A DNA stretch of 52,555 bases, from assembly GCA_949127775.1 (NCBI GenBank), contig CASBQF010000300.1:1-52555 (forward strand). Reading direction: 5' to 3'. The translations under genes and the position numbers were made by a program. A model generated the notes under the pieces. The model was not told the DNA's origin and did not search any database. It worked only from the letters and a program-made list of their open reading frames with translations. Shown here one piece after another: positions 1 through 52,555 of the stretch (positions are counted from its first letter, which is position 1; every line of letters begins with the position of its first letter). This stretch comes from Oscillatoriales cyanobacterium PMM_0080. Lineage in GTDB: Bacteria > Cyanobacteriota > Cyanobacteriia > Cyanobacteriales > Microcoleaceae.

Positions 1-2
1 CA

Positions 3-239
<237 letters not shown>

Positions 240-259
240 TAAAACTCCCACTTCTTAGG

Positions 260-796
260 TCATGCAGGGGTGTTTGTCAGCACTGTGATATCCGTCCACC
301 CGTAGGCAATTTCTTTCAGTGCAACTCCTGCTCTGCTTGTCTCTATTTCTGCGACTTTTTCACCTCCTAAAAATTCATAAAACCGACAGGCCGAATTTTC
401 TCCCAGTACCCAAACTAGCATCGAATTAAAACTTGATTCTGCCAATTTTGTGGCAACTGTCCGCACGAGTTGCTGTCCGATTCCTTGACGCTGATATTCC
501 TCCAAAATATAGATGGCAAATAATTCTCCTTGATAAACATATTTGCCCATGCGCTCGCAACCACCCGAAGCAAAACCTACAATTTCTCCCGAGCTATTCT
601 CAGCAACGCAGACATAAATTCCAGTATTTTTAACGTTTTCCAGGGTTTCTTGCCAATCGCTTTCTCTTTTTTCATAGGACTGTTGTGCGAGATAATCTGC
701 TGGTATAATTTTTCGGTAAGCTGTGCGCCAAGTGTCTATATTGACCTGTGCAATTGCAGGTGCGTCAGCTATTTTAGCTTGTCTCACAATCATCAT
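260..796 (-). CDS. GNAT family N-acetyltransferase
   Basis: This 178-residue protein fits a single GNAT acetyltransferase domain. It opens with the strand MIVRQAKIADAPAIAQV typical of the fold. The acetyl-CoA pyrophosphate loop is visible as EEYQRQGIGQQL, matching the family motif (Q/R)xxGx(G/A), and the C-terminal ENSACRFYEFLGG is motif B. The acceptor substrate cannot be read from the sequence. The ATG start at 796 lies 23 nt inside the 3' end of the upstream diguanylate cyclase gene on the same strand, so the two are probably co-transcribed and translationally coupled. A link to cyclic-di-GMP signalling is only inference from this arrangement. Confidence 0.85.
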   Translation of the reverse strand: MMIVRQAKIADAPAIAQVNIDTWRTAYRKIIPADYLAQQSYEKRESDWQETLENVKNTGIYVCVAENSSGEIVGFASGGCERMGKYVYQGELFAIYILEEYQRQGIGQQLVRTVATKLAESSFNSMLVWVLGENSACRFYEFLGGEKVAEIETSRAGVALKEIAYGWTDITVLTNTPA

Positions 797-2927
797 CAGA
801 TACTCCTATCCCGCCGTGAAATTCTGTCTTAGAGTCTAGACAAACTATTCGATCGCGCCCTTCTAGTTTAGCTCGATACAGCGCGCGATCGGCCTCCCTA
901 ATCAACCACTCCACAGATAAGTCAGCAGCGGGCACAGCACTAGCTACGCCTATACTTGCCGTCACAAACTCACTTACCTTTGAATTTTCGTGAGGAATTG
1001 CCAGAGCATTCAAATCGCTGCGAATTGATTCAGCTACCTGCATTGCTCCCTTAGCATCGGTTTCTGGCAAAATCATTGCAAATTCTTCCCCACCGTAGCG
1101 GGCTGCTAAATCGCCTCCCCGGTGAGCATTTATGTCTAAAATTAGAGCTACTTTTTTTAGACATTCATCGCCTCCTTGATGCCCGTAGCGATCGTTGTAA
1201 AGCTTGAAAAAATCTAAATCGATCAAAATTAAAGACACAGGCTGTTTATCTCTACCCATCCGTTGCCATTCTGATTGCAATGTTTTGTCAAAACAGCGAC
1301 GGTTAGCAATCTGAGTCAAACCGTCCACAGATGCCAGTCTGTGCAATGCCTGATTAGCAGATTCTAGCTCTAATTTAGCCTGTTCTAAGGCTAAATTTTG
1401 CTGAGCTAATTTTTCACTTTGCTGTTTTTCTTGTTCGTACAAAAACCGGATTGAAGCTTCAGCTTCTTGCAATTCTTTCTCCGCATATTTGCGCTTGACA
1501 AACTGCCCTAATTGGGAACCCACCGCGGCCATCATTTGAAGTAAGTCTTCATCCGATGGCTGTTTTTCCCGGCAGAAAAAAGTCATTACCCCTACAACTT
1601 GACCGCTAGCGCGAATTGGGAAACCGAAGGCCGATCGCAATCCTGCTTTAGCTGCTAAGTCCGATCGTACAAAATTGCGATCCTTAAGAAGATCCGTAAT
1701 CCACTGCGGATAACCGGTGTTCCAAACTATTCCCGGCAAACCCGCACCAGGCTCAAGAGTAATCTGCTGGCAATTTTCCACAAACTCCCCAACTTCACTT
1801 CCCCGCCGCCAAACTCCCACTCGCAGCAACAAAGGCATATCTTCAACATTACTATCTGGTACAGTCAATAAAAATGGTACTGGATTGCACGTATCTTCCG
1901 CATCAAATTTAGTCTCTTTTTCATCCACAGGCGTCCAAAGTTCGCCGATATCCCACCCCAAACTTTCACAAATAGCTTGCATAATTTTCGGAGTGGCGCT
2001 CTCTAAAGAACCAGATTCTGACATGATTCGAGCTACTGCATACTGTGCTGCTTGACGCTTTTTTGTCCGTTGTTCCTCGGTGATATCTCTGCCCACATAG
2101 ACAAAATCTTGTATGATTTTGTTGTCTGAGTGCTTGCTTTCTATGCTTGTCTCGATAGTGGAGCAGGAAAATGCAACTGTCAGCTTTGAACCTTTTTTAG
2201 TTGTACAAGCTACTTTTACTTGATGCCAAGATTCATTTTTCAGTTCAAGAGGTAGCTGGCTAACTTGACGCAATAATTCCTCATCCGCCGTAATCATCGA
2301 GATTGGTTGACCGATTAATTCTGATTCGGTATATCCAAATAATAGTTGGGTTGATTGATTCACTTTTTTGATTTTACCGGCTTGCGTTGTCACCAATAAA
2401 ATATCATTGATGGAATTAAGTATTTTATCAATATAATCGCGAGCGCTAGCCAAGTAATCAACTTTAATACTGTTTTCGTTTGCTGCCTTAATCATACTTT
2501 GCTGAATCACAGCAGAGTCTGTTACGTCTTCACAGAAAATAATTAATCTCTCAGAATTAAGATGCTCTTTATGACCAAAAAAATATAAATCTAGATACAA
2601 ATAAGAGCCATCATTTAAAATTCTGGTCACTGATTTTAATTGGAAACTTGGCTGTCGTTGTTCTAGAATATCATCTAGCAGTTCTTCAATTCCGATCAGT
2701 TCGGGAAAACTATTGCGCACATCTTTGCCTTTTTCCACCTCATCAGGAATGTCGGCAAATTCTTGTACATTCAAGGAAGTTTCTTGAATCTTCAATTCCC
2801 GATCGACTGCGAGGTATTCAATGCGACGCAAGGATAATAGTTTGTCAAGCAGGTTGTTAATAGCTTGGGGGCTAATCTGTAAACTTAATTTGGGAAGCAT
2901 TTCGTTATTATAGAGCATCACACTCAA
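774..2927 (-). CDS. PAS-GAF-GGDEF diguanylate cyclase
   Basis: This 717-residue protein is predicted to be soluble. A PAS domain lies at about 165-290 (ILNSINDILLVTTQAGKIKKVN), a GAF domain at about 295-475, a coiled-coil linker at about 480-530, and a GGDEF domain at 530-697. The active-site loop is RYGGEEF at 610-616, so diguanylate cyclase activity is expected. An RxxD sequence at 603-606, just before it, matches the inhibitory I-site, suggesting product feedback by cyclic di-GMP. The first 160 residues look like a degenerate extra PAS sensor. The frame opens at a TTG (2927); ATG codons at 2918 and 2900 are alternative starts. The 3' end overlaps the GNAT gene. The sensed ligand is unknown. 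Confidence 0.9.
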   Translation of the reverse strand: MSVMLYNNEMLPKLSLQISPQAINNLLDKLLSLRRIEYLAVDRELKIQETSLNVQEFADIPDEVEKGKDVRNSFPELIGIEELLDDILEQRQPSFQLKSVTRILNDGSYLYLDLYFFGHKEHLNSERLIIFCEDVTDSAVIQQSMIKAANENSIKVDYLASARDYIDKILNSINDILLVTTQAGKIKKVNQSTQLLFGYTESELIGQPISMITADEELLRQVSQLPLELKNESWHQVKVACTTKKGSKLTVAFSCSTIETSIESKHSDNKIIQDFVYVGRDITEEQRTKKRQAAQYAVARIMSESGSLESATPKIMQAICESLGWDIGELWTPVDEKETKFDAEDTCNPVPFLLTVPDSNVEDMPLLLRVGVWRRGSEVGEFVENCQQITLEPGAGLPGIVWNTGYPQWITDLLKDRNFVRSDLAAKAGLRSAFGFPIRASGQVVGVMTFFCREKQPSDEDLLQMMAAVGSQLGQFVKRKYAEKELQEAEASIRFLYEQEKQQSEKLAQQNLALEQAKLELESANQALHRLASVDGLTQIANRRCFDKTLQSEWQRMGRDKQPVSLILIDLDFFKLYNDRYGHQGGDECLKKVALILDINAHRGGDLAARYGGEEFAMILPETDAKGAMQVAESIRSDLNALAIPHENSKVSEFVTASIGVASAVPAADLSVEWLIREADRALYRAKLEGRDRIVCLDSKTEFHGGIGVSDDDCETS

Positions 2928-3399
2928 GGGTTAGCAGATGAAATTAGTTGTTGTTTTGCTGCTATTTCTCATGGGAATTTTGATACTAGGGATGTAAGCA
3001 ATTGTTACCGCTGGCTAATTTAGCGAAACAATAAATTTTGGATTGTGCAAGCAGTTTCTTCCCTATTTTAAAAATGGAAAAATATTAATCTTACCACTTC
3101 TTTTGTGAGCAAGCGCAGTCAAAACCCGTCTTGATTCACGCTTGGATTTATTAACAATACGTAGTGGTGGGCACTATTTGTTTGTGCAGCACATTTTAAA
3201 TTGTAGATTCCCCGAGCTTGCTGACAACCGCTATAGTTGACGATGGGTACAGTCAATTTAACTGTTACCTTTCATTCAGCACCATTCCTATAGACATTAC
3301 CTGCCCTGGGTATTTATGTCAAGTTTTGTAAAGGAGCTGTGACATTAAAGTGATATGATTTATCACAATTTGTATAAAAGCTAAAAAATACTCTGCTAA
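2928..3399. other. Intergenic region between divergent genes
   Basis: These 472 bases separate the leftward GGDEF gene from the rightward HAD gene, so promoters for both must lie here. The sequence is AT-rich. A 19-codon hydrophobic ORF at 2938-2997 on the plus strand has no supporting features. No hairpin, repeat family member or RNA gene was recognised. Confidence 0.5.
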
Positions 3400-4083
3400 A
3401 TGCTGAGACTTATTACTGACTTTGACGGCCCGATCGTGGATGTGTCCGATCGCTATTACCGAGTTTACCAGGAGTGTCTGACTGAGACTTCTGGTGAGGG
3501 GCAAACAGTGCGCGAATTACCGAAAGCCGAGTTTTGGGACATGAAGCGTGCACGGGTTCCCGAAACCGAAATCGGCATCCTCTCAGGATTAGACGCAGCG
3601 CAAGCCGGGGAATTTGCCCAGAAACGCCGTCAAATTATCCACACGCTTGACTACCTGAAGTACGATCGACCTGTTGCTAGCGCCGTGGAAACGCTCGAAA
3701 AGGTGCAACGCGCTGGAGTAGACTTAGTGGTGATGACGATGCGGCGAGTCAAGGAACTAGATGAAGCCTTCAACCGCTGTAATTTAGGGCATTTTTTCCC
3801 AGAAAACCGTCGCTATTGCCTCCCCAACGATTACGTCAAAACTGGGGATGTCAAAGATAAGCCTTTGCTGATGGCAAAAGCTCTTGCCGAACTGCCGCCG
3901 GCTTCTGATATTTGGATGGTGGGGGATACGGAGGCAGATATCGTTGCAGCTAAAACGCACGGTGTCAAGGTAATTGGTGTTTTGTGCGGAATTCGCGATC
4001 GGGCCCAATTAGAAATGCACCAACCGGATTTAATTGCCAATAATTTGAGCGAAGCAGTTGAGATTATTTTGGATAGTTATTAG
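3400..4083 (+). CDS. HAD superfamily hydrolase
   Basis: This 227-residue protein is typical of small HAD phosphatases. Motif I is ITDFDGPIVD near the N terminus, with the nucleophile Asp7 and the acid Asp9. Motif IV is MVGDTEADIVAAK, with the GDxxxD magnesium ligands, and the C terminus has GVLCGIRDR. A helical cap fits between residues 15 and 95. The physiological phosphate substrate cannot be told from sequence. The gene stands alone: the upstream neighbour is divergent, and downstream lies a simple-sequence palindromic stretch and then a convergent gene. Confidence 0.85.
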   Translation: MLRLITDFDGPIVDVSDRYYRVYQECLTETSGEGQTVRELPKAEFWDMKRARVPETEIGILSGLDAAQAGEFAQKRRQIIHTLDYLKYDRPVASAVETLEKVQRAGVDLVVMTMRRVKELDEAFNRCNLGHFFPENRRYCLPNDYVKTGDVKDKPLLMAKALAELPPASDIWMVGDTEADIVAAKTHGVKVIGVLCGIRDRAQLEMHQPDLIANNLSEAVEIILDSY

Positions 4084-4229
4084 TTATTGGTTATTGGTTA
4101 TTGGTTATTGGTCATTGGTTATTGGCTCTTAATTGTTGTTAGTTGTGATTAACAATCAACAAATAACACCGAAGAACTAGGAACCAACAAATCACAAATA
4201 ACTAATCACAAATAACCACTAACTACTAA
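4084..4229. repeat. Simple heptamer repeat followed by its inverse complement
   Basis: Directly after the HAD stop codon the heptamer TTATTGG (with one TCATTGG variant) is repeated about five times. Further on, runs such as CAAATAACCA and AACTAACTA resemble the complementary strand. The stretch can fold into a weak AT-rich hairpin and sits between two convergent genes, where it may act as a loose terminator. It has no coding appearance. Confidence 0.6.
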
Positions 4230-4841
4230 CTATCGCAGAAAACCGCTGACTAGCCACAGAATTAAAAACGTAAACAAAGCAATAAATTTCTCTGTTGTGA
4301 TAAATCCGGTACTGAGTAAAGGGCCCAAAAGACCTCCCAGCACTAAGCCTATAACCAAGCCACCCACTGTCAGTAGCACAGCCCGACCAAATTTTTGTTC
4401 CTTGCGATTCAGAAAATAAAGACAAGAGCCGACCCCAATAGCCAGAGTCAACTGTAGTAAAGAATCATTAGCCGCCGGATAAATACTCAGTCCGCCTAAC
4501 CCCGCATAAACGCCAGCGGGCCACAAAATGTCCGATCGACTAGGAGTATCGATCAGGCGCTGCAACCAAGCTGGGCTGCCCGATGGAGCAGACGGAGTAA
4601 AGCTTGGGGGTGCGACAGTCAGCCGCTCAGGAAAGCGAATGCGTTCGGGGACTTTAATCTTACCTTCCTGTCGTTGCCGCAGGCGATCCATGAGAATCGC
4701 GTCGTAAGCAACTTCGATCGATTCCAAACGTTTCTTGTCACCGCTGTACTGCTCGGCTAGACGGGCCCGGGCCTCTTGCACTTCGTCAAAAGAAGCATCT
4801 TCATCGACTTCAAGCAGTTGATAGGGAGTTGGCTCACTCAT
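4230..4841 (-). CDS. CPP1-like/DUF3353 membrane protein with J-like N terminus
   Basis: The start was set at the ATG at 4841 (MSEPTPYQLLEVDEDASF), giving 203 residues. The open frame runs further upstream to 5114, but that part reads like non-coding sequence. Residues 1-60 resemble a J-domain without HPD (YQLLEVDEDASFDEVQEAR). Residues about 105-203 hold three to four hydrophobic segments (LWPAGVYAGLGGLSIYP, AVLLTVGGLVIGLVLGG, FIALFTFLILWLVSGF). This arrangement is that of the CPP1 family, which in plants chaperones protochlorophyllide oxidoreductase in plastid membranes. A thylakoid or plasma-membrane chaperone-like role is inferred by family only. Confidence 0.8.
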   Translation of the reverse strand: MSEPTPYQLLEVDEDASFDEVQEARARLAEQYSGDKKRLESIEVAYDAILMDRLRQRQEGKIKVPERIRFPERLTVAPPSFTPSAPSGSPAWLQRLIDTPSRSDILWPAGVYAGLGGLSIYPAANDSLLQLTLAIGVGSCLYFLNRKEQKFGRAVLLTVGGLVIGLVLGGLLGPLLSTGFITTEKFIALFTFLILWLVSGFLR

Positions 4842-5074
4842 TTGAAATAACCCGCTGAAGACTCTCGTTGATATGACAATCTTAACAAGAGAGGAAAGCG
4901 GGGCGGGGGCGATCGCCGCTTTCCCAAAAGTTTGGCTGCTAGTTTTTAGTGCTTTAGGACAGGAACCAGCAAACCTTGCGAAGGCAGAAGGCATAAGGTA
5001 GAAGGCATTCGGCATTCGGAAATAAAAATCATCAATCTTAAGATTTTTATTTAGATTGTTATTTTTAGAGCTGG

Positions 5075-5466
5075 CTATGTGAAGTACAAGGGCGCTGACC
5101 TCTCGGTACAGCACGAGCTTACCAATTCAATGGCAACCGCCAAGCGGGAACTGCGTAGTCCTTTTGGTCTTACATTGCCTCTCCCGGGCAGGAGTCCTGG
5201 TTTCCAAGACCCATACTTTTTCTGGCAATACGCCCCGTTTAGCTTGGTTGTCGCATAGGAGATCATGACCAAGATCACTAAATTATATCAAAGAATTTGC
5301 TCGTTTCCTCATCTACCCCGACCCTGTTCCCAGTGGCGAAGAGGAATTCGACCTTGGGATGGAATCCTCAACTCGATCGCATTCATCCCGTCGCTCACCC
5401 TCGATTGGGTAGAGCGCTCTTGATGAATGCCCTTCGAGCTAAAACTTCACATTGTGGCGAATACGC
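5075..5466. mobile_element. Possible decayed IS200/IS605-type element end
   Basis: This GC-richer stretch has no intact gene and looks foreign to its flanks. On the minus strand, 5075-5278 is open for 67 codons, and part of it (GRGNVRPKGLRSSRL) loosely recalls TnpB C-terminal tails. At 5379-5430 there is a strong imperfect hairpin (outer arms GCATTCAT and ATGAATGC; inner pairs CGCTC/GAGCG and ACCC/GGGT), of the kind found at subterminal ends of IS200/IS605 elements. No transposase domain is readable, so this is a weak call. It may instead be an unrelated structured non-coding region upstream of the CPP1-like gene. Confidence 0.3.
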
Positions 5467-6348
5467 TTAGCAGGGACTTGTGTCGCAGGTGCTGACAATT
5501 CCCGACCACTGGATTTTTTTTAGTCGATCGCGGCGGTAGGAAAAAAAGCGATCGGAGTCAGAATAAGTACAGAAAGGAGCGATCGCCACTTGAGAAAGAT
5601 CGATTCCCAACTGCTGCAATTGCAGAGCATTGCAGAGGCGAACATCCAAGCGTACTTTTCCCGGTTCTGGATCTGCCAACACAGGGGTTTCGGGCAGTTG
5701 GTGCAAAAACTCTAGAATGCTGTCGGCTGTTGCACTAACGGCATTCTGCGGAGCAATCGTGGCTCCTAGTTCCGCTGCCACTTCCACAGATACCTGGTAA
5801 ACCTTTCCAGCGATCGCCGGCCCCATAGCAATTTTCAGATTTTCTGTTTTACTGCCTTGTGCCACAAGTTGAGCGATCGCCTCTGGTAGTATCTTAGCAG
5901 CAGTCCCGCGCCAACCGGCGTGAACTGCTGCAACCAGTCCCGTACAACTATCAGCAATTAGCACCGGCACGCAGTCGGCCGAGCAAACCCAAAGTGCCTC
6001 CAATTCTCCCCGAGCCACCAAGCCATCACCCGACTCATAGGTTTGAACAGACGATCCCATCGCCGTCACAGGGGGCAATTGACTGGTGTTGAGTACCACA
6101 TTGCCGTGTATTTGCTGGAGGCGGTAAACCTGGGCTCCGGGTGCGAGAATTTCGGTTAGCTCGATCGGGCCTCGGGGCGAAAAATCGCGAGTAAAAAAGC
6201 CATGAGACCAACGAGAAAGCAAACTACAAGTCAGATAGGGCAAGCCTTCCCAGCTTTGCCACTGCCAACCAATATCGTCAGTTAGTCCGGTGCATTCAGA
6301 GTCAGGAAAATTTGTCAAGCGATCGCCAGCTACAGTCATCAAACCCAT
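5467..6348 (-). CDS. pgeF: Peptidoglycan editing factor PgeF (YfiH/laccase-domain family)
   Basis: This 293-residue protein carries the YfiH/DUF152 fold. The conserved VHAGWRGTAAKI segment and the upstream CSADCVPVLIAD segment hold the Cys and His zinc/copper ligands. A second conserved block is MGPAIAGKVYQV, and the C-terminal CTYSDSDRFFSYRRD is the usual end of the family. Members are described as editing or cleaving misincorporated residues in peptidoglycan precursors and as having purine-nucleoside phosphorylase or laccase-like activity; which applies here is not shown. ATG codons exist at 6348 and 6339. The neighbouring M23 peptidase on the opposite strand is also a cell-wall gene, but there is no operon. 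Confidence 0.9.
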   Translation of the reverse strand: MGLMTVAGDRLTNFPDSECTGLTDDIGWQWQSWEGLPYLTCSLLSRWSHGFFTRDFSPRGPIELTEILAPGAQVYRLQQIHGNVVLNTSQLPPVTAMGSSVQTYESGDGLVARGELEALWVCSADCVPVLIADSCTGLVAAVHAGWRGTAAKILPEAIAQLVAQGSKTENLKIAMGPAIAGKVYQVSVEVAAELGATIAPQNAVSATADSILEFLHQLPETPVLADPEPGKVRLDVRLCNALQLQQLGIDLSQVAIAPFCTYSDSDRFFSYRRDRLKKIQWSGIVSTCDTSPC

Positions 6349-6861
6349 CCTTCCCCAAGCGAATGATTTCTCTTGTATTTTAAGTCAACAATTTTGCTGA
6401 CGGGTGTTTAAATTGACGATCGACTTTAACTCAAACAATCGCGCTGCTGATCGCCTTGAAGCTATTCTGCATCTAGATTTAATTTTTCCTGCTTCAGATC
6501 AACGACTCGCTGATGGCTTCTTCAAACCAGATTGTTAAAAAAATTAGATGCGTGTCAGCAATGCTTCTGGCCGAGGGCCCCGAAATTTGGCGGAACGCCA
6601 GAGCAAAAATGCCGCAAATAATTGACATAGACGATCGCCAAAGCGCTATCATCAGTTTGGTGATCGGAGGCTAAGAGAGCTGGTGCAATCGAGATCGAAA
6701 AAACCAGGGGATCGATCGCGACTCGACGCAGCGACACTCAAGCTTGTTCAATGCGCCAAAAAAATTGCCTCAAGCCCGGTAAAATCAATTACGGCTGTAT
6801 TTAAAGACAAGGATTGCTATACATTCGATCCTGACTCCGAGCTCCTTGCACCCCCGTTGAG
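6349..6861. other. Intergenic region between divergent pgeF and M23 genes
   Basis: This 513-base gap must contain promoters in both directions. It has several CGATCG sites. A short out-of-frame ORF at 6683-6880 is not supported by composition or motif. No hairpin, riboswitch or repeat-family member was recognised. Confidence 0.5.
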
Positions 6862-8604
6862 TTGGAAAAAAAAATCGTGAAACCACTTCCAGACAAGCAA
6901 ATAACAGCCCCTTTGAACACCAAACAGCAAAAAAAGAACCCTACAGGCGCCAGGACTCGATCGCGCCTTTTGTCCGAGCGATCGCTGCTGGTGGGACTGG
7001 GTTGCCTTGCCAGTCTGGGAATGCTCAGCAAAGGCATCGTTTCGGCCCAGAGCGAAACTCCGCCAGCAGGACAAGCCTTCCCCGGCGCAGCAGAACTCCA
7101 GCCACTATTTGAAGCTCCTCTGCCGCCCCCGGAACCAGCAGCCAGCCAAGTGCAGCCAGAACCATACTCTGCACCGCAGGCAGAAGTTCCAGCCCGATCG
7201 CCAGAATACGCCACCGAACCACCTCCAGCCAGTTATTATCTGCCGGAACCCGCCCTGATACCCCTGCCAGAAGCAACTGCCCAGGAGCCTCCTTTTGAAG
7301 CGCCAGTTAACCCAGCCAACGCTTACACCGACAACACAGACTACAGCGTTGGTGCTACCAGTGACTACCAAGCGCCGACAACAATAGAGTTTGCAGAACG
7401 ATCGACCGGCTGCGAAGGTTCCCTGTCAGCAGGACAAGGAGTTGGTAATTTGTGCACGCCTCCTGGTGTTTCCCAGCCGATGACGGCAGATGCAGCATCA
7501 CCAAACAAGCCGGAAAGTCCGATCGTAGGTGGTTCATATGTTGCAACCCCTCCTCCTCGAAATTTGGCACAACAAAGCCTTCCCGGGAATATTCGGACTC
7601 TTCCGGGCAACGTTCGGGGAACTGTTGCCGGAAATAATAGCCCGAATGCCGTCAGCAAAGTCGGTCAAGCCGTTCAACGAATAGGCAACCAGGTTTGGGG
7701 GAGTTCAAACCCGCCAGAATCTGCCTATGCACCTCCAGGCGACTCGGCTAATGGATATTCTGCTAACTCTGGATACTCGGTCAACCCCGCATCTTACAGC
7801 AGCGAACCACCTCCCAGCATGGGACTCGGCCCAATTCAAGTCGGTGCAGTTAGTGTCAGTAGTGGCAGTAATACAGGTTTTGCTTACTACAATCTCACAC
7901 CTCGTCCCGCAGGCCTGCCTGGAAATGGCAACAGCAGCCTGCTGTTTCCGCTATCTATTGCTGCCGACATTACTTCACCCTTTGGGTGGCGGACTCATCC
8001 CGTTACAGGCTCCGGTAGGTTTCATACTGGAACTGACTTGGGAGCGCCGATGGGCACGCCCGTACTGGCCGCTTATGCAGGTCAAGTTGCAATTGCCGAT
8101 TGGTTGGGAGGCTACGGTTTGACGGTAGTTCTGAATCACCAAAAAAATTCTCAGGAAACTCTTTACGGACACCTTTCGGAACTGTTTGTGAAACCGGGAG
8201 AGTTTGTCAAACAGGGAGATACCATCGGCCGCGTCGGTAGCACGGGAATGTCTACAGGGCCTCACCTCCACTTCGAGATTCGGCAAATGACCGATCGGGG
8301 TTGGGTGGCGATCGATCCTGGTTCTCAGCTAGAGTTTGCTGTAGCCAGAATGCTCGGCACTTTGGAAACCGCCAAAGTACCGCAAATGCCGAAAATGGTG
8401 GACATACAAAGTGCTAAGGGGCTCAAGGATTTGGAAAACGATCTGCCCCAGCTTCCACCTCTACCGCTAGGAATGGATATCGAAGTTCACAACCTCCAGC
8501 CGCCATTCCCAGAACTCACTAAAGCTGACAATTCTAAGCCCAAAGAATCCGAAGCCATCAAACCCAAAACTCAGAAGCAAGCTAACAATTCAGTGGACAA
8601 TTGA
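6862..8604 (+). CDS. M23 (LytM-type) peptidase, secreted or membrane-anchored
   Basis: This 580-residue protein has a basic N terminus and a hydrophobic segment at about 42-62 (LLVGLGCLASLGMLS), which fits a signal anchor. About 270 residues of Pro/Ser/Gln-rich low-complexity sequence follow. The M23 domain spans about 370-490. Its metal-site blocks are ITSPFGWRTHP, RFHTGTDLGAPMG (HxxxD), LYGHLSEL and GPHLHFEIR (HxH), so the endopeptidase is expected to be active on peptidoglycan cross-links. The start is uncertain: the frame offers TTG at 6862 and GTG at 6877, neither with a clear Shine-Dalgarno. The last codons and stop lie inside a repeat arm shared with 25.5 and 43.3 kb. Confidence 0.85.
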   Translation: MEKKIVKPLPDKQITAPLNTKQQKKNPTGARTRSRLLSERSLLVGLGCLASLGMLSKGIVSAQSETPPAGQAFPGAAELQPLFEAPLPPPEPAASQVQPEPYSAPQAEVPARSPEYATEPPPASYYLPEPALIPLPEATAQEPPFEAPVNPANAYTDNTDYSVGATSDYQAPTTIEFAERSTGCEGSLSAGQGVGNLCTPPGVSQPMTADAASPNKPESPIVGGSYVATPPPRNLAQQSLPGNIRTLPGNVRGTVAGNNSPNAVSKVGQAVQRIGNQVWGSSNPPESAYAPPGDSANGYSANSGYSVNPASYSSEPPPSMGLGPIQVGAVSVSSGSNTGFAYYNLTPRPAGLPGNGNSSLLFPLSIAADITSPFGWRTHPVTGSGRFHTGTDLGAPMGTPVLAAYAGQVAIADWLGGYGLTVVLNHQKNSQETLYGHLSELFVKPGEFVKQGDTIGRVGSTGMSTGPHLHFEIRQMTDRGWVAIDPGSQLEFAVARMLGTLETAKVPQMPKMVDIQSAKGLKDLENDLPQLPPLPLGMDIEVHNLQPPFPELTKADNSKPKESEAIKPKTQKQANNSVDN

Positions 8605-8700
8605 CAGTGGACAATTGACAGCTTGAGAGCGACCTCTTTCTTCTAGGTAGAGGTCGCTGTCACAGTTCAGTTGATAATTGTCAATTGTCAACTGAACAGG
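8590..8700. repeat. Repeat family B, copy 1: palindromic element across a gene junction
   Basis: A 9-bp perfect stem (GCGACCTCT at 8629-8637, AGAGGTCGC at 8649-8657) is flanked by arms built of CAATTGACA-like units on the left and TCAATTGTCAAC-like units on the right. Related copies occur at 25512-25620 and, inverted, at 43313-43420. The left arm covers the stop of the M23 gene and the right arm covers the TTG start proposed for the glycosyltransferase. The hairpin could also act as a terminator, though a T-run is lacking. Confidence 0.75.
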
Positions 8701-11078
8701 CGTTTTCCGATAACGAGGAAAAGCCCATAAAAAATGGTAAATTACAGCTTATGCTAATAGTGCAGCATTTGTGGGAATTAACTTTATTTCTGATTATTGT
8801 ACTCGGCCCGATTCCCTTAAGCTTGTCTCTTGCCTTCGAGAATCAGAACGAAAATAATAACTACTCATTTACCCATTTTCTCCTCGTACTGCTGACGGGA
8901 TGGAGTGTTGTACAAGTTTGTACTGGCTTGATTTTGGGAAGTGTCGATCGCCTAAATATTTCTGCGGTTACTATAGCAGAAATTGTGATTTGTGCGATCG
9001 GCTTAATCCTGATTTATGCCAAAAACCACAAAGCTTTTACCTTCTCGCAGTGGCAGATTCCCCAACTCAAGCAACCTCTGAACCCATCCGAACTCCTGAT
9101 TATTGGTGCCACAACATTTGCAGGATTTGTGCTGTGGGAAACTTTCGCCACCAAACCCACAACCAATTATGACTCATTGTGGTTTCATCTACCTGTAATT
9201 GCCCGCTGGTATCAAACCCACTCATTTACATTCTTAGATAGCGCCGGAAATTGGTTTTTTGAACATGAGCAAGCCCGAGTATATCCCTACAATTGGCACG
9301 TTTTATCTGCTTTGTGCGTACTCCCATTCCGAGAAGACTTTCTGACAGCTTTTCCCCAGTTAATTGCTTGGATACTTGAGGGAATTGCCGTCTATCTACT
9401 GAGCATAAAATTTGGAGCAATCAGAACTTATGCTATGGCAGCATCATCTTTAGTATTAACAGTACCGATGATGCTCAACCAAGTTAATACCATTCATCCA
9501 GACTTACCCCTAGCTGCAATATTTACAGTCGGTTTGTATCTGGGCTTATCCTATCATAGGAGCCGATCGCTCTCCGAACTCTCCCTATTTTTGGCAACCA
9601 CAGGAATGCTAGCCGGAATTAAAATCACGGCATTAGTTTATGTAGCCTCACTGTTAGGAGGATTAGCAATATTAGAAATTACCAGATTCGCTTTTAAGAA
9701 AAGATCCATACTTGCTAATTTTAGAATTCGCCATTTTATCAAACCAGTCTTGCTGTGCGGCATAGCTTGCTGCTTGTTTTTAGGAGGTTTTTGGTATGCG
9801 AGAAACTTGCTGCACATCAATTATCCTGTCGGCCATGCACGCGAGATTAACATTCCCTTACAGCCAGTTCCCTCTGTTCCCGTAGCCTCTCCAAAACCGA
9901 CGATAACGCCGTCTCCACAACCTCCCGTACAACAACCAACACCTACCATACCTGCGCCTCCAGCTTCGCCACTTTTGAAGATTTGGCAAAGCACTTTAGC
10001 AGCTCAATTCAATCCCAGCAATATTTCCCACTGGCAAACACTCGGCTTGCAAATCCTGATTAGATTGCAATTGCCATTTCTGGCGATCGTACTTCAGGTA
10101 TTAGTAGCACCTCTGGCTTTGATTCAAGGTGAAACTAGAGCGATCGATCAAAACCACATGATTTTAATCGTAGTTCTCGTTAGCACCGGAATTCTGTATC
10201 TTATTACACCTTACACCTCCGGTACTGCGGGAGAGGCGATCGGTCAACTCAGCCCTATACTCGGTTTCAATCTCAGATACGGATTTCCCTTTTTAAGCTT
10301 GCTGGGCATCGCAGCCGCAGCGACAGCAACTAAGCTAAAAACTCAAAATCAAATTGTTGTGATAGTTGTTTTAGTTAGTAGCATTTCGGGGATTGTTAGC
10401 AGCACAATTTTTGACACTATTAGAAATGCTTCTTTTACCGGAAACAGTATTGTTTGGGGGAGTTGGTTGATTGACCAGTTTAAAACTAATTTTGGGGAAG
10501 CCATCAATTTGACGATAAAAGTATTAACTCCCAGTTTGCAAAATCTAGGAATATACCCATTACTTTATCTAGGATTTCTGCTGCTATGTTCGATTGTTTT
10601 CAAGCACAATCCTAGTTTAATCTGGTTAAAAAATCTACTTGCTAGCCTGAAAAAATCGAGTTACATTATCATAATCAGTGCCTGTATAGCATTGATAGTA
10701 AGTGCTAGTTGGGTGGCGAGGGAAAAGCGAGATATTGCTCGCGCCGAACTGTATCGCGGTATTTATGAGTATATCGATAGAAATACAGTTCCCGATGAAA
10801 GAATAGGCTTCTTTTTAAGTTCCCGTAGCTACCTATTTTACGGGAGGAATTTGGACAGACAAGTTTTATATGTGCCCTTTAAAGCCGATCGACTTCCGGC
10901 ATGGATTGACAACCTACACAAAAATAACATTACGATAGTGGCATTCGGCCCCCTGACTGAGATGGACGAATACACCAAACTAGCTTTATCTTGGCTGACA
11001 AGTCCCGAGGGCCCACTGGAACCAGTTTTCGGCAAAGATTTTAAGACTGAATCGGTGCTGTATCGCTTAAAAAATTAA
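8685..11078 (+). CDS. GT-C type polytopic membrane glycosyltransferase (GT39-like)
   Basis: This protein of up to 797 residues has about ten to twelve hydrophobic segments. The first periplasmic loop contains TNYDSLWFHLPVIARWYQ, which resembles the acidic catalytic loop of dolichyl-phosphate-mannose-type GT-C enzymes, followed by HPDLPLAAIFTVGLYLGL. These enzymes move sugars from polyprenyl-phosphate carriers to extracytoplasmic acceptors; the sugar and acceptor are unknown. At about 390-425 there is an unusual Pro/Thr/Ser-rich loop (SPKPTITPSPQPPVQQPTP). The TTG start at 8685 is inside a repeat arm with no ribosome site, so ATG at 8751 (MLIVQHLWEL) is a real alternative. A GT2 gene follows 122 bp downstream. 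Confidence 0.75.
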   Translation: MSTEQAFSDNEEKPIKNGKLQLMLIVQHLWELTLFLIIVLGPIPLSLSLAFENQNENNNYSFTHFLLVLLTGWSVVQVCTGLILGSVDRLNISAVTIAEIVICAIGLILIYAKNHKAFTFSQWQIPQLKQPLNPSELLIIGATTFAGFVLWETFATKPTTNYDSLWFHLPVIARWYQTHSFTFLDSAGNWFFEHEQARVYPYNWHVLSALCVLPFREDFLTAFPQLIAWILEGIAVYLLSIKFGAIRTYAMAASSLVLTVPMMLNQVNTIHPDLPLAAIFTVGLYLGLSYHRSRSLSELSLFLATTGMLAGIKITALVYVASLLGGLAILEITRFAFKKRSILANFRIRHFIKPVLLCGIACCLFLGGFWYARNLLHINYPVGHAREINIPLQPVPSVPVASPKPTITPSPQPPVQQPTPTIPAPPASPLLKIWQSTLAAQFNPSNISHWQTLGLQILIRLQLPFLAIVLQVLVAPLALIQGETRAIDQNHMILIVVLVSTGILYLITPYTSGTAGEAIGQLSPILGFNLRYGFPFLSLLGIAAAATATKLKTQNQIVVIVVLVSSISGIVSSTIFDTIRNASFTGNSIVWGSWLIDQFKTNFGEAINLTIKVLTPSLQNLGIYPLLYLGFLLLCSIVFKHNPSLIWLKNLLASLKKSSYIIIISACIALIVSASWVAREKRDIARAELYRGIYEYIDRNTVPDERIGFFLSSRSYLFYGRNLDRQVLYVPFKADRLPAWIDNLHKNNITIVAFGPLTEMDEYTKLALSWLTSPEGPLEPVFGKDFKTESVLYRLKN

Positions 11079-11091
11079 AAGTAGATGAAGA

Positions 11092-11149
11092 GGGCGGGTT
11101 TTGCCTTCAAAAACTGGCTGGTATCATAGATTCTTAGCTAAACCCGCCC
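11092..11149. repeat. Inverted repeat between glycosyltransferase genes
   Basis: Perfect 10-bp arms GGGCGGGTTT (11092-11101) and AAACCCGCCC (11140-11149) enclose 38 bases. It is likely a dispersed REP-like palindrome. It could attenuate transcription into the GT2 gene. Confidence 0.65.
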
Positions 11150-11200
11150 CTACAAAATACTATGTTTTTTTCGCAATCACCTACTTAAACGATATTATTA

Positions 11201-12097
11201 GTGCTCATGAACCAAGCTAAAACTCTATTTTCAATTATTGTCCCGACTTACAATCGCCCGGACAAACTAGCGCTGTGTCTTCAGTCTTTTGTGGAATTAG
11301 AATATCCGCGCGATGGGTTTCAAGTCATTGTCGTCAATGACAGCACGGAAATATCTGTAGAAACTACAATTTCCCCTTTTCAAAGTCAGCTAAATCTCAC
11401 ACTTCTGACACAACCAAATTCTGGCCCCGCAACCGCACGAAATACTGGAGCTTTTGTCGCAGAAGGCAAATTTTTAGTATTTACAGACGATGACTGTACT
11501 GTGGGGGCAGATTGGCTGCAAAATCTGGAAAAGCGATTTGTGGAAACACCAGATTCCTTGATCGGAGGTCGAACTGTAAATGCGCTACCGGATAATATTT
11601 ATTCTACTGCCAGCCAGCAACTAATCGACTATCTTTATAGTTACTACAATGCGATCGCCGATCGCGCACAATTTTTCACTTCTAACAATTTTGCCCTTTC
11701 TGCTGAGGCTTTCCAACAAATCGGCGGGTTTGACACTACTTTTTCTCTAGCGGCGGGAGAAGACCGGGAATTTTGCTTTCGCTGGCTCAATACCGGAGGC
11801 CGCGCGGTTTATGCTCCCGAAGTTACAGTCTACCACTCGCACGCCCTAACTCTGGGCAAATTTTGGCGGCAACAATTCAATTACGGTAGAGGTGCTTTTT
11901 TGTTTGGGGAAATTATCTCGAAACAGGGGGTTCAGGGAAAACGGCAACATCCATCATTTTATTTGAATTTGCTAACTTATCCTTTGTTCCACGCTGCGGG
12001 TATTCAAAGGCTATTAATTGCAGCTTTGTTTTTAGTTTCTCAGGCGGGTATTGCTGCGGGATTGTTTTGGGAGAAAAACAATTTTGTTGAGAAATAG
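11201..12097 (+). CDS. Family 2 glycosyltransferase (GT-A fold)
   Basis: This protein of about 298 residues begins with FSIIVPTYNRPDKLALCLQS, the classic GT2 nucleotide-binding start. The metal-binding DXD-type motif is VFTDDDCTVGADWL, and a second block, GGFDTTFSLAAGEDREFCFRW, contains the ED dipeptide used as catalytic base in the family. The C terminus (about 250-290) is hydrophobic and may contact the membrane. It likely adds a sugar to a lipid-linked or surface glycan; donor and acceptor are unknown. It follows the GT-C gene in the same orientation, which suggests a shared surface-polysaccharide role, although a palindrome lies between them. ATG codons at 11201-11207 are possible starts. 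Confidence 0.88.
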   Translation: MLMNQAKTLFSIIVPTYNRPDKLALCLQSFVELEYPRDGFQVIVVNDSTEISVETTISPFQSQLNLTLLTQPNSGPATARNTGAFVAEGKFLVFTDDDCTVGADWLQNLEKRFVETPDSLIGGRTVNALPDNIYSTASQQLIDYLYSYYNAIADRAQFFTSNNFALSAEAFQQIGGFDTTFSLAAGEDREFCFRWLNTGGRAVYAPEVTVYHSHALTLGKFWRQQFNYGRGAFLFGEIISKQGVQGKRQHPSFYLNLLTYPLFHAAGIQRLLIAALFLVSQAGIAAGLFWEKNNFVEK

Positions 12098-12234
12098 TGG
12101 GTTGGTAGGGTGCGTCAGTTTTGAGTAAATATTTGATTGTAGATTTTGATTTGTAGGGTGTGTCAGCTTTGAGCAGTCAATGATCTATCGCATAATTCGT
12201 GGCTGACGCACCATAGGAGTACGAACTATGGTGC

Positions 12235-12370
12235 AAGGTGCGTCGCCATGAGATTGTCGATTGAATGCGAGGGATTTATCGCAGGCGACACACCCTACAA
12301 ATAAGGTGCGTCGCCATGAGATTGTCGATCGAATGCGAGGGATTTATCGCAGGCGACACACCCTACAAAT
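12235..12370. repeat. Two tandem 68-bp repeats with internal dyad
   Basis: Units at 12235-12302 and 12303-12370 differ by a single T/C change. Each unit contains GTGCGTCGCC near its start and GGCGACACAC near its end, so each can fold by itself. Preceding sequence (12098-12234) holds more degenerate pieces of the same GTAGGGTGCGTC type. The repeat fills most of the 311-base gap between the GT2 gene and the convergent riboflavin synthase gene. Confidence 0.9.
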
Positions 12371-12408
12371 ATTTTTGTTTAGGAATGTGCGCGACGTACA
12401 CTCGAAGA

Positions 12409-13125
12409 TTAAATAAATCCGTGTTCGGCTAAGAATCCTGGTGTGATTGTTCCTAAACTGTTAATGGCAGGGCTTTCTTCCCAAGGTTCGGGATGCGATC
12501 CCCGGGCTCCGCTGCGCAGAAATTTTGCTACGTATTTGCCGAGAATGTCTGCTTCTAAATTTACTAAACTTCCCGGCTGCAAATAGCTGAGGTTTGTCTC
12601 GGAAAAACTGTGGGGAATTACGGCAATTTCAAACCAATTTCCGTCAGCATCGCAATCTGCCACAGTGAGGCTGATGCCGTTGACGGCGATGCTGCCTTTG
12701 GGAACAATGTAGGGTGCGATTTGACGCTGCCATGCTGAATTGGCTGCTGCTGGGGCCCCAAACCGCATTTCCCAAGAATTGGCGGTTTGGATGGATGTGG
12801 CTAAAGCGCCGATCGAATCAACGTGTCCCGTTACGAAATGTCCGCCCAATTTGCTACCCGCGCGCAGGGAGGTTTCTAGGTTCACCCAAGCATCGGGGCA
12901 GGAACCCAGAGTGCTGCGGCGCAAGGTTTCGGGGGAAGCTATGGCGACAAAACCCTGGGGTAGAACTTCCACCACTGTCAAACAAACTCCGTCCACGGCT
13001 ACGCTATCGCCAATGGCTAAATCTTGTAAAATCTGATAGGAGTTGCTTGAGGTGCAGGAAATTTGGAAGTAGTCGTTGCCTAGCGACTTCAGCTTTCCGA
13101 GAGATTGAATCAGTCCTGTAAACAT
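12409..13125 (-). CDS. ribE: Riboflavin synthase, alpha subunit
   Basis: This 238-residue protein starts MFTGLIQSLGKLKSL, the invariant beginning of riboflavin synthase. It has two homologous lumazine-binding halves, each marked by a GDSVAVDGVCLTV- or GSIAVNGISLTV-type strand and an HFVTGHVD segment. The enzyme dismutates 6,7-dimethyl-8-ribityllumazine to riboflavin in the cytoplasm. Compared with the usual length of about 210, there is a C-terminal extension of about 25 residues after KYVAKFL (SGARGSHPEPWEESPAI). No other rib gene and no FMN riboswitch are next to it, so it stands alone, as is common in cyanobacteria. Confidence 0.93.
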   Translation of the reverse strand: MFTGLIQSLGKLKSLGNDYFQISCTSSNSYQILQDLAIGDSVAVDGVCLTVVEVLPQGFVAIASPETLRRSTLGSCPDAWVNLETSLRAGSKLGGHFVTGHVDSIGALATSIQTANSWEMRFGAPAAANSAWQRQIAPYIVPKGSIAVNGISLTVADCDADGNWFEIAVIPHSFSETNLSYLQPGSLVNLEADILGKYVAKFLRSGARGSHPEPWEESPAINSLGTITPGFLAEHGFI

Positions 13126-13358
13126 AAGTATTTTTCCGTAGTCGATCGCTTATCTAAATCAAACCACAAACAAAAATTAGATGCAGGAACTTTTGCCATC
13201 TCTGTCTTTCCCCCCCCCGAGTCGATCTAAAATGTCCAATCTCAAATCGACAGTACCCGATCAATTGCAGATTCAGGCGAAGATCAAGTCATACTGGATT
13301 TAGTTATGCCAAATTTCTCTACCGCCTTGCAGTTTCTTAATTCTTTGAGGCCGATCGA

Positions 13359-13871
13359 ATGATTGAAATGAAAGTCGCTGGAATTGCTTTAGATGCAGCC
13401 ACGCGCAGCCCTATTGTCTTATTGAGAGACTCTACTGAGCGACGCGCTTTGCCTATTTATATCGGTCAGGAGCAGGCAAAGGCTATTATTAGTGCTCTGG
13501 AAGGCCACAAGCCTCCCCGACCTTTAACTCACGATTTGATGGTCAATTTCCTAGAGGCCTGGAATCTTACCTTGGAGCGAATAGTGATTCATTCGCTGCA
13601 AGATAACACGTTCTATGCCGTCCTGATCGTCCGTCAGGGTGAAGTTAAAAAAGAGATCGATGCCCGGCCCAGTGACGCGATCGCCCTGGCCATACGCACG
13701 AATAGCCCCATCTGGGTGATGGAAGAAGTGGTCGCAGATGCTTCCATACCAGTCGATCGAGATGCTGATGAGGCCGAACGCCGGGCCTTCCGGGAATTTG
13801 TCTCAAACCTCCGCCCAGAGGATTTGATCAAAAGAAGCGGCTTGGGCCAGAGTCAGGAACCCCATAGTTAA
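13359..13871 (+). CDS. Bifunctional nuclease (BFN) family protein, DUF151
   Basis: This 170-residue protein begins MIEMKVAGIALDAATRSPIVLL and contains LPIYIGQEQAKAI, VIHSLQDNTFYAVL and the signature IDARPSDAIALAIR. This set marks the bifunctional nuclease domain, known from plant BFN proteins with DNase and RNase activity; the biochemical role of cyanobacterial members is not established. The length is typical. The ATG at 13359 gives the best N terminus. The stop codon TAA (13869-13871) is immediately followed by the proposed left end of the IscB element, so the element has inserted at the very 3' edge of this gene without disrupting it. Confidence 0.9.
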   Translation: MIEMKVAGIALDAATRSPIVLLRDSTERRALPIYIGQEQAKAIISALEGHKPPRPLTHDLMVNFLEAWNLTLERIVIHSLQDNTFYAVLIVRQGEVKKEIDARPSDAIALAIRTNSPIWVMEEVVADASIPVDRDADEAERRAFREFVSNLRPEDLIKRSGLGQSQEPHS

Positions 13872-14110
13872 AACTAGGGGCTTGCAAAGTCCGACTCTTC
13901 GAGCGGTATGGAGCAAGCCGAACCTGACCAGGCTCGCGTCCTTCGAGGACTACGTTTTTTGAGTCATGACACCGACGAATGCGTAGCCAGTTCGTTGCTC
14001 TGTCGCTAAAAGTTAAACAGTTCTAACGGGTTAAGACAGTGCTTTTAGCCGAACAAGCTCATTAAACATTGCCGAGGCTCACATTACACGCAAGTAGAAG
14101 AGACGCAAAA
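13872..14110 (+). ncRNA. Candidate omega-RNA for IscB
   Basis: About 240 non-coding bases precede iscB, the known position of its guide RNA. Several stems can be paired: GGCTTGC/GCAAGCC (13879-13885 with 13913-13919), GTCCT/AGGAC with a short loop (13938-13942 with 13946-13950), and GCTAAAAG/CTTTTAGC (14005-14012 with 14042-14049). In IscB systems the guide is at the 5' end and comes from the flank of the element, so here it would come from the 3' end of the BFN gene. The precise 5' and 3' ends of the RNA are not visible. Confidence 0.6.
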
Positions 14111-15385
14111 ATGTCTAACTTTATTTTCGTTCTAGACACGAAAGGACGATCACTATCACCCTGCCAACCAGGAGTAGCACGGTCATTACTGAAAGCAGGT
14201 AAAGCATCCGTCTTCAGGCGATTCCCCTTCACAATTATTTTAAACAAAGAGGTTAATGCAAGTCCTGAGCCGTTAGAACTCAAACTAGATCCAGGATCGA
14301 AAACTACCGGCATTGCCATCAAGCAGGGCGACAAGGTTATTTTCGGAGCCGAACTACAACATCGAGGACAACAGATTAAAGAAGCACTGCTGTCTCGTCG
14401 TCAACTCAGGCGAGGAAGACGCAATCGCAAGACTCGGTATCGTCAGGCGCGATTCCTCAATCGCACCCGTCTTGATGGAAAGCTTGCTCCATCCTTGCAA
14501 CATCGGATTGAAACAACACTCACATGGGTTCGCAAGTTGATGCGATTTGCACCCATTGCCAGCATTGTTCAAGAGCTAGTACGGTTTGACTTGCAACTCA
14601 TGCAAAACCCTGAAATCTCAGGCGTTCTGTATCAACAAGGAGAATTATGCGGGTATGAGGTGCGAGAGTATCTCTTGGCAAAATGGAATCGACAATGCGC
14701 TTACTGTTCGGTTGAAAATGTACCGTTTGAAATCGAACACATTCAGCCCAAATCAAGAGGTGGCTCCGACAGGGTTTTTAACTTGACGATTGCCTGTCAC
14801 GATTGCAATCAAAAGAAAGGCAATCAGGATGTTCGAGCATTTCTAGCGACTAAACCCGACCGGCTATTGGGCATTCTCAAGCAGGCAAAACTACCACTCA
14901 AAGATGCGGCAGCGGTCAACTCAACCCGATGGGCATTGTTCAACGCACTTAAAGAGACGGGATTGCCCGTCACTACTGGCACGGGCGGACAAACCAAGTT
15001 CAATCGCAATCGATTAGGGTTGCCCAAATTGCACTGGCTTGATGCTGCGTGTGTAGGTAACGTTGAGACGCTCGAAGTCTTGACTTCAAAGCCGTTGCTG
15101 ATTATGGCACAAGGGCATGGAACGCGACAAATGTGCGGTACAAACAAGTATGGCTTTCCTACTCGGCACAAGTCCAGAGTGCAAATCCACAAAGGATTTC
15201 AAACTGGCGATATTGTCAGTGCCACCGTTACCGCCGGCAAAAAAATCGGCTCTTATGTAGGGCGGGTTCTCTGTCGCGCTTCAGGTAGTTTTGATATCGT
15301 AGTTAAGTCTGGGAGAGTGGCAGGCATTAGTCATAAATATTGCAATCCAATTCATAAAAAGGATGGGTATAGCTATGCGTTTTGA
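14111..15385 (+). CDS. iscB: IscB RNA-guided nuclease (RuvC-HNH)
   Basis: The ATG at 14111 gives 424 residues; an upstream in-frame extension to 14069 lies in the RNA region and is rejected. The N-terminal PLMP-like motif reads SLSPC. RuvC-I is LDPGSKTTGIA (Asp60). The arginine-rich bridge helix is SRRQLRRGRRNRKTRYRQ (95-112). RuvC-II is IVQELVRFD (Glu155). The HNH domain at about 195-240 has CAYC, IEHIQPKSRGG (His210) and the second zinc pair CHDC (229-232). RuvC-III is HWLDAACVG (His308, Asp311). All catalytic positions look intact, so an active omega-RNA-guided DNA nuclease is expected. IscB is the ancestor family of Cas9. No TnpA is adjacent. Confidence 0.95.
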   Translation: MSNFIFVLDTKGRSLSPCQPGVARSLLKAGKASVFRRFPFTIILNKEVNASPEPLELKLDPGSKTTGIAIKQGDKVIFGAELQHRGQQIKEALLSRRQLRRGRRNRKTRYRQARFLNRTRLDGKLAPSLQHRIETTLTWVRKLMRFAPIASIVQELVRFDLQLMQNPEISGVLYQQGELCGYEVREYLLAKWNRQCAYCSVENVPFEIEHIQPKSRGGSDRVFNLTIACHDCNQKKGNQDVRAFLATKPDRLLGILKQAKLPLKDAAAVNSTRWALFNALKETGLPVTTGTGGQTKFNRNRLGLPKLHWLDAACVGNVETLEVLTSKPLLIMAQGHGTRQMCGTNKYGFPTRHKSRVQIHKGFQTGDIVSATVTAGKKIGSYVGRVLCRASGSFDIVVKSGRVAGISHKYCNPIHKKDGYSYAF

Positions 15386-15489
15386 GAAGGAAGTTTCAAG
15401 GCGACGGTCGTCGCCGCCGACTTCCTCCCCATGTCTAAAGCCAGGGGCCCGCCGGGCTCGCTTTTCGGTGAAACTTGTTCGTAACATTT

Positions 15490-16620
15490 ATGCGCTATCG
15501 ACGGTTTGGCAAAACTAACTTGCACCTGTCCGTATTTTCCTTGGGAACCATGCGCTATTTGGCTTCTGAGGAAATTGCAGGCCAGACTGTACAACAGGCT
15601 GTGTCTCTGGGAATCAATCACCTGGAAACGGCTGCGGGTTACGGTTGCAGTGAGGAATATCTCGGTGTGGCTCTAAAAGCTGGTTTGCCTGTCGATCGAT
15701 CGCGCCTCCACATCACTACGAAAATCTGCCCAACGGAGGATGCTGCTGCAATGGAACGCTGCATCGATGCCTCTCTCAAACGCCTGAATCTAGACTATAT
15801 CGACTGTCTGGCAATTCACGGTTTGAATACTTGGGAACATTTGGCGATCGTGCGATCGCCCACAGGCTGCATGGAATCTGTACAAAAAGCTCTGGGCGAT
15901 GGCCGCATTCGGCACGTCGGCTTTTCGACTCACGGCCCTCTGGATCTGATTTTGGCTGCGATTAATACAGATTTGTTTGAATTTGTCAACCTGCATTATT
16001 ACTATTTTTTTCAGCGCAACGCCCCGGCAATTGAACTCGCCAAGCAGAAAGATATGGGCGTTTTTATCATTTCCCCAGCAGACAAAGGAGGGCAACTCTA
16101 CACGCCCCCGGAAACCCTTGCACAATTGTGCTTTCCGAGCTCGCCCTTGGAGCTTAATTATCGGTTTTTACTCAGCGATACTAGGATTGGAACTCTCAGT
16201 GTCGGGCCTGCGAATCCGATGGAATTAGAGGAACCTCTGAAATATGCCGATCGCGACTTTCCGCTCACAAATGCCGAAATCGCTCAGTTTGCGAGGCTAG
16301 AATCGGTGATAGCCGATCGTTTGGCAACAGACAAATGCAGCCAGTGCTATGCTTGTTTGCCTTGTCCAGAAAACATCAACATTCCTGAAGTATTGCGACT
16401 CCGCAATCTCGCAGTCGGGTGTGACATGACTGACTTCGGTAAATACCGGTACGCTATGTTTGAAAATGCCGGACACTGGTTTCCCGGTAGCAAAGGCAAC
16501 CGCTGCACCGATTGTGGCGAATGTTTGCCCCGGTGTCCCGAAGAGTTAGACATCCCAACCTTGCTTAAGGATACTCACCAGCGACTGGGCGGCAAAGCAG
16601 GCAGGCGGTTGTGGGATTGA
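15490..16620 (+). CDS. Aldo/keto reductase with C-terminal ferredoxin-like 4Fe-4S domain
   Basis: The ATG at 15490 (MRYRRFGKTNLHLS) was chosen; the frame extends 5 codons upstream into the IscB element end. Residues 1-270 form an aldo/keto reductase barrel, with the catalytic Tyr in ETAAGYGCSEEYLG, the Lys in HITTKICP and IDCLAIHGL. From about 280 to 365 a ferredoxin-like region carries CSQCYACLPCP and CTDCGECLPRCP, enough cysteines for two 4Fe-4S clusters. This fused architecture is a known class in cyanobacteria and anaerobes; the substrate is unknown. The BFN gene may once have been its direct upstream neighbour, before the IscB insertion. Confidence 0.9.
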   Translation: MRYRRFGKTNLHLSVFSLGTMRYLASEEIAGQTVQQAVSLGINHLETAAGYGCSEEYLGVALKAGLPVDRSRLHITTKICPTEDAAAMERCIDASLKRLNLDYIDCLAIHGLNTWEHLAIVRSPTGCMESVQKALGDGRIRHVGFSTHGPLDLILAAINTDLFEFVNLHYYYFFQRNAPAIELAKQKDMGVFIISPADKGGQLYTPPETLAQLCFPSSPLELNYRFLLSDTRIGTLSVGPANPMELEEPLKYADRDFPLTNAEIAQFARLESVIADRLATDKCSQCYACLPCPENINIPEVLRLRNLAVGCDMTDFGKYRYAMFENAGHWFPGSKGNRCTDCGECLPRCPEELDIPTLLKDTHQRLGGKAGRRLWD

Positions 16621-17275
16621 AAAAAAGCTGAAGCAGCCAAAAGGGCGATCGAGCCTACCCGTGCGTGCTGCAATAATTAGGTTAAACTTTAGTCTAAGTA
16701 AATGTACGATACGGTCGATCGTCCGCGCTACCTAGTTTCGCGGCCGTCTGTGGAATCATCCCGATTTGCCAAAAAGCGTTTTTTAGCAGTTTGAGCAAGA
16801 TTCTCCCTTGCCTGTTTAGCGAAATTTGGTAGTTTGTAGGGTGTGCACTGCGCACCAGTTGATTTTGATACCCATCGAAATGCGTACTGGTTGACTTTTT
16901 CAATACTTTTTGACGCACGCTACAAGATGAGCCGGCGCGCCGAAGAGTACGCTAAAAACTACGATATTTTAGGTGTTTGAGAGACTTTTCTCCAGACTCA
17001 GCAAACACGTCAGACAGAGTTGGGCATAATAGGGCATAGGGCATAGGGCATACCTCACTTTTTCGAGAACCGCTATAAATAAAAGAATCGGCTTTTACAG
17101 CCAGAAACTCAGTTTCCGTGAGAATACTCCAGTCATTTAATTGCTTGGTTGGGCCAGGCGAGACAGAACAATTTTATGACGACAATTAACCGAACTCGAT
17201 CTAAAATCTAAAATTGATGGCGTTTCAGATTAATTTGTTGCGTGTCATCTACAACCGAATTTTGCATCTACTACT
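16621..17275. other. Gene-free region with degenerate repeats
   Basis: This 655-base gap holds a GTAGGGTGTGCACTGCGCAC segment at 16835-16857 and a GACGCACGCTACAAG segment at 16911-16925, which pair imperfectly and belong to the same loose GTAGGGTGCG type seen at 12.1 and 50.9 kb. A heptamer AGGGCAT is repeated three times in tandem around 17030-17052. The last 200 bases should contain the promoter of the histidine kinase gene. No ORF worth calling was found. Confidence 0.55.
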
Positions 17276-20470
<3,195 letters not shown>

Positions 20471-20490
20471 TGATTTTGTAGCAATAAATT

Positions 20491-21021
20491 ATGATAAATT
20501 ACCACAAACTGCACCACGATAATCAAGTTTACCGCCGCAGACATAGCATTTTAACAAAAAGTTTATTTTTGTTCCCGATCGCCTGTTATGCGTGCCTCGG
20601 AGCCTTGCTGTGGGGACAATCTGCAGCATATTCCCAGCAGCCGGCTTGCCCGACTGGCAACGCTGAAAATTTCCCGCCGCCTCCGCTTTCGCAAACCGAA
20701 AAAAGCGTGCCGAGTCTGTGGTTAGCTCAAAAACAATTTGGTGGCAAATTGCTCGATCGCTGGTTTATCGATCCCGGCAATACTTGGGTAATTATCATCG
20801 TCAACCGCCAACTTTGGAGTTTGCTCGATTATATGGAACGCTATCAGTTTGTGAACCGTTTCGGCACTGCTTCTAGCGGATATGGTTACAATCTGAGAGT
20901 TTGCAATCGTCAAGGCACTGCTTTGGCAGTTTATTCGTGCAAGGGCGATCGGCTTACCTGCCGCATCGATTTAGAATCACTCTCAAATCCGGGACTTAGA
21001 GGAAAGCTGAAAGGATTTTAG
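20491..21021 (+). CDS. Conserved hypothetical secreted or anchored protein
   Basis: This 176-residue protein is not assigned to a family. A basic start (HKLHHDNQVYRRRHS) is followed by a hydrophobic stretch at about 24-45 (SLFLFPIACYACLGALLWG) and a possible cleavage region AAYSQQ, so export is likely. A proline-rich patch (FPPPPLS) follows. The mature part contains WVIIIVNRQLWSLLDYMERYQF and four cysteines (around 52, 137, 149 and 156), which could form disulphides. It begins 20 bp after the histidine kinase stop, so co-transcription and a role linked to that sensor are plausible but unproven. Confidence 0.65.
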   Translation: MINYHKLHHDNQVYRRRHSILTKSLFLFPIACYACLGALLWGQSAAYSQQPACPTGNAENFPPPPLSQTEKSVPSLWLAQKQFGGKLLDRWFIDPGNTWVIIIVNRQLWSLLDYMERYQFVNRFGTASSGYGYNLRVCNRQGTALAVYSCKGDRLTCRIDLESLSNPGLRGKLKGF

Positions 21022-21180
21022 ATTAACACGATCGCCCTGCGCCACAAATTACCAGAATTTGTGAAACCAAACAAACTCCAGTGGAGAACCGGGGTATAAT
21101 CAAAAATGAGAACTCAGAATTGACCATAATTCTAAAATCTGACTTCGGAGTTGAAAATTCTGGTACTTTAACGTGCACTT

Positions 21181-21621
21181 ATGGTAGAACTCTCGTGTAA
21201 AAGCGAATACGCAATCTTGGCTTTGCTGGAACTCGCGGATTGCTACGAACAGGGTGAACCCCTGCAAATTCGACAGATAGCAGCTCAGCAAAATATTCCC
21301 GATCGATATTTAGAACAGTTGCTGGCTACAATGAGGCGCAGCGGGCTGATTCGTAGCCAGCGAGGAGCAAAGGGAGGTTATATCTTGGCCAGGGAACCTT
21401 GGAAAATTACCATTCTAGAAGTTCTTAACTGCTTAGAAGGCTCTGAGTTCGATCGCTCCGAAAAAGACTCGCCAGCCCAAACTGTAGAAAGTTCGGTGAT
21501 TTGGGAAGTTTGGCAAGAAGCTCGATCGGCCGCCAACTCGGTTTTGCAAAAATATACGCTACAGGATCTATGCGAAAAGCGCAATGGCAGGCGACAGCTC
21601 GATATCATGTATTACATCTAG
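21181..21621 (+). CDS. Rrf2 family transcriptional regulator
   Basis: This 146-residue protein has the Rrf2 winged-helix domain: MVELSCKSEYAILALLELA at the start, IRQIAAQQNIPDRYLEQLLATMRRSGLIRSQRG as the recognition region and wing, and GGYILAREPWKITILEVL after it. The three closely spaced cysteines that bind the Fe-S cluster in IscR are absent from the segment after LNCLEG, so it is not an iron-sulphur sensor of that type. In this respect it resembles CymR, the cysteine-metabolism repressor of Bacillus. The cysK gene begins 57 bp downstream on the same strand, which supports a role in cysteine supply and possible co-expression. Confidence 0.9.
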   Translation: MVELSCKSEYAILALLELADCYEQGEPLQIRQIAAQQNIPDRYLEQLLATMRRSGLIRSQRGAKGGYILAREPWKITILEVLNCLEGSEFDRSEKDSPAQTVESSVIWEVWQEARSAANSVLQKYTLQDLCEKRNGRRQLDIMYYI

Positions 21622-21677
21622 TTAGTATTGCCAACTAGGAATTAACATTTACCTTCAACAACCAACTGACAAAGATT

Positions 21678-22640
21678 ATGCGTATTGCTGGTGACATTAC
21701 AGAATTGGTAGGGCACACGCCCCTGGTGCAACTCAACCGCATTCCCCAAGCCGAAGGCTGCTTGGCTCGGATTGTGGTAAAACTTGAAGGCATGAATCCG
21801 GCCGCATCGGTGAAAGACCGCATCGGTGTCAATATGGTAAATCAAGCCGAGAAAGAAGGGCTGATTACTCCCGGCAAAACGGTTTTAGTCGAACCGACTT
21901 CTGGCAATACCGGAATTGCTTTGGCAATGGTGGCGGCGGCTAAGGGCTACCAGTTGATTTTGACAATGCCGGATACGATGAGCACGGAACGCCGATCGAT
22001 GTTGCGCGCTTACGGAGCTCAACTGGAACTAACTCCGGGAATTGAAGGCATGACTGGCTGCATCCGCCGCGCTCAAGAGATTGTGGATAAAACGCCGAAT
22101 GCGTATATGTTGCAGCAGTTTCGCAATCCGTCGAACCCTGAGATTCACCGTTTGACAACGGCTGAGGAAATTTGGGCAGATACAGATGGCGAGATTGATT
22201 TCTTGATTTCTGGAGTCGGCACTGGCGGGACGATTACGGGTATTGCAGAGGTGATTAAGTCGCGGAAACCGGGATTTAAGGCGATCGCCGTTGAGCCGGC
22301 TAACAGTCATGTACTATCGGGTGGCAAGCCTGGGCCTCACAAAATTCAAGGTATCGGTGCTGGTTTTGTGCCACCGGTGCTGAATGTCAATGCGATCGAC
22401 GAAGTGATAGTTGTTACCGATGACGAGGCGATCGTCTACGGGCGTCGCTTAGCACGAGAAGAAGGACTTTTGTCCGGTATTTCCAGCGGTGCGGCACTGT
22501 GTGCAGCCTTGAAAATCGGCAAGCGTCCCGAAAATGCAGGCAAATTGATTGTGATGATTCAGCCTAGCTTCGGCGAACGCTATCTCAGCACTCCTTTGTT
22601 CCAAGATCCAGAACTGAATCTGGCAATGGCGCTCAATTAG
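21678..22640 (+). CDS. cysK: Cysteine synthase A (O-acetylserine sulfhydrylase)
   Basis: This 320-residue protein is a fold-type II PLP enzyme. The Schiff-base lysine is Lys46 in [10 protein letters not shown]. The substrate loop is [11 protein letters not shown], the phosphate-binding glycine loop is [10 protein letters not shown], and the C-terminal SGISSGAAL block contacts the pyridine ring. It makes L-cysteine from O-acetylserine and sulphide in the cytoplasm. Length and motifs are complete. It follows an Rrf2 regulator closely and ends before a hairpin with a GC-rich stem that looks like its terminator. Confidence 0.95.
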
Positions 22641-22662
22641 ACCAGCCTCCGGCGCAAGTCAC

Positions 22663-22706
22663 AAAAACTAAAAGCAGGGCGTTTATTGTACGCCCTGCTC
22701 TAGTTT
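22663..22706 (+). terminator. Terminator-like hairpin after cysK
   Basis: Arms AGCAGGGCGT (22673-22682) and ACGCCCTGCT (22690-22699) pair perfectly over 10 bp with a 7-base loop, and outer AAACTA/TAGTTT bases extend the stem. The U-run afterwards is weak, so it may be bidirectional or only stabilise the 3' end. Confidence 0.65.
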
Positions 22707-22726
22707 GAGAATGTATTAATCAAGCA

Positions 22727-22838
22727 CTCAGACATGATGTAGAGGAGACGGCAGTGCCGTGTCCCTACGACAGATTTGTAGGGACACGGCAGTGCCGTCT
22801 CCTCATTTCGGGTAATATTAATTTCAATGCAACCGGAA
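22727..22838. repeat. Palindromic repeat family A, copy 1
   Basis: Two perfect 27-bp arms (22742-22768 and 22778-22804) face each other over a 9-base loop, with cores GGCAGTGCCGTGTCCCTAC and its complement. The flank on the right (GGTAATATTAATT, then AACCGGA) is shared with copies at 39.6 and, inverted, 44.8 kb. Five paired copies and one solo half occur in the window. Confidence 0.92.
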
Positions 22839-23095
22839 ACGATCTCAATTGTGGGCGATCGTAGTTGTTGGCAGTAAGGACTTACGCAAAACATCTAAGT
22901 GTAGGATGCGCATTGCGCACCTTACCCCCTATAAATAGCAGATGAAATAGATTTTTTATGCTAATTTAAAAAGTAAGGTTTTTTACTTACAATTTTTGAC
23001 ATTTATATCAGATAAATACCTAAGACATTAGCAAATAACGATATTTTTGTCAAGCACTTTTTTGCAGATTATCTAGATTTCAAGGAAATAACAGC

Positions 23096-23776
23096 GTGTC
23101 TTCCGTCACCAATCACTACAAAACTCTCAAGATTAGCCCAACAGCAACACAAGCTGAGATTAAACAAGCATACCGCCGTTTAGTCAAAATATTTCATCCA
23201 GACAGCCAAAGCTCAACAGCCGGTCACGAAGAGATTATCCGCCTCAACGCAGCCTATGAAATATTAGGAGATGCCCAACACCGACAATCTTACGATCGCC
23301 AATTTTCCCAACCAAGCCAACCGCAATCACCCTACGCACCAAACGTCGTCCGCCAGCGCCAACAAGCAGCGCGGGATGCCGACGAACAAATGGAACAGTG
23401 GCTGATCAAAGTATACAAACCAGTCAATCGAATGCTCAACAGCATTTTGAAGCCGCTTAAAAAAGAAATAAACGAATTGTCAGCAGATCCGTTTGATGAC
23501 GAACTGATAGAAAAGTTTCAAGCTTATATCGAAACCAGTCGCGACTTTCTTTCAAAAGCTCATAAGTTTCTGAAAGCTGTACCCAATCCACCTAATGTAG
23601 CTGGAGTTGCAGCGCATCTCTATTACTGCATCAATCAAGTGGGCGATGGCATAGAAGAATTGCATTTATTTACGCTCAATTATGACGATCGCCATTTGCA
23701 CACAGGTCAAGAACTGTTTAGAATTGCTTCTAGACTACGGCGGGAAGCGCAGGAGGAATTAAAATTCAAAAGTTAG
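23096..23776 (+). CDS. J-domain (DnaJ-like) protein
   Basis: This 226-residue protein starts at a GTG (23096). Residues 5-68 are a J-domain: HYKTLKISPTATQAEIKQAYRRLV, the HPD tripeptide at 34-36, and LNAAYEILGDAQHRQSYD. The HPD means it should stimulate an Hsp70 ATPase. No zinc-finger or glycine/phenylalanine region follows. The remaining 150 residues form a helical domain (MLNSILKPLKKEINEL, FKAYIETSRDFLSKAHKFL-like) with no family I recognise; it may select a client. The gene stands alone between repeat-rich gaps, with family A copies on both sides. Confidence 0.88.
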   Translation: MSSVTNHYKTLKISPTATQAEIKQAYRRLVKIFHPDSQSSTAGHEEIIRLNAAYEILGDAQHRQSYDRQFSQPSQPQSPYAPNVVRQRQQAARDADEQMEQWLIKVYKPVNRMLNSILKPLKKEINELSADPFDDELIEKFQAYIETSRDFLSKAHKFLKAVPNPPNVAGVAAHLYYCINQVGDGIEELHLFTLNYDDRHLHTGQELFRIASRLRREAQEELKFKS

Positions 23777-23778
23777 CT

Positions 23779-23880
23779 ATGATATCAATTCCGGCTGCGC
23801 CGGAATGACAAGGGAGGAGACGGCAGTGCCGTGTCCCTACAATGTTATTTTGGGTAGGGACACGGCACTGCCGTCTCCTC
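23779..23880. repeat. Palindromic repeat family A, copy 2
   Basis: The 27-base arms at 23814-23840 and 23854-23880 are nearly perfect complements with a 13-base loop. On the left is the accessory small hairpin TTCCGGCTGCGCCGGAA with a GATATCAATT start, also seen in copies at 29.8 and 44.9 kb. The copy sits right after the J-domain gene, between convergent genes. Confidence 0.92.
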
Positions 23881-23945
23881 ATTTTGGCTTATGTATTTTC
23901 TCACTAATCTACTTAACTAATTACCCATTCCCCATTCCCAAATTG

Positions 23946-25445
23946 TTAAATTCCAAAAAGAACTTGAATTCGCTTGCGAATTTTAATAAAAGGAGTTTGT
24001 CCGAGAGAGTCCCCATCTAATAATCCCAAATCTCTCAAAGCTTGCTGGCGTTCGGACAATTTTTGAGCAATCTGATCTGCTAAATTCGGCTGTTCAATTA
24101 AAAGTTTTTGCAAGTCGTGGCGTTCCACCACAAACAAAATTGCATCTTCGCTAGTTTTAACAGTCGCCGTTCTCGGAGTTCCCAACAGCAAAGATATTTC
24201 TCCAAAAAACTCACCCTCGTGAAGCGTCGCAATATATTGATCCGCTTTTTGAGAAAGAACTTCTACAGCACCAGAAAGAATAATGTAAAAAGAATCACCA
24301 GGGTCATTTTCTTTACAGACAATCTGTCCGGCTGAAAATAGTTGTCGGTAGCCGTATTCAATTAATTGCCGCAGTTCTAAATCCGTACATTGTTCAAAAT
24401 AAGTTACTCGCCGCAATAAATCTCGCAGCGTCCAGTTATTAGGTGATTTAGCCCCATGCTTTTTATGATCGGAAATCGTGGAATTAGATTGAATTTCTGC
24501 TGAATGTTTGGCATTCTGGGGGAAAACTTTGCCGTTGGAATTGTCGTCTTTGCGATCGTGAAAAACTTTAGTTAACTCTTGTGGGTTTCGCAGCCACAAA
24601 TCACGCTGGGGAAATGGGATTTCGATACTTCGGTGGCGGAATTCGTAATCTATTAAAAAATTGACCGCACTTTTAATGGCATCGCTTTCCTGTGGTTGGT
24701 CAATCCAAACCAAAAGTTCAAAATTTAAAGCGTTATCTCCAAAACCGCGAAACCATACTTTAGGAGAAGGATGAGACAACACATTTGATTCCATCCGTGC
24801 CGCAATTAACAGCGCTTCGGTAACTATTACTGGGTCAGAACCATAAGCAACGCCGACGGGGATGCGGAGGCGACATCTGGGGTCTCTGTAACTCCAGTTA
24901 ATTATGTTAGTTTCGACAAATTTAATATTTGGGATGATTACAAATAGTCCATCAATTGTTTTGATGATTGTGGAGCGAATTGAAATTGTTTCTACTGTTC
25001 CTAATAAATTGTCTATTTCAATGAAATCTCCGACTCTAATTTGCTGCTCGAATAGCAGAGTGAGACCGCTGATAAAGTTGCTGGCGAGATTTTGCAATCC
25101 GAAGCCGAAACCAATACCAACAACGCCTGCTAAGACGGTGAGAGAAGTGAGGTTGATTCCGGCACCTTGCATGACGAATATACAGCCAAGTGTTGCTAAA
25201 ATATAGCTGATGATGGTGGAAATTGCTTCTCGACTGCCGCGATCTAATCCCATGCGAACTAGCAGGCTGCGTTTGATTCCTTCACTGATTATCCGAGCTA
25301 TAATTAAGGCAAATAGAACTAAGATGAGTAGTTTTAATATCGCGTTGATGGACAGATGAGTGTCGCCCACAAAAAATATCGGGGTTGTCATTGCACCCGA
25401 CAAATTTTCAAAAAAGCGATCGGCTCGTTCAGTAATCCAATTCAT
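23946..25445 (-). CDS. MscS-type mechanosensitive channel with cyclic-nucleotide-binding domain
   Basis: This 499-residue protein has three membrane segments (about 30-52, 75-98, 102-127). The last one, VLAGVVGIGFGFGLQNLASNFISGL, is the pore helix of the MscS family. The beta and alpha/beta domains follow (LFEQQIRVGDFIEIDNLLGTVE) to about residue 275. A linker of about 80 residues leads to a CNB domain (about 365-480), with the phosphate-binding cassette GEFFGEISLLLGTPRTATV. This is the architecture of the bacterial cyclic-nucleotide-gated (bCNG) branch of MscS. It likely passes ions or osmolytes and may be set by cAMP or cGMP instead of tension. The ligand and the gating are inferred. Confidence 0.92.
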   Translation of the reverse strand: MNWITERADRFFENLSGAMTTPIFFVGDTHLSINAILKLLILVLFALIIARIISEGIKRSLLVRMGLDRGSREAISTIISYILATLGCIFVMQGAGINLTSLTVLAGVVGIGFGFGLQNLASNFISGLTLLFEQQIRVGDFIEIDNLLGTVETISIRSTIIKTIDGLFVIIPNIKFVETNIINWSYRDPRCRLRIPVGVAYGSDPVIVTEALLIAARMESNVLSHPSPKVWFRGFGDNALNFELLVWIDQPQESDAIKSAVNFLIDYEFRHRSIEIPFPQRDLWLRNPQELTKVFHDRKDDNSNGKVFPQNAKHSAEIQSNSTISDHKKHGAKSPNNWTLRDLLRRVTYFEQCTDLELRQLIEYGYRQLFSAGQIVCKENDPGDSFYIILSGAVEVLSQKADQYIATLHEGEFFGEISLLLGTPRTATVKTSEDAILFVVERHDLQKLLIEQPNLADQIAQKLSERQQALRDLGLLDGDSLGQTPFIKIRKRIQVLFGI

Positions 25446-25511
25446 TAATATTTGGTAATTGCTAGTTGGTAATGGGCGATCGGTTTTGGTCGCAACTGAA
25501 CCGCAAAGTGT

Positions 25512-25620
25512 TCATTCAGTTGACTGTTGACAGTTGACAGTTAATAGCGACCTCTACCTGAAAGGAAGAGGATTGGAGTAATGAATCGTCTTCTTTTAAT
25601 TTCTCTCGATCAGGGAGAGG
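25512..25620. repeat. Repeat family B, copy 2
   Basis: The order is CAGTTGACAGTT-like arm units, GCGACCTCTACCTGAAAGG with a partial complement AGGAAGAGG, then a conserved tail (GTAATGAATCGTCTTCTTTT and GGGAGAGG). The same order occurs inverted at 43313-43420, and the first two parts occur at 8590-8700. No coding potential is seen. Confidence 0.85.
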
Positions 25621-25742
25621 CTTTAAACCAATTATTTCTGGTAACTATAACAACCGCACCCGATGGTTAGGAGGTTATTAATGGCTGGAATCATTGATTT
25701 GATTGATTTTTTCTTCTTTGTTTTTGTTTCTTCTTTCTGCTA

Positions 25743-25870
25743 TATTGCAGTCCTAAATCAGTTGTGTAATTCTTGTAGGGGCAACCCCCCGTGGTTGCCC
25801 TCTCTTTATGCTGGGGGTAGGCACGGGGGCACTACCCCTACATATGTACAAATCATTTAGGATTGCGATA
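25743..25870. repeat. MITE-like palindromic element with terminal inverted repeats
   Basis: Terminal repeats TATTGCAGTCCTAAAT (25743-25758) and ATTTAGGATTGCGATA (25855-25870) are complementary at 14 of 16 positions. Between them lies a GTAGGGG...CCCCTAC dyad with C-rich and G-rich runs. A 65-codon ORF across it (25663-25860) is an artefact. This and copy 2 of family B fill much of the 753-base gap before the PTPS gene. Confidence 0.75.
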
Positions 25871-26198
25871 TTGCAAATCTTAGACGAAAAAATTGAATCG
25901 TAGAGTGTCCAGTGTGGCAAAAAAAACTGACGATCGCACTTTCCTACAGACTGGTAACTGATGGATTAACAATTGATGGCGAAAAACTGTTTTGTAGTGG
26001 TATTTTCTGCCGGATATCTGTGTTGTGGCGTAAAAACGGCCCGGTTGCTCGATCGACAATGTGTTGCCAATATGTGGAAAATTCGTATAACTTCATCGAC
26101 AGCACCCTCAAATTATTGGAAAATTTCAGCGAAAATTGTTTATCCTTAAGAAAGTAAGTCCTTCACAGAACTTAACAAACTTACCCTACTTGACTTTT

Positions 26199-27068
26199 AT
26201 GCAGTGCATCATCAATCGTCGGGCACAGTTTTCGGCGAGTCACCGGTACTGGCTACCGGAGTTGAGCGAAGCCGAGAACTTTGAACGGTTTGGCCCAACA
26301 GCCCGTGCACCGGGACATGGACACAATTACGTTCTTTACGTTTCCATGATAGGAGAACTCGACGAGTACGGCATGGTGCTCAACTTGTCTGATGTCAAGC
26401 ACGTCATCAAGCGAGAAGTTACCAAGGATCTCGATTTTTCCTACCTTAACGAAGCGTGGCCGGAATTTGAGCAAACTCTGCCAACTACCGAAAACATAGC
26501 ACGGCAAATTTGGCTGAGGCTAGCTCCTCATTTGCCTCTGAGCAAAATTCAATTGTTTGAACACCCCGAACTTTGGGCTGAATATTTAGGAAACGGCATG
26601 GAAGCTTATTTAACTCTGTCCACTCATTTTAGTGCCGCCCATCGGTTAGCTCGTCCCGATTTGAGCTTTGAAGAAAACTCGGAAATTTACGGCAAATGTG
26701 CTCGTCCGAATGGTCACGGTCACAACTATCATTTAGAGGTGACTATTAAAGGGGAAATTGATGCGCGGACTGGGATGATTGCTGATTTGGAAGCTCTGCA
26801 AAAGGCGATCGACGATTATGTTGTTGAACCCTTCGATCACACTTTTTTAAATAAGGATATTGCTTATTTTGAGAAGGTTGTACCGACTGCGGAAAATATT
26901 GCGGTGCGGATCGGTCAATTGTTGCGATCGCCCATTCGGGAATTGGGCGCAGAATTGCACAAGATTAAACTGATTGAAAGTCCGAACAATAGCTGTGAAA
27001 TTTACGGCGCTGATTTGGATGTAGCGACGAATTTCATGCAAACAGAGGCTGTTTTAGCTAAAGTTTAG
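26199..27068 (+). CDS. Tandem 6-pyruvoyl-tetrahydropterin synthase/QueD-like protein
   Basis: The ATG at 26199 (MQCIINRRAQFSASHRYW) gives 289 residues with two PTPS domains, about 1-125 and 134-289. Each keeps the three zinc histidines: His15, His40 and His42 in the first, and His147, His172 and His174 in the second. The catalytic Cys is present only in the second domain (KCARPNGHGH, Cys166). In the first domain the matching position is Thr34 (FGPTARAPGHGH), so that half is probably structural or has altered activity. The usual family length is about 120-150 per subunit. The product is either 6-carboxytetrahydropterin (queuosine path) or a tetrahydropterin; the sequence does not decide. No other queuosine genes are nearby. 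Confidence 0.9.
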   Translation: MQCIINRRAQFSASHRYWLPELSEAENFERFGPTARAPGHGHNYVLYVSMIGELDEYGMVLNLSDVKHVIKREVTKDLDFSYLNEAWPEFEQTLPTTENIARQIWLRLAPHLPLSKIQLFEHPELWAEYLGNGMEAYLTLSTHFSAAHRLARPDLSFEENSEIYGKCARPNGHGHNYHLEVTIKGEIDARTGMIADLEALQKAIDDYVVEPFDHTFLNKDIAYFEKVVPTAENIAVRIGQLLRSPIRELGAELHKIKLIESPNNSCEIYGADLDVATNFMQTEAVLAKV

Positions 27069-27175
27069 ATCTAAAAATTAGGTTGGTTGGGGCGGGTTAA
27101 TCGGAATATTTGGCTAGTTAATTGTGCAGATTGGTGAAGCCACCTCAACCAACTTGATGATTCCGAGGTTTTTTG

Positions 27176-27325
27176 GGCGTTGCTGAGAAAGGAGTATGAT
27201 TTGCCTCCGAAATTTAGAGTAGGGGCAATTCATGAATTGCCCGGGCAATTCATGAATTGCCCCTACTACTCTAAATTTCAGGGATTGCCTTCGCTAGGTG
27301 AATCATACCTAAATTCAGCAACGCC
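27176..27325. repeat. 150-bp MITE-like element with a nested palindrome
   Basis: Terminal repeats start GGCGTTGCTGA (27176) and end TCAGCAACGCC (27325), and extend imperfectly to ATGATT/AATCAT. Inside, a long near-perfect palindrome (27209-27280) contains AGGGGCAATTCATGAATTGC and its complement. The ends resemble those of a transposase-bearing IS, so it may be mobilised in trans. Candidate target duplication TTTT is seen on both sides. Confidence 0.75.
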
Positions 27326-27544
27326 TTTTTTGAACCGGATGAGGTGCGAGAGTAGATTTTTTGACAAAAGTTCCACAGCCAAGATTCTTGGCACTTTTCC
27401 TGACAAGCCAGACGCAGCCCGTATTTTGGAGATAGTACCGCTAGGATTTCTCATCGAGAGTAATTCTAACTGCTGAGAGTATGAGGTCGATCGAACGATC
27501 GCCAAACAAACAAGCACTAATTTCTCCTAGGTGAGTTGACGTTT

Positions 27545-29599
27545 ATGCGGGTCTCAAATGTAGCTCTTTTGACTCTGGCTGCCCTCGCATCCCAGAATTT
27601 AACTACCAATACTCAGGCTGCTCCTGTTGCACCTCCAGTCTCTGGTGTGACGCCTGCCGTTAGCAACTTTGTTGATGCAATCAATACTACCGTTTCCCGT
27701 CCGGCTGAGTCAATTAGCGCGCCTGAGACGATCGCCCACGAACAATTTTCCCCACGAATTGCGGTAAAATCGCAGACTGGTTTGCTGGTAGCAGCCGCCG
27801 GGCCACAGTTATCTGCTGATGCAAAAATCAAGGCGGATACTGGTGCTACATCCGGCGATGAATTAACAAAATCTTTACAAGAAACCTGGCTGACAAAATT
27901 AATTAAAAATGGAGCCGACAGCAATCCTCAAGTTCGCGAAGCTTTCGATTTCATTTCCCCGATTGCTGGTAGTTCTGAATCTGGATATGGTTTTAACAAC
28001 ACGATAAATCTGCTGAATATCTTACTAATTCTTGGTACTGTATTTCCACCAGTGACAATTGCCTTTTTTTGGCTGATCCGCAGGCTGGTAGTCAAACAGT
28101 TAGTTGCTGATGCCAATCAAAGATTGCAGGGGATTGGTGTGTTGGAATCAGAGCTGAATAATTCTAGCCAACTGACTCAAAAGTTAAGAGATGAATTAGA
28201 AGCACAACTGAGTGCAGCCAAACAATCCATTGATTTTTTAAGTAGAGAAACTGAAATTTCTAAATCCTCCGTCGAGCAGATTGAAACCCTAAAATCTCAA
28301 TTTTTGATGCACCTGCAAGTTTTGCTGACAGAAGTTTATGATAAAAAATCTCAAATTGTTCAAGAAATCTCGCAAGTTCCCGCAATTGTTGCCAAGGAAG
28401 CTGTCAAAGTCGCACCTCAACCGCAGTTAAACGATTCCCAAACTTCGCAAACATCACCTGGTGATGGGGGAAATTTGATTGCTGATGATTATATCAAGCA
28501 AGGAGAAGAACTTTATTCTAAAGGCGATTACAACGAGGCAGTAGTCTGCTTTGAAAAAGCTATTTTAACGAATAATAATTTGGATGAGGCTTGGTATTGG
28601 CGCGGAAATGTGTTAATAAAAATGCAGCGCGAAGAAGAAGCACTCGCCTGTTATGACCAAGCAATATCGATTAAACCGGATAACTACGAAGCGTGGTATG
28701 GTAAAGCGAATTTGCTGGCAAAATTACACAAGTATGAAGAAGCGATCGTCTGTTACGAGCAAGCAAGTTCGGGCGAGTCTCAAAAATACGCTTGTTGGCA
28801 TAGCATAGCAGCTTTGTTGGGTAAATTGCAGCATTACGAAGAGGCGATCGCCAGTTACGATCGCGCTCTGGCGATCAAAGACACCGACAGCGAAATCTGG
28901 CACAACCGAGGCGCGATGTTAGGGAAAGTACAACAGTATGCACAAGCTGTCGATTCTTACGATCGGGCTGTGGCGATTAATCCCAACAGATACGAAACTT
29001 GGTACAATCGCGGCAATATGCTGTGGAAACTACTGCACTACAGCGATGCGATCGATTCTTACGATCGAGCTTTGGGCATCCGGGCCGACAAATACGAAGT
29101 TTGGTACAATAAAGGCGCTGTGTTCGGAAAAATGCAGCGTTATCAAGAGTCGATCGCAGCCTACGACAAAGCAATTGCCATTAAACCGCAGGATTTTGAA
29201 GTATGGCATAACCGAGGCGCAATTTTCGACAAACTGTCGCAACACGAAGCAGCAATTGCATCTTACGACAAAGCAATTACCCTTAATCTGGAGTGTTACG
29301 AAGCTTGGTTTGCCAAAGGCGAATCTCTAGCAAAATTGCACAAGTATCAAGAGGCGATCGCAGCTTATCAAAAAGCGATCGCGATTAAGCCAGACTCCTA
29401 CGATGCTTGGCATCACTGCGGTACAGCTTTGTCAGCAGTAAAGCGCTACGAAGAAGCAATGGCAGCTTACGATCGGGCGATCGCGATCGAACCCGAAAAT
29501 AGTGAGGCTTGGCGCGATCGAGGTGCGATCGTATCAGAATTGAAGCAGGATACAGAAGGATTTGCTGCGGGGGAGAAAGATACTGAAAATCTGTCATAA
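27545..29599 (+). CDS. TPR-repeat protein with N-terminal signal and one membrane segment
   Basis: The ATG at 27545 (MRVSNVALLTLAALASQ) gives 684 residues. The first 30 look like an export signal ending near TQAAP. A hydrophobic segment at about 155-180 (LLNILLILGTVFPPVTIAFFW) is followed by a positively charged flank (RRLVVKQ) and a coiled coil to about 270. From about 320 there are ten 34-residue TPR units plus a partial eleventh, many with the W-Y-N-R-G pattern (YETWYNRGN, FEVWHNRGA, SEIWHNRGA). TPR arrays bind partner proteins; the partner is unknown. Several neighbouring units are very similar, pointing to recent unit duplication. It stands alone. Confidence 0.85.
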   Translation: MRVSNVALLTLAALASQNLTTNTQAAPVAPPVSGVTPAVSNFVDAINTTVSRPAESISAPETIAHEQFSPRIAVKSQTGLLVAAAGPQLSADAKIKADTGATSGDELTKSLQETWLTKLIKNGADSNPQVREAFDFISPIAGSSESGYGFNNTINLLNILLILGTVFPPVTIAFFWLIRRLVVKQLVADANQRLQGIGVLESELNNSSQLTQKLRDELEAQLSAAKQSIDFLSRETEISKSSVEQIETLKSQFLMHLQVLLTEVYDKKSQIVQEISQVPAIVAKEAVKVAPQPQLNDSQTSQTSPGDGGNLIADDYIKQGEELYSKGDYNEAVVCFEKAILTNNNLDEAWYWRGNVLIKMQREEEALACYDQAISIKPDNYEAWYGKANLLAKLHKYEEAIVCYEQASSGESQKYACWHSIAALLGKLQHYEEAIASYDRALAIKDTDSEIWHNRGAMLGKVQQYAQAVDSYDRAVAINPNRYETWYNRGNMLWKLLHYSDAIDSYDRALGIRADKYEVWYNKGAVFGKMQRYQESIAAYDKAIAIKPQDFEVWHNRGAIFDKLSQHEAAIASYDKAITLNLECYEAWFAKGESLAKLHKYQEAIAAYQKAIAIKPDSYDAWHHCGTALSAVKRYEEAMAAYDRAIAIEPENSEAWRDRGAIVSELKQDTEGFAAGEKDTENLS

Positions 29600-29697
29600 T
29601 CCGATGAATATTCGGATAGTTAGTTAGGCACAAGGTGTAAGGTTAGTACACACTCTAATTTGATTATTTGCGGTTAAAATTGGTTCGTTGTGCGGAC

Positions 29698-29841
29698 TTT
29701 ATATCCATTCTGGTTGCATCCGAATTAATATCACCGAAAATCAGGACACGGCAGTGCCGTTTCCCTACCGTAATTTATTGCGCAAGAAACGGCACTGCCG
29801 TGTCCTCTATATCATTCCGGCGGAGCCGGAATTGATGTCAA
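29698..29841. repeat. Palindromic repeat family A, copy 3
   Basis: Arms at 29743-29763 and 29786-29806 are perfect over 21 bp around a 22-base loop. This copy reads GGACACGG and GTTTCCCTAC, while other copies read GGAGACGG and GTGTCCCTAC. The two changes compensate between arms, which keeps the stem intact. The right flank has the CCGGCGGAGCCGG small hairpin and GAATTGATGTC end. The rest of the 669-base gap up to the RTX gene (29842-30268) is AT-rich without a recognised feature, and must hold that gene's promoter. Confidence 0.9.
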
Positions 29842-30268
29842 ACCCCAAATTTTATCGCACAAGATTTATCCAAATATTTTCAAATATTGTCCTGAAACAG
29901 CTTAATTTGATAGAAACATATAGCTTGACTATTGGCGGTAATATTAATTGACGATCGTCCTTATATTCTAAATCCAATAAGTATTAATTCTGATTCTAAA
30001 ATATTTAAAATTTTCGGGAACATTACTACAGCATTGTTATTCTCAAACATTAACAGGACATCGAAGTAGAAATACAGTTGCCAAATAGCCCGACAGCAGA
30101 TAATTGCCCGGGCGATCGCTTGGCGAAAAAAGTGTAGTAAATACTGACATAAATACCCGGTTTTTGCCGAGTCATCTGTCAATTTAAAACACCACAATAT
30201 TACCCTGAATAATCTCTACAGGTGCTTCTACCAAAAGCAAAAATAATTAACCTGTGGAGTAATAAAAA

Positions 30269-32986
30269 ATGGCAAACATAACAGGAACTCTCGGCCCCGA
30301 TGTGATACCTGGACTTTTACCAGACGGTCGCCTAATTGGGCTAGGAAACTTATTAGGTGACGACACCATCAGCGGGCTAGATGGAGATGATGCGATTATT
30401 GCATTAAGCGGAAATGACCTGATTTTCGGCGGCCCCGGCAATGATATTCTCAACGGCAATGAAGGCAATGACAGTGTTTTTGGTGGCAAAGACAACGACC
30501 AAGTTTACGGCGGCAAAGGCGATGACTTAGTTAGAGGCGACATCGGCCGGGATAGTGTTTTCGGCAATGACGGGAATGACAGTCTGTTCGGCGGTAAAGA
30601 TAATGACACGATGTTTGGTGGTAAGAACAACGACTTGATTCTAGGCGACCTTGGCGACGACGTACTCTACGGCGACCTTGGTTCTGATACGATGAGCGGT
30701 GGTGGTGGAGATGACATTTTTGCGATCGGGCGAGTAGGCGACGGCAGGCCAACATCCACCACAGGCGGCCCCGGAGTCTCCGATGCTGATGTGATTACCG
30801 ACTTCCGAGTTGCCGGAAATGATGTCATCCAACTATTCGGTGGCATTCAATTCAGCGATTTGCAATTTATTGATGGTACAGGATCGAATGGAATTGCGAT
30901 CGGCAATACCCTGATTCGCGATACCGGCACGGGCGAGTATTTAGTCAACATCCAAGGCAAAACCGCAGCCGAACTCACCGCTAACCCGGCTTGGTTTCAA
31001 TTAGCCGGATTCCCAACACCAGCCCCGACACCAACACCAGCCCCGACACCAACACCAGCCCCGACACCAACACCCGTTCTGGGTGCCGGCGTCTTAAACT
31101 TCAGCCAGCCTACTTACAGTGGCAAAGAAGGAGACATCGTGACTGTGAATGTCACGCGCACCGGCGGCACTCAGGGCGCAGTATCGGCAAACTACATCAT
31201 CACTCCCAGCGCAGTCAACGGCGCTACTCCCGACGACTACACCGCAGCGCCCGCTCAGACAGTTAGCTTTGCAGATGGACAAACTGCCGCTCAAATCAGT
31301 TTCAATCTGAAAACTGACGCGCTAACAGAAGGAACCGAGACAGCGCTTTTGCAACTGCTACCTCCAGTTGGCGGCGCGACTTTAGGCACTCTACCCGCAG
31401 CGATTTTTGGAATTTCTGACCAGCCAACAGTACCCGCAACGCCCACACCAACTCCCCCCGGCGGCATTCTCAACTTCAGCCAGCCTACTTTTGGTGGCAC
31501 AGAAGGCGGCAATGCTACCGTGCAAGTTACCCGCACAGGCGGCAGTCAAGGCGCAGTCTCTGTCAACTACACTGTCTCTCCCGGCGGAGCTAACGGTCAA
31601 GCCGGCCCTGCCGACTACAACTTGGCACAGCCCCAAACGGTAAGTTTTGCTGACGGCGAAACCTCGCCCAAGACTATCAGCTTTAATCTGGTGGCTGACG
31701 GTATCGCTGAGGGAACTGAAACGGCAATTTTGCAACTTCAGGCTCCCGTAGGCGCTGCGACTTTGGGTACTCTACCTGCCACAATTCTGGGGATTTCTGA
31801 TGTGTTGGTGGCGCCGACTCCAACCCCAACGCCGACTCCGACTCCTTTTCCGACTCCGACGCCTGCGCCGACTCCAACGCCTGCGAGTATTTTCCAATTC
31901 AGCCAGCAGAGTTACACGGTGAATGAAGGTGGTGTGGCCACAATTAACGTTACTCGATCGGGCGGCACTGCTGCTGCTGCGATCGGCTACGCTACTGTTG
32001 ACGGTTCCGCATCATCTAGTGGGACTGCACCTGATTACACCGTGGCTGCTGGTTCTCTGAACTTTGCGGCGGGACAAAATAGCGCTAGTTTCACGATTTC
32101 GGCTCTGAGCGACATGATGCTGGAATCGGCAGAAACAGTCAATTTGGTGCTCAGCGGCGGCAATGTGGGCAGCAATCCCTCAATCTTGACGATTCTGGAT
32201 GTGCCCCCCGTCCCAACTCCGACACCGACTCCTTTTCCGACTCCGACGCCTTTTCCGACTCCGACGCCTACTCCGACTCCGACGCCTGCTCCGACTCCAA
32301 CTCCGGGTCAAAACACATTTTTCTTCAGTGCGGCTACCTACAGCGTCAACGAAGGTAGCACTGCTCCGATTACGATCAATCGTGGTGGCGACCTTTCTGT
32401 GCCGGCAACGATTCTGTTCCGCACTGGCGACGGTACTGCTCTGGCTGCGGGTTCTCAACCGGATTATACCGCTGTAGTTCAAGCGGTGAATTTTGCACCC
32501 GGACAAGCTAGCGTGCAAGTTCCTGTTCAAACTTTATTTGATAGCATCACAGAGCCGACTGAGACGGTGAATTTGTTCTTGAGCGGCGGTACTTTGGCGA
32601 GTCCTTCAGCAGCGGTTCTAAGCATTATTGATACTACTGCTGTACCTCCTACTTTCTTCTCCTACGGTTCGTCTCCTGGTTCTGTGGCTGATGGCGCTGC
32701 TGGAACTTTCACGATTAACCGCAGCGGCAATACTGGGGTTTCAGCATCGATCGACTTTTTGATTGTTGCTCCTGGCGGCGGTCAACCTGTCAACAATGTA
32801 GACTTCAATATTGTCGGGCCATTTGCTGCGAAACCTTCTGGTGGTACGGTCAACTTTAATCCCGGTCAAACTAGCGTCAGTCTGACAATTAATAACCCTC
32901 TTGGGTTGACTGTTGGAACTGTAAACTTAGGCTTTGGCCCAGGATCGATCGGCGCTCCAGCATCCGCTGCAATTACTCTGCTTTAA
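30269..32986 (+). CDS. RTX calcium-binding and Calx-beta repeat protein
   Basis: This 905-residue protein begins at ATG 30269 with a GGAG ribosome site. Residues about 35-150 are RTX nonapeptides (GGPGNDILNG, GNDSVFGGKDND, GGGGDD), which form a calcium-binding beta roll, followed by a conserved block ending near residue 245 (TAAELTANPAWFQL). Then come five Calx-beta-like modules, each starting with a variant of LNFSQPTYSGKEG or FFFSAATYSVNEG, separated by Pro-Thr linkers (PTPTPFPTPTPAP). It is likely secreted by a type I system, as usual for RTX proteins, and could act as an extracellular adhesin or motility-related surface protein. There is no N-terminal signal peptide. The export and adhesion roles are inferred. 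Confidence 0.9.
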   Translation: MANITGTLGPDVIPGLLPDGRLIGLGNLLGDDTISGLDGDDAIIALSGNDLIFGGPGNDILNGNEGNDSVFGGKDNDQVYGGKGDDLVRGDIGRDSVFGNDGNDSLFGGKDNDTMFGGKNNDLILGDLGDDVLYGDLGSDTMSGGGGDDIFAIGRVGDGRPTSTTGGPGVSDADVITDFRVAGNDVIQLFGGIQFSDLQFIDGTGSNGIAIGNTLIRDTGTGEYLVNIQGKTAAELTANPAWFQLAGFPTPAPTPTPAPTPTPAPTPTPVLGAGVLNFSQPTYSGKEGDIVTVNVTRTGGTQGAVSANYIITPSAVNGATPDDYTAAPAQTVSFADGQTAAQISFNLKTDALTEGTETALLQLLPPVGGATLGTLPAAIFGISDQPTVPATPTPTPPGGILNFSQPTFGGTEGGNATVQVTRTGGSQGAVSVNYTVSPGGANGQAGPADYNLAQPQTVSFADGETSPKTISFNLVADGIAEGTETAILQLQAPVGAATLGTLPATILGISDVLVAPTPTPTPTPTPFPTPTPAPTPTPASIFQFSQQSYTVNEGGVATINVTRSGGTAAAAIGYATVDGSASSSGTAPDYTVAAGSLNFAAGQNSASFTISALSDMMLESAETVNLVLSGGNVGSNPSILTILDVPPVPTPTPTPFPTPTPFPTPTPTPTPTPAPTPTPGQNTFFFSAATYSVNEGSTAPITINRGGDLSVPATILFRTGDGTALAAGSQPDYTAVVQAVNFAPGQASVQVPVQTLFDSITEPTETVNLFLSGGTLASPSAAVLSIIDTTAVPPTFFSYGSSPGSVADGAAGTFTINRSGNTGVSASIDFLIVAPGGGQPVNNVDFNIVGPFAAKPSGGTVNFNPGQTSVSLTINNPLGLTVGTVNLGFGPGSIGAPASAAITLL

Positions 32987-33084
32987 GACTATTAGTAGAG
33001 TGAGCAATGCTTGCTCTACTAATATGTCTACCAGTAATTAAATGTTTTTTAGATTATGTTAGAAATTTAAATTTTTCCTCTTTT

Positions 33085-33111
33085 AACCGCTCTGTTTGGG
33101 CGGTTTTTTTA
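33085..33111 (+). terminator. Rho-independent terminator after the RTX gene
   Basis: Stem AACCGC (33085-33090) and GCGGTT (33100-33105) is followed by TTTTT. A separate weaker hairpin at 32989-33022 (ATTAGTAGAG with CTCTACTAAT) lies directly after the stop codon. Together they should stop the RTX transcript before the Uma2 array. Confidence 0.8.
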
Positions 33112-33150
33112 TGGTAAGCTTATATCAACTGTTGAAAAAGGAGAATAGTT

Positions 33151-33711
33151 ATGTCTGTTCAGACTCAAAGACGGCTATTTACAGTGCAAGAATATCACCT
33201 AATGAGTGAGGCTGGGGTATTTAGAGATAACGAACGAGTGGAACTGATCGAAGGAGAAATTATCGAAATGGCAGCAATTGGTAGGCGTCACGCCGCCCGT
33301 GTCGATCGCCTGGCGCGAATGTTCAGCCGCATTCCAGAGTCGTTGGTGATTTTCCGAGTGCAAAATCCTATTTGCCTTAATGATAACTCAGAACCGCAAC
33401 CTGATATTGCTTTAGTCCAACCCCGCGCTGATTTTTATGAAGAATCCTTGCCAAATAGCCAGGATGTTTTGCTATTGGTAGAGGTAGCAGATAGTACCGT
33501 TAATTATGACCGCGATGTAAAAATACCGCATTATGCGCGATCGGGGATTCAGGAAGTATGGCTCTGGGATCTGGAAGCAAACTGTTTAGAAGTTTACCGC
33601 GATCCGACGATCAATGGCTATATTTCAATGCAAAGGTTTGAGCGGGGACAATTGGTTTCGCCGCTGGCTTTTCCAGACTTTCCAGTGAGTATTGATTTAA
33701 TCTTAGGTTAA
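33151..33711 (+). CDS. Uma2 family (DUF820) endonuclease-like protein, array copy 1
   Basis: This 186-residue protein has the PD-(D/E)XK-type core of the Uma2/DUF820 family: ELIEGEI at 31-37, Pro84-Asp85 (EPQPDIALVQPR), Glu111 in LLLVEVADST, Lys124 in RDVKIPHYAR, and the ending SGIQEVWLWDLE. Restriction-endonuclease-like folding is known for the family, but substrate and role are not. The start ATG follows GGAGAATAGTT, a leader shared by all four array copies. It belongs to a set of four tandem paralogues on one strand with 40-80 bp gaps. Residues 54-69 (LARMFSRIPESLVIFR) differ strongly between copies while the flanks are almost identical. Confidence 0.9.
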   Translation: MSVQTQRRLFTVQEYHLMSEAGVFRDNERVELIEGEIIEMAAIGRRHAARVDRLARMFSRIPESLVIFRVQNPICLNDNSEPQPDIALVQPRADFYEESLPNSQDVLLLVEVADSTVNYDRDVKIPHYARSGIQEVWLWDLEANCLEVYRDPTINGYISMQRFERGQLVSPLAFPDFPVSIDLILG

Positions 33712-33752
33712 AATAGTAAACTAAAACCAACTGCTAAAAAAGGAGAATAGTT

Positions 33753-34313
33753 ATGTCTGTTCAGACTCAAAGACGACTATTTACTGTGCAAGAATACCAC
33801 CTGATGAATGAGGCTGGCGTATTTAGAGATAACGAACGAGTGGAACTTATAGAAGGAGAAATTATCCAAATGGCTGCAATTGGTAGGCGTCACGCCGCCC
33901 GTGTCGATCGCCTGGCAGAGTTTTTTTACGACCAAGTGCGAACAAGTGCGATCGTCCGAGTGCAAAATCCTATTTGCCTTAATGATAATTCTGAACCTCA
34001 ACCTGATATTGCTTTAGTACAGCGTCGCGCTGATTTTTATGAAGAATCCTTGCCAAATAGCCAGGATGTTTTGCTGTTGGTAGAGGTAGCAGATAGTACC
34101 GTTAATTACGATCGTGATGTAAAAATACCGCATTATGCGCGATCGGGGATTCAGGAAGTATGGCTCTGGGATCTGGAAGCAAACTGTTTAGAAGTTTACC
34201 GCGATCCGACGACCAATGGCTATATTTCAATGCAAAGGTTTGAGCGGGGACAATTGGTTTCGCCGCTGGCTTTTCCCGAGTTGACAGTGAGTATTGATTT
34301 AATTTTGGGTTAA
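33753..34313 (+). CDS. Uma2 family (DUF820) endonuclease-like protein, array copy 2
   Basis: This 186-residue paralogue is nearly identical to copy 1 over residues 1-53 and 70-170. It keeps Asp85, Glu111 and Lys124. The difference is concentrated at 55-68 (AEFFYDQVRTSAIV) and in the last ten residues. It shares with copy 1 the block ICLNDNSEPQPDIALVQ and the acidic YEESLPNSQDV, so copies 1 and 2 form one subclass. The spacing from copy 1 is 41 bp, and the same leader (AAAAGGAGAATAGTT) precedes the ATG. The pattern suggests recent duplication followed by change, or gene conversion of the flanks. Confidence 0.9.
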   Translation: MSVQTQRRLFTVQEYHLMNEAGVFRDNERVELIEGEIIQMAAIGRRHAARVDRLAEFFYDQVRTSAIVRVQNPICLNDNSEPQPDIALVQRRADFYEESLPNSQDVLLLVEVADSTVNYDRDVKIPHYARSGIQEVWLWDLEANCLEVYRDPTTNGYISMQRFERGQLVSPLAFPELTVSIDLILG

Positions 34314-34354
34314 AATAGTAAACTAAAACCAACTGCTAAAAAAGGATAATAGTT

Positions 34355-34915
34355 ATGTCTGTTCAAATGCAAAGACGACTATTTACAGTGCAAGAATATC
34401 ACCTGATGGCTGAGGCTGGCGTTTTTGGTGAAGATGATAGAGTTGAATTGATCGAAGGAGAAATTATCGAAATGGCAGCAATTGGGACTCGTCATGCAAG
34501 TTGTGTAAAGCGTCTGATCGCTGTGTTCTCCGATCTGGAGAGAAGACGTGCTATTTTGGGTGTTCAAGATCCCATTCAGTTGACAGAAAGGACTGAACCT
34601 CAGCCGGATGTGGTATTGCTACAGCCTCGTTCTGACTACTACGCTACAGCGCATCCAATGCCGTCAGAGGTATTGCTTTTGGTAGAGGTTTCAGATAGTA
34701 CGGTTGATTTCGATCGTGATGTGAAAGTACCGAATTATGCGCGATCGGGGATTCAGGAAGTCTGGTTATGGGATTTAGAAGCTAACTGTTTAGAAGTTTA
34801 CCGCAATCCTACGGCAAATGGCTACACTTCCATCCAAAGATTTGAGCGAGGAGAAATTATTTCACCGTTAGCTTTCCCTGATTTCCAAGTAAGTGTTGAT
34901 TTAATCTTGGGTTAG
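34355..34915 (+). CDS. Uma2 family (DUF820) endonuclease-like protein, array copy 3
   Basis: This 186-residue paralogue shares the first 45 residues and the C-terminal half with the others but has a different middle (IQLTERTEPQPDVVLLQPR, YYATAHPMPSEV) that matches copy 4, so copies 3 and 4 form a second subclass. Asp85, Glu111 and Lys124 are kept. The variable patch reads IAVFSDLERRRAIL. The leader is the same with one change (GGATAATAGTT), which weakens the Shine-Dalgarno and may lower translation. It is 41 bp after copy 2. Confidence 0.9.
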   Translation: MSVQMQRRLFTVQEYHLMAEAGVFGEDDRVELIEGEIIEMAAIGTRHASCVKRLIAVFSDLERRRAILGVQDPIQLTERTEPQPDVVLLQPRSDYYATAHPMPSEVLLLVEVSDSTVDFDRDVKVPNYARSGIQEVWLWDLEANCLEVYRNPTANGYTSIQRFERGEIISPLAFPDFQVSVDLILG

Positions 34916-34995
34916 GCTGCTTTCTTCTGTAGCTAGAATATTAGAAGCGAAAATAAGTAAACTTAGGCTAACCGCAAAAAAAAAGGAGAATAGTT

Positions 34996-35556
34996 ATGTC
35001 TGTTCAGACCCAAAGACGGCTATTTACTGTGCAAGAATACCACTTAATGAGTGAGGCTGGTGTTTTTGCCAATCATGAACGAGTCGAACTAATAGAAGGA
35101 GAAATCATCCAAATGGCTGCAATTGGTACTCGTCATGCTACTTGTGTGCGACGACTGATCCGACAGTTTCGCCAAATTCCAGAAGAAAGTGCTATTTTGG
35201 ATGTTCAAAACCCAATTCGGTTAACTCAACGTACCGAACCTCAATCAGATGTTGTCTTGCTACAACCTCGTGATGACTACTACGAAACAGCCCATCCAAT
35301 ACCGTCAGAAGTTTTGCTATTAGTTGAAGTTTCAGATAGTACAGTTGATTTTGATCGGGATGTGAAAGTACCTAACTATGCTCGTTCTGGGATTCAGGAA
35401 GTATGGTTGTGGGATTTAGAAGCTAATTGTTTAGAAGTTTACCGCGATCCCACAGCAAATGGCTATACTTCAATACAAAGATTTGAGCGCGAAGAACAAG
35501 TTTCGCCACTGGCTTTTCCTGAATTTCTAGTGAGTATTGATTTAATCTTGGGTTAG
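34996..35556 (+). CDS. Uma2 family (DUF820) endonuclease-like protein, array copy 4
   Basis: This 186-residue paralogue closely resembles copy 3 in the middle and C-terminal parts. The Pro before Asp85 is replaced by Ser (EPQSDVVLLQPR), but Asp85, Glu111 and Lys124 remain. The variable patch is IRQFRQIPEESAIL. The gap from copy 3 is 80 bp, longer than the other gaps, and includes the same leader just before the ATG. Third-position differences from copy 3 are more numerous than between copies 1 and 2, suggesting an older split. Confidence 0.9.
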   Translation: MSVQTQRRLFTVQEYHLMSEAGVFANHERVELIEGEIIQMAAIGTRHATCVRRLIRQFRQIPEESAILDVQNPIRLTQRTEPQSDVVLLQPRDDYYETAHPIPSEVLLLVEVSDSTVDFDRDVKVPNYARSGIQEVWLWDLEANCLEVYRDPTANGYTSIQRFEREEQVSPLAFPEFLVSIDLILG

Positions 35557-35723
35557 GATGACTTTTTTATAATAGTTATAAATTTGCCGGAAAATTGTCA
35601 TTCGCTGATTCCTGATTCTTTCTTCTTTCTGACACTTGTACTGAACCCTGCGACTACAAAATCCATTGCCGAACTTCTTCCTTCTGCTACAATAAGTTTA
35701 ATTCCTCAAATAACGCAAGTTCT

Positions 35724-36563
35724 ATGACTATTGCCAAATCATTTGAATTGGAAGTCACCCATCTCCCCGACCACACTGAACTGCCCGAGTCTGACGGTAC
35801 TTTTGTGAAGAACTTTCAAGAACTGCCTCAAAGCATTATTCTCACCGATTCGCTGCGACCAATTTTGCAACAAATTCACCCTGATGCACGCTACCGTATC
35901 GGTCAAGATTGTGGGATTTATTGGCGTTTAACTGACCCTCCCGAACGCGGTGCCGAAGCACCAGATTGGTTTTACGTCCCCAATGTACCGCCACTTTTAA
36001 ATGGTCAGGTGCGACGTTCCTATGTATTGTGGAAAGAATACATTGCACCGTTAATTGTACTGGAATTTGTATCGGGAAACGGTTCAGAAGAACGAGACAG
36101 GACACCACCGCCCGAACCAGGTCAAGAAGAAAAACAAAAAGTTGGCAAATTTTGGGTTTATGAACAGGCGATTAGAGTACCTTTTTACGGGATTTACGAA
36201 GTCAAAAAAGCCTCTGTAGAAATGTATCATTTACAAGACAATTGCTATCAGCGCATGAGGCCAAATGAACATGGCCGCTATCCGATTCCCCAGCTTGGAG
36301 TTGAACTGGGAATTTGGCAAGGCGAATATGATGAGATGAATTTGCCTTGGTTGCGTTGGTGGGATAGTGAAGGCAATTTGTTATTAATTGGAGAGGAACG
36401 TGCAAAACAAGAAAGCCTTCGCGCTCAACAAGAAAGCCTTCGCGCTCAACAAGAAAGCCTTCGCGCTCAACAAGAAAGCCTTCGCGCCGAAGAACAACGA
36501 CTTCGGGCTGAGCGTTTGGCAGAAAAGTTGCGCCAAATGGGCATTAATCCCGATGAATTGTGA
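35724..36563 (+). CDS. Uma2 family protein with heptad-repeat coiled-coil tail
   Basis: This 279-residue protein is a more distant Uma2/DUF820 member. The core has PDWFYVPNVPP, RRSYVLWKEYIAPLIVLEFVSG, GKFWVYEQAIRVPFYGIYEV and VELGIWQGEY. The C-terminal 55 residues contain the heptad QESLRAQ four times in tandem, encoded by a near-perfect 21-nt repeat (36408-36491), then EEQRLRAERLAEKLRQMGINPDEL. The tail should form a coiled coil, so oligomerisation is likely. It lies 167 bp after the four-gene array, with its own leader, so it may be expressed separately. Such tails are known in this cyanobacterial family. Confidence 0.85.
   Translation: MTIAKSFELEVTHLPDHTELPESDGTFVKNFQELPQSIILTDSLRPILQQIHPDARYRIGQDCGIYWRLTDPPERGAEAPDWFYVPNVPPLLNGQVRRSYVLWKEYIAPLIVLEFVSGNGSEERDRTPPPEPGQEEKQKVGKFWVYEQAIRVPFYGIYEVKKASVEMYHLQDNCYQRMRPNEHGRYPIPQLGVELGIWQGEYDEMNLPWLRWWDSEGNLLLIGEERAKQESLRAQQESLRAQQESLRAQQESLRAEEQRLRAERLAEKLRQMGINPDEL
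36408..36491 (+). repeat. Four tandem 21-nt repeats inside the Uma2 gene
   Basis: Each unit encodes QESLRAQ. The first three are almost identical, and the last diverges at its end (CGCGCCGAA). Since the unit is a multiple of three, copy-number change alters coiled-coil length without a frameshift. Confidence 0.92.
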
Positions 36564-36588
36564 TTTATTTTTGAGTTGTTAACTTCTG

Positions 36589-36645
36589 GGTAATCGCTCT
36601 TGTTTTTATGGCAAAACTATCATAAATAGAGAAAGAGCGATTACC
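36589..36645 (+). terminator. Long inverted repeat after the fifth Uma2 gene
   Basis: Perfect 13-bp arms GGTAATCGCTCTT (36589-36601) and AAGAGCGATTACC (36633-36645) enclose 31 bases. The position, 26 bp after the stop, fits a transcript end, but no T-run follows, so it may be a small dispersed palindrome. Confidence 0.55.
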
Positions 36646-36803
36646 TATGAGATAGCTCCGCTTTACAAGCATTTATAAATTGCCAAATTAAATATCTTTA
36701 AATTTTAATAAAAATTATAAAATTCTTAAAATTTTACGGAGTTGTGGAATTGTTCATAAAGATTTAATCTTTCCCCAACATAAGTGCTAGTATTATAAAC
36801 CAA

Positions 36804-38277
<1,474 letters not shown>

Positions 38278-38280
38278 CAT

Positions 38281-38311
38281 TAATCAGGTGGGCATTGCCC
38301 ACCTTGATTGC
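38281..38311 (+). terminator. Hairpin terminator after thiC
   Basis: The arms AATCAGGTGGGCA and TGCCCACCTTGATT pair almost completely with a very small loop, four bases after the thiC stop. There is no strong T-run, but position and stability fit a transcript end before the FkbM gene. Confidence 0.6.
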
Positions 38312-38367
38312 TCAATAAATTTTAAAATTAAATCCAAAATTTTCCCGTAAAAGGTTAGTTATTATTT

Positions 38368-39264
38368 ATGTCTAGTGAAAGTAAGCCATTAAATTCAGCT
38401 CACTTACCAATCATTGCTTCTTTAGCCCAATATTTAGAGCAGAATTTAGTGATTGTAGATGTAGGCTGTCGGTGGGGATTTGCTGATGCTTGGTCTGTTT
38501 TGGGTTCCCATGCTACCCTGATAGGGTTTGACCCAGATTCTGATGAATGTGAGCGTTTGAAAAGTAGCTATCAGGGGCCTTGCAATATACACTTTGTTGC
38601 TCAAGCTCTCGGGCCTTACCCGTGCAAAAAAACACTCTTTTCAACTAAAGAGCCAGCCTGTAGTTCTTTGTATCAGCCTGACTCATCATTAATCAATTTT
38701 ATTCCTGTTTTAGCTGGTGTAGAATTAGTTAATGAAATAGAAATTGAGCTAACTACTCTGGATAACTGGTTGTCCGGTTCAACTATTAATCATGTAGATT
38801 TCATTAAACTCGATACTCAAGGGTCTGAATTAGGGATTTTAGAAGGAGGCGAGACTTGTTTGACCTCTGTCCGGGCTTTACAAGTAGAAGTAGAATTTAA
38901 CCCTATTTATGTTGGCCAGCCCCTTTTTGGGGATATCGATTCCTTCCTCCGTAAACGAGGATTTGTACTATGGCGATTAACAGACTTTTGCCACTACAGC
39001 AATTCACCAGAAAAATCTGCATTCAAATACAAAGATGTACAATTTTTTGATGGGCGAGCAGTTCCTATCTCTGCACAGGGAGGGCAGCTCTTCTGGGGAG
39101 AAGCTTATTATGTCCGACAAGAAATAGCTTTTATGGAAGAAACACAGAATTGGCAGGGCTATCTCCGTGATGCAAATATTATGAGCGTTTTAGGATTTCA
39201 CGACTTAGCAAGTTCTCTGCTACAAAAAGCATTGAACCATGCACCGTTAAATGTTGTTTCTTAA
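38368..39264 (+). CDS. FkbM family methyltransferase
   Basis: This 298-residue protein has the SAM-binding motif I at VIVDVGCRWGFADAW (28-42), followed by LIGFDPDSDECERL. The FkbM signature is present as IEIELTTLDNWL, then VDFIKLDTQGSELGILEGG. Family members O-methylate sugars or polyketides and often occur near surface-glycan genes; here no such cluster adjoins, so the substrate is open. It lies between thiC and a decayed piece of the thiC 3' end, which suggests that it arrived by an insertion or duplication event. The ATG at 38368 has no strong ribosome site. Confidence 0.85.
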   Translation: MSSESKPLNSAHLPIIASLAQYLEQNLVIVDVGCRWGFADAWSVLGSHATLIGFDPDSDECERLKSSYQGPCNIHFVAQALGPYPCKKTLFSTKEPACSSLYQPDSSLINFIPVLAGVELVNEIEIELTTLDNWLSGSTINHVDFIKLDTQGSELGILEGGETCLTSVRALQVEVEFNPIYVGQPLFGDIDSFLRKRGFVLWRLTDFCHYSNSPEKSAFKYKDVQFFDGRAVPISAQGGQLFWGEAYYVRQEIAFMEETQNWQGYLRDANIMSVLGFHDLASSLLQKALNHAPLNVVS

Positions 39265-39332
39265 ATTTAAAAAGCACTAACTAAATACTACTCCGCCTTA
39301 GTGTAATCACATATAGGAAATCGCTACTCCGA

Positions 39333-39399
39333 ATTTCTGTCCGATGCAGACTCATGTTTATGCTGATGTTTTGACTTAGTTGGAGAAGTTTTTGCACAA
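39333..39399 (+). pseudogene. Decayed duplicate of the thiC 3' end
   Basis: The translation FCPMQTHVYADVLT*LEKF matches the thiC end [19 protein letters not shown], with a TAG stop at the Glu codon. At DNA level 17 consecutive bases (TTCTGTCCGATGCAGAC) are identical, and overall identity over about 60 bases is roughly 85 percent. Nothing further of thiC is visible. It is a non-functional remnant in the 410-base gap between the FkbM and methyltransferase genes. Confidence 0.85.
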
Positions 39400-39536
39400 C
39401 TTTAACCTGATTGATTGGTAGGGCGGGAATTTCTCGCATTACTTACCCAGAGTAATTTGGAATGTTTTAACCGCAGAGGCCGCAGAGAGCGCAGAGAAAG
39501 AGAAGAGAAGAGATGAATAATTCTGATGCCAACGGA

Positions 39537-39680
39537 TTTGATATCAATTCCGGTTACACTCCTTATGATATAGAGGAGACGGCAGTGCCGTGTCCCTACC
39601 CAAAATAATATTGTAGGGACACGGCATTGCAGTCTCCTAATTTCCGGTAATATTAATTCTGATACCAATGGATTTTATCT
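39537..39680. repeat. Palindromic repeat family A, copy 4
   Basis: Arms at 39573-39599 and 39613-39638 pair with two mismatches (CATTGCAG in place of CACTGCCG), so this copy is more decayed. The outer flanks GGATTTGATATCAATTCCGG on the left and GGTAATATTAATTCTGATACC on the right match the full-length element. Just upstream, 39457-39487 is a degenerate AACCGCAGAGGCCGCAGAG-type dispersed repeat. The 3' end runs into the methyltransferase gene's final codons. Confidence 0.88.
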
Positions 39681-41003
39681 GATAAATTCGCTGCTTGCTC
39701 CTGATGAAACAGCATTTTTGAAAGAAACTCGCTTTGCAGAATACAAGACATTCTGGATAACTTCTTCAGCAACAGTTGTCACTACATTGACACTGACACT
39801 ATTTCCCATTTGATGATAGGCTTTATCATCATTGGAATGCAGACTAAAATTATCTGGAAAACCTTGTAAACGGGCTGCTTCACGGGGAGTAATTCTGCGA
39901 ACTCGGTGATTATGGTAAACTCCTAATCTATTGGCATCGCTAGCAACAACTGTGACAGAAATCTTAGCTGGATCAAGAAACTTATACACTTCAAAGGAAA
40001 AGTTACCTGATACAGGTTTGTAAAGTTGATTATTCCGTTGCAGATACTTTTTTGTTACTAGGGAGTCTAGAATTTTATCGAGATTGGGATGAGCACAAAA
40101 AGTAGCTATTTGCTCTTTAGTTAATAGTTTACCATCTTGGTGATGTCCAAATTCTTTATTTCGCCTTTTCAATATAAAACGGTTCATCAACTCAATTTCA
40201 TCTAAACTACACTCGCCTCGCAAACCTAGTTCCCAAGAATGAATAGAATTGCCACCACGATAGTCGATTAGCCGTATTCCATGCAAACGATTGAGATCCT
40301 GGTTAACGATTTGTTTCAAAGCGTTGACAAATTCTGGCGAACAATCATATTTTGCATCTGGATTGTCTTCCAAAATATCTGCAACTGCGACGGGTTTACT
40401 TAGGGGGGAAAATAAGGATAGCTGTTGATGGTTACAGGAATGGGAATCTTTTGGCCCTAAGTCGGAAACTAACCCAAATTGCGGCGAAGCATTTAAAATT
40501 CCTACTAAATAAACTCGGACGCGGTTCTGAGGTAAGCTAAAGTTAGAGCTATTGAGCAAAAAGTAATCGAAGCTGTAACCTCTACTGGTGATTTCGTGTT
40601 TAATTGTTTCGAGGGTTCTGCCGCCGTCGTGGCTGACAAGTCCCCGGACGTTCTCAAAAATAAATGCTTGAGGTTTAAAGGTATCAATTAACCTCGCCAT
40701 CTCAAAAAATAGTGTGCCTCTGGTGTCTCCAAAACCTGCTTTTTTGCCAGCACCGGAGAATGATTGACATGGGAATCCTGCTAGTAAAATATCATGTTCT
40801 GGTAGTTGGTTAATTAGTCGGATGTCGCCTAATGGTATGTGGTTAAAGTTTTTGTGGTAAACTTTTTGAGCGTCGGGATTGATTTCGCTGCTTAAGAGGC
40901 ATTCCGTTTTCAGATTCAAGGAATGAGCGGCTGATTCAAAACCTAATCTCATGCCGCCTATTCCTGAGAATAAGTCAACAAAACGTATTTTTTGCATAGC
41001 CAT
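39675..41003 (-). CDS. C5-cytosine DNA methyltransferase (orphan)
   Basis: This 442-residue protein has the ordered motifs of m5C methyltransferases: motif I FVDLFSGIGGMRLGFE, motif IV GFPCQSFSGAG with the catalytic Cys79, motif VI FENVRGL (117-119 ENV), motif VIII QNRVRVYLVG, and motif X GNSVSVNVV near the C terminus. The target-recognition region is about 190-350. No restriction endonuclease or specificity subunit is adjacent, so it seems to be an orphan modification enzyme; the site it methylates cannot be read. Starts at 41003 and 40997 are both ATG. The last codons (SSGASSEFIR) run into a repeat flank, so its natural end may have been changed. Confidence 0.92.
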   Translation of the reverse strand: MAMQKIRFVDLFSGIGGMRLGFESAAHSLNLKTECLLSSEINPDAQKVYHKNFNHIPLGDIRLINQLPEHDILLAGFPCQSFSGAGKKAGFGDTRGTLFFEMARLIDTFKPQAFIFENVRGLVSHDGGRTLETIKHEITSRGYSFDYFLLNSSNFSLPQNRVRVYLVGILNASPQFGLVSDLGPKDSHSCNHQQLSLFSPLSKPVAVADILEDNPDAKYDCSPEFVNALKQIVNQDLNRLHGIRLIDYRGGNSIHSWELGLRGECSLDEIELMNRFILKRRNKEFGHHQDGKLLTKEQIATFCAHPNLDKILDSLVTKKYLQRNNQLYKPVSGNFSFEVYKFLDPAKISVTVVASDANRLGVYHNHRVRRITPREAARLQGFPDNFSLHSNDDKAYHQMGNSVSVNVVTTVAEEVIQNVLYSAKRVSFKNAVSSGASSEFIR

Positions 41004-41052
41004 GAAGTAGAGCGGTCAAAACTGATATGTTATACCAAATCTGATTGCATCG

Positions 41053-41147
41053 GAATGATTAAACCGCGAAGACACCAAGAGCGCGAAGGAAGAACAGCAT
41101 CTTCTTCTTTCTCTGACTTCGCGTTCTTTGCGCCTTCGCGGTTCATT
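41053..41147. repeat. Dispersed inverted repeat between methyltransferase and pyrE
   Basis: AACCGCGAAG near 41061 and CTTCGCGGTT near 41136 form the ends of an imperfect palindrome with GCGCGAAGG and TCTTCTTCTTT inside. A similar CGCCTTCGCGGTTCGTTAA string recurs at 45078-45096, so this is a dispersed family. Confidence 0.6.
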
Positions 41148-41152
41148 TAATC

Positions 41153-41728
41153 TTACGACCTATTAGCCATCCACTTTTGAAGATCCTTAATTGTAAAAAC
41201 GGCCTGAAAATCCAATCCAACAGAGTGATAAAACTCCCCTCCACCTTGCTCTCGATCGATCAGCGACAACACTCGATCGACCTTATAGCCCGCACCCCGC
41301 AGCCTCTCCACCGCCTGCATCGCCGACTTACCCGTCGTTACCACATCCTCCAACACCACCACATTCGCGCCCTCAGACAGTGTTGGCCCCTCAATATACG
41401 CCATTGTCCCGTGTCCTTTGGCTTCTTTTCTGACAATCAAAGCTGGTATCGATCGACCTTCCAGAGCCGAAACCACACTCACAGCAGTCACAATCGGGTC
41501 AGCACCCAAGGTCAAACCGCCCACAGCTTGCACCTCCGACGGCAGCATCGAGAGGAGTACGCGCCCCGTCGCCAAAGCACCTTCAGCGTGCAAAGTCACT
41601 GGTTTGCAGTTAATATAATAAGAACTTTTCTGCCCCGAAGACAGCACAAAGTCGCCCTCGCGGTACGCAAACTCACACAATAAATCCAAAAGTCGATCGC
41701 GCAACACCTTTAAATCAGCAGCATCCAT
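41153..41728 (-). CDS. pyrE: Orotate phosphoribosyltransferase
   Basis: This 191-residue protein has the PyrE layout. GDFVLSSGQKSSYYINCKPVTL opens the core, VGGLTLGADPIVTAVS follows, then RKEAKGHGTMAYIEG is the flexible loop, and VVVLEDVVTTGKSAMQAVE is the PRPP-binding motif. It makes orotidine 5'-phosphate from orotate and PRPP in pyrimidine synthesis. The ATG at 41728 gives the usual length. It is a single gene; its downstream end meets a dispersed repeat. Confidence 0.95.
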   Translation of the reverse strand: MDAADLKVLRDRLLDLLCEFAYREGDFVLSSGQKSSYYINCKPVTLHAEGALATGRVLLSMLPSEVQAVGGLTLGADPIVTAVSVVSALEGRSIPALIVRKEAKGHGTMAYIEGPTLSEGANVVVLEDVVTTGKSAMQAVERLRGAGYKVDRVLSLIDREQGGGEFYHSVGLDFQAVFTIKDLQKWMANRS

Positions 41729-41811
41729 AGCTTACACCTTGTAGAAAACACAAATAATCCGCCGATAATCAGTCTATATTGGAACCGTAATTAATCTAGA
41801 AACTGAAATAT

Positions 41812-42345
41812 ATGAGTCAAAAGTTAAAAAGCCTCAGCAGTGCGTTGATTCTCGCGATCGCCTCTGCCGCACTGACATCCGTCAAATCAGCTCAAGCAGA
41901 ACCAGCTCGATTTCACCCGATCGCCGACGACTTCAACAGACAATTCTTTGAAGCTTCAGGAGACTTTTACCACAACGTCAGCTTGCAAGGTTACATGGGC
42001 GACTATCTAGGCATTGGTGCGCCTAGCGGCGTTGTTGCCTTTCCCGAAAAAGAAATCGAGCGGGATGCCAGCCGCGTTAATGGGATGTACCGGCGAGTCA
42101 TGCAGCGGCAGGTTTCCAGCGATCCAATTATCCGTGTCCCGGATGCCGTCAATCCCTTCGATTCCTCAGTCATGGCGCTGCCTCCAGCTTGCCAGCTAGC
42201 ACCTCAAGCTAGCGGTTGTTTCACCCCAGGAAGCCCAGCCCAAGATCAGTTTGTACCTCAACCTCAGAGACAGCGGCAAGAGTCGGAGGCCGCTCCAGGC
42301 CCGGTTAGAGGACTGTTCAATGTCTCACCGGCTGGTGGAAATTAA
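41812..42345 (+). CDS. Conserved hypothetical secreted protein
   Basis: This 177-residue protein is not a family I recognise. It has a good signal peptide: a basic start (MSQKLKS), the hydrophobic core ALILAIASAALTSV, and a likely cleavage after SAQA. The mature part is rich in Gln, Pro and Ser toward the C terminus, with two cysteines (PACQL, SGCFT) that could form a disulphide. DFNRQFFEASGDFYHNVSLQ and GDYLGIGAPSGVVAFPEKEIE are the most ordered stretches. It is likely periplasmic or extracellular. pyrE is divergent from it. Confidence 0.7.
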   Translation: MSQKLKSLSSALILAIASAALTSVKSAQAEPARFHPIADDFNRQFFEASGDFYHNVSLQGYMGDYLGIGAPSGVVAFPEKEIERDASRVNGMYRRVMQRQVSSDPIIRVPDAVNPFDSSVMALPPACQLAPQASGCFTPGSPAQDQFVPQPQRQRQESEAAPGPVRGLFNVSPAGGN

Positions 42346-42368
42346 TTTGCCGATTCGGTATAACAATT

Positions 42369-42531
42369 GTTTGTAGTCAGGACTTTACTCAAATGGCACT
42401 GAAAAAGTCTGAATGATTGGCTGGTATACAATGAGTTTCCAATGGTTTGATCCTCCGTGATTTACCAAATTTCAGTGCCATTGGACTTTACTCCTCATAA
42501 AATTCTGAGGACTGAAGTCCTGACTACGAAC
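42369..42531. repeat. Older palindrome split by a younger nested MITE
   Basis: The outer arms GTTTGTAGTCAGGAC (42369-42383) and GTCCTGACTACGAAC (42517-42531) are a dispersed palindrome related to the one at 44986-45043. Inside, a 92-bp element (42391-42482) with ends AATGGCACTGAAA and TTTCAGTGCCATT is flanked on both sides by GGACTTTACTC (42380-42390 and 42483-42493), an 11-bp target duplication. Confidence 0.85.
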
Positions 42532-43281
42532 TTATGATGAAACAATACTGCCGTCAGGCATGGTTGTGCCTTGCAAATGAGCACCGCTCAGATTAGCTCC
42601 GGCCAAGTTCGCTCCTCTGAGATTTGCGCCAGTCAAATTCGCTCCTCTCAAGTCAGCTTTGCCGAGGTTTGACCACCGCAAATCGGCAGCGCTCAAGTCC
42701 GCGAAACTGAGATTTGCCCTGAAAAGATATGCTCCAGTGAAGTGAGCTTCGCCGAGGTGAGCTTTTGAAAAATTGGCTGCGTAAAAATGCGCTTCAATCA
42801 ATTCGGCTTGAGTCAAATTGGCTTGACTGAGATTAGCATGATTGAAGTTTGCGCCGATCGCATTAACTCGAAACATCACCGCACCGATTAGATTCCCATC
42901 TCCAAAATCGGTTTGTTGGAGATTCGCAGCACTCATATCCGCTCCAATTAAGTTAGCGCCACTCAAATCAGCTCCTCTGAGGTCGGCCTCTCGGAGATTA
43001 GTTCCAGTTAAATTTGCTTTAATTAAGTTAGTTTCGAGCAGTTGCGCTCCAGCAAGATTTGCTAAACTGAGGTTGGATTCGGCGAGGTTGGCAGAAATTA
43101 ATTTAGCTTTAAATAAGTCGGTTTTAAAAAGATTCGATCGCCAAAGATACGCACCTCTGAGATTGACTTCTCCAAGATTAGCTTCGCTGATATCCGGTTC
43201 TATATTCGGGTTGAGATTTCTCCATTCAATCCAACTAACTGCACCTTTTTTTAACAGCGCTAAATGCTGTGTGTTTGCCAT
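42532..43281 (-). CDS. Pentapeptide-repeat protein
   Basis: This 249-residue protein has an N-terminal capping segment (LALLKKGAVSWIEWRNLNP), then about 40 consecutive A(D/N)LXX pentapeptides such as ANLRGADLSGANLIGADMSAANL. These form a right-handed square beta helix. The role of most cyanobacterial members is unknown; some mimic DNA or bind partners. No other domain is fused. The stop codon abuts the older palindrome at 42369-42531, and the upstream region contains family B copy 3. A GGAG ribosome site lies 8 bases before the ATG at 43281. Confidence 0.92.
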   Translation of the reverse strand: MANTQHLALLKKGAVSWIEWRNLNPNIEPDISEANLGEVNLRGAYLWRSNLFKTDLFKAKLISANLAESNLSLANLAGAQLLETNLIKANLTGTNLREADLRGADLSGANLIGADMSAANLQQTDFGDGNLIGAVMFRVNAIGANFNHANLSQANLTQAELIEAHFYAANFSKAHLGEAHFTGAYLFRANLSFADLSAADLRWSNLGKADLRGANLTGANLRGANLAGANLSGAHLQGTTMPDGSIVSS

Positions 43282-43312
43282 AATTGCATCTCCTTTAAGC
43301 AGAAATAATAGG

Positions 43313-43420
43313 TTTAAATCCTCTCCCTTTTAGGAAGAAATTAAAAGAAAACTATTCATTACGACCATCCTCTTTCTTTTAGATAGAGGTCGCCCTCATC
43401 TGTCAACTGTCAACTGAATC
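43313..43420. repeat. Repeat family B, copy 3 (inverted)
   Basis: Read on the minus strand it gives CAGTTGACAGTTGACAG, GCGACCTCTATCTAAAAGAA and GTAATGAATAGTTTTCTTTT, matching the copy at 25512-25620 over its full length. It lies 32 bp upstream of the pentapeptide gene and immediately after the ccmP stop, filling the gap between the two. Confidence 0.85.
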
Positions 43421-43424
43421 AAGG

Positions 43425-44069
43425 CTATTCCTTGCGGCCCAAAATTGCTGAACTTTCCCTACCCGTCACGCTTTCCACTGCCGCAATTGCTGCCCGGGAA
43501 CCTGCTAAAATATCTTGTTCTGAGCCGCCGAGGTAAAGCCGCCCGAAACTGCCGACAGCCTGAACTTCTAAGATGTTAATCGATGCGCCTTTTTCTGCTT
43601 CATTGGCCGCCAGCGCTGCATAGGCCGCCGGTTCTACTTCCAAGACATAAAGCGTTTGTCCCGCCAGCAGCAACTGTCCGCGCCTAGTGCGGTTGATTAA
43701 TTGGGTTTGGTGCGGGTCAATGTTGCGAATAATTTGGCTGGAAATCACCCGCGGTTTGATACATTCTTCTCTGCGGACTCCGATGAATTCTAGAATTGCT
43801 TTGCCTGCGGCCCTGGTTTCTCCCTGCTGGCTTGAGTGTACTTCCAGCAGCCCATACAAACGTTCGACTATCTGCAATCCAGGGCGCACGGAGGCTGATT
43901 TGAGGGCGACATCGGTAATTCGGTTAATTTCGATGCCAGGGGAGATTTCTATCCACAGCGACGCATCCCCAGGCAGCGGCAAGAATCCGGCGGCGATGGT
44001 GCCGATGTATGCTGCGTGCTGCGGCTGCAAGTTGTCTAGAAATACGTAGCTGCGTAGCTCTATACCCAA
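43425..44069 (-). CDS. ccmP: Carboxysome shell protein CcmP (tandem BMC)
   Basis: This 214-residue protein matches CcmP of beta-carboxysomes through [56 protein letters not shown] and [17 protein letters not shown]. Two BMC domains, about 1-100 and 105-205, form a trimer that looks like a hexamer and stacks into a two-layer gated pore for larger metabolites. It starts at TTG (44069), with GGAG 10 bases upstream supporting this start. It is not adjacent to ccmKLMN or rbc genes, which agrees with its satellite location in other cyanobacteria. The pentapeptide gene follows on the same strand after repeat family B. Confidence 0.95.
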
Positions 44070-44177
44070 TTTGTTTTGATCTCCGTCGATCGAGTTTTAA
44101 CTGTTGTCTGTGCAATATCTGAGTTTACCTTTTTTTGTCAACACTAGATTGTCTATTATGTTTGGGGCTTCAACCTC

Positions 44178-44233
44178 ACAAGCAACCAAGCTGTAAGGCC
44201 CGCGCTTGTCTCTTGCTGGAATGCCACAGCAAG
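44178..44233. other. Two adjacent hairpins in the ccmP / WGxxGxxG intergenic region
   Basis: Hairpin 1 pairs ACAAGC (44178-44183) with GCTTGT (44204-44209). Hairpin 2 pairs CTTGCTG (44212-44218) with CAGCAAG (44227-44233) around an 8-base loop. The sequence is GC-richer than its surroundings. It lies between divergent genes and could be a small RNA or a leader element, but no known family was matched by eye. The remaining bases of the 326-base gap show nothing further. Confidence 0.4.
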
Positions 44234-44395
44234 TCACGTTTCATTTGATGCGCCTGCTAAAAACAAATCGGATATCAATCTGTAGTAATAGGTGGAGTTT
44301 AGCAATGTTTACTGCTACAGGTGGATTTAGCTTTAAGAGCCGATCGATATATTGGTGATAGTTAAAGATTTTTGCCAACAGAGAGCATTTGAATT

Positions 44396-44707
44396 ATGAA
44401 ACGTTCTGACTTATCCAAAGCAATCGGTGCAGGTATTATCGCTGCTGGTTTAGCCATTGCACCAGCTCATCTGCCTGCTTCAGCTCAGACAAATACAGCT
44501 CCCGGTACTAACAGCACTACCACCACCACAACTCCTCGATCTAATGTCTATAATGCCGATCGCGAACGCGATTTTGATTGGGGATGGTTGGGTTTACTCG
44601 GCTTGTCGGGTTTGTTAGGTTTGATGCCCAAAAAACGTGAAGAAAATGTTCGCCACACGACTACAACGGGCGATCGCGATCCGGCAGTTCGTACCGACTA
44701 CCGCTAA
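44396..44707 (+). CDS. WGxxGxxG family small secreted membrane protein
   Basis: This 103-residue protein has a signal peptide (MKRSDLSKAIGAGIIAAGLA, cleavage near SAQ), a Thr-rich stretch (TTTTTTPRSNVYN), an acidic DRERDFDWGWLG and then a hydrophobic C-terminal segment (GLLGLSGLLGLM) followed by KKRE. The DWGWLGLLGLSG pattern defines the WGxxGxxG family, which is common in cyanobacteria and has no assigned function. It is probably a single-pass inner or outer membrane protein with a short tail. A strong terminator lies about 80 bp downstream. Confidence 0.85.
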   Translation: MKRSDLSKAIGAGIIAAGLAIAPAHLPASAQTNTAPGTNSTTTTTTPRSNVYNADRERDFDWGWLGLLGLSGLLGLMPKKREENVRHTTTTGDRDPAVRTDYR

Positions 44708-44788
44708 GGATAAAATCTTAGAGATGTGGGTATGATGCAGGGACAGGATGTTTTAACCTGTCTGACGATCGCACATAATAATTATCAA

Positions 44789-44816
44789 AAAACCTCGATC
44801 TGTGAGGTTTTTTTAT
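44789..44816 (+). terminator. Rho-independent terminator
   Basis: The stem AAACCTC (44790-44796) and GAGGTTT (44804-44810), with a 7-base loop, is followed by TTTTATT. It ends the WGxxGxxG transcript just upstream of family A copy 5. Confidence 0.9.
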
Positions 44817-44822
44817 TGGATA

Positions 44823-44971
44823 TGATATCAAATCCGGTAACATCGGAATTATTAATATTACCGAAATCAGGAGACGGCAGTGCCGTGTCCCTACCCCAGA
44901 TTCATTGTAGGGACACGGCACTGCCGTCTCCTCTCCTCTATATCATTCCGGCGCAGCCGGAATTGATATGA
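44823..44971. repeat. Palindromic repeat family A, copy 5 (longest)
   Basis: Inner arms at 44869-44894 and 44907-44932 are perfect. This copy shows the whole element: TGATATCAAATCCGG at the left end and CCGGAATTGATAT at the right end form terminal inverted repeats. An extra CTCCT repeat is inserted after the right arm. It is the best reference copy of the family, about 149 bp. Confidence 0.93.
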
Positions 44972-44985
44972 TGTGCGAAAGAATG

Positions 44986-45043
44986 GTTTGTAGTGAGGAC
45001 TTTAGTCCTCATTCAAGAGAGGACTAAAGTCCTTACTACGAAC
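44986..45043. repeat. Perfect palindrome related to 42369-42531
   Basis: Arms at 44986-45010 and 45019-45043, about 25 bp with one or two mismatches, contain GAGGACTTTAGTCCTC-like cores. The ends GTTTGTAGT and ACTACGAAC are the same as those of the palindrome at 42369. A CGCGCCTTCGCGG dispersed repeat follows at about 45068-45090. Confidence 0.88.
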
Positions 45044-45124
45044 CTATTTTATTTCTTCTTCTTCTTCGCGCCCTTCGCGCCTTCGCGGTTCGTTAAAAAA
45101 ATATTTTTATCCACAAAAAACAGT

Positions 45125-48100
45125 TTAAACAATAATTTCCCCCGATCGCCCCACAAGCAAATCCAAGATCGCCTGCACCAACTTGTCGGGTTCTAAAGGC
45201 TTAGAAAGATGGCGCCCGAACCCCGCAGCCAGGGCTTGCTGATAGTCAATTTCTCCAGCATATGCGGTGAGGGCGATCGCAGGCACCAGTCCGCCTTGCT
45301 CTGGCGGCAGAGCCCGCACCTGTCGCAGCAACATATAACCGTCAGTGTCGGGCATTCCAATATCGCTCAACAGCAGATCTGGCACTGACTGAGTTAACAC
45401 CGCCAAAGCATCGGCGGCGTTAGAAACTGCTGTCACAGTTGCGCCACAATCCTCCAGCAGAAAAACCACCAAATCTCGCGCATCGACATCATCATCCACC
45501 GCTAACACCCGGATACCGCTCAAATTGAAGGATGACTCCGGCGCAGTCGGGGCAAGAATTGTCTCTGGTTGCACCGGCATCAGGGGTATCCTGACTGTAA
45601 AGGTGGCGCCTTGTGCTTCGCCTGCACTGTCGGCTTTCACTGTGCCGCCGTGGAGCTCGACGAGATGGCGGACGATCGCCAATCCTAAACCCAATCCGCC
45701 AAACTTGCGCGTAAACGTGCTGTCGGCTTGCCGGAAATAGTCGAAGACGTAGGGCAGAAAATCAGTTTCAATGCCTTTGCCCGTATCTGTTACAGTAATT
45801 TGAGCATCGGTGCCGGCGCGATCGAGCTTGACATCAATTTTGCCTCCGGGCGAGGTGAACTTGACAGCATTTGACAGCAAATTCCAGAATACCTGCTGAA
45901 GTCTGTTCCCATCGCCCAACACCTGGCCGATATGCGGTGCAAATTCAGTGCTGATTTGAATCGATTTAACTTCCGCTGACAAACGCACCGTTTCAATCGC
46001 CGAGCCGATCGCCCCGGCTAAATCCACAGGTACAATATTCAAGCTGACTTTGCCTTGCAGAATCCCCGACACGTCGAGCAAATCTTCGATAAGCTGGGTT
46101 TGCAGTTTGGCGTTGCGCTCGATCGTCTCTAGGGCGTAACGCTGCTTTTCCGGTGTCAGAGTCTTCGATCGCAGCAGCTTCGCCCAGCCCAGAATCGGGT
46201 TTAAGGGAGTCCGCAATTCGTGGGACAAAACAGCCAAAAATTCGTCTTTGACGCGGTTAGCGCGTTCTGCTTCCTCCCTGGCGGCCTTTTCCCCGGCTAG
46301 CAGGCGTTCCCGTTCCGCTGCGGCAAGTTGGCGATCGGTAATGTCGGTGTTGGTGCCGCACCAGCGCAGCACATTACCTTGCTCGTCGCGAATCGGCACG
46401 GCGCGGGAGAGAAACCAGCGGTAAGATCCGTCTGTGCCGCGCAGGGGGAAAGTATCTTCCCAGGGTTCGCCTGTTTCAATAATGCAGCGCCTAAATTTTG
46501 CCACAACGCGATCGACGTGTTCCGGGTGGTGGACTTGGTGCCAGCCCCAGCCTTGCATTTCCTCTAGCGTGGTGCCCGTGTAGTCAAACCAGCGCTGGTT
46601 GTACCAGAAAATCCAGCCGCTGGCATCTGTCATCCAGGCCAACTGGGCGATGTTGTCAGCTAAAGCGCGGAACCGAGACTCGCTTTCGTGCAAGTCTTGC
46701 ACGGCTCGCGCGTGTTGGATCACAGTCCAGAGGCGAGCCACCATTTCTTGCATCAGCGAAACTTCATCAGTCCGCCAGTGCCGCACCGCCTGTGATGTGA
46801 CTACCAAATGAGCCACCCAGCGCCCTTCTTGAATGCAGGGAACATCGACTAAAGCGCTAAGGCCAATGGCCTCGTAGTTATCGACCAAAGGCGCTGTCTG
46901 CGGGTCATTAGCGATATCTGAGATGACAAGTGTTTGACCTGCCAGAGAGAGAGCTTTCATTTCTGGCGTCTTAAAGTCTGAGATTTGATAGGTACCGGCG
47001 ACGCTGATCAGCCCGGGCTGGTGCCAATCTCGATCGACAATTGCCAGTCCGGCTTCGGCATCGATTTCGTGCCAGATGCAGCGATCGACATTTAAATATT
47101 CTCCCATAGAAATCATGGCTTCCCACAACATTTCTGCGGGGTGAGATTGCTGGCGCAAGCGGAGTTCGAGGCCTGAGAGAAACTGTTCGTGGAGTTGGGC
47201 TTGTTTGCGATCGTGAATATCGGTATTCGTGCCGATCCACTCAACAATCTGATTCCCGGCGTCGCGAATTGGGAGGCCGCGGGACAAATGCCAGCGTTCC
47301 ATTTTGTCTGATGCCCGCCGCAGGCGCAGCTCAACTTGATAAACTTCTCCGGTGATTTGACACTCTTGCCAGCGGGCAGCAGATTCTGCCAAATCCGACG
47401 GTGGCATCAGGGATTCCCAATTATTTTGAACGGCTTCCTCGTAAGACATTCCCAGATATTCCGACCATTTTTGATTGGCAAAGCGAATTTCCCCGGCGGT
47501 GCCTACATTCCAAATCAGGTGGGGGAGAGACTCAGCCAAGAAGCGGAAGCGGCGGTCGCTTTCTGCTAAACTTGCTTCGGCTTGGAAGCGATCGTCAATA
47601 TCAATACCGATCCCCACCCATTGCACCACCTGTCCCGCTTGGTTTTTGACTGGCGCAACTCGCACTAGATGCCAGCGGTAGATGCCATCAAACCGCAGCA
47701 CCCGACATTCGAGTTCGTAGGATTCCCCGGCTGGAATCGCCTTGTGGCGGGTGGCGACAAGTGCTGGCAAATCCAGAGGATGAAATATTTCTAACATTGT
47801 CGCAGTCACAGGTAGTTCGGGCATCCAGCCCGTGTACCTTTGCCAGTGCTGGTTGCAAAACTCTAACCTGCCGTCGGCAGTATTGCTCCACATTAATTGG
47901 GGCACGGCATCGGCGAGGGTGCGGTAGCGATTTTCGCTTTGGCGCAGTGCTTCTTCTGCTTGCCGGCGATCGGTTTTGTCTTGCATGATTTTCAGGAAAC
48001 CTTGGAGTTCGCCTGCTGCGTCGCGCAGGGGCATCACCAGCCCGCTGCCCCAAAAGCGGCTGCCGTCTTTGCGGACGTGCCAGCGCTCGTTTTCTGCCTT

Positions 48101-48913
48101 TCCCTCAGTCAGGGCAAGGTGCATTTCTAATTCCGGCTTTCTGAGAGCAGAGTCTTCTGGGGTGAAGATGATTCGTCCGTGCTGCCCGACGATTTCTGCT
48201 TCAGCATAGCCGAGCAATCGCTCTGCGCCTGCGTTCCAACTGGTAAAGTGTCCGCCGGTGTCGAGGGTGAAGATGGAGTAGTCTTTGGCGCTGTCGAGAA
48301 TCAATGCCAGGTGGTTTTCACGATCGCGCAATGCTGAAGCGGTGCGATCGGCGCGATCGACTTGTAAAGCGGCAACGGCAAAGTCTGCTAGCGCGATCGC
48401 GATCCGCAAGTCTTCGGTATCGAACTGCCGGGAATCGTGAGATACAATCCAGATTGCTCCCAGCGGTTGATTGTCTGCTAGCAGCGGCAGGACTAATGCT
48501 TCGGCGATCGGCATTTCTAGCTGCTGCAAGTCGGGGAAGTATTGTTCTGGATTCAAGTACAACTGGGGATTTTGGAAGTCTAGATTGGTTCCTGACAAGC
48601 GCAGTGTCGGGGATTTGTTTGTTTGTGCTGCGGCTGCCCACGCCCCCGCCAAGGCTTCCCAGTGAAAGATTTGTTCTGAAGCTGTATTTTCTGCTAGCAG
48701 GCAGACTCCGACGCTGCCTGCGCCGCACAATTCTTGGGCGATCGCCACCAATGTTTTGAGCAGCGTGTGCGGCGAGGTGGCGAGTTGTCGGGCTAGCGTT
48801 TGCAGCGCCCGGTTTTCTGCTTGCAGATCCGGCGATCGAGGAGTGCGGCGCGACAGTTCCTGGGCGATCGGAATGTCGGTTAAATTAGTTTGTGGGGTTT
48901 GCCAAGGTTCCAT
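45125..48913 (-). CDS. Multi-PAS hybrid sensor histidine kinase with C-terminal receiver
   Basis: The ATG at 48913 gives 1262 residues; a TTG one codon earlier also fits. No membrane segment is seen. Domain order: GAF (about 35-185), PAS (about 200-320), two to three further PAS/PAC units (each ending DITDRxxA-like; WQRYTGW, WSEYLGM, WFDYTGT), a second GAF (about 580-735), a last PAS (about 740-860), HisKA with LSHELRTPLNPILGW (His898), HATPase with KFGGLGLGLAIVRHL, and a receiver with LLLSDIGMPDTDG (Asp1184). A phosphate relay from His to the receiver Asp is expected, passing on to an unknown partner. The stacked PAS domains suggest light, redox or small-molecule sensing, but none shows a bilin-binding Cys that I can place. 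Confidence 0.92.
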   Translation of the reverse strand: MEPWQTPQTNLTDIPIAQELSRRTPRSPDLQAENRALQTLARQLATSPHTLLKTLVAIAQELCGAGSVGVCLLAENTASEQIFHWEALAGAWAAAAQTNKSPTLRLSGTNLDFQNPQLYLNPEQYFPDLQQLEMPIAEALVLPLLADNQPLGAIWIVSHDSRQFDTEDLRIAIALADFAVAALQVDRADRTASALRDRENHLALILDSAKDYSIFTLDTGGHFTSWNAGAERLLGYAEAEIVGQHGRIIFTPEDSALRKPELEMHLALTEGKAENERWHVRKDGSRFWGSGLVMPLRDAAGELQGFLKIMQDKTDRRQAEEALRQSENRYRTLADAVPQLMWSNTADGRLEFCNQHWQRYTGWMPELPVTATMLEIFHPLDLPALVATRHKAIPAGESYELECRVLRFDGIYRWHLVRVAPVKNQAGQVVQWVGIGIDIDDRFQAEASLAESDRRFRFLAESLPHLIWNVGTAGEIRFANQKWSEYLGMSYEEAVQNNWESLMPPSDLAESAARWQECQITGEVYQVELRLRRASDKMERWHLSRGLPIRDAGNQIVEWIGTNTDIHDRKQAQLHEQFLSGLELRLRQQSHPAEMLWEAMISMGEYLNVDRCIWHEIDAEAGLAIVDRDWHQPGLISVAGTYQISDFKTPEMKALSLAGQTLVISDIANDPQTAPLVDNYEAIGLSALVDVPCIQEGRWVAHLVVTSQAVRHWRTDEVSLMQEMVARLWTVIQHARAVQDLHESESRFRALADNIAQLAWMTDASGWIFWYNQRWFDYTGTTLEEMQGWGWHQVHHPEHVDRVVAKFRRCIIETGEPWEDTFPLRGTDGSYRWFLSRAVPIRDEQGNVLRWCGTNTDITDRQLAAAERERLLAGEKAAREEAERANRVKDEFLAVLSHELRTPLNPILGWAKLLRSKTLTPEKQRYALETIERNAKLQTQLIEDLLDVSGILQGKVSLNIVPVDLAGAIGSAIETVRLSAEVKSIQISTEFAPHIGQVLGDGNRLQQVFWNLLSNAVKFTSPGGKIDVKLDRAGTDAQITVTDTGKGIETDFLPYVFDYFRQADSTFTRKFGGLGLGLAIVRHLVELHGGTVKADSAGEAQGATFTVRIPLMPVQPETILAPTAPESSFNLSGIRVLAVDDDVDARDLVVFLLEDCGATVTAVSNAADALAVLTQSVPDLLLSDIGMPDTDGYMLLRQVRALPPEQGGLVPAIALTAYAGEIDYQQALAAGFGRHLSKPLEPDKLVQAILDLLVGRSGEIIV

Positions 48914-49092
48914 CAATGTAGTTGTCTCTATGTCTTTCGGTCTCAGCGGGCGATGTCGTCGTATTAGCGGGCAGTTTAAGCATCTGCTATGTTGTATTAT
49001 CTACCCACAGACAGAAACAGTTATCTATCTTTAGAATTAGTTTTGAGTTTGCGGGCTAGATAATTGCCTTGTTTGTCTTTGCTCTTGCCTCC

Positions 49093-49150
49093 AGAATATA
49101 GTTTTAAATCCGATGAAATACAGGACACGGCAGTGCCGTTTCCCTACCCA
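49093..49150. repeat. Solo half of repeat family A (copy 6)
   Basis: Only the left arm is present: AGGACACGGCAGTGCCGTTT then CCCTACC, at about 49122-49147. No right arm follows. It is the same variant as copy 3 (GGACACGG). The copy lies in the 5' region of the creatininase gene, about 40 bases before its ATG. Confidence 0.85.
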
Positions 49151-49188
49151 AACATCTGTACTTCCTTCCATCAAATTAAAGCCACAAT

Positions 49189-50067
49189 ATGCACAATTTT
49201 ATTCCAGAATCGCGCTTTTTTCCTTATCTGACTTGGACAGAAATTCAGTCGATGCCGGACAAGGAAAATACTGTGATAATTCAGCCGCTAGGTGCGATCG
49301 AACAACACGGCCCCCATTTGCCTTTAATTGTAGATGCGGCAATTAGTGCGGCGGTTACTGGTAAAGCGCTGGCAAAGTTAGATGCAAATATTCCCGCTTA
49401 TGCTTTGCCGCCTTTGTACTACGGCAAATCGAACGAACACTGGCATTTTCCCGGTACAATTATGCTCAGCGCTCAGACACTTTTAGCCGTAATTGGCGAA
49501 ATTGCTGACAGTATTTATCGGGCAGGATTTCGGAAATTAGTGTTGATGAATGCCCACGGTGGACAGCCGCAGGTGATGGAAATTGCGGCGCGGGATATTC
49601 ATCAAAAATATCAGGATTTTTCGGTGTTTCCGCTGTTTGTTTGGCGGGTGCCGAATGTGGCTGCCCAATTACTAACTGAGAAGGAGTTAGAATTGGGAAT
49701 TCACGCCGGTGATGCGGAAACGAGTTTGATGTTGTCAATTTTGCCGTCGCAGGTAAAAATGGATCGAGCAGTTTGCGAATATCCGAGAGATTTGCCTACT
49801 GACAGTTTGCTGAGTATGGAAGGTGATTTGCCTTTTGCTTGGCTGACGCGAGAGTTGACTGATAGCGGTGTGTTGGGTGATGCGACGGTGGCGACGAAGG
49901 AAAAGGGCGATCGTATTTTGGAATCTCTTTCTGACGGCTGGGTACAAGTTATCAAAGATGTGCACAAATTTCGACAGCCGGGAAGTTCGGCAACGGATTC
50001 TGTAACGGATTCTGTAACGGATGTAACGGATGTCCGATCGCAATGCGCGCCCTACATAATAGAGTAA
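49189..50067 (+). CDS. Creatininase family protein
   Basis: This 292-residue protein has the creatininase fold motifs: PLGAIEQHGPHLPLIVDAAI (Glu, His and Asp metal ligands), PPLYYGKSNEHWHFPGT, LVLMNAHGGQPQVMEIA and GIHAGDAETSLML. Family members are metal-dependent amidohydrolases; creatininase, mycofactocin or riboflavin-pathway amidases belong here, so the substrate is open. After the natural end near KFRQPGS, the frame continues through a short DNA repeat giving TDSVTDSVTDVTDV and a tail of ten residues, which looks like a recent extension. The ATG at 49189 matches family starts (F-x-L-T-W-x-E). Confidence 0.88.
   Translation: MHNFIPESRFFPYLTWTEIQSMPDKENTVIIQPLGAIEQHGPHLPLIVDAAISAAVTGKALAKLDANIPAYALPPLYYGKSNEHWHFPGTIMLSAQTLLAVIGEIADSIYRAGFRKLVLMNAHGGQPQVMEIAARDIHQKYQDFSVFPLFVWRVPNVAAQLLTEKELELGIHAGDAETSLMLSILPSQVKMDRAVCEYPRDLPTDSLLSMEGDLPFAWLTRELTDSGVLGDATVATKEKGDRILESLSDGWVQVIKDVHKFRQPGSSATDSVTDSVTDVTDVRSQCAPYIIE
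49991..50032 (+). repeat. Short tandem repeat at the creatininase 3' end
   Basis: CGGATTCTGTAA is present twice in tandem, followed by units of GTAACGGAT. It encodes the TDSV tail of the protein. A related AGCGGATTTAACGGATGT string is seen at 52418-52435, near the right edge. Confidence 0.8.
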
Positions 50068-50167
50068 AAAACGCGGTTTCTTCTGCTCTAGTTCGTCCAA
50101 GAGTCAAAAATTGTTCTAATCCGTGTCAAAATGAGTCTAACAAATTTTCTGAGTTGGAAAACTAACG

Positions 50168-50923
50168 ATGAGTGTAAATTCTAAATTGCAGCGCGCATTT
50201 GACCAAGGCCGCGCCCTGAAAATTATCAGCGGTTTAAATAATTTTGATGCCGCCAACGTTGCGGCTGTTGTCAAAGCAGCGGATCTCGGTGGCGCAACAT
50301 TTGTCGATATTGCTTGCGATCGCGATTTGGTATTGATGGCAAAACAGTTGACAAATTTGCCAATTTGTGTATCGGCTGTAGAACCAGAAAAGTTTGTGGC
50401 TGCGGTAGAAGCTGGCGCTGATTTGATTGAAATTGGCAACTTTGATGCTTTCTACGCACTCGGGCGTCGCTTTGAAGCTGAGGAAGTTTTGGAGTTGACT
50501 CGCCAAACGCGATCGCTATTTCCGAATATCACGCTTTCTGTCACAGTCCCCCACATTTTGACTCTCGACAAACAAGTACAGTTAGCAACAGAATTAGTCA
50601 AAGCTGGCGCTAACATCATCCAAACCGAAGGTGGCACTAGCGCCCAACCAATTCACGCCGGAACTTTGGGATTGATTGAAAAAGCAGCGCCTACTTTGGC
50701 CGCCGCCTTTGAAATTTCTCGCGCCGTATCCCTCCCCGTGCTCTGCGCTTCGGGTATCTCCAGCGTCACCGCACCGCTCGCTATTGGTGCCGGTGCTGCG
50801 GGTGTTGGTGTCGGTTCTGCTGTCAGCCAACTTAATAGCGAAGTGGCGATGATTGCCGCTGTGCGCAGTTTGGTGGAAGCTTTGGCTTTGGTTTCGCGAT
50901 CGCACTTTGCTGCTTCAATTTAA
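50168..50923 (+). CDS. ycf23: DUF561/Ycf23 family protein
   Basis: This 251-residue protein is a complete Ycf23 (DUF561) member: GRALKIISGLNNFDAANVAAVVKAADLGGATFVDIAC at the start, then FVAAVEAGADLIEIGNFDAFY, ANIIQTEGGTS, LPVLCASGISSVTAPLAI and GAAGVGVGSAVS. The pattern fits a TIM barrel with a C-terminal phosphate-binding loop. The family is conserved in cyanobacteria and algal plastids; its reaction is unknown. It lies 100 bp after the creatininase gene on the same strand, so they may be linked, but a promoter could fit in the gap. Confidence 0.93.
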   Translation: MSVNSKLQRAFDQGRALKIISGLNNFDAANVAAVVKAADLGGATFVDIACDRDLVLMAKQLTNLPICVSAVEPEKFVAAVEAGADLIEIGNFDAFYALGRRFEAEEVLELTRQTRSLFPNITLSVTVPHILTLDKQVQLATELVKAGANIIQTEGGTSAQPIHAGTLGLIEKAAPTLAAAFEISRAVSLPVLCASGISSVTAPLAIGAGAAGVGVGSAVSQLNSEVAMIAAVRSLVEALALVSRSHFAASI

Positions 50924-50949
50924 CAATTCGCGATCGCACGCACTCCATC

Positions 50950-50975
50950 TGTAGGGTGCTTATAGCGCACCCTAC
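50950..50975. terminator. Hairpin between convergent ycf23 and the next gene
   Basis: GTAGGGTGC and GCACCCTAC form a tight stem about 28 bases after the ycf23 stop. It belongs to the loose GTAGGGTGC family of dispersed palindromes, and may serve as a shared terminator for the two convergent genes. Confidence 0.65.
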
Positions 50976-50992
50976 TTTCCGGCCACTCTTCC

Positions 50993-51655
50993 TTAATAAT
51001 TGACAAACCACACGCAATAATCATCTAATAACTCCTGGTTTCGGGAGACTACATCAACTGATTCTAAATCTACTAAAGGCAAAATAAATTTTCGGCGATC
51101 GCTGAGGCGAGTCAATTCCACAAATATGCCGTATTCCTCAATAACTAATTCCTCAAAGCGATTGATTTTGAACGTATCAGTATGAGAAGGTTTAGTTTTT
51201 TTAAGTTTTGCATATTCTTTCTTACTACCGGAATATATTGTATATTCTTCTTCCCACTCAAAGTCTTCTATACCGGTAACGTGGCACGGGAATTGAATGT
51301 TTTGGTTGAGGTATTCTAGATATTTGATGGAATTTTTAATGCTGGTATCAATATTTTTTGAGCCTAAAATCTGCCGAATTTTATTTTCAAATTGCTTGGC
51401 ATTAAATGAGGTATTTTTCTGGAGATGGGCGAAAATTTCTGGATCGAACCCCTCACTCAATTCCGGTACTTCCATCAGCAAACGCTCGAAGTCGTCTAGC
51501 GGTTTCGGTCTTCTGCCGGCTACAATGGTTTCATCAAGCCAAATGGCAGGAAGTTCGGCTTCAGAAGAGCAGGATTTGGTTTGATTTGGGGGGTCGTCAA
51601 ATTGAGATTTGTTAAGTTGAGACTTGTTAAGTTTAGGCTTGTCAAATTTAGGCAT
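50993..51655 (-). CDS. Conserved cyanobacterial protein with YLEYL...DDYxVWF domain
   Basis: This 220-residue protein has a low-complexity, Lys/Asn/Ser-rich first 30 residues (KLNKSQLNKSQFDDPP) and then two parts. The middle has ERLLMEVPELSEGFDPEIFAHL. The C-terminal 105 residues contain KYLEYLNQNIQFPCHVTGIED, GIFVELTRLSDRRKFILPLVDLE and the end LLDDYCVWFVNY. That C-terminal domain is common in short cyanobacterial proteins often labelled calcium-binding, without evidence here of a calcium site. Function unknown. The ATG is at 51655. Confidence 0.7.
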   Translation of the reverse strand: MPKFDKPKLNKSQLNKSQFDDPPNQTKSCSSEAELPAIWLDETIVAGRRPKPLDDFERLLMEVPELSEGFDPEIFAHLQKNTSFNAKQFENKIRQILGSKNIDTSIKNSIKYLEYLNQNIQFPCHVTGIEDFEWEEEYTIYSGSKKEYAKLKKTKPSHTDTFKINRFEELVIEEYGIFVELTRLSDRRKFILPLVDLESVDVVSRNQELLDDYCVWFVNY

Positions 51656-51739
51656 CGCTCTGTTCCGCTATATCGGTTTATCAATAAAGTATATCTTGAC
51701 ATAAGTACATTCGTGTTTGATAAATAGGAGGAAACTTTG

Positions 51740-52387
51740 ATGCAATTACTGAAATCGCCTGATGAATCGGAAGTCTATCAAGGGCAGTTTGGTGAATTTA
51801 CGATTACTCAAAGCGATCGCACTGGAGTGCTGATCTACCGCGCCGGATTGGGAGTGGCGGCATTCTGTTTGGCGATCGGTGCTACTCTGGTGCTACAGAG
51901 CGCCGATAACCCGATCGCCCTCCAAGCTATAACGCCTGTTTTTGCGTGTTTCTGGATAGCTTTAGGCGTTAGTTTGGCAACTATTCACATTTACATGATT
52001 GCGCTACATCGCACGTTACAGGTGTTTTGGGCGATCGGTGGCGCGGCAGCATTGTTTGTCGCCCTCCAAAGCAGTGAACCTTTGGCTTTAGCAGTCTACG
52101 AACATCCAGCCACTTTGTGGGGAATTGGGTTTACTTTTGCCGCTTTAAATGGCATCTTTTTTAAAGAAGCTTTCTGTTTTAATCGCCTAGAAACTAAGTT
52201 TTTGACTCCGGGAGTTCCGCTGTTACTTTTAGGGCATATCTTCGGGTTTTTGTCACCGGAAAATGAACAATTTTTGTTAGCATTGTGGGCGATATTATTC
52301 ATCATTTTTGCTGTGCGCAAGTTCTTTCAAGTGATACCGCAGGATATTGGGGATAAGAGCGTTTTTGAGTATTTGAAAAATAAATAG
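51740..52387 (+). CDS. DUF2301 family integral membrane protein
   Basis: The ATG at 51740 follows AGGAGG (51727-51732) with good spacing, so it was preferred to the in-frame TTG at 51737; the protein has 215 residues. About six hydrophobic segments are visible from residue 35 on (AGLGVAAFCLAIGATLVL, VFACFWIALGVSLATIHIYM, VPLLLLGHIFGFL). The short soluble N terminus has YQGQFGEFTITQSDRTGVLIY. The set matches the cyanobacterial/plastid DUF2301 family, whose function is unknown. It is divergent from the neighbouring hypothetical gene. Confidence 0.85.
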   Translation: MQLLKSPDESEVYQGQFGEFTITQSDRTGVLIYRAGLGVAAFCLAIGATLVLQSADNPIALQAITPVFACFWIALGVSLATIHIYMIALHRTLQVFWAIGGAAALFVALQSSEPLALAVYEHPATLWGIGFTFAALNGIFFKEAFCFNRLETKFLTPGVPLLLLGHIFGFLSPENEQFLLALWAILFIIFAVRKFFQVIPQDIGDKSVFEYLKNK

Positions 52388-52445
52388 AATGAGGAAGATT
52401 GGCAGCGGATTATGTAGCGGATTTAACGGATGTAATTTGGGTGCA

Positions 52446-52555
52446 TCTCAATGAGTGCAAATATATTTGTAGGGGCGAAGCATGACCGCAATCAATATGG
52501 GATTATAACTAATAACTTATATACGGTCATGCTTCGCCCTCTTCACTCATTGAGA
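52446..52555. repeat. Nested palindrome at the right window edge
   Basis: Outer arms TCTCAATGAGTG (52446-52457) and CACTCATTGAGA (52544-52555) pair perfectly, and inside them GGGCGAAGCATGACCG (52473-52488) pairs with CGGTCATGCTTCGCCC (52524-52539). The element probably continues beyond the window. Confidence 0.88.

What the first reader, a model, noticed from the sequence alone, without database searches (positions are those of the whole stretch)
13872..15474. Complete solo IscB element with intact nuclease sites and an upstream structured RNA candidate
The 424-residue IscB keeps RuvC Asp60, Glu155, His308/Asp311, the HNH His210 and both zinc cysteine pairs, so it should be able to cut. The preceding 240 non-coding bases fold into several stems. 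No TnpA is present, so mobility depends on a transposase in trans. This is the clearest RNA-guided system in the window.
Basis: partly seen in the sequence, partly recalled or inferred. Interest (0 to 1): 0.75.

Follow-up and report, generated by a model that had tools for sequence, protein, structure and literature searches.

The report
Cyanobacterial IscB guide-RNA jumping element
This is an intact mobile element in a cyanobacterium that carries IscB, a small predicted RNA-guided DNA-cutting enzyme related to Cas9, with its guide RNA; that part is an ordinary member of a known family, but the genome also holds copies of the guide RNA without the enzyme, and in related genomes such copies tend to sit exactly in front of gene start codons.

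Summary
Confirmed, with corrected borders. The window (a whole contig of a Microcoleus draft genome) holds a complete IscB element at 13852-15467 (1616 bp). IscB (14111-15385, 424 aa) has every catalytic and zinc residue named; dN/dS is 0.12-0.15 against four close relatives. The leader is Rfam HEARO (RF02033, the IscB omega-RNA), 150 bits, at 13852-14087, starting 20 nt inside the upstream bifunctional-nuclease gene. All 27 same-genus genomes with a match to that gene have an uninterrupted site. This fixes both ends, the predicted guide (about 13836-13851) and the flanking motif GTGA; the left junction reads GTCA, so the occupied site should be spared. No IS200/IS605 TnpA was found in the draft genome.

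Beyond the finding: the genome has 11 HEARO matches but two IscB-like genes. Nine have no IscB; the eight that could be measured are 0.33-0.49 kb minis with the omega-RNA but no nuclease. In 21 sampled Microcoleus genomes, 49 of 71 unique ATGA-site minis end exactly at a probable start codon, against 31% of comparable background sites; the four IscB elements with a located right end do not. Standalone omega-RNAs are known; I found no report of the start-codon pattern, but two primary papers were not readable.

The parts
13852..15467 (+). Complete IscB (OMEGA) mobile element, 1616 bp; 2-nt ambiguity of the ends
   Evidence: Empty-site comparison: in 27 of 27 same-genus genomes with a match to the flanking gene the two flanks lie at most 248 nt apart; base-level junctions printed for the 18 nearest
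13836..13851 (+). Predicted 16-nt guide (5' of the omega-RNA scaffold), lying in the 3' end of the upstream bifunctional-nuclease gene
   Evidence: Position relative to the HEARO start; guide length by analogy with OgeuIscB, 16-17 nt (PMC9640706 passages); inference, no transcript data
13852..14087 (+). HEARO / omega-RNA scaffold, RF02033, 150 bits
   Evidence: 59 of 67 projected consensus pairs are standard in this sequence
14111..15385 (+). iscB, 424 aa, RuvC + HNH residues intact
   Evidence: AlphaFold model pLDDT 77.8, pTM 0.63, first ten PDB matches all IscB or IsrB
15393..15467 (+). Right end with small palindromes and T-rich tail (...GCTCGCTTTTCG), homologous to the right ends of other Microcoleus HEARO elements
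   Evidence: This right end was one of five seeds of the profile, so its own hit is by construction; the profile also finds ends behind IscB in L131, L149, L157 and in minis
15468..15473 (+). GTGAAA: flanking target motif, predicted TAM (host DNA)
   Evidence: Present in the empty site of the nearest relative L100; GCGA in the other 17 printed. 27 of 27, later 90 of 92, located right ends have ATGA/GTGA next to them (the profile seeds included the motif)
13359..13871 (+). Upstream gene: bifunctional nuclease domain protein (PF02577), last residues replaced by element sequence
   Evidence: the protein ends QEPHS here; the empty allele L100 reads ETSS by hand translation of the junction
15475..16620 (+). 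Downstream host gene: aldo/keto reductase with a 4Fe-4S domain (true start codon may lie further in)
   Evidence: follows the upstream gene in empty sites

Best explanation
An intact IscB-omega-RNA (OMEGA) element of IS200/IS605 type, inserted directly 5' of a GTGA in the last codons of a bifunctional-nuclease gene. Transcription from the host gene should run into the element and give an RNA with a 5' guide copied from the host flank (13836-13851), the HEARO scaffold, and then the iscB message. IscB loaded with this RNA should recognise guide + GTGA, a sequence that exists only where the element is absent: in a sister chromosome or in the donor site after excision. Cutting it would force repair from the element-bearing copy, so the element is retained. 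The occupied site is spared because the left junction reads GTCA. Shown: element borders, empty sites, RNA family, protein family, catalytic residues, purifying selection between copies, motif at the right end. Inferred: transcription, cleavage, the TAM, retention, and mobility by a TnpA supplied from elsewhere.
For: RF02033 150 bits; IscB domains, residues, solved relatives and fold; dN/dS 0.12-0.15 with L019, L020, L021, L023; precise empty sites; left junction differs from guide+RTGA by one base; RTGA at 90 of 92 right ends located among 111 elements; IscB and HEARO co-occur: of 59 genomes all 41 with IscB (E <= 1e-20) have HEARO, and 16 of 18 without IscB have none; the four IscB elements with a located right end (window, L131, L149, L157) lie at four different sites. 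Retention/gene-drive role of the analogous TnpB: PMC11870625 passages.
Against: No transcript or cleavage data. No TnpA in the draft genome, although all 28 genus-mates have 1-17 Y1_Tnp matches, so the element may now be stranded (or TnpA lies in the missing 4%). The nearest empty allele (L100) has two mismatches in the 16-nt guide, one 5 nt from the motif, and the 17 other printed alleles read GCGA; so other strains' sites are poor targets and the drive, if any, is local. The AlphaFold model is moderate (pTM 0.63; residues 108-119 and 158-182 below pLDDT 50) and its TM-scores to IscB chains are only 0.36-0.54 on the query.
Confidence: 0.8

Rival explanations
1. One nuclease, many guides: this IscB also serves the genome's standalone HEARO copies, so the real system is one IscB and about ten dispersed guides in host transcripts.
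For: 11 HEARO matches, 2 IscB-like genes; closed genome G021: 17 HEARO matches, 2 IscB. 76 unique minis keep the scaffold: 84.8% of pair cells standard against 33-44% when slid; 35 of 67 pairs with double changes in at least two sequences, against 6-17 when slid. Standalone omega-RNAs reported to work with IscB (PMC9581776 passage). Minis with the window type of right end exist: G024_L150, G010_L237.
Against: All nine IscB-less HEAROs of this genome are closest to the omega-RNA of another IscB subfamily (L029/L027, 70-73% protein identity), which is not found in this genome; with the window's RNA they share only 66-76%. But cis RNAs of IscBs 85% identical differ as much (75%). Compensatory changes may date from autonomous ancestors.
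Confidence: 0.35
2. A dying relic: the element is stranded without TnpA, IscB is still intact only because the insertion is recent, and nothing is expressed.
For: No TnpA by two models; the insertion is private to this genome among 28 with the site.
Against: dN/dS 0.12-0.15, no stop or frameshift in this copy and four relatives; 93% HEARO identity to L149. Selection measured between copies may reflect the active lineage rather than this copy.
Confidence: 0.15
3. A host-domesticated regulator: minis abutting start codons act as mRNA leaders and IscB-omega-RNA binding tunes the host genes.
For: 49 of 71 unique ATGA minis end at a probable start codon; 41 of 69 at distance 0 from an ORF of at least 100 codons against 139 of 2320 background ATGA; host empty sites agree for three own minis, one at an ftsH-like start (gene name recalled from the translated N-terminus, no database call).
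Against: Most sampled sites are not shared between genomes (81 unique of 90), as expected of a mobile element, though sharing is underestimated because each genome was only partly sampled; selection against disrupting genes plus selection for transcription would give the same pattern; the nuclease residues of this IscB are intact.
Confidence: 0.1

Closest known systems
OMEGA system IscB + omega-RNA (OgeuIscB, OrufIscB; IS200/IS605 associated)
   Same: RRXRR/RuvC-HNH protein, catalytic residues, 5' guide + HEARO scaffold immediately upstream of iscB, motif at the 3' side of the target; best PDB hits by sequence and by fold
   Different: Shorter (424 aa against 495-496 for OgeuIscB chains); flanking motif RTGA against the NNRR TAM reported for OgeuIscB; 15-22% identity in the ten best fold alignments
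HEARO RNA, RF02033
   Same: Full-length match 1-211, above gathering
   Different: One loop holds 22 bases where the model has 1
IsrB (DtIsrB) with NTGA TAM
   Same: TGA-type flanking motif (PMC9581776 passages); among the best fold matches
   Different: IsrB lacks HNH (recalled); this protein has it
Prokaryotic MITEs and IS605-derived non-autonomous elements (for comparison with the minis)
   Same: The mini elements keep the ends and lack protein genes
   Different: They keep a complete guide-RNA scaffold and often sit at start codons in sense orientation

Membership tests
IscB (OMEGA nuclease) | Split RuvC with inserted HNH (Pfam RRXRR + HNH) | tested here: met
   (RRXRR E 9.7e-73, HNH_5, HNH, HNH_4); fold matches 1-10 are IscB or IsrB
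IscB (OMEGA nuclease) | RuvC D/E/H/D and HNH His catalytic residues | tested here: met
   D60, E155, H308, D311, H210; D60, E155, D311 invariant and H210, H308 at least 90% in an alignment of 30 sequences
IscB (OMEGA nuclease) | omega-RNA encoded directly upstream | tested here: met
   RF02033 13852-14087, 23 nt before the start codon
IscB (OMEGA nuclease) | RNA-guided dsDNA cleavage with a TAM | not testable with these tools
   Predicted guide and RTGA motif only
IS200/IS605-type mobile element | Insertion next to a fixed short motif without target-site duplication | tested here: met
   Empty sites show no duplication beyond a 2-nt ambiguity; RTGA at 90 of 92 located right ends
IS200/IS605-type mobile element | Y1 transposase TnpA in the element or genome | tested here: not met
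   PF01797 and NF033573: 0 matches in the draft genome; so it is a non-autonomous element here
HEARO RNA (RF02033) | Covariance-model match above gathering score | tested here: met
   150 against 83 bits

The most novel reading that the evidence does not exclude
In Microcoleus, IscB has become the centre of a dispersed guide system: nuclease-free omega-RNA minis have spread so that many sit as the mRNA leader of a host gene, the right end fused to the start codon (which doubles as the TAM, ATGA) and the guide copied from that gene's own 5' untranslated region. A few IscB genes per genome would then police the empty alleles of many host genes at once, a multi-locus retention or gene-drive network that uses host promoters for its guides and conserved start codons as targets.
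Probability: 0.3. Interest if true: 0.78.

Novelty: new member of a known kind. Interest (0 to 1): 0.5.

Why it matters
The element itself adds a well-defined cyanobacterial IscB with mapped ends, predicted guide and flanking motif, which makes a direct activity test easy. The genus-wide pattern matters more: if guide RNAs without nucleases sit at start codons and are used in trans, IscB has a natural many-guide mode resembling a dispersed array, and one can ask directly why HEARO copies outnumber IscB (392 against 102 matches in 29 genomes). One paper on Limnospira set HEARO RNAs aside as 'intron remnants' and asked for an analysis of their location (PMC8400943 passage); this gives one for Microcoleus.

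Tried and rejected
Viral targets of the guide: exact guide+RTGA in IMG/VR, 0 hits; 0 in the 300 loci held; only its own left junction (GTCA) in the window with up to 3 mismatches. The rest of the own genome was not scanned for guide targets.

CRISPR array in the window: direct repeats of 22 nt or more gave gene duplications, tandem coding repeats and dispersed palindromes, nothing array-like. No tRNA in the window. No direct or inverted repeat pair placed at the two element ends.

Ascertainment worry that minis without HEARO are missed: a type-1 right-end query gave 10 matches in G000; the 5 over 100 bits all lie beside a HEARO, of the 5 weaker ones one lies inside a HEARO and four are not beside a listed one. 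In closed G021 5 of 6 lie beside a HEARO (compared by eye). G017 and G012 were not fully compared.

Recurrent insertion at one start codon: 9 of 90 rows repeat an earlier site; in 3 of these the HEAROs are only 69-79% identical, so probably independent; by a rough reckoning of my own not clearly above chance, so not claimed.

C322: filled alleles lack the 37 nt between two ATGA motifs that the empty alleles have; left as a curiosity.

The alignment mixed strands and was redone.

Full report
What was checked. The ORF at 14111-15385 (+) encodes 424 residues. Pfam gives RRXRR (E 9.7e-73) and HNH; solved relatives by sequence are IscB and IsrB chains and compact Cas9 relatives. D60, E155, H210, H308, D311 and both Cys pairs are present; in an alignment of 30 sequences D60, E155, D311 and the four Cys are invariant, H210 and H308 at least 90% conserved. 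An AlphaFold model from that alignment has mean pLDDT 77.8, pTM 0.63; its first ten PDB matches are all IscB or IsrB complexes, with E 3.2e-14 or better but TM-scores on the query of only 0.36-0.54 and large rmsd.

The organism. The window is contig C300, whole, of a 6.36-Mb draft (431 contigs, 96.17% complete). The nearest IscB copies are in Microcoleus (93%, 90%, 85%), and same-genus genome G021 has the length and IscB position of M. vaginatus HSN003, so I call it Microcoleus.

The RNA. Rfam HEARO (RF02033) matches 13852-14087 over its full length with 150 bits.

Borders. In 27 of 27 same-genus genomes with a match to the upstream gene (the 28th, G003, 74% complete, had none), that gene is followed by the aldo/keto-reductase gene without the element, the two flanks at most 248 nt apart. 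Base-level junctions for the 18 nearest give an element of 13852-15467, 1616 bp, ambiguous by 2 nt. The nearest relative (L100, 97% identical upstream gene) has GTGA at the junction; the other 17 printed have GCGA. The insertion replaces only the last residues of the upstream protein.

Guide and motif. By the known geometry of IscB (5' guide of 16-17 nt, TAM 3' of the target; PMC9640706 passages), the guide is 13836-13851 and the motif GTGA. Left junction: guide followed by GTCA, one base off RTGA. Under NNRR (OgeuIscB) or NTGA (IsrB; PMC9581776 passages) GTCA would not be accepted; GCGA would fit NNRR but not NTGA. The TAM of this enzyme itself is unknown. L100 has two guide mismatches (5 and 14 nt from the motif), so the empty alleles of other strains look like poor targets; the exact target is the strain's own empty site.

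State of the element. Against L019, L020, L021 and L023 the gene has dN/dS 0.12-0.15 and no stops. The draft genome has no match to PF01797 or NF033573, while all 28 genus-mates have 1-17 matches to PF01797, a family that also holds domesticated relatives of TnpA (the last point recalled). It has 34 TnpB-type matches (32 over cut-off), none in the window.

HEARO without IscB. The genome has 11 HEARO matches, 9 over gathering, and two IscB-like genes: the window's and one on C316 matched at 35% identity over residues 5-243. In 29 Microcoleus genomes (G000-G028) there are 392 HEARO and 102 IscB matches (IscB at E <= 1e-20, fragments included; HEARO counts are lower bounds where candidates were capped); HEARO exceeds IscB in 28 and equals it in 1. 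In all 59 genomes searched, 41 have IscB and all 41 have HEARO; 2 have HEARO without IscB (G037, G049).

Mini elements. I read 111 elements: 11 own and 100 fetched from 20 genus-mates. 12 have an IscB similarity starting within 470 nt, 8 of them near full length; 5 hold less than 500 nt downstream and could not be fully judged. Right ends were sought with two profiles grown from seeds that included the flanking motif. One was located in 92 elements; in 2 of these no RTGA was found; 19 had none located, among them four IscB elements (C316, L137, L152, L235). So 21 were dropped and 90 kept, at 81 unique sites, 72 ATGA and 9 GTGA. Elements with more than 900 nt between HEARO and right end were classed as IscB/long: 5 unique, of which 4 carry an IscB gene (window, L131, L149, L157; all GTGA) and one (G021_L136) does not. 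The 76 unique minis are 0.31-0.49 kb.

Start codons. 49 of 71 unique ATGA minis have the ATG as a probable start codon (at least 60 open codons and an in-frame stop within 40 codons upstream in the empty site). In 400 kb of closed genome G021 the same test is met by 197 of 2239 ATGA sites, or 197 of 643 if only intergenic or start-like sites count; binomial p 3e-35 and 3e-11. With a stricter rule (100 codons) 41 of 69 minis lie at distance 0, against 139 of 2320 background sites; among sites within 150 nt of a start, 41 of 48 against 139 of 322. GTGA minis: 1 of 5; IscB/long elements: 0 of 5. In the own genome 4 of 7 ATGA minis pass; a fifth (C57) is cut by a contig end. The gene calls are ORF rules, not annotations, and the background is one genome. 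For own minis C315, C207 and C405 I read the site in 14, 13 and 11 relatives: 37 of 38 are empty with the left flank ending within 4 nt of the start codon (21 at exactly 0), and one (C405 in G027) is filled. C322 is filled in G027 and G010 and empty in 12, and filled in G020.

The nearest relative G027 carries a mini exactly at the start codon of the same bifunctional-nuclease gene that the window's element hits at its 3' end (G027_L163).

Do minis keep a working scaffold? On an alignment of 76 unique minis with the RF02033 structure projected from the window, 84.8% of cells pair, against 33-44% when partners are slid by 1-3; 35 of 67 pairs show changes on both sides in at least two sequences, against 6-17 when slid. 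The alignment was made by MAFFT without structure. This argues for a selected fold in the mini lineages or their ancestors; it is not proof of use.

Which IscB would serve them? The nine IscB-less HEAROs of this genome are nearest to the omega-RNAs of IscB L029/L027 (70-73% protein identity) among the ten cis RNAs compared, and L027 has the same right end as type-1 minis. The window's omega-RNA is 66-76% identical to them. Trans use by this IscB is therefore possible but unproved.

Mechanism. Best supported: a retention element, as shown experimentally for the analogous TnpB (PMC11870625 passages; that preprint is about TnpB, not IscB). Start-codon abutment then has a simple explanation: insertion at ATGA between promoter and coding region leaves the gene intact and puts the guide and scaffold under a host promoter, so such insertions are both tolerated and functional. 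A regulatory role is possible but not supported by the evidence here.

Known or new. IscB, HEARO, and standalone omega-RNAs that work with IscB are published (passages). From memory only: the 2009 HEARO description reported integration next to ATGA or GTGA; that paper and the 2021 OMEGA paper are not held. Start-codon abutment was not seen in searches (listings, with passages read in seven papers); since the two primary papers were not readable, it may already be reported there.

Noticed in passing
L001, L002, L004-L008, L010 (own genome) and fetched genus loci L129-L168, L189-L248: HEARO mini elements without IscB end exactly at probable start codons of host genes far more often than background (49 of 71 unique ATGA sites).
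   Followed up: yes
L163 (G027:C278): In the nearest relative a mini HEARO sits at the start codon of the same bifunctional-nuclease gene that the window's IscB element hits at its other end.
   Followed up: partly
L145, L146 (G012) and L165 (G027): Three IscB genes match only residues 1-43 near the HEARO, with the rest about 2.4 kb further on: an insert at about the same codon each time, perhaps an intron or IS.
   Followed up: no
own genome G000: 34 TnpB-type matches but no IS200/IS605 TnpA by two models, while all 28 genus-mates have Y1_Tnp matches.
   Followed up: partly
33151-35556: Four tandem, related 186-aa ORFs (repeat units 72-95% identical to the first), spaced 602-641 bp.
   Followed up: no
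36798-36894: TPP riboswitch (RF00059, 71 bits) directly upstream of an ORF starting at 36904.
   Followed up: no
22734, 23806, 29734, 39565, 44860, 49113: Dispersed 35-nt palindromic repeat (GGAGACGGCAGTGCCGTGTCCCTAC core), six copies, all between ORFs of 180 aa or more.
   Followed up: no
12235-12370: Tandem duplication of 68 nt (99% identical) next to a riboflavin-synthase-like gene (name recalled).
   Followed up: no
L008 and L276-L289: C322 mini: filled alleles lack the 37 nt that lie between two ATGA motifs in the empty alleles, as if the right end had jumped to the second ATGA.
   Followed up: partly
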